From: Bacteroidales bacterium
Lineage (GTDB): Bacteria; Bacteroidota; Bacteroidia; Bacteroidales; UBA932
Reading direction: 5' to 3'
Length of the DNA: 64,000 bases
Assembly (NCBI GenBank): GCA_017447265.1
Contig: JAFSOA010000017.1
Location: 94,723 to 158,722, forward strand
In this document: in pieces, positions 1-64,000 of the stretch
Position numbering within the stretch: position 1 is the stretch's first letter
How the letters are laid out: every line of letters begins with the position of its first letter
Translations under genes and position numbers: made by a program
Notes under the pieces: model-generated
Database searches by the model: none
What the model saw: only the letters and a program-made list of their open reading frames with translations
What the model was told of the DNA's origin: nothing

Positions 1-2150
1 ATTTCACGCTTGAGGTCGATGTGCACGAGATAGAAGCCATCTTCCGTCACGGTGCAGTTGCCACCAGACTCGACAAAGCCGTCGTTAGTGGTCAAGCCCC
101 AGAAGTCGCCCTTCCAATCCCGGACCGAGCAGAATTTGAAGCCCTTGCCGGCCGTAAAGTAACGGACTGTCCAGAACTGGCCTTCTGCCTCTGCGCCCCA
201 GTCAGGGTTGTGCAGGACAGGGATCATCTCGACGACACCGTTGGAGTTCCAGTCCCAGCCGCCGAATTCTTCGCCGATCATGTAGAGTTGCTCAGGGAAA
301 GCAACAGCCTTGATCGTCACTTCTTTCGTGGCAGGATTGAAGACAACGCGGTAGTTGCCCACCTCGGCCAGTTTGATATCCTTGCCGGGCTGCGCCAGCG
401 TGAACGGTTCACCGAGAGGTGCGACGAATCCATCTTCAGCAGCGCCATACGTCTTGTCATCATCCCAGGAATAGTCGTACCGGATCTTGAAGCCGCCTTC
501 GATGGAGACGACAGGGCTGGTCCACACGCCATTGTCTTCCGTCATCGGAACGTCCACGTTCCAGGAAGTACCGTTGATCTGGCCGATGAGCGAGAACGCA
601 GCCACGTGCTCCTCGATGAGGATGGTCAGGTTCGCATAGTCGAAGGTCACGTCGTAATTGCCGGCTTTGCCGATACGGATGTTCTTGTCACCGGCAGGGA
701 AAGTCACGCCCAGTTCCGGCTTGTACACATCGTACGGATTGCCAGGATCGATGGTGCTGTGGTCGTTGGCTTCAGGGCCGCCGTAGTTGGTGCCCCAGTC
801 ATGGTCAGCGCGGATCTTGAACTCGTCGTTCTCCGTCACCGCCACGTTGCGGATCAACCAGATGTCACCGCTCGTGTTGCTGAGGTCGAAATCCTTGTCC
901 CAGCTGGAACCGCTCAGGGTACCGATGAGAGACCATGCCTCCGGCTTCTCCGGACCAGGTTCGCCACGGTCCACCGGGCTCTTGCCGCCCAGCGACTCGA
1001 CGACCTTGAACAGGCCGGCGGAAGGATTGACCAGGAGGTCATAGGTACCGTCGGCAGGAACCGCGATATTCTTACCGTTGGCAACGGCGTCGAATTCCGC
1101 GTCGATCGTCACGACGAACGGTTCCACGTCGCCGGCAGCACCCAGGTTCTCATTCCAGCTCCTGTCGTTGCGGAACTTGAACTGGTCACCGGTCGTCAGC
1201 ACGACGCCCTCGGCCACATGCCATTCACCGTCGGTGGTCATCGTCACGTCGACATCCCAGTTGATCTCTTCCGAAGCGATGGAACCGGTCACACCCCAGG
1301 TACTGGCCTGATCGAAGCCCGGATAAGCCAGGTAGGCCTCGTAGAGCGTAAGGGTTCCGGCCGCCTCGTCCAGGAGGAGGTCATAAGCGCCCTCGGCAGG
1401 AACACTCAGGTTCTTGCCGCCCGCCGTAGCCGCGATGGATTCGCCTACGGTCATCACATACGGTTCCGTGTCGCCGGGAGCACCGAAGTTGGTATCCCAG
1501 CCGCCGTCCTTGCGGACCTTGAACTGGTCGCTCGGGGTGAGTTTGACGTTGCGGGCCACGTGCTTGGTACCGTCGGTCGTGCAATACATCGGATCATCGG
1601 CATTCCAGGCATTTCCTGTGCTGGCGATGGAACCGATCAGGCCCCAAGGGCTGTTCTGCGTATATTCCGCCCAAGGATTGCCCTGCGGGAAGATAATCTC
1701 GAAACTAGGAATATCAATGGTGCCGTCCGAATCGACGAAGCCGTTGCGGCCGTTATCGCCGGCATTGGTCTGCATCGAAGCGCGGATGCGCATCGTGAGG
1801 CTCACGACGTCGCCCTCGGCATAACCCATCGAAATGAGAGCATTGTTGATGCTCGTAATGCTGGCCGACAGCTGGCCGTCTTTATTGGAAGTCGTAATCG
1901 CTTTGCTGACGACTTTATTGTCCACGTTCGTGATGACGAAGAAGTGGTTCGGAGTAACGGCCTTGTTGAAATTCTGGTTGAAGGAACCCGGGGTGAAGTC
2001 CGCTGTAATGGCTTTTTCGCCCACCTCGTAGTCACCCAGCACAGGGGCCGTGGCCTTGGAGGTGTCGAACACCGCCAGTTCGTCCGGATAGCAGGAGACT
2101 GCCATCAGGGCAATCACACTGGCAAAGAGAATGGAAAAAATCTTTTTCAT
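1..2150 (-). CDS. SusE/SusF-like outer-membrane starch-binding lipoprotein (3' end beyond the window)
   Basis: The reading frame is open from an ATG at 2150 to the left edge, so the C-terminus is missing. The N-terminus is a lipoprotein signal ending in a lipobox (AVSC) at residues 17-20, predicting a lipid-anchored protein that binds glucan at the cell surface for the SusCD transporter. After an N-terminal domain come five similar units of about 115 residues. Each opens with a W/F-x-x-I/T-G motif (near 1640, 1290, 940, 588 and 280) and contains a K-x-R-x-D/S-x-W-like motif. SusE of Bacteroides has two binding domains and SusF three, so this is a longer relative. It is last in the MFS-susC-susD-susE series, 12 bp after susD. 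Family assignment is firm; glucan specificity is inferred from the neighbours. Confidence 0.85.
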   Translation of the reverse strand, partial: MKKIFSILFASVIALMAVSCYPDELAVFDTSKATAPVLGDYEVGEKAITADFTPGSFNQNFNKAVTPNHFFVITNVDNKVVSKAITTSNKDGQLSASITSINNALISMGYAEGDVVSLTMRIRASMQTNAGDNGRNGFVDSDGTIDIPSFEIIFPQGNPWAEYTQNSPWGLIGSIASTGNAWNADDPMYCTTDGTKHVARNVKLTPSDQFKVRKDGGWDTNFGAPGDTEPYVMTVGESIAATAGGKNLSVPAEGAYDLLLDEAAGTLTLYEAYLAYPGFDQASTWGVTGSIASEEINWDVDVTMTTDGEWHVAEGVVLTTGDQFKFRNDRSWNENLGAAGDVEPFVVTIDAEFDAVANGKNIAVPADGTYDLLVNPSAGLFKVVESLGGKSPVDRGEPGPEKPEAWSLIGTLSGSSWDKDFDLSNTSGDIWLIRNVAVTENDEFKIRADHDWGTNYGGPEANDHSTIDPGNPYDVYKPELGVTFPAGDKNIRIGKAGNYDVTFDYANLTILIEEHVAAFSLIGQINGTSWNVDVPMTEDNGVWTSPVVSIEGGFKIRYDYSWDDDKTYGAAEDGFVAPLGEPFTLAQPGKDIKLAEVGNYRVVFNPATKEVTIKAVAFPEQLYMIGEEFGGWDWNSNGVVEMIPVLHNPDWGAEAEGQFWTVRYFTAGKGFKFCSVRDWKGDFWGLTTNDGFVESGGNCTVTEDGFYLVHIDLKRE

Positions 2151-2162
2151 TGCTTGATCCTC

Positions 2163-3716
2163 CTATTTACTGTAACCGGTGTTCTGTTTAAGACCCGTGT
2201 TGGCCAGGCGGTCGGAATCCGGAATCGGGAAGAGCGTCCGGTAGGACTCCACGTCCGTTCCTTCTTTCACATTGCCCTTCCACTGCCAGTTGTAACCGGA
2301 AGTGAACTGGCCGAAACGGATGAGGTCGTTGCGGCGCCAGCACTCCTGATAGAGTTCACGGCCGCGCTCGTCGAGGATCAGCTGGGCGGTGAGTCCGTTG
2401 ACATCCGGCTGGTTGGCGCGGGCGCGCACCTGGTTGAAAGCACCCAGACCATCGATCGAAGCGCCGTTGAGCTGGCACTCGGCCGCCATCAGCAGCACGT
2501 CGGCGTAACGCATCATCGGGAAGTCGGTGTCCACGAAACCAAGCTCCTTGCCCGGCGTGCCGTCGCTCTTGATGTTGCGGAACTTCATGAAGGCATAGCC
2601 GTTGGTGAATTCACCGATGTCGTCGATGCTCTTCTGCTGCGTAGCCGTGTAGAAGAGGTTGCGGGCGTCACTCGCGCTGAACTTGTCGTAGAACTCAGGC
2701 GTGGTGCGGAGACCGCCCCAGCCGGAAGAAATACCCAGTTCCGCAGGGTCCATCTCGCCGCCCGTGGAGGCGAAGATCAGGTAGTTGGTCGCACCGTAGC
2801 TGGTGGTGTTGACACCGTCCTGCTCCACGGCGAAGATGATCTCGTCGGAGCAGCGGTCGTTGTCGGCCAGGAAGAGTTCCTGATAAGGCGAGAAGAGGCC
2901 TTCCGAAGTGGTGTGGAGGGAATAGCCGTCGTCCATCAGGTCTTTCAGGACGTTGGCGCACTCGTTCCAGCGGGCCGTGCCCGTATAGACCTGTGCGTTC
3001 AGATAAAGCTTTGCGAGCAGGAACTTCGCCACACCCTTGTCGGCGCGGGCGAAACCGTTGGCGCGCGGAGCGGCCAGGGCGCTGTTGTTGATCAGGTCCG
3101 TCAACTCGGTTTCCAGCCAGGTGAAGAGCTCGTCGCGCATGATCTGCTCGGGGAAGGAGCCAACGACCGATGTCTCGTCGGCAAACGGCACGTTGCCGAA
3201 GTTGTCGATGGCGTGGAAATAGGCAATCGCACGGAGCACGCGGGCCTCGGCGATGTATTCATCTTTGTTGGCGAAGGTCAGGTTGGAGGCCTGTGCCTCA
3301 CGGATGAACTCGTTGGCGGCGGACACCTGCATGAAGATGCGGGAATAGAACGCGTAGATGAAGGTATCGTCGGTCGTCCAGTTCATCCAGTGGAAATTCT
3401 TGATGGTCTGGTCGTTCCAGCCGCAGACCGCCTCGTCGGTGGTCAGTTCGCTGTGGTGGAACAGGCCGCGGATGTACTGCGATGCACCGCCGTCAAGACC
3501 GGAGATCGAAGGACCGCCGTTGGCTCCGTAGTAACCGGAGGTGGCGAAGCCCGTGTAGACACCGGCCAGGAAAGAAGTGAAGGACGCCTCATTGACGAGG
3601 GCCTTGTCCGCCGTGTTGGCATTCGGATCGATCGGGGTGACGTTCAGGTCGCCGATGCAGGAAGCCAGAAGTGCGGAGACTGCAAGTATGCTGAGGAAAT
3701 ATTTGATTGTTTTCAT
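2163..3716 (-). CDS. SusD/RagB-family nutrient-binding lipoprotein
   Basis: This surface lipoprotein caps the SusC channel and captures oligosaccharide. The chosen start at 3716 begins MKTIKYFLSILAV and runs into a lipobox (LLASC). An upstream in-frame ATG three codons earlier would only lengthen the basic N-region. The body shows SusD/RagB hallmarks: N-terminal TPR-like helices (residues about 40-260), the conserved DFPMMRYADVLLMAAE block near residue 400, and a C-terminal ELYQECWRRNDLIRFG block. Length (about 517 aa) is normal for the family. It starts 14 bp after susC and is followed 12 bp later by the SusE-like gene, so the three are almost certainly one transcript. Family certain; substrate (starch or maltodextrin) inferred from the MFS and SusE/F partners. 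Confidence 0.93.
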   Translation of the reverse strand: MKTIKYFLSILAVSALLASCIGDLNVTPIDPNANTADKALVNEASFTSFLAGVYTGFATSGYYGANGGPSISGLDGGASQYIRGLFHHSELTTDEAVCGWNDQTIKNFHWMNWTTDDTFIYAFYSRIFMQVSAANEFIREAQASNLTFANKDEYIAEARVLRAIAYFHAIDNFGNVPFADETSVVGSFPEQIMRDELFTWLETELTDLINNSALAAPRANGFARADKGVAKFLLAKLYLNAQVYTGTARWNECANVLKDLMDDGYSLHTTSEGLFSPYQELFLADNDRCSDEIIFAVEQDGVNTTSYGATNYLIFASTGGEMDPAELGISSGWGGLRTTPEFYDKFSASDARNLFYTATQQKSIDDIGEFTNGYAFMKFRNIKSDGTPGKELGFVDTDFPMMRYADVLLMAAECQLNGASIDGLGAFNQVRARANQPDVNGLTAQLILDERGRELYQECWRRNDLIRFGQFTSGYNWQWKGNVKEGTDVESYRTLFPIPDSDRLANTGLKQNTGYSK

Positions 3717-3730
3717 AAGGCACACCTGAA

Positions 3731-6712
3731 TTAGAAGTTAAACTTGATTCCGAGGATGAAGGTGCGCGGGCGCGGATAGACCGTGCCGTCGACTCCGTTG
3801 AACACCTCGGGGTCGATGCCGGTGTACTTCGTGAGAGTGCAGATATTCTGCACGGTACCGAAGATATTGAGAGAAGCGTCGTTCTCTGCCACCCGGAAGA
3901 GTTTCGGGAAGGTATAGCCCAGCGTGAAGTTGTCGAGCTTCAGGAACGAAGCGTTCTCCAGGTAGTAGTCCGAAAGATACTGGGCCTGCGAGAACATCGA
4001 AACCGGGGCCGAAGCGACACGGTTGCTGATGAAGCTGTTGGTCCAGAGGTCGGCGAGCATTTCCGTATCGGAAGCCACGTTGTTGTACACGTAGTTGCCC
4101 ACGGATGCGTGGCCGGAGAGGGCCGCCGTCCAGTTCTTCCAGGTGATGCTGGTGTTGAAGCCGAAGGTGAAGTCGGGCGCCGCCTTGAAGCGCTTGTCCA
4201 TGTACTTGTCGTCGGCCGTGATCTGGCCGTCGTTGTTGCGGTCTACGTAAACACCGTTCACGGGATAGCCGAATTCGTCATACACCTGCTGGTAGAGGTT
4301 GAAGGTGCGCATCGGATACCCCACCTGGAACATCTGCACGTTGTTGCCGGTACCGCCCGAGATGCCGCCCGTCTCAACGCCCGTAGCGTTCTCGTCGGAA
4401 GCCGTCAGCTTGGTGATCTTGTTGTGGTTGTAGGCCACATTGAAGCCGAGATCCCAGTGCAGGTCGCGTTTCGCAAGGAGAATGGCGTTCAGGTCGAGCT
4501 CGACGCCCAGGTTGGTCATGTTGCCGATGTTGGTGTTCAGGTAGTTGGTCAGGTTCGAGAGCGCCGGCACCGGGATGTAGTTCAGGATGTCCTTGGTGTC
4601 ACGCTTGTAGAGGTCGATGGCAGCTGTCAGGCGATCGTTCCAGAAGCCCAGGTCGAAACCGATGTTGTACGTCGTGGTGGTCTCCCAGCGGAGGTCGGCG
4701 CTGTAGCCCAATGCGGAAATCGGGATGATCAGCTGGTCGTTGAAATAATAGTAGGAACCCAACTGGTTCGTGAGGAACTGCGCGAAGGTATCGTAGTAGC
4801 CGCCCACTTCCTGCTGGCCGGTCTGGCCCCAGGAGAGACGCAGCTTCAAGGAACTCATACCCTTCACTTCACTCATGAAGTCTTCATTCATCACGTTCCA
4901 GGCGAAAGCCGCGGACGGGAAGAGGCCCCATTTGTGGTTCTGGAAGCGCGAGGTACCGTCGGCGCGGAACGTGGCGGTGAGCAGATACCGGTCGGCGAAG
5001 CTGTAGTTGGCGCGGCCGAAGAAGGAGAGGAGGTAAAGCTCACCTCTTCCGACAGACGATCCCAGCGTGGCCTTGTCGCTGATGCGATAGGTATCACTGC
5101 TGCTCTCGTTGTAGAAGTGCTGCCAGGAATAACCGGCCAGCAGATTGACGTTGTGACGGCCGAAATCCTGATTCCAGTTGCCGTAGAACTCGAGGGTCGT
5201 ATTCCGGCGCATATAGTCGTAATCGGTATGGGAACCGCCACCACTCTGGTTGGTGTTGTGATAGGAGGCCTCGGATCCCATCGCCAGCTCGGTGACGCCT
5301 TTACTCTTCGCCCAGTCGAGACCGACGTTCAGGTTGAAGCGAAGCGCTTCCAGGCCATGGACCTTGTAGTCGGCCTGCACATTACCGATGAAACGATAGG
5401 CGCCTGCCACGTCGTTCTTGGCATCCAACAGGGCCACCGGGTTCATCGTGGCCATCGTGTTGATGTTGCCGGACTGGTCGTACCAGGTGGTATATTTGTT
5501 CAGGTTATAACCCGGAACATTGTTATATACCGGCTTGGTCGGATCGTAGTGGTTGGCTGCGCCGATGGCGTCCTGGTTGGCATATTGGTTGGCCGAATAG
5601 GTTCCCTTACCGTTCAGGTTGATGATCAGGTGTTTATTGAGGAACGTCGGCGAGAGGTTGACGGAAGCCGTTGCACGGTCCATCTGGGAACCGCGAAGGG
5701 TACCCACCTGGCGGGTATAACCACCCGACACACGATACGGGAAAATCTCGCCGATGCGGCCCGTGACGCTCAGGTTGACGTCATGGGACGGAGCGATCTG
5801 GTAGATCTCACGCTGCCAGTCGGTGTTGTAGAGCTTCTGCTCTCCGTTCTCGTAGATACCGAGGTTGGCTTCAGCGGCGGAGTTCTCACCATAGAAGTCA
5901 CGGATCAGATCCACGATGCCGTCCCGGTCAAGCAGCTGGTTGTACTTGGCGATCGTGTTCACGGAACCGGTGTAGTCGAGGGCTACATGGGGAATGTTGC
6001 TACCCACCTTGGAGCCTTTCTTGGTCGTGATCACGATGACGCCGTTGGATGCGCGGGAACCGTAGATAGCGGTCGCCGACGCGTCTTTCAGGACGGTGAA
6101 ACTCTCGATGTCTTCCGGGTTGATGGAAGAGAGCGGGTCGGACATGCCGCTGATGCCGTCGTTCGACACGGGCAGGCCGTCGATGACGACGAGCGGGTCG
6201 TTCGACGCGTTGAGGGAAGAACCGCCGCGGATACGGATCGTCGCGCCGGAGCCCGGCATACCGGAACCCGAGGTGACGACCACGCCGGCGCTCTTGCCGC
6301 GCAGCAAGTCGGCAGGCGTCGTGATGACACCCTTGTTGATTTCGTCTGCCTTGACGGTGGCGACGGAACCGGTCAGGTCGCTCTTCTTGACCGTACCGTA
6401 ACCGATGACGACCACCTCGTCGAGGTATTCTTGATCATCTTCCATCAGGACGCGGCCGGCCTTGCCGGCTTCGACCACCACGGTCTTCAGGCCCAGGAAG
6501 CTGATCTCGATCAGCGTGTTGGCGGATGGAACGTTCAGTGTCCACTGTCCGTCCAGATCCGTCTGCACGCCGTTGCTGGTACCCATCTGGATAACAGCAG
6601 CCCCGATCACCGGACCGAACTTGTCTTCCACGACACCTTTGGCGGTATACTGCGCAAAGGCGGTGGCAGAAGTCAGTGCCAGGACCGAGAGCAGAATCAG
6701 AATCTTCTTCAT
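3731..6712 (-). CDS. SusC/RagA-family TonB-dependent outer-membrane transporter
   Basis: This outer-membrane TonB-dependent channel imports oligosaccharides with SusD as lid. At 993 aa it has a signal peptide (ending ATAFAQ), a carboxypeptidase-D-like domain (residues about 22-95), a TonB-box region (DEVVVIGYGTVKK, near residue 100), the plug domain with the SusC signature (LLRGKSAGVVVTSGSG... PLVVIDGLP, residues about 135-175) and a long C-terminal barrel ending in an aromatic residue (KFNF), as expected for BAM-dependent insertion. No N-terminal sigma/anti-sigma signalling extension is present, so regulation by an ECF pair is not suggested. It lies 26 bp after the MFS gene and 14 bp before susD. 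Assignment is secure. Confidence 0.95.
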   Translation of the reverse strand: MKKILILLSVLALTSATAFAQYTAKGVVEDKFGPVIGAAVIQMGTSNGVQTDLDGQWTLNVPSANTLIEISFLGLKTVVVEAGKAGRVLMEDDQEYLDEVVVIGYGTVKKSDLTGSVATVKADEINKGVITTPADLLRGKSAGVVVTSGSGMPGSGATIRIRGGSSLNASNDPLVVIDGLPVSNDGISGMSDPLSSINPEDIESFTVLKDASATAIYGSRASNGVIVITTKKGSKVGSNIPHVALDYTGSVNTIAKYNQLLDRDGIVDLIRDFYGENSAAEANLGIYENGEQKLYNTDWQREIYQIAPSHDVNLSVTGRIGEIFPYRVSGGYTRQVGTLRGSQMDRATASVNLSPTFLNKHLIINLNGKGTYSANQYANQDAIGAANHYDPTKPVYNNVPGYNLNKYTTWYDQSGNINTMATMNPVALLDAKNDVAGAYRFIGNVQADYKVHGLEALRFNLNVGLDWAKSKGVTELAMGSEASYHNTNQSGGGSHTDYDYMRRNTTLEFYGNWNQDFGRHNVNLLAGYSWQHFYNESSSDTYRISDKATLGSSVGRGELYLLSFFGRANYSFADRYLLTATFRADGTSRFQNHKWGLFPSAAFAWNVMNEDFMSEVKGMSSLKLRLSWGQTGQQEVGGYYDTFAQFLTNQLGSYYYFNDQLIIPISALGYSADLRWETTTTYNIGFDLGFWNDRLTAAIDLYKRDTKDILNYIPVPALSNLTNYLNTNIGNMTNLGVELDLNAILLAKRDLHWDLGFNVAYNHNKITKLTASDENATGVETGGISGGTGNNVQMFQVGYPMRTFNLYQQVYDEFGYPVNGVYVDRNNDGQITADDKYMDKRFKAAPDFTFGFNTSITWKNWTAALSGHASVGNYVYNNVASDTEMLADLWTNSFISNRVASAPVSMFSQAQYLSDYYLENASFLKLDNFTLGYTFPKLFRVAENDASLNIFGTVQNICTLTKYTGIDPEVFNGVDGTVYPRPRTFILGIKFNF

Positions 6713-6738
6713 ATAAACTGCTTTAGTTAAAAATAAGG

Positions 6739-8073
6739 TTATTGTTGCTTATGCTTCAATTCTTGGATGGCATACACGGACAAGGCGCCGCAGAGCAGCA
6801 GCACACCGGCGGCGGCCAGCATCCCGGCCTGGGAGCCGACGAGCTTGAGCACCAGGCCGCCGAAGGCGGCGGCCACGATCTGCGGCAGGCAGATGGTGCA
6901 GTTGAACAGGCCCAGGTACTCACCCATGTGCGAAGTGCCCTTCAGGGCGTTGGTCAGGATCGAGAAAGGCAGCGCGAGCATGGCAGCCCAGGCGAAGCCG
7001 ACCAGGAAATACGAGACGAAGAGCAGGTATTTGTCATGGATGAAAAGGATGGAGATGAAGCCCAGGGCGCCGATCACCAGCGAGGTGACGTAGGCAGCCC
7101 GGTCGGACTTGAATTTCGGAATGAAGAGGGCCCAGCAGAGGGAACCGACCGCCTGGATGGCGAAGACCACGCCGACCCAGTTGCCGGCAGCCTGATAGCC
7201 TTCCGAAGCCACGTCGGTGGTGCCCCATACATTGTTGGCGATGGCACCGTTGGAATAGGTCCACATGAAAAGGAAAGCCGCCCAGCAGAAGAACTGCACC
7301 AGGCCCACCGTCCAGAAGGCCTTCGGTGCTTCCACCAGGAGTTTGATGAAGCCCTCTTTCTTGCCTTCCTGCTGCTTCTGGGGGTCGATGCCGTGGAACT
7401 CGGCATATTCCTGCGGGTTCATCTCTTTCACCTTGACGAAGGTATAGAGCACGCAGAGGATGAGAATGGCGGCGCCGCAATAGAAACTCCAGATCACCGA
7501 ATCGGGGATCACGCCCTTGGGGGCGGTGTTGGCGATGCCGATCCAGGTGAAGAATATCGGGAAAAGGTAGCCGAAGAGCGAACCGGCGTTGCACAGGAAA
7601 CTCTGGATGGAATAGGCCTGGGTCTTCTGCTCCTCGCCCACCATGTCGCCCACCATCATCTTGAAGGGCTGCATGGCCACGTTGATGGAAGTATCGAGGA
7701 AAATCAGGGAGAAGAGCCCGAACCACATGGCCCCGTTGAGCCCGAGGAGGAGCCGCTGGCTGAAATTGAGGCTGCCGGCGTTGGGCAGGAAGATCATGAC
7801 CAGCACGGCCACGATGGCGCCCACCAGCAGGTAGGGCTTGCGGCGGCCCATGCGGCACCAGGTGCGGTCGGACCAGTGGCCGATGAGCGGCTGCACGAGC
7901 ATTCCCATGAGCGGCGGAAGGATCCAGAAGAAACTGAGCTGGTGCGGATCGGCGCCCAGCGTAGCGAAAATCCGGCTGATGTTGGCACTCTGCAACGCAT
8001 AGGCGATCTGCACGCCGAAGAACCCGAAACTCAGGTTGAACATCTGCCAGAACGAAAGTCTTTTCTTTTCCAT
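6739..8073 (-). CDS. MFS sugar transporter (SLC45/sucrose-maltose-like)
   Basis: Inner-membrane permease predicted to carry the di- or oligosaccharide released in the periplasm into the cytoplasm. The sequence has about 12 hydrophobic segments and the family motif GHWSDRTWCRMGRRKPY near residue 60, typical of the SLC45-like maltose/sucrose MFS group found in bacteroidal starch loci. I chose the ATG at 8073 (MEKKRLSFWQMFNLSFGF), where similarity to the family begins. An in-frame ATG at 8112 adds 13 residues, but a -7 promoter box at complement 8110-8117 would place transcription start downstream of it. It is the first gene of the MFS-susC-susD-susE series. Substrate is inferred, not shown. Confidence 0.85.
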   Translation of the reverse strand: MEKKRLSFWQMFNLSFGFFGVQIAYALQSANISRIFATLGADPHQLSFFWILPPLMGMLVQPLIGHWSDRTWCRMGRRKPYLLVGAIVAVLVMIFLPNAGSLNFSQRLLLGLNGAMWFGLFSLIFLDTSINVAMQPFKMMVGDMVGEEQKTQAYSIQSFLCNAGSLFGYLFPIFFTWIGIANTAPKGVIPDSVIWSFYCGAAILILCVLYTFVKVKEMNPQEYAEFHGIDPQKQQEGKKEGFIKLLVEAPKAFWTVGLVQFFCWAAFLFMWTYSNGAIANNVWGTTDVASEGYQAAGNWVGVVFAIQAVGSLCWALFIPKFKSDRAAYVTSLVIGALGFISILFIHDKYLLFVSYFLVGFAWAAMLALPFSILTNALKGTSHMGEYLGLFNCTICLPQIVAAAFGGLVLKLVGSQAGMLAAAGVLLLCGALSVYAIQELKHKQQ

Positions 8074-8109
8074 GGTATCAATTGGGGCTTTTTCGCCAAA
8101 ATAAACCAT

Positions 8110-8117
8110 CAAAAGTA
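8110..8117 (-). promoter_or_regulatory. -7 promoter box for the MFS-susCDE operon
   Basis: TACTTTTG matches the Bacteroidota -7 consensus TAnnTTTG, 36 bp upstream of the chosen MFS start. No clear TTG sits 19-21 bp further upstream. Confidence 0.5.
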
Positions 8118-8190
8118 AACATTTTTTTTCAATTGTGTATCTTGCGTGAAATTTTAACAGTTTTTTCGCTTTTTTCCTTATCTTTATGGA

Positions 8191-9771
8191 ATGAAACGAT
8201 TATTCACCCTCTGGGCGCTGCTGGCGCTGCTGGCCGCCCCCGCGTGGAGCCAGACCACGAAGAACATCCCCGAGCGGCATCCCGTCCTGACCCGGGACCA
8301 GATTCTCGCCAACATCGAACAGACCATCGAGCAGGTACGCGCCGACTGGAAGATTCCCGGCCTGGGCGTGGCCCTCTATAAAGACGGGGACATCCTGCTC
8401 TGCAAGGGCTACGGCGTGAAGAGCTACGACAGCGGCGCACCCGTCGACGCGCATACCGTCTTCCAGATCGGCTCCGTGTCGAAATCGTTCACGGCCGCCA
8501 TCCTCGCACAACTCGCCGACGAAGGGCTGCTGAAATGGACGGACCGCGTGAAGGACCACCTTCCCGACTTCGAGATGTACGACCCCTGGGTCACGGAACA
8601 TATCGAGATCCAGGACCTCACCTCGCACCGCAGCGGCATGCGCGACGACATCGGCACCTACCTGGGCAACCTGGGCTACAACCGCGACGACATCTACCGG
8701 ATGTTCCGGCTGATGCCGCCGGCCTATACCTTCCGGGGCGACTACCAGTACAACAACATCACCTTCATCCCCGCCGCGAAGATCATCGAGAAAGTGACGG
8801 GCAAAAGCTGGGAGGAGAACGTCCGCGAGCGTATCTTCGAGCCGCTCGGGATGACGGAGTCGACCCTCAACGGCGAAGGCTTCGGCGCCGCGCTGGAAGC
8901 CGGCACGGCCGCCCTTCCCTACGCCTTTGAGCGCAAGGGCCGCGAGATGGACGTCTTTCCCATGTACGGCGACGAGCAGTCGCTCTGGTGGCTGACCGTC
9001 GTAGGGCCCGCCGGCAGCCTCTGCTGCCCGCCCGCCGACCTGATCAAATGGGCCGTGTTCCACCTCAAGGGCGACGGCAAGGCCGGCGAACGGCAGCTCA
9101 TCTCCCCCAGGCAGATGAACTTCCTGCACCGCGGCGTGACCATCACTTCGCAGACTCCCGACAAGACCAATCTCTACGGCCACTGCTGGTTCATCGAGCA
9201 GACCCGCAAGGGCCGCCTCTATTTCCATACAGGCACCACCTGGGGCATGACCACGATGTGCGCATTCATCCCCGAGATGGACTTCGCCATGACCATCCAG
9301 GTCAACAGCGAAGCGCCTTCCGAGGCCCGGCACGCCATCCTGCGCCGCGCCATCGACCTCTTCCTCGGCTATGAGGACTACGACTACAACGCCGAGTATC
9401 TCGCTGCCTGGTACAAGCGGGCCGACGAACGGGCAAGTGCCGACGAGAAAGCCGCGGCGGAGCGCGTGGCCGTCCCCGCCCCCGCCTGGTCGCGCCTCCA
9501 GGGCCATTATGTCGGACAGCACGACGTCCTGGGCGACATCGACATCTTCATGGAAGACGGGCAGCTTTGCATCCAGCTCCACAACGAGAAGGCCTGGAAG
9601 CGCACGCTCAAGCACGTGAACGGCAACGTCTTCAACTTCCGCGCCGACGGCTGGGGCTTCGACGTCACCTTCCATTTCGACAAGCCCGACGAGTGGGGTT
9701 CCCTCGCCCAGGGTCTCTCCATCACCGTCGGTTCCGGCGAAGAATTTGCGAATTGGGACAGAAAACCGTAA
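8191..9771 (+). CDS. Exported serine hydrolase, beta-lactamase/AmpC-like fold with C-terminal DUF3471-like domain
   Basis: A Sec signal peptide (residues 1-21, AAPAWSQ) precedes a class-C beta-lactamase/DD-peptidase-like domain. The catalytic triplet motifs are present: S95-V-S-K98, Y187-N-N189 and H346-T-G348. Residues about 420-526 form a small C-terminal domain of the kind often appended to these proteins (DUF3471-like). Members include D-amino acid peptidases and esterases, so the substrate cannot be read from sequence and antibiotic hydrolysis should not be assumed. It heads a same-strand series with gaps of 5-12 bp through 13,707. A weak -7-like TATCTTTA lies 4 bp before the ATG. Function class firm, substrate unknown. 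Confidence 0.85.
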   Translation: MKRLFTLWALLALLAAPAWSQTTKNIPERHPVLTRDQILANIEQTIEQVRADWKIPGLGVALYKDGDILLCKGYGVKSYDSGAPVDAHTVFQIGSVSKSFTAAILAQLADEGLLKWTDRVKDHLPDFEMYDPWVTEHIEIQDLTSHRSGMRDDIGTYLGNLGYNRDDIYRMFRLMPPAYTFRGDYQYNNITFIPAAKIIEKVTGKSWEENVRERIFEPLGMTESTLNGEGFGAALEAGTAALPYAFERKGREMDVFPMYGDEQSLWWLTVVGPAGSLCCPPADLIKWAVFHLKGDGKAGERQLISPRQMNFLHRGVTITSQTPDKTNLYGHCWFIEQTRKGRLYFHTGTTWGMTTMCAFIPEMDFAMTIQVNSEAPSEARHAILRRAIDLFLGYEDYDYNAEYLAAWYKRADERASADEKAAAERVAVPAPAWSRLQGHYVGQHDVLGDIDIFMEDGQLCIQLHNEKAWKRTLKHVNGNVFNFRADGWGFDVTFHFDKPDEWGSLAQGLSITVGSGEEFANWDRKP

Positions 9772-9783
9772 TTTTGGGCCATC

Positions 9784-10587
9784 ATGAAACTGAAATTTAT
9801 GTTGGCCGGCATGCTGCTGGGTGCAGCAACCTGCCTCTTTGCACAAAAGCCTGTCATCGGCATTTCCGCCTTCAGCGAGAACGGTCGCTGCCAGGTCAAC
9901 AATACCTATGTTAACTCTGTCCGGCTGGGAGGCGGTGTTCCGCTGGTGATTCCCGTCACGGACGACGACGCCCAGATCGATGTCATCCTTTCGTCCATCG
10001 ACGGACTGGTCATGACCGGCGGCGAGGATTTCGACCCGCTGAAATGGTTTGGCGAAGAACCCATCCGCGGACTGGGCGAAGTGGTTCCCGAACGCGACGC
10101 GTACGACGTGAAGCTAGTGCGGGCGGCCGTGGCCAAGGGCATTCCGGTGCTGGGCATCTGCCGCGGCGAACAACTGCTGGCCGTCGCCTTCGGCGGCTCG
10201 CTCTGGCAGGATATCCCTTCGCAGCTGAAAGACAGTTATGTAAAACACCGCCAGAGTCCTACCACCGGCACATACGGCACGCACTCCATCTCCATCGAAA
10301 AAGGCTCGCTGCTCTCCCGGGTATTGGGTAACCGGACCGCTGCCGTGGTCAACAGTTTCCACCACCAGGCCATCAAGCAGGTGCCGCAGGGCCTCCGCGT
10401 CGTGGCGAAGTCGGCCGACGGCATCATTGAAGGCGTCGAACGCAGCGGCCGGCTCGCCCCGCAGTTTGCGGACGGCGGCGCCATGATTCTCGGCGTCCAG
10501 TTCCACCCCGAAATCATCACCAACGCCGGGAGTCCGGAATTCCTGCCCCTTTTCCAGAAGCTGGTCGAGGAGGCAGCCCGCCAGTAA
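9784..10587 (+). CDS. Gamma-glutamyl hydrolase-like class-I glutamine amidotransferase (peptidase C26)
   Basis: The protein resembles PuuD and other peptidase C26 members that cleave gamma-glutamyl bonds. The nucleophile elbow is G124-I-C126-R-G-E, and the catalytic His-Glu pair is V-Q-F-H241-P-E243. The N-terminus (MKLKFMLAGMLLGAATCLFA) is a signal peptide, so the protein should be periplasmic. Most PuuD enzymes are cytoplasmic, so the location is noteworthy. A C16-containing lipobox-like stretch (AATC) leaves lipoprotein anchoring possible. It starts 12 bp after the serine hydrolase and ends 6 bp before the lipoprotein gene, suggesting cotranscription. The substrate could be gamma-glutamyl peptides or cell-wall-derived gamma-linked peptides; this is inference. 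Confidence 0.85.
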   Translation: MKLKFMLAGMLLGAATCLFAQKPVIGISAFSENGRCQVNNTYVNSVRLGGGVPLVIPVTDDDAQIDVILSSIDGLVMTGGEDFDPLKWFGEEPIRGLGEVVPERDAYDVKLVRAAVAKGIPVLGICRGEQLLAVAFGGSLWQDIPSQLKDSYVKHRQSPTTGTYGTHSISIEKGSLLSRVLGNRTAAVVNSFHHQAIKQVPQGLRVVAKSADGIIEGVERSGRLAPQFADGGAMILGVQFHPEIITNAGSPEFLPLFQKLVEEAARQ

Positions 10588-10593
10588 ACGGTC

Positions 10594-12333
10594 ATGACTT
10601 TTCGTGCTTTCCGGCGCAGCGCCAGCCTCTTGCTGGCGATGGCGGTCCTGACGGCCTGCGTCAATCATTCCTATGACTTCGACAAGCTCGAGCACGCCGT
10701 CACCCTGGGCGGCGACGAGCTGGTGCTGCCCCTGGTCAACACCGGGCAGCTGACGGTCGAAGACCTGGTCGGAGACAAGCTGGGGGACTATCTCGTGCTG
10801 AACGACGACCGGTCCTATGCCCTTACCTACGATTCCGACCCCTTTTCCTTCACCTTCGACCAACTGAAGGACTACGACACCTCCGGACCGTTCCGCCGCT
10901 ATGTCGACTACCCCATCAGTTACGGCTTCGACCTCTTTGAAAAGCCGGCGTCACTTCCTTTCGACGAAAAGGGCGAGGCGAGCCTCGACACCATCTTCCC
11001 GGCTGTCGTCCCCCTGCCCGACCTGAGCAAGACGGCCAGCCTCAGCGTCCCGCGCCTGCCGGACGAACTGGTCGAAGTACGGTCCATCACCCTGAGCGAA
11101 GACTCCCACTTCGACGTGACGATCTCCCTGCCGGACTGCATGTTTACGGAGGGAACGCTCCAGCCCGACTTCAACGTGGACCTGAGCCAGTTCTTCGAGA
11201 GCGACGACGCGGAGGGCGGCGTGCTCCATTTCGACACCCCGCTCACCGAAAGCAACGGCTATTCGGTCACCCGGTCCTACCGCCTGAACAAGGTTGTGTT
11301 CAATCCCGACGACTTCGATCCCAGAACCCATACCCTGACCCTTCATGCCGGCGTTACGATCAACGGCAGCTGCGCGTTTTCAGGCCTGAAAACAGACCGC
11401 GAGCACTTTGAGCAGGCCGGCGCCACCACCCTGCTGCTGGTCCAGGTCATTCTCCGGACCGTCAACTGCGTCGCCTTCGAAGGGGCCTACGACTACACGG
11501 TCAAGGACCTCAGCACGTCGGTCGACGTCAAGGGCATGGTGGATCAATTCACCGCTCTTTTCGACAGCCAGGATTTCACCATCCAGCTCAACGATCCCGA
11601 GATCCTGCTCGACGTGGAGACCAACGTCCCCATCCCCACCCGCGCCGACCTCAACCTGGTCGCCCGCAAGAACGGGGTGCGCTATGCCGACATCAAGAAC
11701 ATCCTGATCGACTTCCCCTACGCTGAACCCGGCCAGACCGTCCGCCACGGCATCCGGCTCGCAGGCGAAGCCAGGCATGAGGAAGGCATCGACGACGTCA
11801 TCGTCGATTTCTCGAAGATCACCACCCGCGTTCCCGACGAAATCCGGGTCAACGCAACGGCCTCCACCATCAAGGACCGCATCGCGGAAGTCCGTTTCGG
11901 AGAGACCTATTCCATGAACCTGCAGCCTACGCTCCGCATCCCCCTGTCTTTCGGCCCGAACACGAAGATCGGGCTGTGCGACACCGTCGCCATGCCGTCG
12001 GAGCTGGGCAAGGTTCTCAGGGACAATACAGTCATCCTGGCCGGAGAAATGACCAACACCCTGCCGCTGGAAGTGGATTTCAGCCTGGTGATGCTCAACG
12101 ACGCCGGCATCATGGTCACGGAGCAGGTGACGCAGCATCTCAGGGCGAACGCCACGACCGCCATCCGGATTCCGCTGGTCAACAAGGTGGAAGAAGGCAT
12201 TGTGAACCTGTCGAAAGCCGTCCTGACCTTCCAGGTAAAAGGCGTGGTCGATGCCCGTCCCGTCAAGGCCGACGACTATCTGCAGACCTCCCTTCATGCC
12301 GAGATACCCGGCGGCTACCATGTCAACTTTTAA
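10594..12333 (+). CDS. Large lipoprotein of unknown function
   Basis: A lipoprotein signal peptide is clear (basic MTFRAFRR, hydrophobic core, lipobox VLTAC at residues 18-22). The remaining 560 residues are rich in beta-prone, acidic segments without motifs I recognise. A first section (residues about 30-330) and a second (about 330-579) look like separate beta-sandwich regions by their alternating hydrophobic pattern. It sits 6 bp after the C26 hydrolase and 12 bp before the DUF5723 barrel gene, so a periplasmic or surface lipoprotein working with that barrel is plausible. The pairing is inferred from adjacency only. Confidence 0.7.
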   Translation: MTFRAFRRSASLLLAMAVLTACVNHSYDFDKLEHAVTLGGDELVLPLVNTGQLTVEDLVGDKLGDYLVLNDDRSYALTYDSDPFSFTFDQLKDYDTSGPFRRYVDYPISYGFDLFEKPASLPFDEKGEASLDTIFPAVVPLPDLSKTASLSVPRLPDELVEVRSITLSEDSHFDVTISLPDCMFTEGTLQPDFNVDLSQFFESDDAEGGVLHFDTPLTESNGYSVTRSYRLNKVVFNPDDFDPRTHTLTLHAGVTINGSCAFSGLKTDREHFEQAGATTLLLVQVILRTVNCVAFEGAYDYTVKDLSTSVDVKGMVDQFTALFDSQDFTIQLNDPEILLDVETNVPIPTRADLNLVARKNGVRYADIKNILIDFPYAEPGQTVRHGIRLAGEARHEEGIDDVIVDFSKITTRVPDEIRVNATASTIKDRIAEVRFGETYSMNLQPTLRIPLSFGPNTKIGLCDTVAMPSELGKVLRDNTVILAGEMTNTLPLEVDFSLVMLNDAGIMVTEQVTQHLRANATTAIRIPLVNKVEEGIVNLSKAVLTFQVKGVVDARPVKADDYLQTSLHAEIPGGYHVNF

Positions 12334-12345
12334 CCCGCGGCAGCC

Positions 12346-13707
12346 ATGAAACGATCCCTTCTCTCAACAATCCTGCTGCTTGCCTTGCCGGTGCTGCTCG
12401 CCGCCCAGTCGCGCGGCAGCTACTTCTTTGAGAACTCCCTGTTGCGCCACAAGCTCAATCCGGCTTTCGCGCCGCAGACCTGCTATATCTCCGTGCCCGT
12501 GCTCGGCAGCAGTTCGGTTGACGCCGCCAGCAACGTCGGGCTCGGCAACTTTATCTTCCAGTACCGCAACAAGCCCTATACCTTCCTCAACGAGCATATC
12601 GACGCGAAAACCTTCCTGAACAAGCTGCCCAGGCGGGATCCCTACGTCACGGAACGCATCGAAACCGACCTGCTCGGCGCCGGCATGCCCGTAGGCGGGA
12701 ACGGCTATGCAACGGTCAGCCTTTCGCTGGTAGAAAGCGGGAAGCTGGTGGTTCCGTCGTCTTTACTCCGCTTTGCCAAACTGGGGCGCACCGGCGGTGA
12801 AGAGGCCTGGGACCTCGAAGGCCCGCTGGGCCGTCTCTACGGCTACGTCTCGCTGGCCGCGGGCTACAGCCACGATCTGGACTGGCTCGTCGAGGGACTC
12901 CGCGTCGGCGGACGCGTGAAACTGCTGCTCGGCGTCACCGCCGCCCAGGCCGGCATCGACAAGCTTTCGGTACGGATGGAGGAGAATCTGTTCTCCGTGA
13001 ATACGCTCGGCAGCGGCCGTCTGTCCGGCTTCGGCTACCAGGCAGCGGACAACGCCTTCCGCTGGCTGGGCTTCGGGCTGCGCGGCCTCGGCACGGCCAT
13101 CGACCTGGGCGCCGAATACGGCCTTCCGCTCGACGGCTTCTTCGACGGCATCAACTTCTCGGCTTCGGTCAACGACCTGGGTTTCATCTGGTTCAACCGC
13201 AAGCTCCTGGATGCTTCCACCCAGGGTGCCTTCTCCTTCTCCGGCTTTGAAAACCTCGGCGACGGCGGTATCCAGAAAGACATCGACGCGCTGACCGACG
13301 AACTGGGGAACCTGATCCGGCCGGACGTCTCCCGGGGACGGTCCTTCGTCCAGGCGCTCACGCCCAGCGTCTATGTGGGTGCGGATGCGCCTTTCTACGT
13401 GTACGCTTTCCGCATGCATGCAGGCCTGCTGTACTACCGTACGGTGGGACGCGACAATCTGATGGCTTCCTATGGCATTTCGCCCTTCGAGTGGCTCAAT
13501 CTGGGCATCAACTGGACCTTCCTCGGTCCGGCCGGCCGCTTCGGCTTCTACGCCGAATTCATCCCGCAGAAATACGTTTCCGTCTTCTTCGGCATGGAAC
13601 GCGCCGGTTACCGCCGCAACAGCGACCACCTCGCCATCCGAAACTTCACCGACAGTTTCTCCTTCGGCCTGAACGTCCTGCTGGGCGATTATTCCTTCTG
13701 GCGCTAG
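12346..13707 (+). CDS. DUF5723-family outer-membrane beta-barrel protein
   Basis: At 453 aa with a cleavable signal peptide (ending LLAAQS), the protein matches the DUF5723 pattern: an early N-F/L-R-H-K-L-N-P-A-F-A-P segment near residue 30, many glycine/aromatic-alternating beta strands, and conserved N-W-T-F and G-x-x-R-N-S-D-H-L-A-I-R-N-F motifs near the C-terminus. These are outer-membrane barrels of unknown role, widespread in Bacteroidales. It is the last gene of the 8,191-13,707 series, and a repeat-containing hairpin region (13,746-13,778) follows. Family confident, function unknown. Confidence 0.75.
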   Translation: MKRSLLSTILLLALPVLLAAQSRGSYFFENSLLRHKLNPAFAPQTCYISVPVLGSSSVDAASNVGLGNFIFQYRNKPYTFLNEHIDAKTFLNKLPRRDPYVTERIETDLLGAGMPVGGNGYATVSLSLVESGKLVVPSSLLRFAKLGRTGGEEAWDLEGPLGRLYGYVSLAAGYSHDLDWLVEGLRVGGRVKLLLGVTAAQAGIDKLSVRMEENLFSVNTLGSGRLSGFGYQAADNAFRWLGFGLRGLGTAIDLGAEYGLPLDGFFDGINFSASVNDLGFIWFNRKLLDASTQGAFSFSGFENLGDGGIQKDIDALTDELGNLIRPDVSRGRSFVQALTPSVYVGADAPFYVYAFRMHAGLLYYRTVGRDNLMASYGISPFEWLNLGINWTFLGPAGRFGFYAEFIPQKYVSVFFGMERAGYRRNSDHLAIRNFTDSFSFGLNVLLGDYSFWR

Positions 13708-13745
13708 TACTCTTGCGCGGCCACGCGGCGGCCGCCCGTCGCCTC

Positions 13746-13778
13746 CCGGCCACAGTTTGAGCCCCCAGCGTGGCCGGC
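13746..13778 (-). repeat. Intergenic hairpin repeat, family A (inverted copy)
   Basis: Read on the minus strand this 33-bp element begins GCCGGCCACGCTGGGGGCTC and ends GTGGCCGG, giving an 8-9 bp stem. It matches the copy at 18690-18722 at 32 of 33 positions. It lies between the convergent ends of the DUF5723 and symporter genes, the position of a bidirectional terminator. Confidence 0.8.
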
Positions 13779-13781
13779 GGC

Positions 13782-15038
13782 TCAGATTGTCAGCTGCTCT
13801 CCTTCGGAATGGGCAATGATGACGGCGCCGCAGGAGTCGCCGTAGGTGTTGATGCAGGTGCGGGGCATGTCGCAGAGCTGCTCGACGGCCAGCACCAGGC
13901 CGATGCCTTCGAGCGGCAGGCCGACGGCGCTGAGGACAATCGTCAGCATCACCATGCCGGCCATCGGGATGCCGGCCGTGCCGATGGCGGCCAGCAGCGC
14001 CGTGAAGATGATCATGATCTGCTGGACCAGGGTCAGGTCGATTCCGTAGGCCTGGGCGATGAAAATCGCCGTCACGCATTCATAGAGAGCCGTTCCGTTC
14101 ATGTTGATGGTGCTGCCCAACGGCAGGACGAAGCTGGCGATCTTGTTGGAGATGCCGCACTTCTCCTGGGAATCACGGATGTTGATCGGCAGCGCCGCGC
14201 CGGACGAACAGGTGGAAAAGGCCGTCAGCAGCACCGTGGACATCTTGGAGATGTGCCGCCAGGGATTCTGCTTGCCCAGCACGCGGACCAGCGTCGGCAG
14301 TACCACGGCCCCCTGGATCAGCAGTCCTCCCCACACCACCAGCACGAAGACGCCGAGCGAACCAGCCATGTTGATGAGCGCCTGCGGGTCATTGGCCTGC
14401 TTGCCCACCACATTGGCCACGATGGAGAATACGCCGACCGGAGCGAGGCGGATGAGGAAGAACGTGATCTTCATGATGACCTCGTAGATGGCCGTGAACA
14501 GGTCCGACAGGGTTCCGGTGTGCTTCTTGTCCACCTTGTTCATGAACAGGCCGAAGAGGATGGCGAAGAAAATGATGGGCAGCAGGTCGCCTTTGGCCAT
14601 CGATTCGAAGATGTTCGACGGCACGATCGCCACGATCTGATCGATGAACGACACTTCGCCGGTGCCGATCGACGTGACTTTCTCGGCCAGGTTGAGGTTG
14701 GCGCCCACACCGGGCTTGACAATATTGACCAGGGTCAGGCCGATGGCGGCGGCAATGGCGGTCGTGACGATGTAATAGAGGATGGTTTTGCCGGCGATGC
14801 GTCCCAGCGCCGCCGAATTGCCCATGCCGGCCACACCCAGCGCGATGGAAGTGAAGACCAGCGGGATGACGATCATCCGCAGGCCCCGCAGGAAGATATC
14901 GCCCGCCCATTTGATGTAGGGACTCCAGTTTTCATAGGGCGTTATCCGGCACAGCAGGATGCCTGTCGCGATGCCCAGGCCGATGCCGATGAGGATCTGC
15001 CAGTGCAGCGCCAGCCCTTTTTTCTTGGCCTCTTCCAT
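13782..15038 (-). CDS. Dicarboxylate/amino acid:cation symporter (DAACS, GltP/DctA family)
   Basis: Inner-membrane secondary transporter for glutamate/aspartate or C4-dicarboxylates driven by H+ or Na+. The 418-aa sequence has about eight hydrophobic segments and the SLC1 signatures: a serine-rich re-entrant loop (TCSSGAALPINI, near residue 290), the NMNGTALYE motif on the following helix, and GTAGIPMAGMV near residue 345. Start ATG at 15038 is 4 bp after the malQ stop, so it should be cotranscribed with malQ, an unexpected partner for a glucan enzyme. The preference between amino acid and dicarboxylate cannot be fixed by eye. Confidence 0.9.
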   Translation of the reverse strand: MEEAKKKGLALHWQILIGIGLGIATGILLCRITPYENWSPYIKWAGDIFLRGLRMIVIPLVFTSIALGVAGMGNSAALGRIAGKTILYYIVTTAIAAAIGLTLVNIVKPGVGANLNLAEKVTSIGTGEVSFIDQIVAIVPSNIFESMAKGDLLPIIFFAILFGLFMNKVDKKHTGTLSDLFTAIYEVIMKITFFLIRLAPVGVFSIVANVVGKQANDPQALINMAGSLGVFVLVVWGGLLIQGAVVLPTLVRVLGKQNPWRHISKMSTVLLTAFSTCSSGAALPINIRDSQEKCGISNKIASFVLPLGSTINMNGTALYECVTAIFIAQAYGIDLTLVQQIMIIFTALLAAIGTAGIPMAGMVMLTIVLSAVGLPLEGIGLVLAVEQLCDMPRTCINTYGDSCGAVIIAHSEGEQLTI

Positions 15039-15042
15039 GGGA

Positions 15043-17073
15043 CTAGGCTTTTCGTCCGCTGCGGTCGATCATGCCGGCCACTTTCTTGCTGAAAGCCTTG
15101 TTGGCGATCATGTCCTCGAGGGTGAGGTGCATGCGCCAGCGCCAGTAATGCTTCGGATTGGCCGGGATATTGATGCGTTCCCCGTCGATGTCCTTCACAC
15201 GCAGGTCCGTCACCAGCGAGAACCAGTCCTGCAGCGGCAGGATGGTCAGCATGGCCGGCGAATAGAGATGCTCGGCCACGATCCATTCGCAAACCTCCAA
15301 GGGGCAGTCTTCCCCGTCGTGGTGCTCTCCCCACCAGCCGCGCAGCGTGCTGGTATCGTGGGACCCCGTGGTGCAGACGCTCATGTACGGATACTCGGAC
15401 GGGTTGCCGAGCAGCTGCTTCGGGTCTTTCGGCATGCGCTGCACTTCCAGCGAGAGGATGTGCAGTTCATCGAGCACCTGCGGCACGCAGGCGGGAATCA
15501 TGCCCAGGTCTTCGGCGCAGGTCAGCATGTTGGTCGCGCCGATCAGCTCGGGCAGCTTGCGCATGGCCTGCTCGCGCCAGAAATCCGTGTTGCGGGTATA
15601 GAAGAATTCGTCGTAGATGTGATTGAAGGCATCTTTCTCCCACTGCTGCAGGTCTTCGTAGCTGCGGGTATACTGGGCGCTGATGCGCGGGTGCCACATG
15701 CCCTGTTGCACGGGATCTTCCACGAAGAGGACTTCGGTGGGATTGTCGTCGGTATACGGGCGGGCGTGGCGTCCCTCATCGAAGGGGAAGCCGCGCCAGC
15801 GGAGGTCGTCGGCCGAATACGGCTGCGCCGGGCTGAAGTGGCCCATCAGGCCCGACTTGTGCGGGAGGGGTATCTCCCAGATACGGAAGAAGCCCAGCAC
15901 ATGGTCGATGCGGTAGGCGTCGAAATACTCGGCCATCTTGCGGAAGCGGCGCTTCCACCAGGCATAGCCGTCCTCGGCCATGCGGTCCCAGTTGTAGGTC
16001 GGGAAGCCCCAGTTCTGGCCGTCCACGGCAAAGGCATCCGGCGGAGCACCCGCCTGTTCGCCCATGTTGAAGTATTGCGGCTCGGCCCAGGCTTCCACGC
16101 TGTGCGGCGTGATGCCGATGGGAATGTCGCCCTTGAGCGCCACACCCTTCGAGCGGGCGTAGTCATGCACCTCGCGTAGCTGGCGGTCAAGGTGATACTG
16201 CACAAAGAAATAATAGTTCATCTCGGCCTTCTTCTCCTCGTAGAGCCGCTCGACCCCGGCCTTACTGTATTTCTTCAGTTTTTTCCACGCCGAAAAGTCG
16301 GCGGTGCCGAACTCGTCGCGGAGCACGCAGAAGGCAGCGTAGGGCATCAGCCACGCCCGGTTCGCCTGGAAGAACGCCTGAAAGGCCTTGGAGGCCATGG
16401 TCCGGGTACCCTTCTGCGAGAAAATGGCACGGGTGTACTGTTCTTTCAAGAGAAACACCTGTTCGTAGCTCAGCTGCGGCAGCGCGTTGAGCCGGGCGGC
16501 TTCCTCTTCGAACGCAGCTTGCTTCTTCGCGTCGCGGAGCGGGCCGATATCCTGCAGGTTCAGGTAGATGGGGTGCAGGGCCATGATGGAGATGCCGCCG
16601 TAGGGATACGAGTCGGTCCAGGTCTTGGTGGAGGTGGTGTCGTTGACCGGCAGCAGCTGCAGCACGGCCTGCCCGGTGGAGGCAGCCCAGTCGATCATCA
16701 GCTTGACATCGAGGAAGTCACCGATACCGGCGCTCTGCTGGCTGCGGAGCGAGAACACGGGGATGGCGGTGCCGGCGTAGCGGGGATGCTGGCCCGGGAA
16801 CGTGGTTTCCGTCACCTCATAAGGGTTGCTGCGGTTGAAGCAGTTCTCCCAGGTAAAACTCCCGTCGAGTTCCTTGCGCAGGAATTTGTATTCGAAGGTC
16901 TCGGGCAGTTTTTCGGCGTCGAGATCAATGTGCCAGATGATGCCCTGGGTGGCTGTCATGGGGAGGGCTTTTTTCGGGTTCCAGGAGCCCAGTTCGGGAC
17001 AGCTGCCCACGATATACACTTGCTGGCCGTGGGGCATCCACGGGCCGATGGTCTTGATGGTGAGGGTTTCCAT
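15043..17073 (-). CDS. malQ: 4-alpha-glucanotransferase with N-terminal CBM20 (amylomaltase, GH77)
   Basis: This enzyme transfers alpha-1,4-glucan segments, freeing glucose from maltodextrins in the cytoplasm. Residues 1-100 form one CBM20 starch-binding domain (VGSCPELGSWNPKKALPM, an ENCFNRSN end). Residues about 110-676 form the GH77 barrel with nucleophile D390 (YRID), acid/base E521 (CAEDLG) and D573 (GSHDTS). No signal peptide is present. Many Bacteroidales MalQ proteins carry two CBM20 units and reach about 890 aa; this one has one and is 676 aa. It starts divergently from radA across a 210-bp gap holding hairpins and a dispersed repeat, and is followed 4 bp later by the DAACS gene. It complements the SusCDE/MFS uptake system elsewhere in the window. 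Confidence 0.93.
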   Translation of the reverse strand: METLTIKTIGPWMPHGQQVYIVGSCPELGSWNPKKALPMTATQGIIWHIDLDAEKLPETFEYKFLRKELDGSFTWENCFNRSNPYEVTETTFPGQHPRYAGTAIPVFSLRSQQSAGIGDFLDVKLMIDWAASTGQAVLQLLPVNDTTSTKTWTDSYPYGGISIMALHPIYLNLQDIGPLRDAKKQAAFEEEAARLNALPQLSYEQVFLLKEQYTRAIFSQKGTRTMASKAFQAFFQANRAWLMPYAAFCVLRDEFGTADFSAWKKLKKYSKAGVERLYEEKKAEMNYYFFVQYHLDRQLREVHDYARSKGVALKGDIPIGITPHSVEAWAEPQYFNMGEQAGAPPDAFAVDGQNWGFPTYNWDRMAEDGYAWWKRRFRKMAEYFDAYRIDHVLGFFRIWEIPLPHKSGLMGHFSPAQPYSADDLRWRGFPFDEGRHARPYTDDNPTEVLFVEDPVQQGMWHPRISAQYTRSYEDLQQWEKDAFNHIYDEFFYTRNTDFWREQAMRKLPELIGATNMLTCAEDLGMIPACVPQVLDELHILSLEVQRMPKDPKQLLGNPSEYPYMSVCTTGSHDTSTLRGWWGEHHDGEDCPLEVCEWIVAEHLYSPAMLTILPLQDWFSLVTDLRVKDIDGERINIPANPKHYWRWRMHLTLEDMIANKAFSKKVAGMIDRSGRKA

Positions 17074-17110
17074 ATGATGTATTATTTATTGTCAGTTGAC
17101 GCTTCGCGTC

Positions 17111-17161
17111 GCTCTGGTTTTTGTCCCGCTCGCGAAAAATGCTCGCGGCTCCAAAAACCAC
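17111..17161 (+). repeat. Dispersed imperfect-palindrome repeat, family B (copy 1)
   Basis: About 51 bp with GGTTTTTG and CCAAAAACC outer arms around inner GCTCGC/GCTCGCGG segments. A near-identical inverted copy is at 47440-47491 (one insertion, one substitution by eye). Here it would lie in the 5' leader of malQ if transcription starts at the box at complement 17251-17258. Confidence 0.75.
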
Positions 17162-17210
17162 CCGCTCCGCTTCGCTTTTCATCCCATCATGCGGGGTTAT
17201 ACCTGACGTC

Positions 17211-17231
17211 ATGCCGGGCTTGTCCCGGCAT
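17211..17231. repeat. Perfect 8-bp-arm hairpin between malQ and radA
   Basis: ATGCCGGG and CCCGGCAT flank a 5-base loop. It lacks a T-run, so it looks more like a REP-type palindrome than a terminator. It lies within the predicted malQ leader. Confidence 0.6.
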
Positions 17232-17250
17232 CTCATTCGTCTGTAATGTT

Positions 17251-17258
17251 CAAAGATA
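17251..17258 (-). promoter_or_regulatory. Candidate -7 promoter box for malQ
   Basis: TATCTTTG matches TAnnTTTG exactly on the minus strand. It implies a malQ leader of about 175 nt containing the 17211-17231 hairpin and repeat B. No box was seen closer to the malQ ATG. Confidence 0.45.
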
Positions 17259-17271
17259 GCGATTTTTTTCG

Positions 17272-17279
17272 TATGTTTG
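17272..17279 (+). promoter_or_regulatory. -7 promoter box for radA, 4 bp before the ATG
   Basis: TATGTTTG matches TAnnTTTG. Transcription would start at or within a few bases of the radA start codon, implying a leaderless or nearly leaderless message. Confidence 0.5.
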
Positions 17280-17283
17280 TCGT

Positions 17284-18687
17284 ATGGCAACGAAAATCAA
17301 AACGGTGTGGTATTGCACGTCGTGCGGAAACGAGAGTGCGAAGTGGATGGGGCGCTGCCCTGCCTGTGGAGAATGGAATACGATGGTGGAAGAACCCAAG
17401 GCACCGAAGGCCGCTTCCGGCGCGGCAAGCGCGGCTTCGCGTGCCCGGGCCTATATCGATGCGTCCGATGCGAAGCCGACCCGCCTGCGCGAGATCGACC
17501 TGTCCCGCGACAACCGCTTTTCCGTCGGCATCGGCGAGCTCGACCGGGTGCTGGGCGGCGGCATGGTCGAGGGTTCGATGATCCTCATCGGCGGCGAGCC
17601 GGGCATCGGAAAATCCACGCTTTCGTTGCAGATTCCCCTCTGCTGCCAGGACCTCAAAACCCTCTACGTGTCGGGCGAGGAGAGCCCGAAGCAGATCAAG
17701 CTGCGCGCCGACCGCCTCGGCGGCAGCCACGACGACTGCTTCATCCTCAGCGAGACCGTCCTGGAGAACATCCTGGCCCAGGCCCGCGAGATCAGGCCCG
17801 CCCTGCTGATCGTCGACTCCATCCAGACCATCTACAGCGAAGCCCTCGACTCTTCGGCGGGCAGCGTGTCGCAGGTCCGCGAATGCGCTTCAGCGCTGCT
17901 GCGTTTCGCCAAGGAGACCGGCACCCCCGTTATCCTCATCGGCCACATCACCAAGGACGGCACCATCGCCGGTCCGAAGGTACTGGAGCACATCGTCGAC
18001 GTGGTGCTGCAGTTCGAGGGCGACACCAAAGGCTCCTACCGCATCCTGCGCAGCATCAAGAACCGCTTCGGCTCGACCGACGAACTGGCTGTCTTCGAGA
18101 TGACCGGCGCCGGCCTGCGCGAAGTGCGCAATCCCTCGGAGATCCTGATTCCGATGCACCAGGACGACCTGTCCGGCATCGCCATCGCAGCCATGATGGA
18201 CGGCACGCGTCCTTTCCTCATCGAGATCCAGGCCCTGGTCAGTACCGCCGCCTACGGCACGCCGCAGCGTTCCGCCACGGGCTTCGACGGGCGCAGGCTC
18301 AACATGCTGCTGGCCGTGCTCGAGAAGCGTGCCGGCTTCAAGCTGGCAGCCAAGGACGTGTTCCTCAACATCGCCGGCGGCCTGCGGGTTTCCGATCCGG
18401 CCTGCGACCTGGCCATCGTCGCCTCGATCCTTTCGTCGAATTTCGACCTGTTCATCTCGCCGAAGGTCTGCTTTGCCGCCGAGGTGGGACTCAGCGGGGA
18501 AATCCGTCCCGTCAGCCAGGTGGAACGACGGATCGCCGAAGCCGAAAAACTCGGGTTCGAACAAATCTACATTTCCTCTTTTAATAAAGAGTCTTCCTTC
18601 GCCCGGCGCAAGAAAGCGTCCGCTGGCGGCATCACTGTCACGCCTGTCGCCGACATCGCGGCGCTTTGCCGGAAGCTGTTTCAATAA
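17284..18687 (+). CDS. radA: DNA repair protein RadA (Sms)
   Basis: RadA is a RecA-like ATPase that drives branch migration during recombinational repair. The 467-aa protein has the expected parts in order: a zinc finger with C11-x2-C14 and C25-x2-C28, a RecA-type ATPase with Walker A G104-E-P-G-I-G-K-S111, the RadA-specific K259-N-R-F-G263 motif, and a C-terminal Lon-protease-like domain (from about residue 290). Length and motifs are normal. The start ATG at 17284 is the only one fitting the zinc finger N-terminus. Convergent with prmC; family A hairpin repeats follow its stop. Confidence 0.97.
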   Translation: MATKIKTVWYCTSCGNESAKWMGRCPACGEWNTMVEEPKAPKAASGAASAASRARAYIDASDAKPTRLREIDLSRDNRFSVGIGELDRVLGGGMVEGSMILIGGEPGIGKSTLSLQIPLCCQDLKTLYVSGEESPKQIKLRADRLGGSHDDCFILSETVLENILAQAREIRPALLIVDSIQTIYSEALDSSAGSVSQVRECASALLRFAKETGTPVILIGHITKDGTIAGPKVLEHIVDVVLQFEGDTKGSYRILRSIKNRFGSTDELAVFEMTGAGLREVRNPSEILIPMHQDDLSGIAIAAMMDGTRPFLIEIQALVSTAAYGTPQRSATGFDGRRLNMLLAVLEKRAGFKLAAKDVFLNIAGGLRVSDPACDLAIVASILSSNFDLFISPKVCFAAEVGLSGEIRPVSQVERRIAEAEKLGFEQIYISSFNKESSFARRKKASAGGITVTPVADIAALCRKLFQ

Positions 18688-18689
18688 GT

Positions 18690-18722
18690 GCCGGCCACGC
18701 TGGGGGCTCAAACGGTGGCCGG
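18690..18722 (+). repeat. Intergenic hairpin repeat, family A (copy 2)
   Basis: Starts GCCGGCCACGCTGGGGGCTC and closes with GTGGCCGG, forming a CCGGCCAC/GTGGCCGG stem. It begins 3 bp after the radA stop, in the gap between convergent radA and prmC. Confidence 0.8.
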
Positions 18723-18740
18723 GGACGGTCGGAAACGACT

Positions 18741-18772
18741 GCCGGCCACGCTGGGGGCTTCTGGCGTGGCCG
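18741..18772 (+). repeat. Intergenic hairpin repeat, family A (copy 3, variant loop)
   Basis: Shares the first 19 bases of copy 2, then diverges, but still closes a stem GGCCACGC/GCGTGGCC. The change in the 3' half keeps pairing possible, which favours a structural role. Confidence 0.75.
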
Positions 18773-18797
18773 ACGGGTGACGGACGACGGGTGACGG
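18771..18797 (+). repeat. Short tandem repeat
   Basis: CGACGGGTGACGG occurs twice with a 14-bp period, immediately after repeat A copy 3 and before the prmC stop. Confidence 0.7.
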
Positions 18798-18810
18798 CCG
18801 CGAGGGGAAA

Positions 18811-19791
18811 TCAGCGGATGACGAAGCGGTCGCGGCCGCTGATGTCGGGGACGACGTGGCTGCCGGGGAAGAGTGCGGCCACTTCGGGGCCGAAGCGCTC
18901 GTTGATTTCAAGATAGAGATGGCCGTCGGGGCGCAGCAGCGCCTCGGACCAACGGGCGATGGCGGCATAGAAGCGAAGCGGATCGTCGTCCGGGACGAAC
19001 AGCGCCTCGGCCGGCTCGAAATCCTTTACGTTGGGCCGCATCAAGGCACGCTCGCGCTCGCAGACATACGGCGGATTCGACACGATGACATCGAACTTCG
19101 GCAGTCCGGCCGGCGGCGACGCCAGCACGTCGGCCGAAAAGAAAATGGGCTTGGCGCCGCCGACTTTCACCCGTTGCCGGCAGGCATAGCGAAGGGCCGC
19201 TTCCGACAGATCGCAACCGTAGACCATCGCCTCGGGAAACTCGGCCGCCAGCGACCAGGCAATGCAACCCGATCCGGTGCAGATGTCGAGGATGCTGAAG
19301 GGACTGTCATCGTCGTACGGATCCAAAGCGGCATCAGCCGCTAGCGGAGGCCGTGCGGGCCAGCCTTGCGGAATAGCAGGCTGGAGCGGCGAAGTTAGGG
19401 GCGGCGCCTCGTAACTCAGATCATCGATGATGCGCGATACCAGTTCCTCGGTCTCCGGCCGCGGAATCAGGCAACCCTCGCCCACCTTGAAACGGTGGCC
19501 GCAGAACTCCGTGACGCCCAGCACATACTGCAGCGGCCGTCCCGTCGCCAACTCATCTAGAGCGGAGCAGAGCGGGTGGTATTCCGTCCCAAGAGCATTT
19601 TTTCGCTCTTGGGACGGAATACCAGAGCTCAGCGGAGCGTCAATAACGAGATCCGGCTCCGAAACAAACTTATAAGAAGGAATGTCCGTGTAATGCGCCA
19701 GCAGCCGGCAGGCGATGGACTTCGCCTCCGGCTCCGGATACAGCGGCGCGAGCCGGGTTACACACGCGTTGAAAAAATCTCGAATCGTCAT
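18811..19791 (-). CDS. prmC: Peptide chain release factor N5-glutamine methyltransferase PrmC
   Basis: PrmC methylates the GGQ glutamine of RF1/RF2. The SAM-binding motif (DICTGSGCIAWSLA), the catalytic N-P-P-Y motif (VSNPPYVCERE) and the I-P-R-P-E-T motif are present. The ORF is 326 aa, longer than the usual 280-290, because of two extra stretches. One lies between residues about 55 and 75 and is encoded by a perfect palindrome (19578-19623). The other, Pro/Ala-rich, lies near residues 140-160 just before the SAM motif. Both keep the frame. It precedes ddl in transcription order only as a downstream neighbour 31 bp away, so ddl-prmC cotranscription is likely. Identification firm; whether the insertions are tolerated is untested. 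Confidence 0.92.
   Translation of the reverse strand: MTIRDFFNACVTRLAPLYPEPEAKSIACRLLAHYTDIPSYKFVSEPDLVIDAPLSSGIPSQERKNALGTEYHPLCSALDELATGRPLQYVLGVTEFCGHRFKVGEGCLIPRPETEELVSRIIDDLSYEAPPLTSPLQPAIPQGWPARPPLAADAALDPYDDDSPFSILDICTGSGCIAWSLAAEFPEAMVYGCDLSEAALRYACRQRVKVGGAKPIFFSADVLASPPAGLPKFDVIVSNPPYVCERERALMRPNVKDFEPAEALFVPDDDPLRFYAAIARWSEALLRPDGHLYLEINERFGPEVAALFPGSHVVPDISGRDRFVIR
19578..19623. repeat. Perfect 19-bp-arm palindrome inside the prmC coding sequence
   Basis: Left arm 19578-19596 (GGTATTCCGTCCCAAGAGC) and right arm 19605-19623 are exact reverse complements around an 8-base loop. The element is translated in frame within prmC. Confidence 0.95.
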
Positions 19792-19822
19792 TTGACAAAG
19801 GCCAGCGAAACGCAGCTGAGCG

Positions 19823-20797
19823 TTATGGATTGACCGACGACAGCGCCTCTTCGATCAGGCAGTCCAGGACGTCCTCGACCTTCATGCCCGCCTGGCGGAT
19901 CTGCGCCGGAACCAGCGACATCTTCGTCATGCCCGGGACCGGATTGATCTCCAGGAAGAAGACCTTACCCGACTCCGTCATGATATAGTCACAGCGGATC
20001 AGGCCCCGGCAGCCGAAGTGCTGGTAGATGCGGCGCGTCTGCTCACGCACCACCTGCGCCTGCTCCGGCGTGATCTGCGCCGGGCACACCTCGTCGCTCT
20101 TGCCCAGGTACTTGGCCTCGTAATCGAAATACTCGTTGTGCGATATGATCTCCGTCACCGGCAGCGGAATGATCTCCCCGTTCCGGTTGAACACACCCTC
20201 CGTCAACTCACGGCCGGGAATGTAACTCTCGATCAACACATCGTCGCTTTCCGAAAAAGCATTGGCCACGGCAGCCGCCAGGTCTTCCATGCGCTTGACC
20301 TTCGTCACGCCAAAGGAACTGCCGCCGTCGTTCGGCTTGACGAACACGGGAAGGCCCAGCTTCTCCACGACCTCCTCCGGATCGAAGGGCTGGCCTCGGT
20401 GCAGGAAGAATTCGGGCGCCAGGGGAATGCCTAGCCCTTGCAGACCCTTCTTGCAGGCGTGCTTGTCGAAGGTCAGGGCCGCCACCCGGGAAGAGCAGGT
20501 CGTGAAAGGAATCTCATGCTTCTCCAGTTCCGCCTGCAGAATGCCGTTCTCACCCGGCGTTCCGTGGATCATGATCATCGCCACGTCGAAATTCCGCAGT
20601 TCAGAAGGAAGGAAAGGCTTCACCGGGACGGCGACGTCTTTCACCGCCGGGTCACAGACAGACCACTGGCCGCCGCGCAGGAGCAGTTCCGTCACTTCGT
20701 AACGCTGCGCGAGGCAGCTCGCCACGAACTTGCCGCTGAGTACGGAGATACCCCATTCCGAGGAGTCCCCGCCGTAAATCAATGCTATTTTTTTCAT
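19823..20797 (-). CDS. ddl: D-alanine--D-alanine ligase
   Basis: Cytoplasmic ATP-grasp enzyme that makes the D-Ala-D-Ala dipeptide for peptidoglycan. At 324 aa it shows the N-terminal I-Y-G-G-D-S-S-E-W motif, the central FVKPNDGGSSFGV segment and the C-terminal FLEINPVPGMT metal/substrate motif. The E-W in place of the usual E-H/R-E near the N-terminus is a small deviation. Neighbours are a class A PBP immediately upstream (9 bp) and prmC downstream (31 bp), so it belongs to a cell-wall transcript. Identification firm. Confidence 0.96.
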   Translation of the reverse strand: MKKIALIYGGDSSEWGISVLSGKFVASCLAQRYEVTELLLRGGQWSVCDPAVKDVAVPVKPFLPSELRNFDVAMIMIHGTPGENGILQAELEKHEIPFTTCSSRVAALTFDKHACKKGLQGLGIPLAPEFFLHRGQPFDPEEVVEKLGLPVFVKPNDGGSSFGVTKVKRMEDLAAAVANAFSESDDVLIESYIPGRELTEGVFNRNGEIIPLPVTEIISHNEYFDYEAKYLGKSDEVCPAQITPEQAQVVREQTRRIYQHFGCRGLIRCDYIMTESGKVFFLEINPVPGMTKMSLVPAQIRQAGMKVEDVLDCLIEEALSSVNP

Positions 20798-20806
20798 ATA
20801 TGCGTA

Positions 20807-23146
20807 TCAGTTGAAGTAGTCGTTGGAAGCCGCCGGGTTCGTATCCGTCGCATCGTCGGCCGAACCGTCGCACAACTGGTCGGCCGTCCAGCCCAGCGGT
20901 GCCACGAACACATCTTCCGGCCCCATCGGGATGGAAGGGTCCGCATAGATCTTCTGCATGAAGATGGCCCAGATGGGCAGCGCCATGTTGTTGCCGCCGC
21001 CGAGGGCCGTGCTCGTGAAGTGCACCTGACGGTCTTCTGCGCCCACCCAGACACCTGCCGTCAGTTTCGGTGTATAGCCGATGAACCAGCCGTCGGAGTT
21101 TTCGTTGGTGGTACCGGTCTTGCCGGCGATGTCACCCTGGATGTTGTAGCGCCAGCGGATGCGGCCCGCCGTACCGTCGTTGACCACGCCCTGCATCATG
21201 TTGATCATCTTGTAGGCCGTGATCTCGCTGATGGCCTCGCGCTTGCGCGTCGAGAAAGTGGCCAGCACATTGCCCGCATTGTCTTCGATGCGGGTGACAA
21301 AGGTCGGATAGCAGTACACGCCGCGGCCCGGATAGGTGTTGTAGGCCGCCACCATCTCCATCACGGAGAGGTCGCAGGAGCCCACGCAGAGCGAGACCAC
21401 GGGATCGAGGTAACTGCTGATGCCCATCTTGCGGCAGAGATCTACCAGCGCGAAAGGCCCGAACTGCTTCATGAGATAGGCCGAGATGTTGTTGCGGCTG
21501 TTGGTCAGGCCCCATTTGAGGGTCACGATGCGGTCGTCCACCTCGCTCTTCGGCGCCCAGTCGGTGCCGTTGACGTCGATGGTATAGGTCGTATTGGCTA
21601 CTTTGTCGCAAGGGGTGTAGCCCTCCTGCATGGCCAGGGTATAGAGGAAGGGCTTGAAGGTCGAACCGACCTGGCGCTTGCCCTGCCCCACGTTGTCGTA
21701 TTTGAAATAATGGTAGTCCGGCCCGCCGACATAGGCCTTCACGTTGCCGGTGTTGGGCTCGATGGCCACGAGCGCCGCCCGCAGGAAGGACTTGTAGTAG
21801 CGGATGGAGTCGTTGGGCGTCATGGTGGTGTCGACGTAGCCCTTCTGGTTCCACGCGAAGACGCGCATGGGCACCGGTTCGTCGAAAGCCCTGGCGATAT
21901 CGGCGTCGGAGCGGCCGGCTTCCTTCATCTCGCGGTAGCGGTCGCTCCAGCGGCGGCCGTTGCGCATCAGGCGGTCGACATCTTCTTTCGACACATCGTT
22001 GGAGAAGGGAAAATGGGTGCGGTACCTGAGCTCGTTGTTGAGCGTTTTCTGGAGCTCTTTGCCCAGGTGCTGCGCCACGGCCTGTTCGGCATATTTCTGC
22101 ATGCGGGAATCCAGGGTCGTGTAGATGCGCAGGCCGTCGCGGTCGAGGTCGTACTGCGTGCCGTCCGGCTTGCGGTTCTTGTTGAGCCAGCCGTAGAGCG
22201 GATTGTCCCGCCAGGCCAGGGAGTCGGCCCGGTAGTCTTCCACCTGCGTATAGGAGGAGCGCTTGGGCTCGGTGGCGTTCATGAAACGGCGGAGCATGTC
22301 GCGGAAGTACGGCCCGTAACCGGAGTTGTGGTCCTGCTGGCGGTAGGTCACCACGATGGGAATCTGCACGATGGAATCGAGGTCGTGCTTCGACAGATAG
22401 TCGTATTTTTCCATCTGCCGGAGCACATGGTTGCGGCGGGAGAGGGACTGTTCGGGATTGATGGCGGGGTTGTAGCGCGTCGGCTTGTTGACCATGCCCA
22501 CCAGGCAGGCGCCCTCTTCGACGGTCAGGTCGCAGGGGTCCTTGGCGAAGAAGGTGTTGGAGGCGGCCTTGATGCCATAGGCGTTGCCGCCGAAGAAGAT
22601 CTGGTTGAGATACATGGTCACGATCTCGTTCTTCGTGTAGTTGCGCTCGATCTTGACGGCGGTGATCCACTCCTTGAGCTTGATGCCGATCATCTTCAGC
22701 TGCCGGCCGCCGGGTATCCTGCTGCGCACGTCCTGCCGGGGATAGAGGGTCTTGGCCAGCTGCTGGGTGATGGTGCTGCCGCCGCCCTGCGACGAGTCGC
22801 CCAGCAACAGGGTCTTGACGGCCACGCGGCCCAGGCCGCGGAAGTCGATGCCGGAGTGGCGGTAGAAGCGTGCGTCCTCCGTGGCGACGGCCGCGTCGAT
22901 GAGGTGGCGCGGAATATCGTCGTAGCTCACATAGGAGCGGTTTTCAATATGATAGGTATTGAGGACCTTGCCGTCTTCTGAGATCAGCAGGGTAGCCAGG
23001 TTGCTGTCCGGATTCTCAATCTGTTCGAACGATGGAATCTTGGCAAAAAGCGCCACCAGCAGCAGCGCAAAGAGCAGGCCGACGACCGGAATGGCGATCA
23101 GGATCCAGAACCACCTGGTTATTTTTTTCTGCAGGGAAGCCTTCAT
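20807..23146 (-). CDS. Bifunctional penicillin-binding protein 1A (glycosyltransferase/transpeptidase)
   Basis: Class A PBP that polymerises and crosslinks peptidoglycan on the periplasmic face. One N-terminal membrane helix (residues about 12-35) precedes a GT51 domain with catalytic E90-D-A-R-F-Y-R-H and the G-G-S-T-I-T-Q-Q-L motif. The transpeptidase domain has S495-T-F-K498, S550-R-N552 and K676-T-G678. Length 779 aa is typical for bacteroidal PBP1A. It is the first gene of a PBP1A-ddl-prmC series and divergent from topA. A TAAATTTG box at complement 23192-23199 is a good promoter candidate. Confidence 0.95.
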   Translation of the reverse strand: MKASLQKKITRWFWILIAIPVVGLLFALLLVALFAKIPSFEQIENPDSNLATLLISEDGKVLNTYHIENRSYVSYDDIPRHLIDAAVATEDARFYRHSGIDFRGLGRVAVKTLLLGDSSQGGGSTITQQLAKTLYPRQDVRSRIPGGRQLKMIGIKLKEWITAVKIERNYTKNEIVTMYLNQIFFGGNAYGIKAASNTFFAKDPCDLTVEEGACLVGMVNKPTRYNPAINPEQSLSRRNHVLRQMEKYDYLSKHDLDSIVQIPIVVTYRQQDHNSGYGPYFRDMLRRFMNATEPKRSSYTQVEDYRADSLAWRDNPLYGWLNKNRKPDGTQYDLDRDGLRIYTTLDSRMQKYAEQAVAQHLGKELQKTLNNELRYRTHFPFSNDVSKEDVDRLMRNGRRWSDRYREMKEAGRSDADIARAFDEPVPMRVFAWNQKGYVDTTMTPNDSIRYYKSFLRAALVAIEPNTGNVKAYVGGPDYHYFKYDNVGQGKRQVGSTFKPFLYTLAMQEGYTPCDKVANTTYTIDVNGTDWAPKSEVDDRIVTLKWGLTNSRNNISAYLMKQFGPFALVDLCRKMGISSYLDPVVSLCVGSCDLSVMEMVAAYNTYPGRGVYCYPTFVTRIEDNAGNVLATFSTRKREAISEITAYKMINMMQGVVNDGTAGRIRWRYNIQGDIAGKTGTTNENSDGWFIGYTPKLTAGVWVGAEDRQVHFTSTALGGGNNMALPIWAIFMQKIYADPSIPMGPEDVFVAPLGWTADQLCDGSADDATDTNPAASNDYFN

Positions 23147-23191
23147 TTTTTTTAACTTCGTTAAAGCCAGCAGGGTGCTTCAACAATCGTG

Positions 23192-23199
23192 CAAATTTA
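23192..23199 (-). promoter_or_regulatory. -7 promoter box for the PBP1A-ddl-prmC series
   Basis: TAAATTTG matches TAnnTTTG, 45 bp upstream of the PBP1A ATG in the divergent gap with topA. Confidence 0.5.
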
Positions 23200-23258
23200 G
23201 GAAAAAAGATTTGGAAAGTTCGCGTGATTATCCGTTACTTTGCACTCCCAAAACAAAA

Positions 23259-25547
23259 ATGAAGGAGATGGGAGAGAATTTAGTCATTGTGGAGTCGCCG
23301 GCCAAGGCAAAGACGATAGAGAAGTTTCTCGGGAAAGGTTTTACAGTCAAATCGAGTTTCGGACACATCCGGGATCTGAAGAAAAACGGACTGGGCATCG
23401 ACATCGAACATGGTTTCGTGCCCCAGTACGAGATTTCTTCCGACAAGAAGAAAACGGTGTCCGAGCTGAGCAGCGCCGCCGCCCGGGCGGACATGATCTG
23501 GCTGGCTTCCGATGAAGACCGCGAAGGAGAGGCCATTGCCTGGCACCTCGCCGAGACCCTCGGCCTGCCGGTCGAAAAGACCCGCCGCATCGTCTTCCAC
23601 GAGATTACCAAACCGGCCATCCTCGAAGCCATCGAGAACCCGCGCGACATCGACATGAACCTGGTCAAGGCCCAGCAGGCCCGCCGCGTGCTCGACCGCC
23701 TCGTCGGTTTCGAACTCTCCCCCATCCTCTGGAAAAAGATCCAGCCGAAGCTCTCGGCCGGCCGTGTCCAGTCGGTGGCCCTGAAACTCATCGTCGACCG
23801 CGAGCGCGAAATCGCCGCCTTCGACAGCAAGCCCTACTTCCGCGTGGAGGGAATCTTCGTCCCCGAAGGCGCCCACAAGGCAGTCCACGCCACCCTTGAC
23901 CGCAAATTCGACAACGAAGAGCAGGCCCGCGCGTTCCTCGAACGCTGCAAGGGCGCCAGCTTCCAGATCGATACCATTGATAAGAAAGAGGCCCACCGCT
24001 CGCCGGCGCCGCCCTTCACCACTTCCACCCTGCAGCAGGAAGCCGCCCGCAAGCTGGGGTTCTCCGTCAGCCAGACCATGTCGATCGCGCAGCGCCTCTA
24101 CGAGGCCGGTCTGATCACCTACATGCGTACCGACTCCATGAACCTCTCTTCGCTGGCCATCGGCACGACCAAAGAGACCGTCACCCGGCTCTACGGCGCC
24201 GAATATTCCAAGACGCGCAACTACCACACCCGCGTCAAGGGTGCCCAGGAGGCCCACGAAGCCATCCGCCCGACCTATGTCAGCAACCTGGACATCGAAG
24301 GCACCGCCACCGAAAAGAAACTCTACAACCTCATCTGGAAACGCACCGTCGCCTGCCAGATGGCCGACGCCCGGGTCGAGAAAACCGACGTGACGATCCG
24401 CGGCGACCGCTTCGAAGAGCGCTTCCTCGTCTCCGGCGAACAAATCCTGTTCGACGGTTTCCTGAAAGTCTATATCGAAGGCCGCGACGACGAAGAGGAG
24501 GAAGTGCAGGCCGTGCTGCCGCGCCTTGAAAAAGGCCAGTCCCTCCGCTGCGACGGCATCACCGCCCAGGAAAAATACACGCCGCATCCGCCCCGCTACA
24601 GCGAGGCCAGCCTCGTCAAGAAGCTTGAGGAACTCGGCATCGGCCGTCCTTCGACCTATGCTTCGACCGTGAGCACCATCACCACCCGCGGCTACATCAT
24701 CAAAGGCGACAAGGCCGGTACCGAACACGACCTGGCCGTCCTGACGCTCAAGGACGGCGTCATCACCCACAGTTTCCGGCGCGAGGTCATCGGCGCCGAG
24801 AAAAAGAAGCTCCTGCCCGAGAACATCGGCATGGTGGTGACCGACTTCCTGGCCGCCAACTTCGCCGACATCCTCAACTACGGCTTCACCGCCCGGGTGG
24901 AAGAGTCGTTCGACAAAGTGGCCAAAGGCAAACTCGCCTGGGACAAGGTCATCAGCGATTTCTACGGCCCGTTCCACCAGGAAGTGGAAGGCAGTCTCCA
25001 GGACCGCGAACACACACATGCCGAACGCTTCATCGGCAACGATCCGGCCACCGGCAAGCCCATCACGGCCCGCATCGGCCGCTTCGGCCCGCTGCTCCAG
25101 AAAGGCGCCAACGACGATCCCGACAAGCATTTCGTCAGCCTGAAGAAAGGCCAGCTCATCGAGTCGGTGACCCTGGAAGACGCCTTGCAGCTCTTCGCCC
25201 TGCCGCGCGTCGTGGGCCAGTACAACGGCGCGGAGATCACCACCGCCATCGGCCGCTTCGGCCCCTATGTGAAATGCAACGGCCAGTTCGTTTCGCTCGC
25301 CAAGGGACAGGATCCCTACACGATCACCGAGGCGCAGGCCATCGCCCTGATCGAAGGGAAAAAGGAGCAGGAAGAGAAGAAAGTGATTGCCGAATTCGCC
25401 GCTTCGGGCATCCAGATCCTCAACGGCCGCTACGGCCCGTATCTCAAACAGGGAAAAGAAAACTATAAGATCCCTCGGCGGACCGATCCTTCCACCCTCA
25501 CGGAAGAGGACTGCCTGGCCCTGATCGCCAAATCGCGCAAGAAATAG
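23259..25547 (+). CDS. topA: DNA topoisomerase I
   Basis: Type IA topoisomerase relaxing negative supercoils. Start set at the ATG at 23259 (MKEMGENLVIVESPAKAKTI); the open frame extends 300 bp upstream, but that part overlaps the divergent PBP1A gene. An ATG three codons later is also possible. Toprim residues include E12 and D85-E-D87, and the catalytic tyrosine is Y288 (GLITYMRTDS). Instead of Cys4 zinc fingers, the C-terminus carries three R-x-G-R/Y-x-G-P-type repeats (near residues 605, 665 and 725), the usual bacteroidal form. Length 762 aa. A T-tailed hairpin follows at 25558-25580. Confidence 0.96.
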   Translation: MKEMGENLVIVESPAKAKTIEKFLGKGFTVKSSFGHIRDLKKNGLGIDIEHGFVPQYEISSDKKKTVSELSSAAARADMIWLASDEDREGEAIAWHLAETLGLPVEKTRRIVFHEITKPAILEAIENPRDIDMNLVKAQQARRVLDRLVGFELSPILWKKIQPKLSAGRVQSVALKLIVDREREIAAFDSKPYFRVEGIFVPEGAHKAVHATLDRKFDNEEQARAFLERCKGASFQIDTIDKKEAHRSPAPPFTTSTLQQEAARKLGFSVSQTMSIAQRLYEAGLITYMRTDSMNLSSLAIGTTKETVTRLYGAEYSKTRNYHTRVKGAQEAHEAIRPTYVSNLDIEGTATEKKLYNLIWKRTVACQMADARVEKTDVTIRGDRFEERFLVSGEQILFDGFLKVYIEGRDDEEEEVQAVLPRLEKGQSLRCDGITAQEKYTPHPPRYSEASLVKKLEELGIGRPSTYASTVSTITTRGYIIKGDKAGTEHDLAVLTLKDGVITHSFRREVIGAEKKKLLPENIGMVVTDFLAANFADILNYGFTARVEESFDKVAKGKLAWDKVISDFYGPFHQEVEGSLQDREHTHAERFIGNDPATGKPITARIGRFGPLLQKGANDDPDKHFVSLKKGQLIESVTLEDALQLFALPRVVGQYNGAEITTAIGRFGPYVKCNGQFVSLAKGQDPYTITEAQAIALIEGKKEQEEKKVIAEFAASGIQILNGRYGPYLKQGKENYKIPRRTDPSTLTEEDCLALIAKSRKK

Positions 25548-25557
25548 CGCTTACAAT

Positions 25558-25580
25558 TTGAAAGTTTTCTTTCAATTTTT
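25558..25580 (+). terminator. Intrinsic terminator after topA
   Basis: TTGAAAG and CTTTCAA form a perfect 7-bp stem with a 4-base loop, followed by a T-run. Confidence 0.7.
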
Positions 25581-25591
25581 CACGGTTTTTC

Positions 25592-25622
25592 TTGTCTGCA
25601 AAAAGATAAATACCTATTTTTG
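25592..25622 (+). promoter_or_regulatory. Promoter of the Lrp-type regulator (TTG -33, 20-bp spacer, TATTTTTG -7)
   Basis: TTG at 25592-25594 and TATTTTTG at 25615-25622 fit both Bacteroidota elements with the expected spacing. Predicted transcription start is within a few bases of the ATG at 25631. Confidence 0.7.
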
Positions 25623-25627
25623 CAGAC
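25594..25627. promoter_or_regulatory. Perfect inverted repeat overlapping the Lrp promoter (candidate operator)
   Basis: GTCTGCAAAAA (25594-25604) and TTTTTGCAGAC (25617-25627) are exact reverse complements separated by 12 bp. The right arm covers most of the -7 box, the arrangement expected for autorepression. Confidence 0.75.
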
Positions 25628-25630
25628 ATT

Positions 25631-26146
25631 ATGTCAAAGATTGATTTTCAAGTAGACGAGATCGACCAGAAGATTCTGGCCTTCCTTGTCAAGAACGCCA
25701 GGATGCCGTTCCTGGAGATTGCACGTGAATGCGGCGTTTCCGGAGCCGCCATTCATCAGCGTGTCAAAAAGATGGAAAATGCCGGCGTGATCACTGGTTC
25801 CCGGCTGCTCGTCAAACCCGAAGCCCTCGGCCTCAACGTCTGTGTTTTCATCTGCGTTTCGCTGGCGGAAGCCAACGCCTACCCCAAGGTGATCGAAGCG
25901 CTCCGGAAGATCCCCGAAGTCGTCGAGTGTCATTTCGTAACCGGTCAGCATTCCCTGCTCCTGAAGCTCTATTGCTTCGACCAGGACCATCTGATGAAGA
26001 TCCTGATCGACACCATCCAGAACATTCCGGGCATCGGCAAGACCGAGACGCTGGTCTCTCTCGACCAGGCCATCGAACGGCAGGTATGGGTCAAGGACTA
26101 CGACTACGTCAAGGCTCCGGCACAACCGGCGCAAAAGAAGAAATAG
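25631..26146 (+). CDS. Lrp/AsnC-family transcriptional regulator
   Basis: A DNA-binding regulator that usually responds to amino acids. The N-terminal winged helix-turn-helix spans residues about 7-55 (DEIDQKILAFLVKNARMPF, then a CGVSGAAIHQRVKKM recognition helix). The C-terminal RAM/ACT-like ligand domain spans about 65-150. Length 171 aa is slightly above the family norm owing to a lysine/proline-rich tail. A perfect inverted repeat lies over its own promoter, implying autoregulation. Its 3' end overlaps the convergent ispD gene by 38 bp. The effector cannot be inferred. Confidence 0.93.
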   Translation: MSKIDFQVDEIDQKILAFLVKNARMPFLEIARECGVSGAAIHQRVKKMENAGVITGSRLLVKPEALGLNVCVFICVSLAEANAYPKVIEALRKIPEVVECHFVTGQHSLLLKLYCFDQDHLMKILIDTIQNIPGIGKTETLVSLDQAIERQVWVKDYDYVKAPAQPAQKKK

Positions 26147-26804
26147 CCAGCAGCGCCGCTGCATAATCCATATCGTCCGGCGTCGTGATCTTCAGATTGA
26201 TCCGGTCGCCGGGCACGATGTGCACCTTTCCGCCCGCAGCCTCGTACACGGAAGCGTCGTCGGTGAACGCCGGCGAGAAAGGCTGCCGGTAAGCTTCCTT
26301 CAAAGAACGGGCATCGAACAGCTGGGGCGTCTGCACCAGCACCAGTCCGTCGCGGCTGACAGGCACGGACGTTTCACCGTCCACCCGCCGCACCGACTCC
26401 ACCACCGGAATGGCCGGAATCACGGCCGGGTGGTCTTCCGCAGCTTCATACAGTCTTTGCAACAGGCTGTCCGACAGAAGCGGCCGCACACCGTCGTGGA
26501 CGGCCACCACGCCGTCTCCGGTCACATACTGCAAGGCATTCTGCACGGAGTGAAAACGGGTGATGCCGCCCGCCACCATGGTATAGCGGTCCAGGAAGCC
26601 GCTCTGCCGGCAGTAATCGCGCCACCAGCCCTTCTGCGCCTCCGGGAGCACAAGGATGATGTCGACCTTCGGATCGAAGGCCTTGAAACGCTCGATCGTA
26701 TGGCGCAGGATGGGTTTCCCGCCGATTTCCAGGAACTGTTTCGGCCGGTCGGCGCCCATCCGGACACCTTGTCCGCCAGCAACGATGACTGCGTATCGCT
26801 TCAT
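26109..26804 (-). CDS. ispD: 2-C-methyl-D-erythritol 4-phosphate cytidylyltransferase
   Basis: Third step of the MEP isoprenoid pathway: couples MEP to CTP to give CDP-ME. The nucleotide-binding start VIVAGGQGVRMGADRPKQF, the AVHDGVRP segment and the TDDASVYEAAG motif are conserved. At 231 aa the length is normal. The 3' end overlaps the Lrp-type gene tail by 38 bp on the opposite strand. A TACTTTTG box at complement 26832-26839 fits its promoter. Secure identification. Confidence 0.95.
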   Translation of the reverse strand: MKRYAVIVAGGQGVRMGADRPKQFLEIGGKPILRHTIERFKAFDPKVDIILVLPEAQKGWWRDYCRQSGFLDRYTMVAGGITRFHSVQNALQYVTGDGVVAVHDGVRPLLSDSLLQRLYEAAEDHPAVIPAIPVVESVRRVDGETSVPVSRDGLVLVQTPQLFDARSLKEAYRQPFSPAFTDDASVYEAAGGKVHIVPGDRINLKITTPDDMDYAAALLAISSFAPVVPEP

Positions 26805-26831
26805 GTGTATAACTCGTTTATATCTGCTCTA

Positions 26832-26839
26832 CAAAAGTA
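26832..26839 (-). promoter_or_regulatory. -7 promoter box for ispD
   Basis: TACTTTTG on the minus strand, 27 bp upstream of the ispD ATG, in the divergent gap with mreB. Confidence 0.45.
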
Positions 26840-26862
26840 GCGAATTATCGCGAGATTATTCC

Positions 26863-26870
26863 TAATTTTG
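26863..26870 (+). promoter_or_regulatory. -7 promoter box for the mreBCD-PBP2-rodA operon
   Basis: TAATTTTG matches TAnnTTTG exactly, 35 bp upstream of the mreB ATG. No clear -33 TTG. Confidence 0.5.
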
Positions 26871-26905
26871 TCTTTCTGAATCAACTGAATAAATATTTAC
26901 ATCAT

Positions 26906-27918
<1,013 letters not shown>

Positions 27919-27922
<4 letters not shown>

Positions 27923-28734
27923 ACATCCGCCGCGGTCTCCTATCCACGATCTCCGCCATCACCCTGTTCCTCGTGCTCGCCGCTTTCGCCATCGTACTGG
28001 TGGCGGAGAATGGTGTCGTGCAGCGATACAGGATCCTGGGGACCGCACGCGACATGCAGGCCTGGCTCTGGACCCGGAGCAGCAACATCGGCACTTTCTT
28101 CAACTATCGCGTTGAGAACAAACGGCTTGTGGCGGAGAACCTCGCGCTCCGGCAGCAGTTGGCGCGCTACCAGGCAGCCGGGCGCGCGCTCGACAGTGTC
28201 GCCGTCCGGGTGGAGCCCGATTTCAGTTACCTCAGCGCCAACATCGTCAAGCAGACCGTCAACCGGCAGCGCAACCACCTGATCCTCGACCGGGGCCGCA
28301 AGGACGGCATCGAGCCGGGCCTGGGCGTGGTAACCGCCCGCGGCGTGGTCGGCATCGTCGGCGCGGTGGGCGAACACTACGCCTACGTGATCTCCATCCT
28401 CGGCGCCGGGCAGACCGTCAGTGTCAAACTGGCCGGCAGCGGAGCCTTCGGCCCCATGATCTGGCCCGGCACCCGGCCTGACCACATGCTCCTGCGGGAG
28501 ATTCCCGTACACATCCAGGCCGCTCCCGGCGACACCGTACTCACCAGCGGCTTTTCCACCCTCTATCCGCCCGACATCCCCGTCGGCAGCGTCGTCTCCG
28601 CCCAGGTCAGCCAGGGATCGTCCCAGGAACTGACCGTCGCGCTGTTCGAGGATTTCCGGACCCTCCACTCCGTCTACGTGGTCCGCAACAACCACCAGGC
28701 CGAAATCGAAGCATTGTATGAGCAGGTCCCGTAG
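27919..28734 (+). CDS. mreC: Rod shape-determining protein MreC
   Basis: Bitopic periplasmic scaffold linking MreB to PBP2. One membrane helix (residues about 10-32) is followed by a coiled-coil region (residues about 60-90, NKRLVAENLALRQQL) and the two beta-barrel halves with the GVVGIVGAVGEHYA motif. Length 271 aa. It overlaps mreB by 4 bp and mreD by 17 bp, indicating translational coupling in the rod operon. Confidence 0.94.
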
Positions 28735-29224
28735 CATACTCTTCTTCGTAATGGTTTTCCTGATTCAGCTGGCCATCTCCAACTTCCTGAACCTGGGACC
28801 CTGGATCACGATCAGCCTGATCCCCTTCCTGATCCTGCAGATCCCCCTGCAGCGCACGCCCCATGTCGTGATGCTCTCTGCCTTCGGGCTGGGCCTGCTG
28901 CTCGACTGGCTGTCCGCCGGTGTCCTGGGCCTCAACGCTTTCGCGGCCCTCATGGCCGCCGCGCCGCGCCGGCTTCTCTATCGCCTGATCATCAACGGCG
29001 AGCGGAAGGATGTCCTCTGGATTCCGCTTCTGCGGGACACCGGGCTGCCCAAGTACCTCAACTACCTGCTCAGCCTGACGGCCATTTACCTGGCCGCCTT
29101 CATCCTGCTCGACTGCGTGAGCGTCCGGCCCTTCGGCTTCATCCTGGTCAAATTCGTCGCCAGCACCCTGGTCAGCAGCCTGCTGGGCCTGCTGCTGGCC
29201 TATGCTTTCCAACGCCGGAGCTGA
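28718..29224 (+). CDS. mreD: Rod shape-determining protein MreD
   Basis: Small polytopic membrane protein (168 aa, about five hydrophobic segments) of the elongation complex. Sequence similarity in this family is weak. The call rests on the hydrophobic pattern, the FGLGLLLDWLSAGVLGLNAF segment (family-like G-x-x-x-D-x-x-S/G-G-x-x-G-L-N) and its place between mreC and PBP2. It overlaps mreC by 17 bp. Confidence 0.9.
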   Translation: MSRSRSILFFVMVFLIQLAISNFLNLGPWITISLIPFLILQIPLQRTPHVVMLSAFGLGLLLDWLSAGVLGLNAFAALMAAAPRRLLYRLIINGERKDVLWIPLLRDTGLPKYLNYLLSLTAIYLAAFILLDCVSVRPFGFILVKFVASTLVSSLLGLLLAYAFQRRS

Positions 29225-29227
29225 GCC

Positions 29228-31072
29228 ATGGACGCCTACAAGAACCGCCGCGGCATCCTGGTCATCGCCATCGTCATCATCTTTGGCGTGATCGCCTTCC
29301 GCTTGTTCCAGGTACAGATCCTCGACAAGGACTACCGGGTCACGGCCGAAAACAACGCCCTCAAGTACGAAACCCTCTACCCGGCCCGTGGCCGCATCCT
29401 CGACCGCAACGGCGACGTGCTCGTCGACAACAAGATGACCTACGACATCATGGTCACGCCCTACGACGTGCGCCCGTTCGACACCCTCGCCTTCTGCCGC
29501 ATCTTCGACCTGGACACGGCTTTCGTGCACGACAAGTTCCGGGAGTACCGCCGCTACCGCCGGCGCATCGGCTACCAGAGCCTGGCCTTCTGCCGGCAGG
29601 TGACCAGCGAGCAATACAACATGTTCATTGAGAAGAGCTACCAGTTCCCCGGCTTCTCAGGCGTTCGCCGCAGTTCCCGCGCCTACCCCCATGCCGGCGG
29701 CGGAAACCTGTACGGATACATCTCCGAAGTCGATCCGGCCTATCTCAGGGAACACCCCGAATACCGGAGCGGCGACTACGTGGGCAAGACCGGCATGGAA
29801 GAATCCTACGAGACGCTGCTGCGCGGCGAAAAGGGCTACGTCATCTACCTGCGCGATGCCCGCGGCCGCATCAAGCAACACTACGAGAACGGAGAATACG
29901 ACAAGGAAGCCGTCGCAGGCACCGACGTGACCACCACGATCGACGGTACATTGCAGGCCTACGGGGAGCAGCTCATGAAGAACAAGGTGGGTTCGCTGGT
30001 GGCCATCGAGCCGGCCACGGGCGAGATCCTCACCATGGTGTCGAGCCCGGGCATCGACGTCAGCCTGCTGGCCGACATCAACAAGCACTACAAGGACATC
30101 GTGAGCGACCCGTACAAGCCCATGTTCAACCGGGCCGTCCAGTCGCCCCAGCCGCCGGGCAGTGTCTTCAAGCTGGTCAACGGACTGATCGGCCTGCAGG
30201 AAGGCGTCCTCACCCCGGACACCCGCTACGGCTGCAACCGCGGCTATGTGGTGGGCAACCTGCGGGTGGGCTGCCACGGGCACCCGAGCCCCATCGACCT
30301 GTACCAGTCCATCATGATGTCGTGCAACGCCTACTACTGCTATGTGTTCCGCTCGATCCTCGACAACCCGAAATACGGCTCGGTGCGCGAGGGTTTCGAA
30401 AAGTGGAAAGAATACACCGCCAGTTTCGGCTTCGGCCACAGGCTCGACACGGACATCCCCGGCGAGAAGGCCGGCACCATGCCGAGCGCAGAACGCTACG
30501 ACCGGATCCACGGAAAGGACCGCTGGCGTTCTCTCTCCATCATCTCGCTGTCGATCGGGCAGGGAGAGATCGGCTGCACGCCGCTGCACCTGGCCAACCT
30601 CGCCGCCACCATCGCCAACCGGGGCTGGTACTACACCCCGCACCTGCAGAAAGACATGCCCGACTGCCCTATCGACGAACGCTTCAAGGAGCGGCACTAC
30701 ACCCTGGTCGACACCACCCACTTCGCGGATATCGTCAAGGGCATGGAACTGGCCATCAACTACACGGGCGGCGGCGCCACCGCCACCGTGGCCCGCATTC
30801 CCGGCATCATCGCCTGCGGCAAGACCGGCACCGCGCAGAACCCGCACGGCGACGACCACTCCGTCTTCATCACCTTCGCCCCGAAAGACAATCCGCAGAT
30901 CGCCGTGGTGGCCTACGTGGAAAACGGCGGCTTCGGCGCCACGTGGGCGGCGCCCATCGCCTCCCTGCTGGTGGAGAAATACCTCAAAGGCGAGATTTCA
31001 CCGGAGCGGAAGGCGCTGGAGCAGCGTGTACTCGAGGGCAGTCTTCTCCACAAAGTCAAAGTGAAACGCTAG
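29228..31072 (+). CDS. mrdA: Penicillin-binding protein 2 (elongasome transpeptidase)
   Basis: Class B PBP that crosslinks peptidoglycan during rod elongation with RodA. One N-terminal membrane helix (residues about 8-30), a pedestal/dimerisation domain starting with the YPARGRILDRNGDVLVDN motif, and a transpeptidase domain with S312-V-F-K315, S365-C-N367 and K532-T-G534. Length 614 aa is typical. It sits 4 bp after mreD and 4 bp before rodA. Identification firm. Confidence 0.96.
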   Translation: MDAYKNRRGILVIAIVIIFGVIAFRLFQVQILDKDYRVTAENNALKYETLYPARGRILDRNGDVLVDNKMTYDIMVTPYDVRPFDTLAFCRIFDLDTAFVHDKFREYRRYRRRIGYQSLAFCRQVTSEQYNMFIEKSYQFPGFSGVRRSSRAYPHAGGGNLYGYISEVDPAYLREHPEYRSGDYVGKTGMEESYETLLRGEKGYVIYLRDARGRIKQHYENGEYDKEAVAGTDVTTTIDGTLQAYGEQLMKNKVGSLVAIEPATGEILTMVSSPGIDVSLLADINKHYKDIVSDPYKPMFNRAVQSPQPPGSVFKLVNGLIGLQEGVLTPDTRYGCNRGYVVGNLRVGCHGHPSPIDLYQSIMMSCNAYYCYVFRSILDNPKYGSVREGFEKWKEYTASFGFGHRLDTDIPGEKAGTMPSAERYDRIHGKDRWRSLSIISLSIGQGEIGCTPLHLANLAATIANRGWYYTPHLQKDMPDCPIDERFKERHYTLVDTTHFADIVKGMELAINYTGGGATATVARIPGIIACGKTGTAQNPHGDDHSVFITFAPKDNPQIAVVAYVENGGFGATWAAPIASLLVEKYLKGEISPERKALEQRVLEGSLLHKVKVKR

Positions 31073-31075
31073 CCT

Positions 31076-32503
31076 ATGTCCGATATCGTCTACAAGAAAA
31101 TCGACTGGGTGATCGCCGGGATCTGGCTGCTGCTGGTGGTCTTCGGCTGGATGAACATCTACGCTTCGTCCGTGTCGGAAGACGGTTTCACATTCAGCCT
31201 GAAAGAGAAATACATCATGGACCTGATCTGGGTCGCCACCGCGATGATGCTGGGCTTCCTGATCCTGTTCATCATCCCGTCCAGCCTCTACCCGCCCGTC
31301 GCCCTGCCCTTCTACGCGCTGATGGTCCTGGCGCTGGTCGCTGTCGCCTTCGTGGGCGTGGAGGTCAACGGCTCGAAGTCCTGGTTCGCCCTCGGGCCCT
31401 TCCGGCTCCAGCCGGCCGAGTTTTCCAAGATTGCCACGGCCCTGCTGCTGGCCCAGGTCATGAGCAAGTACGGCTTCAGTTTCGCCAGGTTCCGCGATGC
31501 CTTGCAGGTCGCCCTCATCCTGGCGCTGCCCATGCTGGCTATCCTGCTGGAAAAGGAGACGGGTTCCGCCCTGGTCTACCTGGGTTACCTGCTGGTGTGT
31601 TACCGCGAGGGCATGACAGGCTGGATCCTGGTCATCGGCCTGCTGGCCATCGTGTTTTTCATCGTCACGCTCGTCTTTTCACCTTTTGTCGCGGTCCTGG
31701 TATTGCTGGGAATGACCGGCGTAGCGTACAGTTTCCAAGTCCGGAAGCCCCTGCAGGGCCTGCTCATCACGGCCCTGGGTATAACCCTGCTGGCCTTCCT
31801 GCCCCGGCTGCTGCAGCTGGAAGCCCTTTCCTTCCTGAACCGCTTCGATCCGGCGGAATGGCTGGCGCTTCTGGCGGGGACAGCCGCGCTGGTCCTGGCC
31901 CTGGTCTTCTGGTTCCACCGCCAGAAAAAGCGCCGCAACCTGATGCTGGGCGTCCTGCTCGGCCTGCTGATGATCTTTTCGGTGGAGATGGTTTTCACCA
32001 AGGTGCTCAAGGACCACCAGCGCGCGCGCATCGAAGTGCTGCTGGGCATCAAGGAAGACCCGATGGGCGTGGGCTACAATGTACACCAGTCGCTGGTGGC
32101 CATCGGTTCGGGCGGCCTGAGCGGCAAGGGGTTCCTGGGTGGCACGCAGACCCGCTTCAATTTCGTTCCGGAGCAGAGCACCGACTTCATCTTCTGCACC
32201 ATCGGCGAGGAATGGGGCCTGATCGGTACGCTGGCCGTCCTGGGGGCCTACCTGGCGCTCATTCTGCGCCTGATCTCCTCGGCGGAGAAGAAAAAAGACC
32301 ATTTTGCGCGCATCTACGGCTGGTGCGTGGCGTGCTGCCTGCTGATGCACGTGGTCATCAACATCTGCATGACCATCGGGCTGATGCCCGTCATCGGCAT
32401 CCCGCTGCCCCTGCTCAGTTACGGCGGATCTTCGCTCTGGGCCTTCACCATCCTGCTGTTCATCTACCTCCGGCTCGACCTGGATCAAAAGAAATATGAA
32501 TAG
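31076..32503 (+). CDS. rodA: Peptidoglycan glycosyltransferase RodA (SEDS family)
   Basis: SEDS polymerase that builds glycan strands with PBP2. Multiple membrane helices and SEDS motifs are seen: NGSKSWFALGPFRLQPAEF near residue 95, EKETGSALVYLG near 160, and the C-terminal P-L-P-L-L-S-Y-G-G-S-S motif. At 475 aa it is longer than E. coli RodA (about 370) because of an enlarged cytoplasmic/hydrophobic middle region (residues about 190-310), as commonly seen in Bacteroidota. Last gene of the rod operon. Confidence 0.95.
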   Translation: MSDIVYKKIDWVIAGIWLLLVVFGWMNIYASSVSEDGFTFSLKEKYIMDLIWVATAMMLGFLILFIIPSSLYPPVALPFYALMVLALVAVAFVGVEVNGSKSWFALGPFRLQPAEFSKIATALLLAQVMSKYGFSFARFRDALQVALILALPMLAILLEKETGSALVYLGYLLVCYREGMTGWILVIGLLAIVFFIVTLVFSPFVAVLVLLGMTGVAYSFQVRKPLQGLLITALGITLLAFLPRLLQLEALSFLNRFDPAEWLALLAGTAALVLALVFWFHRQKKRRNLMLGVLLGLLMIFSVEMVFTKVLKDHQRARIEVLLGIKEDPMGVGYNVHQSLVAIGSGGLSGKGFLGGTQTRFNFVPEQSTDFIFCTIGEEWGLIGTLAVLGAYLALILRLISSAEKKKDHFARIYGWCVACCLLMHVVINICMTIGLMPVIGIPLPLLSYGGSSLWAFTILLFIYLRLDLDQKKYE

Positions 32504-32513
32504 ATTTTTTGCT

Positions 32514-32521
32514 TAAATTTG
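32514..32521 (+). promoter_or_regulatory. -7 promoter box for gcvP
   Basis: TAAATTTG matches TAnnTTTG in the 59-bp gap after rodA, 41 bp before the gcvP ATG. Confidence 0.45.
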
Positions 32522-32562
32522 TAGATTGATTCCGAATTCACATCATAACAACATTATATCCT

Positions 32563-35373
<2,811 letters not shown>

Positions 35374-35388
35374 ACGAATCAGACAAAC

Positions 35389-35892
35389 ATGAAGAAACTA
35401 CTCCTTTCCCTTATCGCCCTGCTGGCCCTCGGCACTGCCGTCCGGGCCCAGGATTACGACATCACCACCGGTCTGCGCATGGGCTACGGCCACCACTCCG
35501 CCTTCACGCTGGAGTTTTCCGCCCAAGCCTTTGTCAACGACATTAACCGCGTCGAGGTGGATCTGGGCTTGCGCTTGCGCAACCACTTTACGAAAACGGA
35601 CGACGGTGAATCCTATGATGTATACCTCCCCATCGGCCCGATTTTGACCTCCGCCTGGCAATGGCACTGGTTCCTGGCCGGCGGCTTCGGCGTCTACGGC
35701 GGTCCCGCCCTGCAGCTGTCGCTGCCTGCCTGGCATCATTTCAGCATGGGTGCCGGCGGTCAGGTGGGTTTAGACTACCAGTTTGACGCACCATTCCAGG
35801 TGGCGCTCGATTTCCGGCCGATCTACAATTTCTTCGGTCCGTACAAAGGCTTCGATCCCAACGTGGGCCTCAGCTTCCGCTACGCCTTCTAG
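35389..35892 (+). CDS. Small outer-membrane beta-barrel protein, unknown role
   Basis: A 167-aa protein with a signal peptide (MKKLLLSLIALLALGTAVRAQ) and alternating hydrophobic/aromatic strands ending in FRYAF, a C-terminal aromatic typical of outer-membrane barrels. The size fits an eight-stranded barrel of the OmpX/OmpW-like class. It starts 16 bp after gcvP and may be read through from it. A strong T-poor hairpin follows. No function can be assigned. Confidence 0.7.
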   Translation: MKKLLLSLIALLALGTAVRAQDYDITTGLRMGYGHHSAFTLEFSAQAFVNDINRVEVDLGLRLRNHFTKTDDGESYDVYLPIGPILTSAWQWHWFLAGGFGVYGGPALQLSLPAWHHFSMGAGGQVGLDYQFDAPFQVALDFRPIYNFFGPYKGFDPNVGLSFRYAF

Positions 35893-35916
35893 CCGGGGCT
35901 CCGCCCCTGAAAAAGG

Positions 35917-35944
35917 AAGGAGTGACGCTTTCGGGTCACTCCTT
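35917..35944. terminator. Bidirectional terminator-like hairpin overlapping the end of the RHH gene
   Basis: AAGGAGTGAC and GTCACTCCTT are exact complements around an 8-base loop. The hairpin contains the stop codon and last codons of the convergent ribbon-helix-helix gene. A GGGGC/GCCCC mini-hairpin sits just before it (35895-35907). Confidence 0.7.
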
Positions 35945-36100
35945 CTTCGTTTTTCGTCCGGCGCGTCGCAAGGCATCGTCGATGATCCACTGCAACTGGC
36001 CGTTGATGCTGCGGAACTCATCGGCCGACCATCGTTCGAGGGCCTCCATCGTCTGCGCATCGACGCGCAGCACAAAACTCCGGGTCCCTTCCTTAGCCAT
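35936..36100 (-). CDS. Arc-like ribbon-helix-helix DNA-binding protein
   Basis: A 54-aa ORF, chosen from the ATG at 36100 because it follows the SPFH stop by 2 bp and begins a complete RHH unit: a short strand (RSFVLRVDA), helix (QTMEALERWSADE) and second helix (SINGQLQWIIDDALRR) with a basic tail. Arc/MetJ-type proteins dimerise to bind DNA. The same SPFH-then-Arc pairing occurs in many Bacteroidales, where the small protein is annotated Arc-family. Its target is unknown; no toxin gene is visible next to it. Confidence 0.75.
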   Translation of the reverse strand: MAKEGTRSFVLRVDAQTMEALERWSADEFRSINGQLQWIIDDALRRAGRKTKKE

Positions 36101-36102
36101 GA

Positions 36103-37041
36103 TCAGTTGTACAGCGAACCGGCGTTGACGACCGGCTGGGCATTGTCTTCCGAGCAGAGCACCACGAGCAGGTTGCTCACCATGGCGGCTTTGCGCTCTT
36201 CGTCGAGCTCCACCACGCCTTCGTTCTTGAGCTGGTCGAGGGCCATCTTCACCATCGACACGGCGCCTTCGACTATCTTCTCGCGGGCGGCGATGATGGC
36301 GTCGGCCTGCTGGCGGCGGAGCATCACGGCGGCGATTTCCGGCGCATAGGCCAAGTAGTTGATGCGGGCCTCGATGGCTTCGATACCGGCGATGGAGAGA
36401 CGCTCGTTGAGCGTACGTGTCAGCTCGTCGTTGATCTCTTCGGCACCGGAACGCAGGGTCACGTCGTTTTCGTTGGGATTGCTGTTCTCGTCGTAATTGT
36501 AGTTGCCGGCCACCTGGCGGAGCGCCGCATCGGCCTGCACCTTCACGAAGCTTTCGAAAGCCTTCATCGTGGAACTCAGGCTGCCCTGGGTGCTCATGGT
36601 CTGCGAGTCGATCTCGAAGAGACTCTTGTACACGTCCTTCACGCGCCATACCAGCACAAGGCCGATCATAATCGGGTTGCCGCTCTTGTCGTTGACCTTG
36701 ATGGCTTCCGCATCGAAGTTGCGGGCGCGCAGCGACACGCGTTTCTTCGAAAGCAGCGGGTTGAGATACCAGAATCCGTTCTCGCGGAACGTGCCGCAGT
36801 ATTTGCCGAAAAAGACCAGTGCGCGGGCCTCGTTGGGTTCAAGCTTCACCAGGCCGATCGACAGGAAGATGAGCAGGAGGAACGACAGGGGGAGGGTCAG
36901 TCCGATCACCAGGTCGGGCCTCGGTCCGCTCACCGCGTTGGAGATGATGACAACATCGGCCGCAATAAGGGCCAGAATCAGGAACAGCACAATGAAGCCG
37001 CTGATCTTGAAGCCTTTGAATTCAAATTCCTTGGTTTCCAT
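36103..37041 (-). CDS. SPFH/Band 7 domain membrane protein
   Basis: A 312-aa membrane protein with two N-terminal hydrophobic helices (residues about 13-35 and 46-66) followed by an SPFH (prohibitin homology) domain from about residue 68 (EPNEARALVFFGKYCGTF) and a helical, coiled-coil-prone C-terminus (AEIAAVMLRRQQADAIIAAREK). SPFH proteins form oligomeric membrane cages or scaffold microdomains and can modulate proteases. A TATCTTTG box at complement 37076-37083 lies 35 bp upstream. It is followed by the Arc-like gene. Family firm, role unknown. Confidence 0.9.
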   Translation of the reverse strand: METKEFEFKGFKISGFIVLFLILALIAADVVIISNAVSGPRPDLVIGLTLPLSFLLLIFLSIGLVKLEPNEARALVFFGKYCGTFRENGFWYLNPLLSKKRVSLRARNFDAEAIKVNDKSGNPIMIGLVLVWRVKDVYKSLFEIDSQTMSTQGSLSSTMKAFESFVKVQADAALRQVAGNYNYDENSNPNENDVTLRSGAEEINDELTRTLNERLSIAGIEAIEARINYLAYAPEIAAVMLRRQQADAIIAAREKIVEGAVSMVKMALDQLKNEGVVELDEERKAAMVSNLLVVLCSEDNAQPVVNAGSLYN

Positions 37042-37075
37042 AGCTTTCTGTCTTTGTGATATCGATTTGATATTA

Positions 37076-37083
37076 CAAAGATA
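37076..37083 (-). promoter_or_regulatory. -7 promoter box for the SPFH-Arc pair
   Basis: TATCTTTG on the minus strand, 34 bp before the SPFH ATG. Confidence 0.5.
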
Positions 37084-37138
37084 CTAAAAATCTGAAAACC
37101 TGGCACCCATTTTTGCAATTTTGTACCAGGGAAGTAAT

Positions 37139-37690
37139 TTAGCTCAACCTCTCGAGTCTGTAGCCCAGCAAGAAAAGTTCGATGGAAGCGCCGATGCGAT
37201 AGAGGACCTGCACCGTGCGGGCGAAGACATAATAGGCACGGGGACTCTGGGGCTCAATATGTTCGTGGCGTATCATCGTGAGGGCTTCGACAGCGCATTT
37301 CGACAGGATATCTGCAATGCTGCGGGACTGCTCGCTGTCCAGTTCGTAGCCCAGTACCTGGGTCGTGATCCGTTCGTCCATGTCGTCGAAACCGCGCGGC
37401 CCCTGCAGGTCTGCATACGACACTTGCTGATAGGTCTGCCAGTCGGCGTCCCAGAGTTTGGCGACGGCCATGCCCAGGTAGCCAGCCCAGGCCACGGCAG
37501 CCTCGGGATATGCCCCGTACTCGCGCACCGCGTCTGTCAGATAGGGCTTGGCCAGCGTTTCGGAAAACTTGAAGTCAATATCGTCATTTTCCAGCAGGAC
37601 GCCGCTCATCATGTCGTAGGCCGTACACAGGCGCACCAGGCTCTCCTGCAAGCGCTTCTCGTATCCTTCGAGGTATTCGTTCTCTTCCAT
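37139..37690 (-). CDS. Hypothetical helical protein
   Basis: A 183-aa soluble protein without signal peptide or membrane segment. It is predicted mostly helical (heptad-like patterns throughout, many E/D/L/A) with a conserved-looking W-D-A-D-W-Q-T-Y motif near residue 80. I do not recognise a family. It has its own well-formed promoter (complement 37712-37742) divergent from smpB, which supports it being expressed. Confidence 0.6.
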   Translation of the reverse strand: MEENEYLEGYEKRLQESLVRLCTAYDMMSGVLLENDDIDFKFSETLAKPYLTDAVREYGAYPEAAVAWAGYLGMAVAKLWDADWQTYQQVSYADLQGPRGFDDMDERITTQVLGYELDSEQSRSIADILSKCAVEALTMIRHEHIEPQSPRAYYVFARTVQVLYRIGASIELFLLGYRLERLS

Positions 37691-37711
37691 ACGCCTTTCG
37701 TTATTTTCGTT

Positions 37712-37742
37712 GCAAAGTTAAAAAACACCCGAATCAACACAA
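37712..37742 (-). promoter_or_regulatory. Promoter of the hypothetical gene at 37139-37690
   Basis: TTG (complement 37740-37742), a 19-bp gap, then TAACTTTGC (complement 37712-37720), matching both Bacteroidota elements. Confidence 0.6.
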
Positions 37743-37751
37743 GATAATTAT

Positions 37752-37759
37752 TACCTTTG
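37752..37759 (+). promoter_or_regulatory. -7 promoter box for smpB, 6 bp before the ATG
   Basis: TACCTTTG followed by C, a perfect -7 element. Expected transcription start is at most a few bases before the ATG at 37766. Confidence 0.55.
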
Positions 37760-37765
37760 CGGATT

Positions 37766-38221
37766 ATGGCGAAGGACAAGAAAAAGAGCACGGTGGAGAT
37801 CCGCAACAAGAAGGCAGGGTTCGAATACGAATTCCTGGAGCACTTCACGGCCGGCATCGTCCTCAACGGCACCGAAATCAAGTCGATCCGCGCCGGCAAG
37901 GCCTCGCTGGTCGACAGCTGGTGCTACTTCGTCAACGGCGAGCTGTACGTCAAGAACATGAACGTGGCCGAATACTGGTGGGGTTCCGCCTTCAGCCGCC
38001 AGGACCCCCGGCGCGACCGCAAGCTCCTGCTCAACCGGAAAGAGCTCCGCAAACTCGCCCGGGCCGTCAAGGAGAAAGGCCTGACCATCGTCGCCACCCG
38101 CCTGTTCATCGCCGACAACGGCTACGCCAAGCTCAACATCGCGCTGGCCCGCGGCAAGCGGGAATTCGACAAGCGCGAATCCATCAAGGAGAAAGACCTC
38201 AAAAGATATGAAACAGATTGA
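37766..38221 (+). CDS. smpB: SsrA-binding protein SmpB
   Basis: Small RNA-binding protein that delivers tmRNA to stalled ribosomes. Start at the ATG at 37766 ([21 protein letters not shown]); an ATG three codons upstream lies within the promoter box and is unlikely. The beta-barrel core motifs [17 protein letters not shown] and [11 protein letters not shown]-type loop are present, and the C-terminal tail is lysine-rich ([19 protein letters not shown]). Length 151 aa is normal. It overlaps the pgk start by 14 bp. Confidence 0.95.
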
Positions 38222-39461
38222 TTCCTACAATTTCAATGGCAAGAAGGCCATTGTCCGCGTCGACTTCAACGTTCCGTTGAACGACCAGTTCGAGATTACC
38301 GATGACACCCGCATCCGCGCCGCCATCCCCACCCTCAAGAAGGTGCTCGCCGGCGGTGGTTCGCTGATCATCATGTCGCACCTCGGCCGCCCGAAGGGCC
38401 CCTCCGAGAAATTCTCGCTGAAGCACATCCTGGGCCGCGTGAGCGAATGCCTCGGCGTGCCGGCGCAGTTCGCTCCGGATTGCCAGCAGGCCGACGCACA
38501 AGCCGCCGCCCTCAAGCCGGGCGAAGTGCTGGTGCTCGAAAACCTCCGCTTCTACGCCGAGGAAGAAGGCAAACCCCGCGGACTGGCCGAAGATGCCACC
38601 GACGAAGAGAAGAAAGCCGCCAAGGCGGCCGTCAAGGAGAGCCAGAAAGCCTTCACGAAGAAGCTGGCTTCCTACGCCGACTGCTACATCAACGACGCGT
38701 TCGGCACCGCCCACCGCGCCCACGCCTCCACGGCGCTCATCGCCAAATACTTCCCGAACGACAAGATGTTCGGCTACCTGATGGAAGGCGAGATCAAGGC
38801 CATCGACAATGTGCTCAAGAACGCCCGGCATCCTTTCACCGCCATCATCGGCGGCTCGAAGGTCTCCTCGAAGCTCGAGGTGCTCAAGAACCTGGTGACC
38901 AAGGTCGACAACCTGATCATCGGCGGCGGCATGGGCTACACCTTCATCAAGGCGGAAGGCGGCAAGATCGGCAACTCCCTCCACGAAGACGACCTGATTC
39001 CCGACGCACAGGAGATCATGAAGATCGCCAGGGAGAAGGGTGTCAACCTTTCCCTCTCGGTCCAGACCCGCGTAGCCGACGATTTCAGCAACGACGCCAA
39101 TATCCGCGTCGTCCCCTCGCACGAGATTCCGGACGGCTGGCAGGGCATGGACGCCGGCGAGAAATCCATTGAAAACTGGAAGAACATCATCATGAACTCC
39201 AAGACCGTGCTGTGGAACGGCCCTGTGGGCGTGTTCGAAATGCCCAACTTCGCCACCGGCACGCTGAAGATTGCCGAAGCGCTCGCCGAAGCAACCGCCA
39301 AGGGCGCGTACACGCTCGTGGGTGGCGGCGACTCGGTCGCTGCCGTCAACCAGATGGGCTATGCCGACAAGGTGAGCTACGTGTCCACCGGCGGCGGCGC
39401 CATGCTGGAAGCCATCGAGGGCAAGGATCTTCCGGGCATTGCTGCCATTCGTGAGGACTGA
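38208..39461 (+). CDS. pgk: Phosphoglycerate kinase
   Basis: Glycolytic enzyme interconverting 1,3-bisphosphoglycerate and 3-phosphoglycerate with ATP. The N-terminal RVDFNVPL motif, SHLGRPKG, the [11 protein letters not shown] block and the C-terminal [13 protein letters not shown] nucleotide loop are all present. At 417 aa the length is typical. Its start codon lies inside the smpB 3' end (14-bp overlap, different frame), suggesting coupled expression. A GC-rich mini-hairpin follows at 39467-39481. Confidence 0.97.
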
Positions 39462-39466
39462 TTTAC

Positions 39467-39481
39467 CGGGGCTCTGCCCCG
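39467..39481 (+). terminator. GC-rich mini-hairpin after pgk
   Basis: CGGGGC and GCCCCG with a 3-base loop, 5 bp after the stop; no T-run. A similar GGGGC/GCCCC hairpin follows the gene ending at 35892. Confidence 0.4.
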
Positions 39482-39496
39482 AACCCCGCGCCTCCC

Positions 39497-39561
39497 GGCC
39501 TTAGTACTTTTGCTACGCGTGCTTCCTGCGGATTTGAACGACAATTGCAAAAGTACCGGCC
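39497..39561. repeat. Inverted repeat with opposed -7-like boxes upstream of the lactonase gene
   Basis: GTACTTTTGC (39504-39513) and GCAAAAGTAC (39547-39556) are exact complements, extended by GGCC at both outer ends. Each arm contains TACTTTTG, a match to TAnnTTTG reading inward. It could be a dispersed element or a promoter/operator. Confidence 0.7.
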
Positions 39562-39600
39562 TCCGGCGGTCCGCTGATGCGGACTTATAAATAATTGGCT

Positions 39601-40749
39601 ATGGAAATAATTGTTGGGACCTATGGGCAGCGTTTGCGGCTGCTCGAATTGGGCATCGCGTCGTTCGAGGTGCTCAACTCCAGTGTCTTCGAAGCGGAAA
39701 ACACGTCCTGTCTGGCTCTTTCGCCAGACAGGCGTTTTCTCTTCGCAGTCTCGGAGAGCGGCGACAATTCGGGTGTTTATTCTTTCGATGTTCATCCGTA
39801 CGACCGGCTGAAACCGCTCCCGCTCGGACGCATCGTCAAGCGCTCCGAGATCCGGGGCACGTCGCCCGACCCCTGCCACCTGCTCTACCTGCCCGGCTAC
39901 TACAACCACTGCGGCAATCCCGACAACGGCGCCCTGCTGACTGCCGACTATTCGGGCGGCAGCATCTCCCTTTTTCCGGTGCAGGAAGGGCGCATCCTGC
40001 CCCCGGCACAAGTCGTACGCTTTGAGGGACACGGACCGGTGGCCGAACGCCAGCAGGCCTCCCATATCCATCATCTGGTGCAGCACGGCAACTTCCTGCT
40101 GGCCGTCGACCTGGGCGCCGACTGTATCCATGTGCTGCGCCTGTTCGACGCCACCGTTCGTCCGCTCTGCGACGGACGGCTCGACCGCGCGCTGCGGCTG
40201 GAACAGCTCTTCGACATTCCGGCCCCGGCGGGCAGCGGGCCGCGCCACCTGGTCATCGACAGGAGCGGCTCGCATTTCTACGTCCTCACGGAACTGAGCA
40301 ACGAAATCCTCGTTTACGCGATGCCCGATTTCACGGCGGTGAACGACCGCCCCACACTGCTCCAGCGCCTGGCTGTCGGCGATCCGGCCTTCCCCAGTCA
40401 GGCTGGCGGCGATATCCAGTTGAGCCCCGACGGCCGTCACCTCTACGCCTCGCTGCGCAACGGGGACGACGGGCTGGTGATCGCCCGGGTCCTGCCCGAC
40501 GGCACGTTGGAACGCATGGGCTACCAGCGTACCGGCGCTCATGTGCGCGATTTCTTCTTCCTGCCCGAGGGACTTCCCACCGGCGAATACATGGCCGTTT
40601 TCTGCAAGAACGGCGGCGTCCTCCAGATCTACCGCCGCAACGCGGCCGACGGCGCCCTGTCACTTTTCCGGGAGATTGCTTTCAATGCTTTCTATGGCGA
40701 GCCTGTCCACGGCGTCGTCCTGTCGGAGGGACACCTGAATTTTTCCTGA
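39601..40749 (+). CDS. Lactonase-family seven-bladed beta-propeller protein (6-phosphogluconolactonase-like)
   Basis: Start set at the ATG at 39601 (MEIIVGTYGQ), where the first blade strand begins; a TTG two codons earlier is not needed. The 382-aa protein shows the Pgl-like repeats (LALSPDRRFLFAVSE, LLTADYSGGSISLFPV, IQLSPDGRHLYASLR) and the conserved H-I-H-H motif. The family includes 6-phosphogluconolactonases and uncharacterised paralogues, so the reaction is uncertain. No signal peptide is present, so it is cytoplasmic. It is 4 bp before the acyl-ACP thioesterase, suggesting cotranscription without an obvious shared pathway. Confidence 0.8.
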   Translation: MEIIVGTYGQRLRLLELGIASFEVLNSSVFEAENTSCLALSPDRRFLFAVSESGDNSGVYSFDVHPYDRLKPLPLGRIVKRSEIRGTSPDPCHLLYLPGYYNHCGNPDNGALLTADYSGGSISLFPVQEGRILPPAQVVRFEGHGPVAERQQASHIHHLVQHGNFLLAVDLGADCIHVLRLFDATVRPLCDGRLDRALRLEQLFDIPAPAGSGPRHLVIDRSGSHFYVLTELSNEILVYAMPDFTAVNDRPTLLQRLAVGDPAFPSQAGGDIQLSPDGRHLYASLRNGDDGLVIARVLPDGTLERMGYQRTGAHVRDFFFLPEGLPTGEYMAVFCKNGGVLQIYRRNAADGALSLFREIAFNAFYGEPVHGVVLSEGHLNFS

Positions 40750-40753
40750 TTCC

Positions 40754-41500
40754 ATGATCGCCACCTATCCTTTCACCGTCGAGAGTTTCGAGACCGATTT
40801 TCAGCGGCAGATCAAGCCTTTCGCCCTCCAGGGCCGGCTGCAGGAACTGACCTACCGGGCGTCCGCCGCAGGTGGAGCGGGCTATGCCGTCCTGCGCGAG
40901 CGCGGGCTTTTCTGGGCGCTCAACCGCATGCATATCGTGGTGGACCGCTGGCCGGTCTGGGGTGAAGAGACGGTGTTGCAGTCGTGGTTCCGCGGCCGGT
41001 CCGGGCCCATGTACCAGCGTGAGTACGAGTTGCGGCTGGCTGGCAATCCCCATGGCGCACCGCTGGTCCGGGCTACTTCCGCCTGGACGGTCATCACGCT
41101 GGAAGGCCGCAACGTCACGCGCGAACTGGTCTATCCCGAGGACTTCGCCGAAGAGAAAGACGGACTTCCTTTCTGTCCCAAAGTCCTGGTACCCGGCGAC
41201 GTGGAACTCGCACCCGCCGGCTCCCGCAAGGCCCTTTACTCCGACCTGGATTCCAACGGCCACGTCAACAACTGCTTCTATCCACAGTGGGGCGCCGATC
41301 TGCTGGGCGGCCCCTACCTGTCCAGCCATCGGCTGACCGACATCCAAGCCGGCTATTATCGCGAGATCCACCCCGGCGAGCAGGTCGATTTCCTGCTGGG
41401 GCACAACCCCGCAGCCACGGCCGCCGCCGTCTGGTACGTGGAAGGCCGCGTCGCCGGCGAACGCTCCTTCGTCGTCCGCCTCGATTTCACCCACTGCTGA
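40754..41500 (+). CDS. Acyl-ACP thioesterase (FatA/FatB-like)
   Basis: Releases free fatty acids from acyl-ACP in the cytoplasm. The 248-aa protein has a double hot-dog fold pattern. The first half contains the RMHIVVDRWPVWGEE segment. The second has the catalytic D-S-N-G-H-V-N-N motif (near residue 175) of plant and bacterial acyl-ACP thioesterases. Such genes are common in anaerobic Bacteroidales and clostridia. It follows the lactonase gene by 4 bp. Chain-length preference cannot be read. Confidence 0.88.
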   Translation: MIATYPFTVESFETDFQRQIKPFALQGRLQELTYRASAAGGAGYAVLRERGLFWALNRMHIVVDRWPVWGEETVLQSWFRGRSGPMYQREYELRLAGNPHGAPLVRATSAWTVITLEGRNVTRELVYPEDFAEEKDGLPFCPKVLVPGDVELAPAGSRKALYSDLDSNGHVNNCFYPQWGADLLGGPYLSSHRLTDIQAGYYREIHPGEQVDFLLGHNPAATAAAVWYVEGRVAGERSFVVRLDFTHC

Positions 41501-41586
41501 TCCCCTTTCCTTCTCTTTGCGCAAGTCTGCCGGCACAAAATCGGCGGTTTTTGTGGCAGAAGCCGGGCGTGATACGTTATTTTATG

Positions 41587-41594
41587 TATCTTTG
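41587..41594 (+). promoter_or_regulatory. -7 promoter box for the methyltransferase-lgt series, 6 bp before the ATG
   Basis: TATCTTTG matches TAnnTTTG. The spacing to the ATG at 41601 implies a nearly leaderless transcript. Confidence 0.5.
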
Positions 41595-41600
41595 TAAGTT

Positions 41601-42503
41601 ATGACGATTGAGCAACCCTCTGCGGCGTGGCGCGACTATGAGCTGATCGACTCGGGCGACTTTTCCAAACTCGAGCGTTTCGGCCCGTATGTGACCATCC
41701 GTCCCGAACCGAAGGCCCTGTGGTCGAAAAGCCTTTCCGACGCAGAATGGCGGCAACTGGCGCACACCGAGTTCAAGCCCGGCGCCGGCTTCGGCAAGGC
41801 CGGCAAGGAAGACAGCGGCACCTGGAACATGCTCCACAAGATGCAGGAGCAGTGGACCATCGCCTATCCGGCCGTGGGTTTCAACCTGCGGCTCGGCCTG
41901 ACCTCCTTCAAGCATGTGGGCGTCTTCCCGGAACAGGCCCCGAACTGGGACTTCATCTACCGGAGCGTCCGCGACCTGGCCGCGCAGCAGAACGGAGCCC
42001 CGAAGGTGCTCAATCTTTTCGCCTACACGGGCGCCTCTTCGCTGGCCGCCGCCAAGGGAGGCGCGAGCGTCACGCACCTCGACTCCGTGCGGCAGGTCGT
42101 CACCTGGGCCCGCGGCAACATGGAAATCAGCCACCTGGACGGCATCCGCTGGATCATCGAAGATGCCATGAAATTCGCCCGCCGGGAAGCCCGCCGCGGC
42201 AACACCTACCAGGGACTGATCCTCGACCCGCCCGCCTACGGACACGGTCCGGACGGTGAACGCTGGAAGCTGGACGAATGCCTCTTCGACCTGCTGCAGC
42301 AGTGCGCCGCCATCCTGGCACCTGAGAAGAGCTTCATGGTGCTCAACCTCTATTCCAACGGCTATTCGGCCGTCCTGGCCGACACCCTCGTCCGCAGCGC
42401 TTTCGGCACAAAGTTCGCAAGCCTTGACTACGGCGAGCTCGTGCTCCGCGACAGGGCCGGCAAAGCGCTGCCGCTGAGCGTATTCTCCCGTTTAAAAAGA
42501 TAG
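41601..42503 (+). CDS. Class I SAM-dependent methyltransferase, RlmI-like (COG1092)
   Basis: Probable rRNA cytosine-5 methyltransferase of the RlmI/RlmK group. SAM motif I is V-L-N-L-F-A-Y-T-G-A-S (near residue 137) and the D-P-P-A-Y motif (near 213) marks the catalytic loop. The N-terminal PUA domain of RlmI is lacking, but an N-terminal strand region (residues 15-100) with H-K-M-Q-E-Q-W resembles the EEHE-like domain. At 300 aa this is the shorter bacteroidal form. It is 3 bp before lgt. Target nucleotide unknown. Confidence 0.85.
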   Translation: MTIEQPSAAWRDYELIDSGDFSKLERFGPYVTIRPEPKALWSKSLSDAEWRQLAHTEFKPGAGFGKAGKEDSGTWNMLHKMQEQWTIAYPAVGFNLRLGLTSFKHVGVFPEQAPNWDFIYRSVRDLAAQQNGAPKVLNLFAYTGASSLAAAKGGASVTHLDSVRQVVTWARGNMEISHLDGIRWIIEDAMKFARREARRGNTYQGLILDPPAYGHGPDGERWKLDECLFDLLQQCAAILAPEKSFMVLNLYSNGYSAVLADTLVRSAFGTKFASLDYGELVLRDRAGKALPLSVFSRLKR

Positions 42504-42506
42504 TTT

Positions 42507-43370
42507 ATGATAGATTTCCTTTCCGTCACCTGGAACGTCGACCCGATCATTTTCAAGCTCGGGCCCCTGACCCTGCGCTGGTACTCCCTGCTCTTCGTGG
42601 CCGGATTCCCGCTGGGTTACTGGCTCTTCGAGCGCTTCTACAAGCGCGAGGGCGTCGACACCAAACTGCTGGAGCCCCTGCTCTACGCCCTGCTGATCGG
42701 CACCATCGTAGGCGCCCGGCTCGGCCACTGCTTCTTCTATGAACCTTCCTACTACCTGAGCGCCGACCACTGGGTCGAGATCTTCAAGCCCTGGAAAGGC
42801 GGCCTGGCCTCGCACGGCGGCGCCATCGGCGTGTTCCTGGCCGCGCTTTGGTACAGTCACCGCTACGGCAGGAAGAACGACTTCGACGTGCTCTGGGTCT
42901 GCGACCGCATCATCATCTGCGTGTCCTTCGCGGCCTGCTTCATCCGGCTGGGCAACCTGTTCAACTCGGAGATCTACGGTGACGTGACCGACCTGCCCTG
43001 GGGCTTCATCTTCGTCCGCCGCGGCGAGACCCTGCCCAAGCACCCCACCCAGATCTACGAAGCGCTCACCTACCTGCTGCTGGGCTTCTACCTGCTGTGG
43101 AACTACAAACACAAGCTTGAAAAGCGCTACCGCGGCTGGTTCCTGGGCGTGTTCTTCATCATCTGCTTCGGCATGCGCTTCCTCATCGAGTTCATCAAGG
43201 AACCGCAGGTGGAGTTCGAAGAGAACATGGTGCTCGACATGGGCCAGTGGCTGAGCATTCCCTTCATCATCGCGGGCATCCTGCTGGTGATCTTCGCCTA
43301 TCAACGGAAAGTCCCCGCCATGCGCGTCCCCACCGAGAAGGTTCACCATACCCCCAAGAAAGTCCGGTAA
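42507..43370 (+). CDS. lgt: Prolipoprotein diacylglyceryl transferase
   Basis: Inner-membrane enzyme that attaches diacylglycerol to the lipobox cysteine, needed for the many lipoproteins in this window. Seven hydrophobic segments and Lgt motifs are visible: GARLGHCFFYEP, the essential H-G-G-A-I-G near residue 105, R-L-G-N-L-F-N-S-E near 150 and the H-P-T-Q-I-Y-E segment near 178. At 287 aa it is normal. Its stop overlaps the next start (TAATG). Secure. Confidence 0.96.
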   Translation: MIDFLSVTWNVDPIIFKLGPLTLRWYSLLFVAGFPLGYWLFERFYKREGVDTKLLEPLLYALLIGTIVGARLGHCFFYEPSYYLSADHWVEIFKPWKGGLASHGGAIGVFLAALWYSHRYGRKNDFDVLWVCDRIIICVSFAACFIRLGNLFNSEIYGDVTDLPWGFIFVRRGETLPKHPTQIYEALTYLLLGFYLLWNYKHKLEKRYRGWFLGVFFIICFGMRFLIEFIKEPQVEFEENMVLDMGQWLSIPFIIAGILLVIFAYQRKVPAMRVPTEKVHHTPKKVR

Positions 43371-44353
43371 TGAAAGAACTGCTGCTGACCCTCGCCCTCT
43401 GCGGCGACATCATGATGGGTACCACCTACCCGACGCTGCGGCTCCCGGCCAATGACGGCGCGTACATCTTCAGCGACGTGGCGGCCCTCTTCCAGGAGGC
43501 CGACCTGGCCGCCGGCAACCTGGAAGGCGTCATCTGCGAGGGCGGCACCTGCTCCAAGAATACCGACAAGGCCAACAACTACGCCTTCCGCATGCCCGAA
43601 AGCTACGCCCACCTGCTCAAGGACGCCGGCTTCGACTACCTCAACCTGGCCAACAACCACACCAACGATTTCGGCACCTACGGACTGGAGCGCACCCGGC
43701 AGATTCTCGACGGACAAGGCATCCTCTACAGCGGTCTGCCCGACTGTGAAAGCGTGGTCTTCGAAAAGGACAGCGTGCGCTACGGCATCTGTTCGTTCGG
43801 GCACAACGCCTACACGCTCAAGCATATCGACACGGCCACCGTCACCCGCATCCTCACCGACCTGCGGCCCCGCTGCGACATCCTGGTCGTCAATTTCCAT
43901 GGCGGTGCCGAAGGCGCGAAATACTCCCATCTTCCCGACGGTCCCGAAAGCTACCTGGGCGAGAACCGCGGCAACCTGCGCGCGTTCGCCCACCGCTGCG
44001 TCGACCTGGGCGCCGACGTGGTCTTCGGCCACGGGCCGCACGTGACCCGCGCCGTCGAACTCTACAACGACCGCCTGATCGCCTACAGCCTGGGCAACTT
44101 CTGCACGACCTTCGGCGTGAACCTCGCCGGCGTCAACGGCTACGCCCCCGTGCTGGTGGTCAAGGTCGACCGCGAAGGCCGCTTCGTGGAAGGCCGCATC
44201 CACTCCTTCATCCAGACCCAAGGCACCGGCCCGAAACTCGATCCGGGCGACCGCGTGGCACAGCACATGCGCAACCTCTCGCTCACCGACTTCCGCGGCA
44301 ACTGCGGCCTGGACATCTCCGACAACGGAACTTTAACCAGAAAAACCCGATAA
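43370..44353 (+). CDS. CapA-like metallophosphatase-fold protein (PGA_cap family) without signal peptide
   Basis: Start at the ATG overlapping the lgt stop; the frame extends upstream only inside lgt. Family motifs: C-G-D-I-M-M-G at residue 11, A-G-N-L-E-G-V near 40, L-A-N-N-H-T-N-D-F-G near 87, F-H-G-G near 180 and G-H-G-P-H near 222, which together form the predicted metal site. CapA proteins act in poly-gamma-glutamate capsule export and are usually membrane anchored. Here the catalytic domain begins within ten residues of the start, leaving no anchor, so capsule function is doubtful. Within a tight plus-strand series. Confidence 0.85.
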   Translation: MKELLLTLALCGDIMMGTTYPTLRLPANDGAYIFSDVAALFQEADLAAGNLEGVICEGGTCSKNTDKANNYAFRMPESYAHLLKDAGFDYLNLANNHTNDFGTYGLERTRQILDGQGILYSGLPDCESVVFEKDSVRYGICSFGHNAYTLKHIDTATVTRILTDLRPRCDILVVNFHGGAEGAKYSHLPDGPESYLGENRGNLRAFAHRCVDLGADVVFGHGPHVTRAVELYNDRLIAYSLGNFCTTFGVNLAGVNGYAPVLVVKVDREGRFVEGRIHSFIQTQGTGPKLDPGDRVAQHMRNLSLTDFRGNCGLDISDNGTLTRKTR

Positions 44354-45448
44354 ATGGCGCCGATTACCCTCCTTCTTCTCTTCCTGCTGGGCGCGATGGC
44401 CGTCTCGTTCCTCTGCTCGGTCCTCGAGGCCGTGCTGCTGTCCACGCCCATTTCCTTCATCACGATGCGGATCGAGGAAGGCTACAAGCCCGCCGCCCGG
44501 TTCCTGCACTACAAGGAGGAGAGCGCCCGGCCGCTGGCCGCGATCCTGGCCCTCAATACCATCGCCAACACCCTCGGCGCCGCGGGTGTCGGCCGGCAGG
44601 CTTCCATCATCGCCGAACAGAGCGGCTTCGCCTCCTTCTTCGGCATCATGTCGGCGCTCACCACGATCCTGATCCTGGTCTTCTCCGAGATCATCCCCAA
44701 GACCATCGGCACCTCCTATTACCGCAAGCTCATGGGCTTCACGACCTCGTCCCTGAAGACCATGATCATCGTCATGTATCCGATCGTCCTCCTGATCGAG
44801 CGCCTCACGAAGCTCATCCAGAAGGACGATGACGAAGCGGCGGTCAGCCGCGAGGAAGTGTCGGCCATGGCCAACGTGGGCGAAGTGGAAGGTGTCATCG
44901 ACAAGGACGAGAACCGCATCATCCAGAACGTCATCAAGCTCGACAATGTGAAGGCCTACGACGTAATGACCCCGCGCGTGGTCTGCCAGACCGCGTCGGA
45001 GAACATGTCGCTCAAGAACTTCTACAAGGACAAGGACTTCGAGCACTACTCCCGCATTCCGGTCTACAGCGAGAGTCCCGAATACATCACCGGCTACATC
45101 CTGCGCAGCGAGGCGTTGGAATGCCTGGCCGAAGACAAGTTCGACATGCGCCTGAGCGAGATCAAGCGCGACATCACCTTCTTCGACGAAGAACAGTCCG
45201 TAAGCGGCATCTGGGACACGCTGCTGGCGAAGAAGGAGCAGATCAGCCTGATCATCGACGAATACGGCTGCTTCCAGGGCATCCTGACGCTTGAAGACAT
45301 CATCGAGACCATCTTCGGCCTGGAAATCATCGACGAGAACGACGAGGCCATCGACATGCAGCAGTTCGCCCGCGAACGCTGGAAACAGCGCGCCAAACGC
45401 TTCAAGGAGATCCAGCTCCCCGAAAACGATACGGACGACGACGACTGA
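44354..45448 (+). CDS. CNNM-domain/CBS-pair membrane protein (hemolysin/CorC-type)
   Basis: A four-helix CNNM (DUF21) membrane domain (residues about 1-150, with F-S-E-I-I-P-K-T-I-G) followed by a CBS pair (residues about 195-320, D-V-M-T-P-R-V and L-I-I-D-E-Y-G-C-F-Q-G-I-L-T-L-E-D). These proteins are implicated in Mg2+/Co2+ export or sensing. At 364 aa it lacks the C-terminal transporter-associated (CorC_HlyC) domain of longer members and ends in an acidic tail. Immediately follows the CapA-like gene (TAA-ATG) and precedes miaA by 8 bp. Confidence 0.88.
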   Translation: MAPITLLLLFLLGAMAVSFLCSVLEAVLLSTPISFITMRIEEGYKPAARFLHYKEESARPLAAILALNTIANTLGAAGVGRQASIIAEQSGFASFFGIMSALTTILILVFSEIIPKTIGTSYYRKLMGFTTSSLKTMIIVMYPIVLLIERLTKLIQKDDDEAAVSREEVSAMANVGEVEGVIDKDENRIIQNVIKLDNVKAYDVMTPRVVCQTASENMSLKNFYKDKDFEHYSRIPVYSESPEYITGYILRSEALECLAEDKFDMRLSEIKRDITFFDEEQSVSGIWDTLLAKKEQISLIIDEYGCFQGILTLEDIIETIFGLEIIDENDEAIDMQQFARERWKQRAKRFKEIQLPENDTDDDD

Positions 45449-45456
45449 CCTGCCCC

Positions 45457-46320
45457 ATGCTCCCCGACGGCTATGATCTGATCTGCGTTCTGGGTCCCAC
45501 GGCCTCCGGCAAGACCCGCTACGCAGTGCAGCTGGCCCGGGAACTCGGCGGGGAAATCCTCTCCGGCGACTCGCGCCAGGTCTACCGCGGCATGGATATC
45601 GGCACGGGCAAGGACCTTTCCGAATACGGAGACATCCCCTATCACCTGATCGACATTGTCGACGCCGGCACCCAGTACAACATCTTCCAGTATCAGCACG
45701 ACTTCGAGCGGGCCTACCGCGACATCGTGGAGCGGGGCCGCGTGCCCATCCTCTGCGGAGGCAGCGGGCTCTACCTCGAAGCGGCCACCTGCGGCTACCA
45801 CCTGCCCGACGTGCCGCCCGACCCGCAATTGCGCGCCGAATTGGACCAGTTGCCCACCGAAGAACTGATCGCCCGCTACGAGGCGCTCCGCACCCCGCAC
45901 AACACCACGGACTACGACACCCGGCAGCGGCTCATCCGTGCCCTGGAAATCGCCCTCTGGGAAGACGCCCACCCCGTGACCCGCACCGCCTTCCTGCCCA
46001 AGCACACGAAATACATCGGCATCGCGGTCACGCGCGACGAGCGCAACGCCCGCATCGACCGCCGGCTGGCCGCCCGCCTGCAGGAAGGCCTTGTAGCAGA
46101 GGTCCAGGGCCTGCTCGACAGCGGGCTGACGCCCGAATCGCTGCTCTACTACGGGCTCGAATACAAATTCGTGACCCTCTATCTCACCGGGGCACTCCGC
46201 TACGACGAGATGGTCACGCAGCTCCAGACCGCCATCCACCAGTTTGCCAAACGGCAGATGACCTGGTTCCGCGGCATGGAGCGCAAAGGAATCAATATCG
46301 AATGGATCACCTTGTCATGA
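45457..46320 (+). CDS. miaA: tRNA dimethylallyltransferase
   Basis: Adds a dimethylallyl group to A37 of tRNAs reading UNN codons, including tRNA-Trp. The P-loop L-G-P-T-A-S-G-K-T, D-S-R-Q-V-Y and the T-R-D-E-R-N-A-R segment are present. At 287 aa it is slightly short. The D-I-G-T-G-K-D-L sequence after the DSRQVY motif differs from the classic I-G-T-A-K and resembles the second, divergent MiaA paralogue many Bacteroidota carry, so a classical miaA may exist elsewhere. Its stop overlaps the next gene start (ATGA). Confidence 0.9.
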   Translation: MLPDGYDLICVLGPTASGKTRYAVQLARELGGEILSGDSRQVYRGMDIGTGKDLSEYGDIPYHLIDIVDAGTQYNIFQYQHDFERAYRDIVERGRVPILCGGSGLYLEAATCGYHLPDVPPDPQLRAELDQLPTEELIARYEALRTPHNTTDYDTRQRLIRALEIALWEDAHPVTRTAFLPKHTKYIGIAVTRDERNARIDRRLAARLQEGLVAEVQGLLDSGLTPESLLYYGLEYKFVTLYLTGALRYDEMVTQLQTAIHQFAKRQMTWFRGMERKGINIEWITLS

Positions 46321-47417
46321 ATACGATGAAAAAGTCTCTCCTCCTGCTTCTGCTGGCGCTCTTCCTGCTGCCGGCTCCGGGCTTTGCCCAGAAAGCGTCG
46401 GAACTCAAGTGGACCGATGCCCAGAACCTGATGCTCATCAACCAGGGCTACGACAACACGGAGCTTCCCTACTCACGCCTGCCGCTCGACATGAAGGCTG
46501 CCACGCGCAAGGCCGTGTGGGACCTGGGCCTCAACTCCGCCGGGCTGGCCGTCCGTTTCTCGACGGACAGCCGCAGCATCGGCATCCGCTGGACGCTCCT
46601 CAACTATTTCATCATGCACCACATGGCCGGAACCGGCATCCGGGGCATCGACCTCTACCAGCTCGACGAGAACGACCACTGGCAGTTCATCGGCACGGCC
46701 ATCCCCAACGGGAAAGACACCACCAAGACGCAGGTCGTGGTCAGCGGCATGGACGGCAAGGACCATGAGTACATGGCTTACCTGCCGCTCTACGACGGCG
46801 TGACGAAGGTCGAGATCGGCGTAACGAAAGATGCACGGGTCGGCCTGCCGCACCGCGAGGTGCTCGTCAAGGGAAAGGACAAGCCCCTTGTCTTCTACGG
46901 CACGAGCATCACCCAGGGCGGCTGCGCTTCGCGGCCCGGGATGGTCTATACCTCCATCATCAGCCGGGCGCTCCAGAAAGAGTGCATCAACCTGGGATTC
47001 AGCGGCAACGCCCGGATGGACAAGTCGATGGCCGAGATCGTGGCACGGGTCGACGCCGACCAGTATGTGATCGACTGCCTGGAGAACTGCACGCTCAAGG
47101 TCATGCAGGACAGTGCCTGGTATTTTCTGACTTATCTGGCGAAAAAGCGTCCCGATGCCCCCATCTATATGGTGGAACACATTTGGTTCTCCCACGCGCT
47201 GGTCAACCAGCCGGTCCACGACCAGATCGCCGAAAAGAACGCTTACTGGCGGGAAATCTTTGAAAAACTCCGGAAGGAAGGCTACGACAATTTCCGCTAC
47301 ATCCCGGCCGACAAGCTCGCCGGCCCCGACGGCGAGGGCGCCGTCGACGGCTGCCACCAGACCGACCTGGGCTTCCTAAGAATGTCGGAGGAATTCCTCA
47401 GATACCTGAAGCGATAA
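46317..47417 (+). CDS. Exported SGNH/GDSL esterase with N-terminal GxDLY domain
   Basis: Start chosen at 46317, overlapping the miaA stop as ATGA; an ATG three codons later begins the signal peptide proper (MKKSLLLLLLALFLLPAPG). An N-terminal beta-sandwich with the G-I-D-L-Y motif (near residue 110) is followed by an SGNH hydrolase domain. That domain has F-Y-G-T-S-I-T-Q-G-G (catalytic Ser), G-F-S-G-N-A and the C-terminal D-G-C-H-Q-T-D pair (Asp-x-x-His region). These are usually acetyl esterases on polysaccharides or cell wall. A family B repeat hairpin follows. Confidence 0.85.
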   Translation: MNTMKKSLLLLLLALFLLPAPGFAQKASELKWTDAQNLMLINQGYDNTELPYSRLPLDMKAATRKAVWDLGLNSAGLAVRFSTDSRSIGIRWTLLNYFIMHHMAGTGIRGIDLYQLDENDHWQFIGTAIPNGKDTTKTQVVVSGMDGKDHEYMAYLPLYDGVTKVEIGVTKDARVGLPHREVLVKGKDKPLVFYGTSITQGGCASRPGMVYTSIISRALQKECINLGFSGNARMDKSMAEIVARVDADQYVIDCLENCTLKVMQDSAWYFLTYLAKKRPDAPIYMVEHIWFSHALVNQPVHDQIAEKNAYWREIFEKLRKEGYDNFRYIPADKLAGPDGEGAVDGCHQTDLGFLRMSEEFLRYLKR

Positions 47418-47419
47418 CA

Positions 47420-47504
47420 CTTGTGCCGATCAGGTGCGAGTGGTTTTTGGATCCGCGAGCATTTTTCTGCGAGCGGGACAAAAACCAGAGCACCCAGGCA
47501 CAAG
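47420..47504. terminator. Long nested hairpin between convergent genes (contains repeat B)
   Basis: CTTGTGCC (47420-47427) pairs with GGCACAAG (47497-47504), GGTGC with GCACC inside it, and TGGTTTTTG (47441-47449) with CAAAAACCA (47479-47487). It fills the whole gap between two converging genes, so a bidirectional terminator role is likely. Confidence 0.65.
47440..47491 (-). repeat. Dispersed imperfect-palindrome repeat, family B (copy 2, inverted)
   Basis: Reverse complement of 17111-17161 with one inserted base and one substitution by eye. Confidence 0.75.
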
Positions 47505-49172
47505 CTATATAGCCGCCAGGATCAGGATCTGCGCGGAAACCACGCGCAGGAACATCGTCAAAGGATAGACCGTGGAATAACTGACGGCAGGGATGTCGTT
47601 GGGTGAGTTGCTCGTGATGAACGACAGGGCGATAGGGTTGGTCATACTGCCCGAAAGGGTCCCCATCAGGGCGAAATAGTTGAACTTGAACACCAGACGG
47701 CCGACGATGCCCATGATAAGGATCGGAATGACCGTGATCAGGAAGCCATAGAACACCCACACGTAGCCGCCGCCCGTCAACGTGCTCACGAACTCCGGAC
47801 CGGCCGACAGGCCGACTGCCGCCAGGAAGAGCGAAATGCCGATTTCACGCAGCATCAGGCTGGCGCTGATGGTGGTGTAGGTGACCAGGTGGAAGCGGGC
47901 GCCGAAGCGGCTCAGCAGGATGGCGACGATGAGCGGACCGCCGGCCAGACCGAGTTTCACCGGCAAAGGGATGCCGCTGATGTGGAACGGAATCATGCCG
48001 ACCAGCACGCCGAGCAGGATACCGATGAACATCGGGATGATGTTCGGTTCGCGCAGTCGCTTCTGGGAGTTTCCCAGCAGGCCGGCCACGTCGTTGATGG
48101 AACTTTCCGTACCCACGACGGTCAGGCGGTCGCCCAGCAGGAGTTCCAGCGAAGGCGAGGCGACCAGGTCGAGGCCCGATCGGTTCACGCGCGTCACATT
48201 GACCTTGAAATGATTGCGAAGCTGCAGGGCACCGAGCTGTTTGCCGTTGATGCTGGGGCGCGTCACCAGGATGCGGCGCGACACCAGTTCCGTGTTCTTG
48301 CTCTCTTCGTCCCAGGCTTCCTGCGGCATCTCGATCTGCCGGCCCAGAAAGGCCACGACGGCCTCGGTATCGCGGGGATCGGACACGAAGAAGACTTTGT
48401 CGTGCAGGCCGATGACGGTCTGCGCGTCGGCCAGGATAGGCTCGGCACCCGCCTTGAGCACGCGCGATACCACGAAGTTGCGGTTGAGCAGCCGGGCCAC
48501 TTCCCAGACCCGCTTGCCGTCGAGCTGCGGGTTGGTGATTTCCACGGTAATGCGGTCGGGGTCGTGGGTCTCGATGACGTGCTCCTTGTGCAGGCGCTCA
48601 TCTTCCTGGACAGGATCCACCCGGAAGACCCTGCGCAGCACGATCAGGGCCAGGATCAGGCCGATGACGCCCAGCGGGTAGGCCACGGCATAACCCAGGG
48701 CGATGGAAGGCTCGGACGAGCCCATCGTGTCGAGATAGGTCTGCTGGGCGGAACCCAGGGCCGGGGTGTTGGTGACGGCGCCGGCCATCACGCCGGTCAG
48801 CGAGACCAGGCTGGTGCCGCTGATCATGGAGATCAGGCAGGTAACCAGAATGCCGACCAGGATGACGCCGATGGAGAGCGCGTTGAGCTTGAGCCCGTTC
48901 TGCTTGAGGGAGGAAAAGAAGCCCGGGCCGACCTGCATACCTACAGAATATATAAAGAGGATGAGGCCGAACTCCTTGACGAAACCCAGCACCTGGGGAT
49001 CAATGCCCATGCCGAAATGGCCGAGTGCGATGCCGACGAACAAGATCCAGGTGACACCCAGCGAAATGCCGCCGATCTTGACCTTGCCCAGCAAGGTGCC
49101 CAGGGCGATGGTGGCGGCCAGGATAAATATGATGTGGGCAGTGCTGCTGCCGAAAAGTAACTCAGAAAACAT
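47505..49172 (-). CDS. AspT/YidE-type aspartate:alanine exchanger-family transporter
   Basis: Inner-membrane transporter of 555 aa. Two blocks of about five hydrophobic helices (residues about 10-185 and 385-555) flank a cytoplasmic region with two RCK-C (TrkA-C) domains (residues about 205-285 and 290-375). The helical halves share the family pattern (GLILFIYSVGMQVGPGFF in the first, G-I-S-L-F-L-A-A-V-G-L-S-A-G in the second). Substrates are unproven for most members; AspT itself exchanges aspartate and alanine. A TACCTTTGC box (complement 49207-49215) precedes it, back-to-back with the trp promoter. Confidence 0.9.
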   Translation of the reverse strand: MFSELLFGSSTAHIIFILAATIALGTLLGKVKIGGISLGVTWILFVGIALGHFGMGIDPQVLGFVKEFGLILFIYSVGMQVGPGFFSSLKQNGLKLNALSIGVILVGILVTCLISMISGTSLVSLTGVMAGAVTNTPALGSAQQTYLDTMGSSEPSIALGYAVAYPLGVIGLILALIVLRRVFRVDPVQEDERLHKEHVIETHDPDRITVEITNPQLDGKRVWEVARLLNRNFVVSRVLKAGAEPILADAQTVIGLHDKVFFVSDPRDTEAVVAFLGRQIEMPQEAWDEESKNTELVSRRILVTRPSINGKQLGALQLRNHFKVNVTRVNRSGLDLVASPSLELLLGDRLTVVGTESSINDVAGLLGNSQKRLREPNIIPMFIGILLGVLVGMIPFHISGIPLPVKLGLAGGPLIVAILLSRFGARFHLVTYTTISASLMLREIGISLFLAAVGLSAGPEFVSTLTGGGYVWVFYGFLITVIPILIMGIVGRLVFKFNYFALMGTLSGSMTNPIALSFITSNSPNDIPAVSYSTVYPLTMFLRVVSAQILILAAI

Positions 49173-49206
49173 TGTGAATAATCCGTTCTTTCTTATGAGA
49201 AACGGC

Positions 49207-49215
49207 GCAAAGGTA
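49207..49215 (-). promoter_or_regulatory. -7 promoter box for the AspT/YidE-type transporter
   Basis: TACCTTTGC on the minus strand, 35 bp before its ATG; divergent from the trp leader promoter 34 bp away. Confidence 0.55.
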
Positions 49216-49248
49216 ACATTTTTTGATACAACGATAGAATCTTTTTTC

Positions 49249-49257
49249 TACCTTTGC
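49249..49257 (+). promoter_or_regulatory. -7 promoter box for the trp leader
   Basis: TACCTTTGC, a perfect -7 element; a TTTTG lies 23 bp upstream (49221-49225). Predicted transcription start is near 49260, just before the leader peptide. Confidence 0.65.
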
Positions 49258-49275
49258 ACACAGAAAGACGAAATA

Positions 49276-49329
49276 ATGACAATGAAACGTATGAACAACA
49301 ATTGGTGGTGGCACTTGCAACTGATTTAG
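49276..49329 (+). CDS. Tryptophan leader peptide (attenuator)
   Basis: A 17-codon ORF reading M-T-M-K-R-M-N-N-N-W-W-W-H-L-Q-L-I, with three consecutive TGG codons at 49303-49311 and a TAG stop at 49327-49329. ATGs at 49282 and 49291 could also start it. It begins about 15 bp after the expected transcription start and is followed by a terminator that overlaps a competing antiterminator helix. The arrangement is that of ribosome-stalling transcription attenuation: low charged tRNA-Trp stalls the ribosome on the Trp codons and lets the downstream trpB2 gene be read. Confidence 0.88.
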   Translation: MTMKRMNNNWWWHLQLI

Positions 49330-49388
49330 TCGCAAGGGAACCAGCCATTTGTCTCAGATATACAAAAAAGGCCTGTCGAACTTGCGAC
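49329..49388 (+). promoter_or_regulatory. Antiterminator helix of the trp attenuator
   Basis: GTCGCAAG (49329-49336, starting at the last base of the leader stop codon) is an exact complement of CTTGCGAC (49381-49388), which is the loop and right arm of the terminator. A ribosome finishing the leader would cover the first segment; a ribosome stalled at the Trp codons would leave it free. Confidence 0.75.
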
Positions 49389-49400
49389 AGGCCTTTTTAG
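49367..49400 (+). terminator. Attenuator terminator upstream of trpB2
   Basis: AAAGGCCTGTCG (49367-49378) pairs perfectly with CGACAGGCCTTT (49385-49396) around a 6-base loop, followed by T residues. It ends 46 bp before the trpB2 ATG. Confidence 0.9.
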
Positions 49401-49445
49401 TTGGCGAAAATCCTAAAAATCATTAATAAATTAAAACTTACAGCC

Positions 49446-50819
49446 ATGAAACAGAAAAAATTCCTGCTCCCGGAAAGCGAGATTCCGACCCACTTCTTCA
49501 ACATGCAGGCAGTCATGCCCAACAAACCCCTGCCGATCCTCAACCCCGCCACGAAGCAGCCGCTGACCCCAGAAGACCTGTATCCCCTCTTCTGCAAGGC
49601 CTGCGCCGACCAGGAACTCAACCAGACCGACGAATGGATTCCCATCCCTGAGCCGGTTCGCGAGCAGTATGCCGCATACCGCTGCACTCCGCTGGTGCGC
49701 GCCTACGAGCTGGAGAAAGCCCTCGGCACCCCGGCCCACATCTATTTCAAGAATGAAAGCGTGAGCCCTGCCGGCAGCCACAAGCTCAATTCTGCCCTGG
49801 CCCAGGCCTACTATGCCAAGGAACAGGGTGTCACCAACATCACTACCGAGACAGGAGCCGGCCAGTGGGGCGGTGCGCTCTCCTATGCCGCCAAAAAATT
49901 CGGGCTGGAGCTCGCCGTGTACATGGTGAAGGTCAGCTACGAGCAGAAGCCTTACCGCCGCAGCATCATGCAGACCTTCGGTGCCGCCATCACCCCGTCG
50001 CCGTCGATGTCGACCCGCGCCGGCAAGGATATCCTGACCATCAACCCGAATGACCGCGGCTCGCTGGGCTGCGCGATCTCCGAAGCCATCGAGCTGGCCG
50101 TGACCACGCCCAACTGCAAATACACCCTGGGGTCCGTGCTCAACCACGTGTGCCTGCACCAGTCCATCATCGGCCTGGAGGCCGAGAAGCAGATGAAGCT
50201 GGCCGGCGAATATCCGGACATCGTGATCGCCTGCTTCGGCGGCGGTTCGAACTTCTCGGGCATCGCCTATCCGTTCATGCGCCACAACATCCAGGACGGC
50301 AGGAAGACCCGCTTCATCGCCGCCGAACCCGCTTCCTGCCCGAAGCTCACCCGCGGCAAATTCGAATATGACTTCGGCGACGAGGCCGGCCTCACCCCGC
50401 TGCTGCCGATGTACACCCTGGGCCACGGCTTCAAACCGGCCAGTATCCACGCCGGCGGTCTCCGCTACCACGGTGCCGGTGTCATCATGTCGCAGCTCAT
50501 GAAAGACGGACTGATGGAAGCCGTCGACATCCCGCAGCTCGACTCGTTCAATGCCGGCGTGCTCTTCGCCCGCACCGAAGGCATCATCCCCGCTCCGGAA
50601 TCCTGCCACGCCATCGCCGCCACCATCGGCGAAGCGCTCAAATGCAAGCAGACCGGAGAGGAGAAGACCATTCTCTTCAACCTCTCCGGCCATGGTTTCG
50701 TAGACATGGCTGCCTACGATCAGTACTTCTCGGGTGAGATGCAGAACTACAACCTCAGCGACGAGGAGATCGCCCGCTTCATCAAGCCGGTCGACGACCT
50801 CAACCGCGACCTCAAGTAG
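49446..50819 (+). CDS. trpB2: Tryptophan synthase beta chain, TrpB2 type
   Basis: PLP enzyme joining indole and serine to make tryptophan. Start at the ATG at 49446 (MKQKKFLLPESEIPTHFFNM); the frame extends upstream only into the attenuator. The 457-aa length, the N-terminal extension and the N-T-V/E-S-V-S-P-A-G-S-H-K-L-N motif with K113 as PLP lysine identify the TrpB2 group rather than classic TrpB1 (about 395 aa). The phosphate loop F-G-G-G-S-N-F-S-G is intact. No trpA or other trp gene is adjacent, so it may salvage indole alone. The trp leader in front is direct support for a role in tryptophan supply. Confidence 0.93.
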   Translation: MKQKKFLLPESEIPTHFFNMQAVMPNKPLPILNPATKQPLTPEDLYPLFCKACADQELNQTDEWIPIPEPVREQYAAYRCTPLVRAYELEKALGTPAHIYFKNESVSPAGSHKLNSALAQAYYAKEQGVTNITTETGAGQWGGALSYAAKKFGLELAVYMVKVSYEQKPYRRSIMQTFGAAITPSPSMSTRAGKDILTINPNDRGSLGCAISEAIELAVTTPNCKYTLGSVLNHVCLHQSIIGLEAEKQMKLAGEYPDIVIACFGGGSNFSGIAYPFMRHNIQDGRKTRFIAAEPASCPKLTRGKFEYDFGDEAGLTPLLPMYTLGHGFKPASIHAGGLRYHGAGVIMSQLMKDGLMEAVDIPQLDSFNAGVLFARTEGIIPAPESCHAIAATIGEALKCKQTGEEKTILFNLSGHGFVDMAAYDQYFSGEMQNYNLSDEEIARFIKPVDDLNRDLK

Positions 50820-50822
50820 CCG

Positions 50823-52802
50823 CTACTCGACAACCAGCACGAAGCCGCCGCCAGGAGCCAGATGCACCTGCAGCGGCTTCTTCGTTTGTACTTTCAGCGA
50901 TTCCTGCCTGTAGTCCGTGGCGTTGCGCGTGGCATTGACGCCGTCGCAGAAGAGTACGGCATCGTGGTCCCCCTTGAGGCCCAGGGCACCCAGGTCGATC
51001 TTCAGGTCGCGTGCGTCCCAGTTGGTGAGGCCGCCCACATACCAGGTGCTGCCGCTGCGGCGCGCCGTGACAATGTACTGCCCGATCTCGCCCTGCAGCA
51101 CGCGGGTCTCATCCCACACAGTCGGGATGGCGGTGATGAAATCGGTGGTCTGCTGCTCCTTCATGTAGGCGGTGGGGTTGTCACAGAGCATGACCAGCGG
51201 GGAATCGAAGATGATGTATTCGGCGACCTGCCGGGCACGGGTTCCCTGGCTGGACGGATTGCTGTAGTTGGGCACGAATTCCCGCTGGAGCATGTTCCGC
51301 ATCGCACCCTGCGTATAGTCCACCGGCCCGGAGAGCTGGCGGATGAAGGGGAAGGTGACATCGTACACCACCTGGTCGTTCTTGCTCCATTTCATCTGCT
51401 CCAGGCCCCAGACGCCCTCGAAATTGATGACATTCGGCCAGGTGCGGTTCATGCCGGCAGGCTTGTACATACCGTGGTAGTCCACCAGCAGATTGTGCCG
51501 TGCACAGGTTTCGGCGATGCGGTAGAGCATCTCCGTCACGGGCTGGTCGTCGCGGTCCATGAAGTCGATCTTGAAGCCCTTGACGCCCATCTTTGCATAG
51601 GTCTTGCAGGCTTTCTCGAGGTCTTTGTCGAGCACGTAGCAGACGGCCCAGAGGATGAGGTCCACGTTTTTGGAGGCGGCGTAGCGGCACAGTTCCTTCA
51701 GGTCGATGGCCGGCTTGATCTTCATGATGTCGAGCGGCTCCGACCATCCCTCGTCGAGCACCACGTATTCGATGCCGTTGGCAGCGGCGAAATCGATATA
51801 GTATTGATAGGTTTCCGTATTGATGCCGGCAGGAAAATCGACGCCGGTGATATTCCAGTTGTTCCACCAGTCCCAGGCCACCTTGCCGGGCTTGATCCAG
51901 CTGATGTCCTTCACGCGGCTGGGCGAGGCGGTCAGCCAGACGAGGTTGTTGACCGGCAGGTCGGCGTCCTTCCCGGCAATGGCCAGCAGGCGCCAGGGGA
52001 AGTAGCGCGGGGCTTTCTTCGAGGCGTTCTCCCGGATGACGGCCAGCTTGCCGGAATATTCATCGACGAAGACCTGTCCGCGGGTCGCCGTCTCGTGGAC
52101 CTTCTCCGGGACGGGGGCGAAATCGCCTTTCAGCGAGAGACCCGGTCCCTTGCGGAGAAACATGCCGGGGTAGGCTTCGATGTCGGAATCGGTGATTTCG
52201 AGGCGCAGCCCGCCATCCAGGCAGACCAGCAGCGGCGTGAAAGCGGGCTGGTCGGGATGGAAAGCGCTCAGCGGCGCTACGGTATACTGGTTCTCGAACG
52301 AAGTGGCGTAGGGGTTTTGGGTGCCGGTGCTGTAGGGTACGTAGGTCGTATAGTCGCGGCTGAAGTTGAACTCGGCGCATTCCGCCGTCACGCAGGCGCC
52401 TTTCTTGACCGAAGTCGACCAGAAGCGGTAGCCCACGCCCTCGCCGTCGTACGCACGGAAGGTCAGTCCCCAGCCGTCGCCCAGCTCCAGCGTGAGCTGG
52501 TTGTAGCTTTCCGTGAGGGAGGCCTGCCGCCAAAGCGGGGAAGAAACGGTCTGTTTCACTTTTTCCGTCCTGGCCGACTTGACCTTGGCCTCCTGGCCGA
52601 TGATCTTCCCGTCGACGGTCATCGAGACCGCGGAGGGGGCCAGGACTTCCTTGCCCTGGTGGGTTACGCTCCAGACGATCTGTCGTCCGGCGTCGACCGT
52701 GACTTCTGTCTTGCGGTCGGGGGAAGTCAGTTTGTAAATCTTGGCGTCAGCGCCGGCCACGGTCAGCGCGGCCAGCAGGAAAAAAGTGAGAATCCGTTTC
52801 AT
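50823..52802 (-). CDS. Glycoside hydrolase family 97 enzyme (alpha-glucosidase or alpha-galactosidase)
   Basis: Exported or periplasmic enzyme of 659 aa with a signal peptide (AGADA), an N-terminal beta-sandwich (residues about 22-290), a (beta/alpha)8 barrel (about 300-560) and a C-terminal sheet. GH97 motifs include V-A-W-D-W-W-N-N-W, Y-V-V-L-D-E-G-W-S and G-F-K-I-D413-F-M-D-R-D-D. From family knowledge, retaining members use an Asp at this place, whereas the inverting SusB type lacks it and uses two Glu. An Asp here suggests a retaining enzyme, but I would not fix the sugar specificity. Convergent with trpB2, 3 bp apart. Confidence 0.88.
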   Translation of the reverse strand: MKRILTFFLLAALTVAGADAKIYKLTSPDRKTEVTVDAGRQIVWSVTHQGKEVLAPSAVSMTVDGKIIGQEAKVKSARTEKVKQTVSSPLWRQASLTESYNQLTLELGDGWGLTFRAYDGEGVGYRFWSTSVKKGACVTAECAEFNFSRDYTTYVPYSTGTQNPYATSFENQYTVAPLSAFHPDQPAFTPLLVCLDGGLRLEITDSDIEAYPGMFLRKGPGLSLKGDFAPVPEKVHETATRGQVFVDEYSGKLAVIRENASKKAPRYFPWRLLAIAGKDADLPVNNLVWLTASPSRVKDISWIKPGKVAWDWWNNWNITGVDFPAGINTETYQYYIDFAAANGIEYVVLDEGWSEPLDIMKIKPAIDLKELCRYAASKNVDLILWAVCYVLDKDLEKACKTYAKMGVKGFKIDFMDRDDQPVTEMLYRIAETCARHNLLVDYHGMYKPAGMNRTWPNVINFEGVWGLEQMKWSKNDQVVYDVTFPFIRQLSGPVDYTQGAMRNMLQREFVPNYSNPSSQGTRARQVAEYIIFDSPLVMLCDNPTAYMKEQQTTDFITAIPTVWDETRVLQGEIGQYIVTARRSGSTWYVGGLTNWDARDLKIDLGALGLKGDHDAVLFCDGVNATRNATDYRQESLKVQTKKPLQVHLAPGGGFVLVVE

Positions 52803-52822
52803 ATTCCTGTCAGTTATACAGA

Positions 52823-52830
52823 CAAATTTA
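52823..52830 (-). promoter_or_regulatory. -7 promoter box for the GH97 gene
   Basis: TAAATTTG on the minus strand, 20 bp before the GH97 ATG. Confidence 0.5.
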
Positions 52831-52843
52831 CAAAGAATCTTGC

Positions 52844-52851
52844 TATATTTG
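52844..52851 (+). promoter_or_regulatory. -7 promoter box for the zinc peptidase-ahcY pair
   Basis: TATATTTG matches TAnnTTTG, 22 bp before the ATG at 52874. Confidence 0.5.
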
Positions 52852-52873
52852 TAGTCAGACTAAGCATTTTACT

Positions 52874-53746
52874 ATGAAACTCGACGGAAGACGCGTAAGC
52901 ACAAATGTAGAAGACCGCAGGGGCAGGAGCTCCGCCGGCGCCATCGGCGGCATCGGTATCGGCGGCCTCATCATCGTAGGACTTTTGACCTGGCTGCTGG
53001 GCGGTGACCCGACGACGGTTATCCAGGAAGCCGGACAGGTGCTGAGCAGCAGCACGCAGATGGCGGACGGCTACACTCCGTCGGCCGAAGAGGAAGAACT
53101 GGCGACCTTCGCCAAACAGATCCTCGCCGGCACGGAAGACGTCTGGACGGCCATCTTCAAGGCCAACGGCCTGACCTACCAGCCTCCGAAGCTCGTGCTT
53201 TTCTCGGGCGCCGTGCAGTCCGGCTGCGGCGGTGCCTCCTCTTCTTCGGGTCCTTTCTACTGCAGCGCGGACCAGTGTGTCTACCTCGACCTGTCGTTCT
53301 TCACCTCCATGAAGAAGCAACTCGGTGCCGACGGGGACTTCGCCTATGCCTATGTGATCGCCCATGAGGTGGGCCACCATGTGCAGAACCAGCTCGGTAC
53401 GCTGGGCAAGGCGCACCAGCAGATGGCCCGTTATAAAGCCAACAGCAAAGAATACAACCAGATCAGTGTCCGCCTGGAACTGCAGGCCGACTTCTACGCC
53501 GGCGTGTGGGCGCACCACGACAACAAAATGTTCGGTTCTCTCGAGCCGGGCGATATCGACGAGGGCCTGGCCGTGGCCGCCAAGATCGGCGACGATTACC
53601 TGCAGAAGCAGGCATACGGCTACACCGTGCCCGATTCATTCAACCACGGTACCTCGGCCCAGCGGTCGAAATGGTTGAAGAAAGGCATCGCGACGGGCGA
53701 CCCGTCCCAGGGCGACACGTTCGCGATCGCGTATAATTCCTTGTAA
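52874..53746 (+). CDS. Neutral zinc metallopeptidase family protein (YpfJ-like)
   Basis: A 290-aa protein with a cytoplasmic N-terminus, one membrane helix (residues about 21-43, glycine-rich) and an external domain bearing the zincin motif H164-E165-V-G-H168. The conserved start M-K-L-D/E-G-R-R-x-S-x-N-V-E-D-R-R-G identifies the YpfJ/KPN_02809 family, widespread but functionally uncharacterised. A downstream acidic zinc ligand is expected in the L-Q-A-D-F-Y-A-G-V-W segment (near residue 210). It lies 2 bp before ahcY. Confidence 0.92.
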   Translation: MKLDGRRVSTNVEDRRGRSSAGAIGGIGIGGLIIVGLLTWLLGGDPTTVIQEAGQVLSSSTQMADGYTPSAEEEELATFAKQILAGTEDVWTAIFKANGLTYQPPKLVLFSGAVQSGCGGASSSSGPFYCSADQCVYLDLSFFTSMKKQLGADGDFAYAYVIAHEVGHHVQNQLGTLGKAHQQMARYKANSKEYNQISVRLELQADFYAGVWAHHDNKMFGSLEPGDIDEGLAVAAKIGDDYLQKQAYGYTVPDSFNHGTSAQRSKWLKKGIATGDPSQGDTFAIAYNSL

Positions 53747-53748
53747 CC

Positions 53749-55002
<1,254 letters not shown>

Positions 55003-55006
55003 GCGA

Positions 55007-56248
55007 TTACTTCACCTTTGCACCAATAAACAGGATAACACCTGTACTTTGTTCACGAATCAAGTATATGAAGGGGCGATCAAAGTACATCTTTATCTCC
55101 TTGGGATATGTTACCAAATCGGCTCCCCGCATTTTATTCAGACCGGAAGCAGCCGCTCGTGTTCCTCCTTCATCTACAACAATTGCTGTTTTTTGCAGAA
55201 TTGCATCAACCCACAGTGGTTTATCGCTGATGGCAGAGAAGTCAGCCGACGATGTAAAAGCTTTCTTCATACCCATCTTCTGCAAGGCAGATCCAATGAT
55301 CGACTCTCCCGTATCGTATGACTCTTTGAATTTCGGAAACTTTAAATCAATAATCTCTGTATTGTTCTCATCCCATCCGGATAAACGCGCGAAAGACAGG
55401 TTATGGATAAAACCCATAAAATTTTCCGTCTCAGGAAGAATGGCCTCCATATAGAACGAACCATTCCCATAAGGCATCCTGACGACTCGAACTTCTTCGT
55501 CCGCATACCCTTTCAGGAGAGCGGTCTTCATAGACATGAAAACAGCGGGATCTGTCGTGCCGTCCAATCGGGTGAAAGAACCTTCTGTATTGTCTTCTGC
55601 TTTGAATTTCATCTTCCACTCTCCCTGAAAATAAAGAGCATCGACCAGCATCATCAAAGTCTGGTCATCAAGTTTGCTGACAAGTTCCGATATCATGCCC
55701 GACGTCTTTTTGCTGCACCACTTGTTGATTTGTGAGATGGTGGACTGTCTGCTGAAATCAACCACATACAAATCGGCTTTATAAACACTTTTCAACTGAT
55801 TCGTAAAAGTGTTTTTTGTAGAAAAGCCATGGGCAAGCCACATTGAATTTGCCAATGAGAAATCAACGCTCCTATCTGCTCGGGACATTGCGGAAACCAT
55901 CGTGGCAAAATAGCTGTTTAATTCATTCAGCTGCTGATCTTTGGAAAAACCCATGGTTTCAACTATTTCCTGAAACGTTTCTCCCTTCGCGCCGTTTGCC
56001 AGCATAGCGTTGAGCATTGTCAAGCAAAGTGGGGAAAAAAATACGTTATTCCTATTATCCGCAGTAACAATTTGATCGAAAAGTCGAAGTGAATAATCCG
56101 TCGTAACGTCTCTGATTGCTTCTTCGCTCTTGGTCAGCGGGATAATAATATTCCTGTCATCATCATCTACTTCAAATTTATTGCATGAAATAAATAATAA
56201 GGCAAGAATCATCCATGCCGTCCAGCTTAAAATCTTGTGTTTATACAT
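55007..56248 (-). CDS. Serpin-family protease inhibitor lipoprotein
   Basis: A 413-aa serpin starting at the ATG at 56248 (MYKHKILSW) with a lipobox (LLFISC), predicting an anchored inhibitor outside the inner membrane. The shutter motif N-V-F-F-S-P-L, F-Q-G-E-W-K-M-K-F and the C-terminal F-D-R-P-F-I-Y-L-I-R-E-Q-S-T-G segment are clear. The hinge D-E-G-G-T-R-A-A-A-S has the small residues needed for loop insertion, so it should be inhibitory. P1 cannot be assigned because the loop is a few residues longer than in antitrypsin. It follows the C10 peptidase gene by 51 bp on the same strand. Base composition is A+T-richer than the genome average. Confidence 0.92.
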   Translation of the reverse strand: MYKHKILSWTAWMILALLFISCNKFEVDDDDRNIIIPLTKSEEAIRDVTTDYSLRLFDQIVTADNRNNVFFSPLCLTMLNAMLANGAKGETFQEIVETMGFSKDQQLNELNSYFATMVSAMSRADRSVDFSLANSMWLAHGFSTKNTFTNQLKSVYKADLYVVDFSRQSTISQINKWCSKKTSGMISELVSKLDDQTLMMLVDALYFQGEWKMKFKAEDNTEGSFTRLDGTTDPAVFMSMKTALLKGYADEEVRVVRMPYGNGSFYMEAILPETENFMGFIHNLSFARLSGWDENNTEIIDLKFPKFKESYDTGESIIGSALQKMGMKKAFTSSADFSAISDKPLWVDAILQKTAIVVDEGGTRAAASGLNKMRGADLVTYPKEIKMYFDRPFIYLIREQSTGVILFIGAKVK

Positions 56249-56299
56249 ATCTTTTCTTTTTTTAGTAGATGCACCCTCCACGTTATTTGTTGCGCCTCT

Positions 56300-57670
56300 T
56301 TAATTAAAATTATACAGTATCACATCAGGTACATAGAGGAATGCGTTCCTTCCCCATGCTGTCCCATGTTGATATAATCCATCGTCCAATTCTCCATCAA
56401 AACCCCAATTCAGCCTATAGAAATAATCACTATTTTGTCCCCATGCTTCACCTATCACATATAATTCGGGATGCTCCAAGTCGGGATATTCCGGTTCAAC
56501 AGGTGGATAGGTTCCAATAGGCATCCACTGATAATAGTAAGTAATCTTCTGTGCAAAAACTTTAATACCATCTATAACTGCCGTATGATCACCAAAATAG
56601 CCATTATAACTATCCAACCCAACGATAACAGGTTTGTCGTTAAGAATATTGTTTAAAACTGTTTCTTGGTTAAAAGCAGAACTCGAACAACTGATTGAAT
56701 AATACGAAAAATAGCTCTGAACCATCCCCATACTGGCAACAGCTTCAGCATTGTACCATGTAGCCGAAGATCGTTTGATCACCTCACCCATTAAAGCAGA
56801 CACAGCTTGCTTGCCTATCGTGCTCGTATCAGAGGCCGTTTCGACCATAGTTGCCCAGGTTGACGGAGAAGACGTATACAATGTTATAGAAGGATTATAG
56901 TTATTATCATAATAATGATCCGTACAAATACCATATTGAAAAGCAGAGGATGGTTTCCCAAGAAGCGAATGCAAATAATATGCTTGTTGTGCTGCGGCTA
57001 CGATTGTGCAACCAGCAGAGCAACGATCATTGGATTCATCTAGTGGCAGACAAAGATTCCATGGGTCATCTTGCCCCCATTGAGTTGACATCAAATGATC
57101 TATGTCATACCGAAGGACGCCAAAATCAATCATTGTATAAACCAACTGAAGCCATTCTCCTTCATGTTCTATCCCACCTTTGGTCGCCAAATTGGTTTCT
57201 CTACTATTCCAAATAGCCAAATATGTTGAATCAGGAATAAAATCAGGATGTTCTTTAAGATATACTATATCTTCTTTTACGCCTTCAAACCAAGTAGCGA
57301 CGCCTTTATTCTTGATAGGAAGTAAATCGATGTCAAAGTGACCTGTTTCACTCATAGCAAGAATAATCGGTGTACGTTTATCTCCAGAAGCAATAACCCA
57401 CCCGTTTGAGTCACCATAATTGATGACATATAGCAAAGTATCTGTCCGCTTAACTACTGGCGTTATCTCTTTGGTCAACGTCATCGTCGCTTTAGTCTTA
57501 GGTTAAATCATACGAGAAAAGTCCATCCGATTGATTTCTGAAGAGGAAATATCATAGGAAGTCATCTCTTCGGAGCCTACTATGTGTACGTACTCATCCA
57601 TTTGTGGTAATTGCGAACAAGAGGCAAGAATCACACACAATCCCATTAAACAATAAAAAAACGATTTCAT
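56300..57670 (-). pseudogene. C10-family (streptopain-like) cysteine peptidase lipoprotein, interrupted by an in-frame stop
   Basis: The frame from the ATG at 57670 encodes a lipoprotein signal (MKSFFYCLMGLCVILASC) and then runs into TAA at 57503-57505 after 55 codons. The same frame continues open to 56300. The following part has the streptopain propeptide pattern (LLYVINYGDSNGWVIASGDKR) and a C10 domain with R-C-S-A-G-C (the catalytic Cys, residue 159 of the 394-aa open part) and G-D-H-T-A-V-I-D-G (His 300). The active site is intact, so only export is lost if the stop is real. An ATG at 57484 could start an unexported form. Sequencing error is the alternative. The serpin gene follows 51 bp downstream. 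Confidence 0.85.
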
Positions 57671-57705
57671 ATTGGTATTATTAATAGTGTGTTATCAATT
57701 CGGCT

Positions 57706-57762
57706 CTATCGCGTCGCGGCGTTGATGCGCTTGAGCATCGTGAACATGATGAGGCCGGCGAC
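57706..57762 (-). pseudogene. Remnant of the 3' end of a POT transporter gene
   Basis: On the minus strand this encodes A-G-L-I-M-F-T-M-L-K-R-I-N-A-A-T-R and a stop, matching the last residues of the intact POT transporter at 61959-63632 except the final one. At DNA level 57711-57764 matches 61964-62017 at 51 of 54 positions. Two of the differences are synonymous. Homology stops abruptly on the upstream side. Confidence 0.9.
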
Positions 57763-57835
57763 GGTTGTACGTCTGTACATCGGGTAAAAGAACCTTGGTT
57801 ACTTCTCATGCGTCAACACAAGAAATGTGTTGCTA

Positions 57836-58483
57836 TCAGAAACCTATACCTACATGCAGGCCAAGTACAACGTTGTTCCTTTTTTCTTGTCGCGAGAGAT
57901 AGTAATAAGTAGTTGGCTGTAGATCGCAGGAAACTGTCAGATAGACATTCATTCCTTTCTTTCCGATTTGTGCGGATACGCCTGCCTCAAAAGAAGAAAA
58001 AATGCCTCCTTTCAACGTAAGATTCTGGTTGGGAACATCATACTCATTCCACGGTAATCCAGTCTGTCCATTTTCTACTTTTCTGCCATAAGTAATAAAG
58101 CCATCACGATAAAAGCCATATCCCAGCCTCGTGCGAACAACCGGTGAAAAACTCCTGTCCGGCAGGAAAGAATACTTTCCATAAAGATGTGGTCTCCAGG
58201 CAACTTGACGCCCTGTTTGTATGATCAGGTCATCTATTCCACTGGGCAAGTCAGCTCTGTTTAAGAAAGTGACACGGTTTACACCCATCCCAAAGGAAAG
58301 ATTGTCTGTCACGCGATAGCCTCCTGCCAGTTCAAATTGATAATGACTGACGCCGTGTGCGGAAAAGGCTTTCCCGCCACTAACTTCAGCCATGACTTCC
58401 AGTCTCCGCAGTTGATGCTGTCCTTGTACAGTTCCCGGTATAAGAAACAGAACGCTGACGAATAATATTATCTTTTTGTCCAT
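57836..58483 (-). CDS. Predicted small outer-membrane beta-barrel protein
   Basis: A 215-aa protein with a signal peptide (ending GTVQGQ). Alternating strand patterns (YQFELAGGYRVTDNLSFGMGV, VVRTRLGYGFYRDG) and a final strand ending in G-I-G-F suggest an eight-stranded barrel. No family recognised. It begins 13 bp after the unknown lipoprotein gene, so the two are probably cotranscribed. A short CAACACA/TGTGTTG hairpin lies just past its stop (57818-57836 region). A+T-rich segment. Confidence 0.65.
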   Translation of the reverse strand: MDKKIILFVSVLFLIPGTVQGQHQLRRLEVMAEVSGGKAFSAHGVSHYQFELAGGYRVTDNLSFGMGVNRVTFLNRADLPSGIDDLIIQTGRQVAWRPHLYGKYSFLPDRSFSPVVRTRLGYGFYRDGFITYGRKVENGQTGLPWNEYDVPNQNLTLKGGIFSSFEAGVSAQIGKKGMNVYLTVSCDLQPTTYYYLSRQEKRNNVVLGLHVGIGF

Positions 58484-58496
58484 CTTTCGTCACGAT

Positions 58497-59486
58497 TTAG
58501 AAGTATAAAACAATACCCGCTCCGACGTTATGCGTGTTAAAAAATCCAGCTACATCCTCCCAAAAACCAGTTCCATTGTCTAAATCTAAAAGCGCATCCA
58601 TATCAACAGCGTAGACACCAGTGAAAGAGTATACTGGATCTGTATCGCACTCAAAATAGAAAGTCTCACTCCCTAAATTACTGGTAGTTGCCGACAGAGG
58701 CCTTGCTGCAACTCCATATTTATGCGGCGAGTACTCTAAATTCTTAGTCCCTCCGGGATAATAGATCTTATGATTACCATGATCATAATAATATGAAGTA
58801 GAGGACATCATGCCATTGTACCATCCTAGTATCCCTTTTTTTCGAAAGCATAAGTCAACACGTCCGATCTTTACATTGTTTTCGTTATCTGCAATACCTC
58901 GTAACGTTATCCAGGCTTTTCGTTTTTCATTGACAATCTGTTTTTCAAGCGTAAGATATGCGATATCTGAAATCGCGCGCGTTTTTACTGTCTGAACATC
59001 TGGCATTCCTAGTCCAAGTTCTAAAACTTTTTCGTAACTGGTTACGTCGCGCATATCTCTTTCTGTGCCATTAATCAGTACTTTACATTGCCTGTTAAGG
59101 AATTTGGCAACCACCTCATCGCTGACTGGCAGAAAGGCAGCAAAGTCCTCACCATATTCCGGATAGAATAGATCGGGATATTTATTTTTAAATTCCTCAT
59201 AGCCTCCTATTCGTTGGTAATACCTATCTGCTTCTATCATGGCTTGTCGAAACTCGTCATAAATAGACACAAATCCGTCTGGATCCGATTTGGTTAGGAT
59301 AGGTGAATCTTTGTCTCTTCTTTGTTTTTCAACCGCATTCCAAAAAGATCGCTCGTCATCAAAAGATAAGATAGTTTCAGACTGTTTGAGACAGGTCTCC
59401 TCCGATAGAGAGTTAACATCTAGTTTTTCTTGAACGCACGCTATAACAAGAAATAAACAGAAAGAAAAAAAAGCAAGTTTCTTCAT
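58497..59486 (-). CDS. Lipoprotein of unknown function
   Basis: A 329-aa protein with a lipobox (FLVIAC at residues 12-17). The N-terminal third has a charged, helical region (SFDDERSFWNAVEKQRRDKD) followed by P-x-L-F/Y-x-P-E-Y-G; the C-terminal half is beta-rich with many Tyr and Gly. No recognisable catalytic motif. The layout resembles uncharacterised bacteroidal lipoproteins located next to C10 peptidases and DUF3244 proteins, but I cannot assign a family. It is upstream of the small barrel gene and 202 bp downstream of the DUF3244 gene. Confidence 0.6.
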   Translation of the reverse strand: MKKLAFFSFCLFLVIACVQEKLDVNSLSEETCLKQSETILSFDDERSFWNAVEKQRRDKDSPILTKSDPDGFVSIYDEFRQAMIEADRYYQRIGGYEEFKNKYPDLFYPEYGEDFAAFLPVSDEVVAKFLNRQCKVLINGTERDMRDVTSYEKVLELGLGMPDVQTVKTRAISDIAYLTLEKQIVNEKRKAWITLRGIADNENNVKIGRVDLCFRKKGILGWYNGMMSSTSYYYDHGNHKIYYPGGTKNLEYSPHKYGVAARPLSATTSNLGSETFYFECDTDPVYSFTGVYAVDMDALLDLDNGTGFWEDVAGFFNTHNVGAGIVLYF

Positions 59487-59688
59487 AGTTTCCTGATTTA
59501 AAAGACCCTGGATGTAAATAAAACAGTTTTTCGAAAAGCTTATGAATAGCTTCTAGGAACAGTCGCGAACCTGATACTGAAATAGTTCCCTATACAATAA
59601 TTTATGTCAGCTTGCTGTTTGCGAAGAAGGTGTTCGTAGTCCGTCGCTTAGCAACTTGATATGCATGAATATTGACCATAGTTTTGTC
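59487..59688. other. 202-bp gap in the A+T-rich segment
   Basis: No ORF, clear terminator or TAnnTTTG box serving the downstream lipoprotein gene was recognised here. Confidence 0.4.
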
Positions 59689-60093
59689 CTAATGAACACT
59701 ATAGTAACCCCAAACCCGCAGTCCGCCGTCTAAAAGGATTTCAATAAGATACATGCCCTCCCCCAATGTCACAGGAACCTGACAAGTACCCCAAGCGGGA
59801 TCTATTACATGAGTTGTATATGCACCACTTATCACATTAGTCAACTTTATCTTTACCTCATTAAAACTATCCATGAAGGAAACAGTTACTACCTGACTAT
59901 TTGGTAGGTAAGCTGCTGAAACCCGCAATACGTTAAGAGATCTTCCAACTGGCGTACCCGTCTGGTCTATCATGAGATCAATTATTTCTTCTTCGTCATC
60001 ATCAGCTTGAGCCGTATCATATGGGATGAAAAGCAAGAAGACCGTTATCATTATAAAGGCCTTCCATAATCTGGGTTTAGTCGCTGTTGCCAT
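59689..60093 (-). CDS. Small exported DUF3244-like protein
   Basis: Start set at 60093 (MATATKPRLWKAFIMITVF), just after a strong promoter; an upstream ATG at 60183 would precede it. The 134-aa product has a signal peptide, an acidic stretch (DDDEEEIID) after cleavage and an immunoglobulin-like beta-sandwich with the pattern typical of DUF3244 (strands around VVTVSFMDSF, the end LRVWGYYSVH). These small secreted proteins often sit near C10 peptidases and TPR regulators in Bacteroidales. Function unknown. Confidence 0.65.
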   Translation of the reverse strand: MATATKPRLWKAFIMITVFLLFIPYDTAQADDDEEEIIDLMIDQTGTPVGRSLNVLRVSAAYLPNSQVVTVSFMDSFNEVKIKLTNVISGAYTTHVIDPAWGTCQVPVTLGEGMYLIEILLDGGLRVWGYYSVH

Positions 60094-60107
60094 TCGCTCT
60101 TTTTTTA

Positions 60108-60139
60108 CAAAATTAGGCTTCGCATTCAAACGGCACAAA
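60108..60139 (-). promoter_or_regulatory. Promoter of the DUF3244-like gene (TTTG, 20-bp spacer, TAATTTTG)
   Basis: TTTG at complement 60136-60139 and TAATTTTG at complement 60108-60115 match both elements with near-ideal spacing; the ATG follows 14 bp later. Confidence 0.7.
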
Positions 60140-60162
60140 TAAAAAAGCTGTCGCTTCATTTC

Positions 60163-60200
60163 AAAAAACGGCTCCAGAGACACTTCTGGGGCCGGTTTTT
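60163..60200 (-). terminator. Terminator-like hairpin after the TPR regulator
   Basis: On the minus strand AAAACCGGCCCCAG pairs imperfectly with CTGGAGCCGTTTT, followed by further T residues, about 105 bp past the TPR gene stop. Confidence 0.5.
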
Positions 60201-60239
60201 AAGATGATAGTAAAGGGCTACCTGTCACTATGGTAAAGC

Positions 60240-60310
60240 GTTGATTATCAACAGATTAGCAACAAGCCATTGATAGATAATTATAACGTGTTGATTATTA
60301 ATAGATTAGC
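60240..60310 (+). repeat. Pair of 21-bp direct repeats
   Basis: Copies at 60240-60260 and 60290-60310 (GTTGATTAT then C/T-AA-C/T-AGATTAGC) differ at two positions. The second overlaps the last codons of the TPR gene. Confidence 0.7.
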
Positions 60311-61940
60311 GGAGCATCCTAACAAACTGCTCTTGGTGCGGGGATTTTCCAGTACGGATTTTTTGCAAAAGCCGCGTCTTCCTGGAATAAACAGCCTGCT
60401 TACTAGGCAAGCCTGTGAGTGTACAGATGGTCGCCCCGTCAAAACCGGCAAAAAGATAACAAACAACCAAATAATCTGACTCTTTACCACCTGGAAAATC
60501 TTCACGATAATGAGCCATTACATCATCGAATTCCCGGTTCATCATCGCTTCAAATTCGCCTTGCCGAATCTTGTCCAACCGCAGGTTCTGCATCATGGTC
60601 TTCAATCGTTGAATCAAGCGCATCGTTCCTTCTTCGGTGTCGCAATCCCGTAACATGTCACGAATTGCACCCATTTGTTGAAGATAGGACCTATACACCT
60701 CGACATATTTTTCTGTCATTCTATTTTGCGGTTGCTGTTCCCCTAATCTTGCTATTGTTTCCAACAAAGACTCCCTTTCTTCAGAGGCCTTTCGCGACCT
60801 CACACGAAACCGCTGAATCATAAAAACAAAAGCGGCAGCCAGTATAAAGAAAGCCAGCAATAAAAGGATCTTATGGGTTAAAGCTTTTTCCCTAAGAATG
60901 CGATTCTGCGCATTGGAATTGTCTAACTGAGCTTTTATCACAGACTGCCGCAATACTTTGCGAGAAGCCTCACTTTGCCTGTCCAGTGCTTGTGATAATA
61001 GCTTATATGCTTCATCAAGATTTCCGGAGGCATGCTCAAAACGGCTTTTCCAACCTTGAAAAGAAAAAGAATCCTCTAGTCCTCTTGCCTGTAGGCTCTT
61101 AAAGATTTGTCCTGCTTTTGCCAGATCACCGGTAGCAGCAAGACAATAAGCATAAGCCCCCCATTGATTATAGTTATCAAAACGTCCATGACTCAAACAT
61201 TGCTCGAATAAGTTTCTCGCTTTCTCACAATCGTCATTAAAACCCAGCACCGTCATGGCATAGCCAGCCAGTACCCGCGGATAGAGGTGCTCGTTATTGA
61301 TTAATGAACTATCTGCGAGCATTTGCCGGTATAAAGAATCTGCTTCCGCATAATGCTTAAGATTGTTATGATTTTGGGCAATCCTGAAACGCGAAGCATT
61401 CACAAGATTTGTATCTCCTGCTTTTAGGCTATATCCTAAGGAACTGTCTGAGAAAGAAAGCGCCTCTTCAAACAATGATGTAGCCCCGTAAGTCTCGCCT
61501 ATCGAGAGGAAAACGAGCGACTTGAAGCGATCATCTGAAAAAAGCATAGCCCATTGCAATGCTTGATCAAAGGAAAGAATGGCTTCCTGATAATGATGGC
61601 CATTGTATTGTATTCTCCCTAAATAAAAACAAGCTTTGGCCCGCCTGTCAACAGGGCCGTGTTTTCCATAATAGGCTACTGCCGGCGCAATCACCCTTTC
61701 ATCGGCCGTATCAATCCAATTCTTATCAAGCGCCATCGCATGCAGGAGTGCATAGTGCGCCCGCAAACTGCGAGTAGACAGCAAAGTAGTATCTATCCCA
61801 CGCAGAGCCGCCAAGGCACTATCCGGGCGATCTTGGATATAGGACGCTATGTCATTGAGCGTTGACGAAACCTTTCTGGCGGTACATGAACTCAACAGGA
61901 TCATTGCCAGAAAGAAGAACTGGACTAATAGCTTTCTCAT
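60306..61940 (-). CDS. Membrane-anchored TPR protein with C-terminal helix-turn-helix-like regulator domain
   Basis: A 544-aa lipoprotein-type N-terminus (LLSSC) is followed by tetratricopeptide-like helices (residues about 25-330, e.g. ACFYLGRIQYNGHHYQEAI). One membrane helix follows (about 355-378), a short coiled coil, and a cytoplasmic C-terminus (about 440-544) with a helical ESDYLVVCYLFAGFDGAT and SKQAVYSRKTRLLQKI segment. That tail resembles the DNA-binding end of bacteroidal TPR regulators. The topology suggests an envelope sensor reading out to DNA. It starts 18 bp after the POT gene stop on the same strand and may control the exported-protein genes beside it. Role inferred. Confidence 0.72.
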   Translation of the reverse strand: MRKLLVQFFFLAMILLSSCTARKVSSTLNDIASYIQDRPDSALAALRGIDTTLLSTRSLRAHYALLHAMALDKNWIDTADERVIAPAVAYYGKHGPVDRRAKACFYLGRIQYNGHHYQEAILSFDQALQWAMLFSDDRFKSLVFLSIGETYGATSLFEEALSFSDSSLGYSLKAGDTNLVNASRFRIAQNHNNLKHYAEADSLYRQMLADSSLINNEHLYPRVLAGYAMTVLGFNDDCEKARNLFEQCLSHGRFDNYNQWGAYAYCLAATGDLAKAGQIFKSLQARGLEDSFSFQGWKSRFEHASGNLDEAYKLLSQALDRQSEASRKVLRQSVIKAQLDNSNAQNRILREKALTHKILLLLAFFILAAAFVFMIQRFRVRSRKASEERESLLETIARLGEQQPQNRMTEKYVEVYRSYLQQMGAIRDMLRDCDTEEGTMRLIQRLKTMMQNLRLDKIRQGEFEAMMNREFDDVMAHYREDFPGGKESDYLVVCYLFAGFDGATICTLTGLPSKQAVYSRKTRLLQKIRTGKSPHQEQFVRMLR

Positions 61941-61958
61941 GGTGATTGGACAATCGCG

Positions 61959-63632
61959 TTATTGCGTCGCGGCGTTGATGCGTTTGAGCATCGTGAACAT
62001 GATCAGGCCGGCGAGGGCGCAGAGGCTGGCCAGAATGGCCCAGTTGGCCCAGAGGGGCACGCGCATCCAGAGCAGTCCGGGGACCATGGTCAGGTAGTTG
62101 CCGATGGCCGAGGCCGCGAACCACAGGCCCATCATCAGGCCTTTCATCTTGGGCGGCGCCACCCTGGTAACGAACGAGATACCCATCGGGCTGAGCAGCA
62201 GCTCGGCAAAGGTCAGCACGAGGTAGGTCCCCATCAGATAGGTCGGTACCACCGGGTCGGGGGAAACCGTACCCAACAACGCAGCCGGCGACGGCTGTCC
62301 GACCGAAGCGAAGATCATCACCACATAGCCCAACGCGGCCACCAGCATGCCGATGCCGATCTTCATCGGCGCGGAAGGTTCATGCTTGCGTTTGGCCAGC
62401 GCATCGAACAGCGCCATGATTACCGGCGTGAGCATCACCACGAAGAAAGGATTGAACTGCTGGAACAGCTGCGGCTGAATATCCAGGGTGTCAGGCATAT
62501 ACGAATAGATTATCCCGACGAAAGACCACAAGACGAGGGTCGCGGCCCAGCAGACCACCTTGTTCTGTTTCTTCTCGGCTTGAATGGCTCCGAACAGTGT
62601 GTACATGGACACGGCCAGCAGGCCCAGGATCCACATATTGAAACCGGCTCTGGCCCAGCCTGTCACGGTCGACTGCGTGTAGTCGCGCGCAAACCAGGTG
62701 AGCGACTGTCCGTTCTGCTGGAAAGCCATCCAGAAGAAGATGACCACGGCGAACACCATGCAGAGTGCGGCGATGCGCTCCCGGGTCTGTCTGGGTGTCA
62801 GTTCCACGACCGGCGCATTGCCGGCGGCGGCCGCCTGCTTGGCATTGACGTCGGCATGTTTGAACCAGCTGCGGCAGGCGAAATAGATGCCCATCGACAC
62901 GATCAGGGAGACACAGGCGACAGCAAAGCCCATGTTGTAGGATGAGGAGAGGTGTTCGATATAGTAGTTGCTGAATTCGGGCAGCGGCAAGGCCGTCACG
63001 GAGGCATCGGGCATCTGGGCCTGCAGTTCGGCCAGACGCGACGCATTGCCCGGCGTAATCGCTCCGTCGAGCAGATGGTGGGCCAGGGCGGGAATGTCTG
63101 CCTTATAGACCAGGCCGGCTTTGGCCAGGAACTTATTGGTGATGGCCGTGGCGGCAAAAGGCGCGAACATGGCGCCCACGTTGATGGCCATATAGAAGAG
63201 GCTGAAAGCGGAATCGCGTTTGTCGGCATATTTCGGGTCGTCGTAGAGATTGCCGATCATCACCTGCAGGTTTCCCTTGAAAAGGCCGGTTCCTGCGGCG
63301 ATGAGCAGCAAGGCGCCGATCATCAGGGTCATGCCGAGCAAGTTGGCCGGCGTCGGCACCGTCAGCATCAGGTAGCCCAGGAACATCACGCAGATGCCCG
63401 CCACGACGCATTTGCCGTAGCCAACGCGGTCGGCGACCCAGCCGCCGATCACGGGCATGAAATAGACGACGGCCATGAAGATGGCGTACAGATGGCTTGC
63501 TGTCGCATGCTCCCAGCCGAACTTGGCCTGGAGAAAGAGCATGAAAATCGCCAGCATCGTATAATACCCGAAGCGCTCGCCTGTATTCGCCAGCGCCAGC
63601 GCATAAAGACCTTTCGGTTGACCCTTGAACAT
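61959..63632 (-). CDS. POT-family proton-coupled oligopeptide transporter
   Basis: Inner-membrane MFS transporter of di- and tripeptides (557 aa, about 12-14 helices). Motifs: the E-R-F-G-Y-Y signature at residues 19-24 (ExxER-type position), G-G-W-V-A-D-R near 64, and the F-Y-M-A-I-N-V-G-A PTR2 signature near 155. A hydrophilic linker lies near residues 195-225. It starts 270 bp from the 5S gene on the same strand. The last 54 bp of the gene are duplicated at 57706-57764. G+C content is like the core genome, in contrast to the genes that follow. Confidence 0.94.
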   Translation of the reverse strand: MFKGQPKGLYALALANTGERFGYYTMLAIFMLFLQAKFGWEHATASHLYAIFMAVVYFMPVIGGWVADRVGYGKCVVAGICVMFLGYLMLTVPTPANLLGMTLMIGALLLIAAGTGLFKGNLQVMIGNLYDDPKYADKRDSAFSLFYMAINVGAMFAPFAATAITNKFLAKAGLVYKADIPALAHHLLDGAITPGNASRLAELQAQMPDASVTALPLPEFSNYYIEHLSSSYNMGFAVACVSLIVSMGIYFACRSWFKHADVNAKQAAAAGNAPVVELTPRQTRERIAALCMVFAVVIFFWMAFQQNGQSLTWFARDYTQSTVTGWARAGFNMWILGLLAVSMYTLFGAIQAEKKQNKVVCWAATLVLWSFVGIIYSYMPDTLDIQPQLFQQFNPFFVVMLTPVIMALFDALAKRKHEPSAPMKIGIGMLVAALGYVVMIFASVGQPSPAALLGTVSPDPVVPTYLMGTYLVLTFAELLLSPMGISFVTRVAPPKMKGLMMGLWFAASAIGNYLTMVPGLLWMRVPLWANWAILASLCALAGLIMFTMLKRINAATQ

Positions 63633-63677
63633 ATTTCAATCGTTTAACAACCGATAAAGTTACGAAAAAACCTGCAA

Positions 63678-63773
63678 TGAACACATCTATCAATCAACAA
63701 CATACGCAAACTTCTCCCTCTATCAAAACAGGGGAGAACATATCGTAAACATCTATTAATCAGCAGCGTACGT
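63678..63773. repeat. Imperfect direct repeats flanking a TTCTCCC/GGGAGAA hairpin
   Basis: ACATCTATCAATCAACAACATACG near 63680 and ACATCTATTAATCAGCAGCG near 63750 are similar copies. Between them TTCTCCC pairs with GGGAGAA. No gene is present. Confidence 0.55.
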
Positions 63774-63796
63774 TGCAGCGAAAAAATTAGGTTAAC

Positions 63797-63846
63797 GCAC
63801 CGAAAGTGCAAGCGCGAAGCGCCGGGCCTTTCCGCACCGAAGGTGC
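63797..63846. repeat. Three consecutive mini-hairpins beside the rRNA terminator
   Basis: GCAC-CGAAA-GTGC (63797-63809), GCGC-GAA-GCGC (63812-63822) and GCAC-CGAAG-GTGC-like (63834-63846) occur in 50 bp. Confidence 0.6.
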
Positions 63847-63864
63847 GAGGGGGTATCGAGGGCA

Positions 63865-63899
63865 TAAAAAAAGCCCCAGGCTTTTTTTAGCCCGGGGCT
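63865..63899 (-). terminator. Intrinsic terminator of the rRNA operon
   Basis: On the minus strand AGCCCCGGGCT pairs with AGCCTGGGGCT around an A-rich loop and is followed by seven T residues, just past the 5S 3' end. Confidence 0.88.
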
Positions 63900-63902
63900 C
63901 AA

Positions 63903-64000
<98 letters not shown>

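Follow-up and report, generated by a model that had tools for sequence, protein, structure and literature searches.

The locus treated here lies in the window, i.e. the whole analysed stretch of 64,000 nucleotides from a Bacteroidales bacterium, and raises the question of what a tryptophan attenuator could regulate in front of a single trp gene. The gene concerned, trpB2 (49446..50819, forward strand), was assigned to a TrpB-like PLP enzyme by profile matches and gene layout. An AspT/YidE-type transporter gene is divergent from it (47505-49172, opposite direction) and an alpha-galactosidase gene is convergent with it (50823-52802), and the encoded protein passed the cut-offs of NF009057 (687.2 bits, cut-off 366) and TIGR01415 (582 bits, cut-off 518.85), which bears out the orphan trpB2 named in a preliminary description of this DNA. 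For the trpB model TIGR00263, the protein stayed below the cut-off (147.9 bits vs 392.45). Based on the sequence, its conservation and covariation, the gene content and the computed folding, it is highly probable that an attenuator of the Bacteroid-trp type controls this lone trpB2, most likely for indole salvage.

Elements of the leader and computed switching

A -7 promoter box had been proposed, and TACCTTTG is indeed present at 49249..49256 on the forward strand, as read from the sequence; compared with the Bacteroidetes -7 consensus TAnnTTTG, we take it to be promoter-like. The start of the leader was judged from aligned orthologues, as most close ones keep an MKR start. This makes the ATG at 49282 more likely than the one at 49276, so that the predicted leader ORF (MKRMNNNWWWHLQLI followed by a stop, 49282..49329, forward strand) comprises 15 codons. 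The 17 codons described before hold if the ATG at 49276 is used; a further in-frame ATG lies at 49291, and the stop codon TAG occupies 49327-49329. As had been claimed, the leader contains three tandem tryptophan codons (TGG TGG TGG, 49303..49311, forward strand), and their columns are invariant in the alignment A3, whose 14 rows were picked for carrying the leader.

All further elements are located on the forward strand. Region 1 (CTTGCAACT, 49314..49322) lies in the last leader codons and forms the 5' arm of a 1:2 hairpin, while region 2 (AGTCGCAAG, 49328..49336) is the partner of either region 1 or region 3, both assignments being based on pairing and folding. Region 3 (CTTGCGAC, 49381..49388) is made up of the loop of the terminator and the first part of its right arm, and is the antiterminator partner of region 2. 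The complementarity reported for eight bases at the leader stop proved to be exact, since GTCGCAAG at 49329-49336 is the reverse complement of region 3. The intrinsic terminator (49365..49398) shows covariation, is followed by a U tract and has a computed energy of -22.3 kcal/mol. Its stem (49365-49378 / 49385-49398) is a perfect 14 bp instead of the 12 bp described before, with nine mostly G-C pairs and five A-U pairs, and encloses the 6-nt loop AACTTG. The leader folds beyond chance, with 0 of 200 dinucleotide shuffles as stable and a z of -4.2; TGGTGGTGG by itself is frequent and occurs at 66 places in the genome. Altogether, the 1:2 hairpin, which is absent from the preliminary description, makes the attenuator a full classic 1-2-3-4 device.

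From these elements we infer leader translation, ribosome stalling and read-through, which would be connected as follows. With ample charged tRNA-Trp, the ribosome would run on to the leader stop and cover region 2; the terminator would form and transcription would end ahead of trpB2. A shortage of charged tRNA-Trp would stall the ribosome at the three tryptophan codons, so that it covers region 1 but leaves region 2 free to capture the emerging loop of the terminator and the first part of its right arm; the terminator would then be delayed and trpB2 transcribed. In an untranslated leader, region 1 would hold region 2, resulting in the terminator by default. This 1:2, 2:3 and 3:4 logic with tandem tryptophan codons resembles that of the trp leader of proteobacteria (RF00513), as in trpL of E. 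coli. Region 2 of E. coli trpL pairs with the left arm of the terminator, whereas region 2 described here would capture the loop and the right arm. Membership in the proteobacterial Trp_leader family was ruled out by a score of 14.3 bits for RF00513 (cut-off 41).

The computed energy of the 1:2 hairpin amounts to -8.3 kcal/mol and that of the antiterminator duplex to -11.4 kcal/mol. Partition functions were calculated for growing transcripts from which the RNA beneath the ribosome had been taken out, the ribosome being assumed to reach 14 bases beyond the initial base of the codon in the A site. For a stall on tryptophan codon 1 or 3, the antiterminator probability was 1.00 at the 3' ends 49386, 49388 and 49390 and had fallen to 0.72 or 0.90 by 49392; with the RNA blocked up to 49323, as in a stall, it stayed at 1.00 from 49386 to 49390. 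When the ribosome was on the stop codon, or absent, the probability was 0.00 and the terminator formed from 49390 on. The computed fold of the growing transcript thus flips with the position of the ribosome, in agreement with the two states proposed beforehand. For 3' ends from 49394, including the full length, the terminator was thermodynamically preferred even in the stalled state; therefore, the decision window is brief and switching must depend on kinetics. Since region 2 binds both the loop and the right arm, pairing could start at the loop while the right arm has yet to emerge. Sequence, computed folding and comparative data together support the attenuation logic that had been put forward, in which translation and stalling at the tryptophan codons are the presumed steps.

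Tryptophan genes and the probable role of trpB2

Among the 40 genomes of the genus, none showed a trpA above the cut-off (three fragments of 17.9-19.4 bits lay below it), and trpF gave no match in any of them; both genes were detected in 14 of 14 control genomes. Thirteen of the 40 genomes are at least 90% complete. Since the genome containing the window is 78.66% complete, the absence of trpA from it rests on its relatives. A TrpB match was missing in ten of the 40 genus genomes, including the 98%-complete G031. Based on the searches for trpA and trpF, the rumen-type Bacteroidales host seems unable to make tryptophan de novo.

Because the lineage appears to be without trpA and trpF, the switch would govern indole salvage and not the full pathway: TrpB2 would join external indole to serine (or O-phosphoserine), yielding tryptophan. 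No tryptophanase match was obtained in the own genome, and the indole would therefore have to be external. In the genus, 20 of the 40 genomes showed matches to TIGR02617, none of them above the cut-off, and one protein checked, L253 of G028, scored above the cut-off of NF053783, a different tryptophanase model. The salvage proposed here is like that described for Thermococcus (TrpB1/TrpB2) and Bifidobacterium, where TrpB joins external indole to serine (PMC11085991). In its passages on this subject, PMC11085991 cites the conversion of indole to tryptophan by TrpB paralogues in Thermococcus kodakarensis and reports a TrpB-dependent use of external indole in Bifidobacterium; unlike in the present case, these passages mention no attenuator.

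A different role of the enzyme would also be compatible with the attenuator as described, if TrpB2 took an acceptor other than indole or served another step of a pathway. TrpB2 enzymes vary in substrate, and TIGR01415, one of the two models passed by the protein, is a hypothetical-equivalog model. The control by tryptophan codons, and the fact that this leader type is followed by either trpB1 or trpB2, point to tryptophan as the product, which makes another acceptor unlikely.

Conservation, covariation and spread of the leader

For comparison, 109 loci with TrpB relatives were used, consisting of the best 80 of 596 and 29 from genus genomes; L028 and L113 are without upstream DNA and were left out of the leader counts. 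The last version of the leader rule (a WW leader and a terminator within 300 bases upstream) gave 41 of 107 loci, the window not counted, and misses at least L032, L064, L117 and L118. The second leader finder gave 42 of 108 loci, of which L026 and L088 are probably false, and misses at least L014, L047, L064, L093, L117 and L118, where a leader is visible. The first finder gave 39 of 108 loci and overlooked the window's own leader.

Within this set (the best 80 of 596 and the 29 genus loci), the WW leader with terminator was found in 12 of 12 orthologues with at least 90% TrpB2 identity, in 17 of 20 at 85-90% and in 4 of 7 at 80-85%, followed by 5 of 45 at 75-80%, 1 of 18 at 70-75%, 0 of 1 at 60-70% and 2 of 2 at 50-60%. 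For the trpB1 loci of the same set, the last rule gave 0 of 2, yet both display a leader on inspection. Judged by these counts, the leader is near-universal in close relatives and mostly absent further out, and is apparently confined to part of the tree. Orthologous loci lacking tryptophan codons or the antiterminator complementarity had been named beforehand as an argument against attenuation. This argument applies in part at a distance, namely at 70-80% identity, where 6 of 63 loci of the set (best 80 of 596 and 29) carry the leader and L064 is at least one rule miss.

Some loci of the set show further features. Three orthologues of 85-87% identity without leader (L026, L027 and L029) exhibit, by eye, a terminator-like hairpin between trpB2 and an apparent upstream gene on the same strand. 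In L013, the stretch separating the attenuator terminator from the start of trpB2 contains several near-identical units of about 20 bases (~2345-2500), and in three related genomes (L014, L015 and L016, ~1370-1541) one or two tRNA genes are located about 1 kb before the attenuator-trpB2 unit.

Across 42 loci, two of them probably false, the duplex of region 2 with the own terminator showed a mean of -16.1 kcal/mol compared to -12.4 kcal/mol (sd 0.49) with permuted partners, and 0 of 5000 permutations were as low; for L088, L114 and a few others the pairing of region 2 was no better than that of shuffled letters. Covariation of 49329-49336 with 49381-49388, which had been suggested as a check, was observed as compensatory changes in close orthologues in two alignments, A3 with its 14 rows hand-picked among leader-bearing loci and A4 with 14 additional rows, likewise selected by hand and almost all WWR-type. 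In A3, 99.1% of the antiterminator cells were paired, with double-sided changes in two pairs, a number attained by 26 of 500 shuffles; in the terminator, 6 of 14 pairs had double-sided changes, which none of 500 shuffles attained. In A4, 97.6% of the antiterminator cells were paired, with double-sided changes in three pairs (attained by 2 of 500 shuffles), and the terminator also showed three such pairs (attained by 106 of 500 shuffles, but by none of 500 when cells with double-sided changes are counted). Because the alignment rows are related, these shuffle counts are not probabilities, and the controls are weak for the double-sided changes in the A3 antiterminator and the A4 terminator. When the partner columns of A3 and A4 were slid by 1-3, pairing fell from 91-99% to 14-53%. 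The 1:2 hairpin was paired in 100% (A3) and 99% (A4) of the cells, with just one covarying pair per group. In leader rows chosen for WW, the in-frame tandem tryptophan codons were constant while the other leader codons varied.

The spread of the leader type was determined with the model R1, which was built from A3, i.e. from trpB2 leaders only. In the own genome, R1 (85 of 570 first-look candidates scored) detected one forward full-length site and two other matches antisense at the same place, and neither these candidates nor the genome scan with RF01692 revealed a further tryptophan attenuator. Strong full-length sites (at least 38 bits) amounted to 18 in 18 of the 40 genus genomes, each at a trpB, and 12 of them are rows of A3; of the 22 genomes without a strong site, 10 are also without a TrpB match. 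A second R1 match in G028 (C16, 29.1 bits, L169) was rejected, as it contains no TGGTGG and appears by eye as a plain terminator after a gene.

At an E-value of 1e-5, R1 matched at least 80 of the 299 family genomes in 13 of 25 genera, the filters losing weak matches, and the 83 matches correspond to 82 places after one antisense piece was dropped. Among the 82 places in the 299 genomes, 76 are followed within 330 bases by trpB1 or trpB2; 31 precede trpB1, with 23 in trpA-bearing genomes, and 45 precede trpB2, with 2 in trpA-bearing genomes. Of the remaining places, one is at a trpB2 but shows no WW leader where the spacing would call for it, and five have no trpB in the DNA retrieved, which in three cases is a short stretch at a contig end. 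Though derived from trpB2 leaders, R1 detects leaders directly before trpB1, including those of trp clusters in related Bacteroidales. Nineteen trpB1 loci were inspected, and in 14 of the 15 with enough DNA a TrpE-like gene came next by eye. Two of the TrpE-like genes had TIGR00564 as best profile (422.3 and 404.8 bits, under the cut-off of 517.7), and the third gene of a further locus, L204, is TrpG-like (TIGR00566, 187.7 bits, cut-off 121.05). Two genomes of the own genus, G028 and G029, have the leader in front of a trpB1 (TIGR00263 above cut-off) with an ABC-transporter-like gene adjoining by eye, and trpA was not found in them. Altogether, the leader type heads trpB1-trpE(-trpG) in the clusters seen and stands on a lone trpB1 or trpB2 where trpA is absent.

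The trpB1-first trp clusters of family members, together with the failure to find trpA and trpF in the 40 genomes of the own genus, could also be explained by a leader that is the relic of a lost trp operon, in which the terminator remains and tryptophan sensing is gone. Decay would cost the tryptophan codons or the complementarity, whereas all 12 orthologues of at least 90% identity among the best 80 of 596 and the 29 genus loci keep the WW leader with terminator, and paired bases change in compensation. Moreover, the leader precedes trpB2, which is different from the trpB1 of the clusters. A relic is therefore very unlikely, and a functional attenuator of trpB2 is preferred.

Known RNA families and meaning of the proposed switch

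The Bacteroid-trp family RF01692 aligned to the leader in full length (model 1-131 of 131 over 49256-49377) with 47.1 bits, below the gathering cut-off of 49, and E-values of 6.4e-5 (221 bases) and 1.4e-4 (genome). A scan of the window at gathering thresholds returned the 5S rRNA at the window end (63903-64000, minus strand) alone, and no leader match. Among 40 related loci scanned, the cut-off was reached by L117 alone (53.2 bits). At an E-value of up to 1, 15 of the 40 genus genomes matched RF01692, one above the cut-off; since 3 of 14 control genomes, two of them non-Bacteroidetes, matched as well, such weak matches by themselves say little. The leader shares with RF01692 the ORF with tryptophan codons, an AGUCGYAAG-type element and the terminator start, and differs from it in scoring below the cut-off and in preceding a lone trpB2 in a lineage without detected trpA or trpF. 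Judged from these sequence features, the leader is clearly homologous to RF01692 and lies just outside the formal family by the curated cut-off. Due to this homology to a catalogued element, the mechanism itself is of a known kind; unusual here is the context of a lone trpB2. The Bacteroid-trp motif is tabulated as a probable cis-regulatory RNA of Bacteroidetes in PMC2864571, in whose main text a term search found neither "tryptophan" nor "leader peptide".

The trpB motif RF04312 resembles the leader in its terminator-like hairpin and in lying upstream of trpB in some genomes. The part of PMC11109978 dealing with this motif places it in Firmicutes and Fusobacteria, mostly before an ABC transporter gene, and proposes it as a riboswitch candidate, the authors leaving a classic attenuator possible. 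By analogy, tryptophan might be sensed here by a riboswitch or an RNA-binding protein (TRAP-like or T-box-like) with the WWW ORF being incidental, but such an identity was rejected as extremely improbable, since RF04312 scored 19.4 bits (cut-off 59), no T-box family occurred among 48 leader matches up to an E-value of 10, and the tandem tryptophan codons stay in frame in rows picked by WW, where other codons vary. In the literature, leader genes are treated in many phyla in PMC4833913, the trpB2 case not being met in its pertinent sections. The authors of PMC2965389 stated in 2010, in the passage concerned, that they knew of no leader-peptide systems shown beyond Proteobacteria and Actinobacteria, save their own Firmicutes case and ermC. 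Among the search results listed from open-licence papers, no report of a tryptophan attenuator on an orphan trpB2 was found.

A separate observation concerns leader ORFs with tyrosine codons (for example MNRIFTNNYYYYYYRRSTDRG, MRTILSNRYSYCYSRSFDRV and MIRFQSTYYYYCYCNSTLRIA), which together with a terminator-like hairpin were seen by eye upstream of a tryptophanase/tyrosine-phenol-lyase-like gene in L248 (G008), L249 (G013), L250 (G011), L251 (G028), L252 (G029) and L215 (G043; gene named by eye). Twenty loci of this enzyme family were retrieved, and in the other 15 of them no run of tyrosine codons with terminator was found by eye. Two of the enzymes reached 434.8 and 417.0 bits with TIGR02618 (cut-off 720.7). 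The search for tyrA (PF02153) gave no match in the five same-genus genomes with tyrosine leaders, nor in 26 others of the 40.

A tyrosine attenuator on a phenol-salvage enzyme is possible. We suggest tentatively, considering it somewhat doubtful, that in this Bacteroidales family the Bacteroid-trp leader stays on whichever trpB (1 or 2) survives the loss of the pathway and becomes an indole-salvage switch, with a parallel tyrosine attenuator for tyrosine from phenol. The odds of this joint reading are lowered because tyrA is undetected in 31 of the 40 genus genomes anyway, and because the tyrosine-leader enzymes pass the cut-off of the general tryptophanase-subfamily model NF009709 only. If true, fermentation waste would be a source of scavenged aromatic amino acids, and a cognate leader peptide would govern the supply of each.

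For the attenuator on the lone trpB2, the proposed switch would connect an RNA element that is spread through the family with what an orphan TrpB2 does in the cell. The leaders also allow natural attenuators to be compared within Bacteroidetes, whose ribosomes rarely use Shine-Dalgarno sites. A gene induced by tryptophan shortage, with the rest of the pathway missing, would most simply be a salvage enzyme that makes tryptophan. This leads to the prediction that such gut and rumen bacteria would take up the indole of others when tryptophan is scarce.
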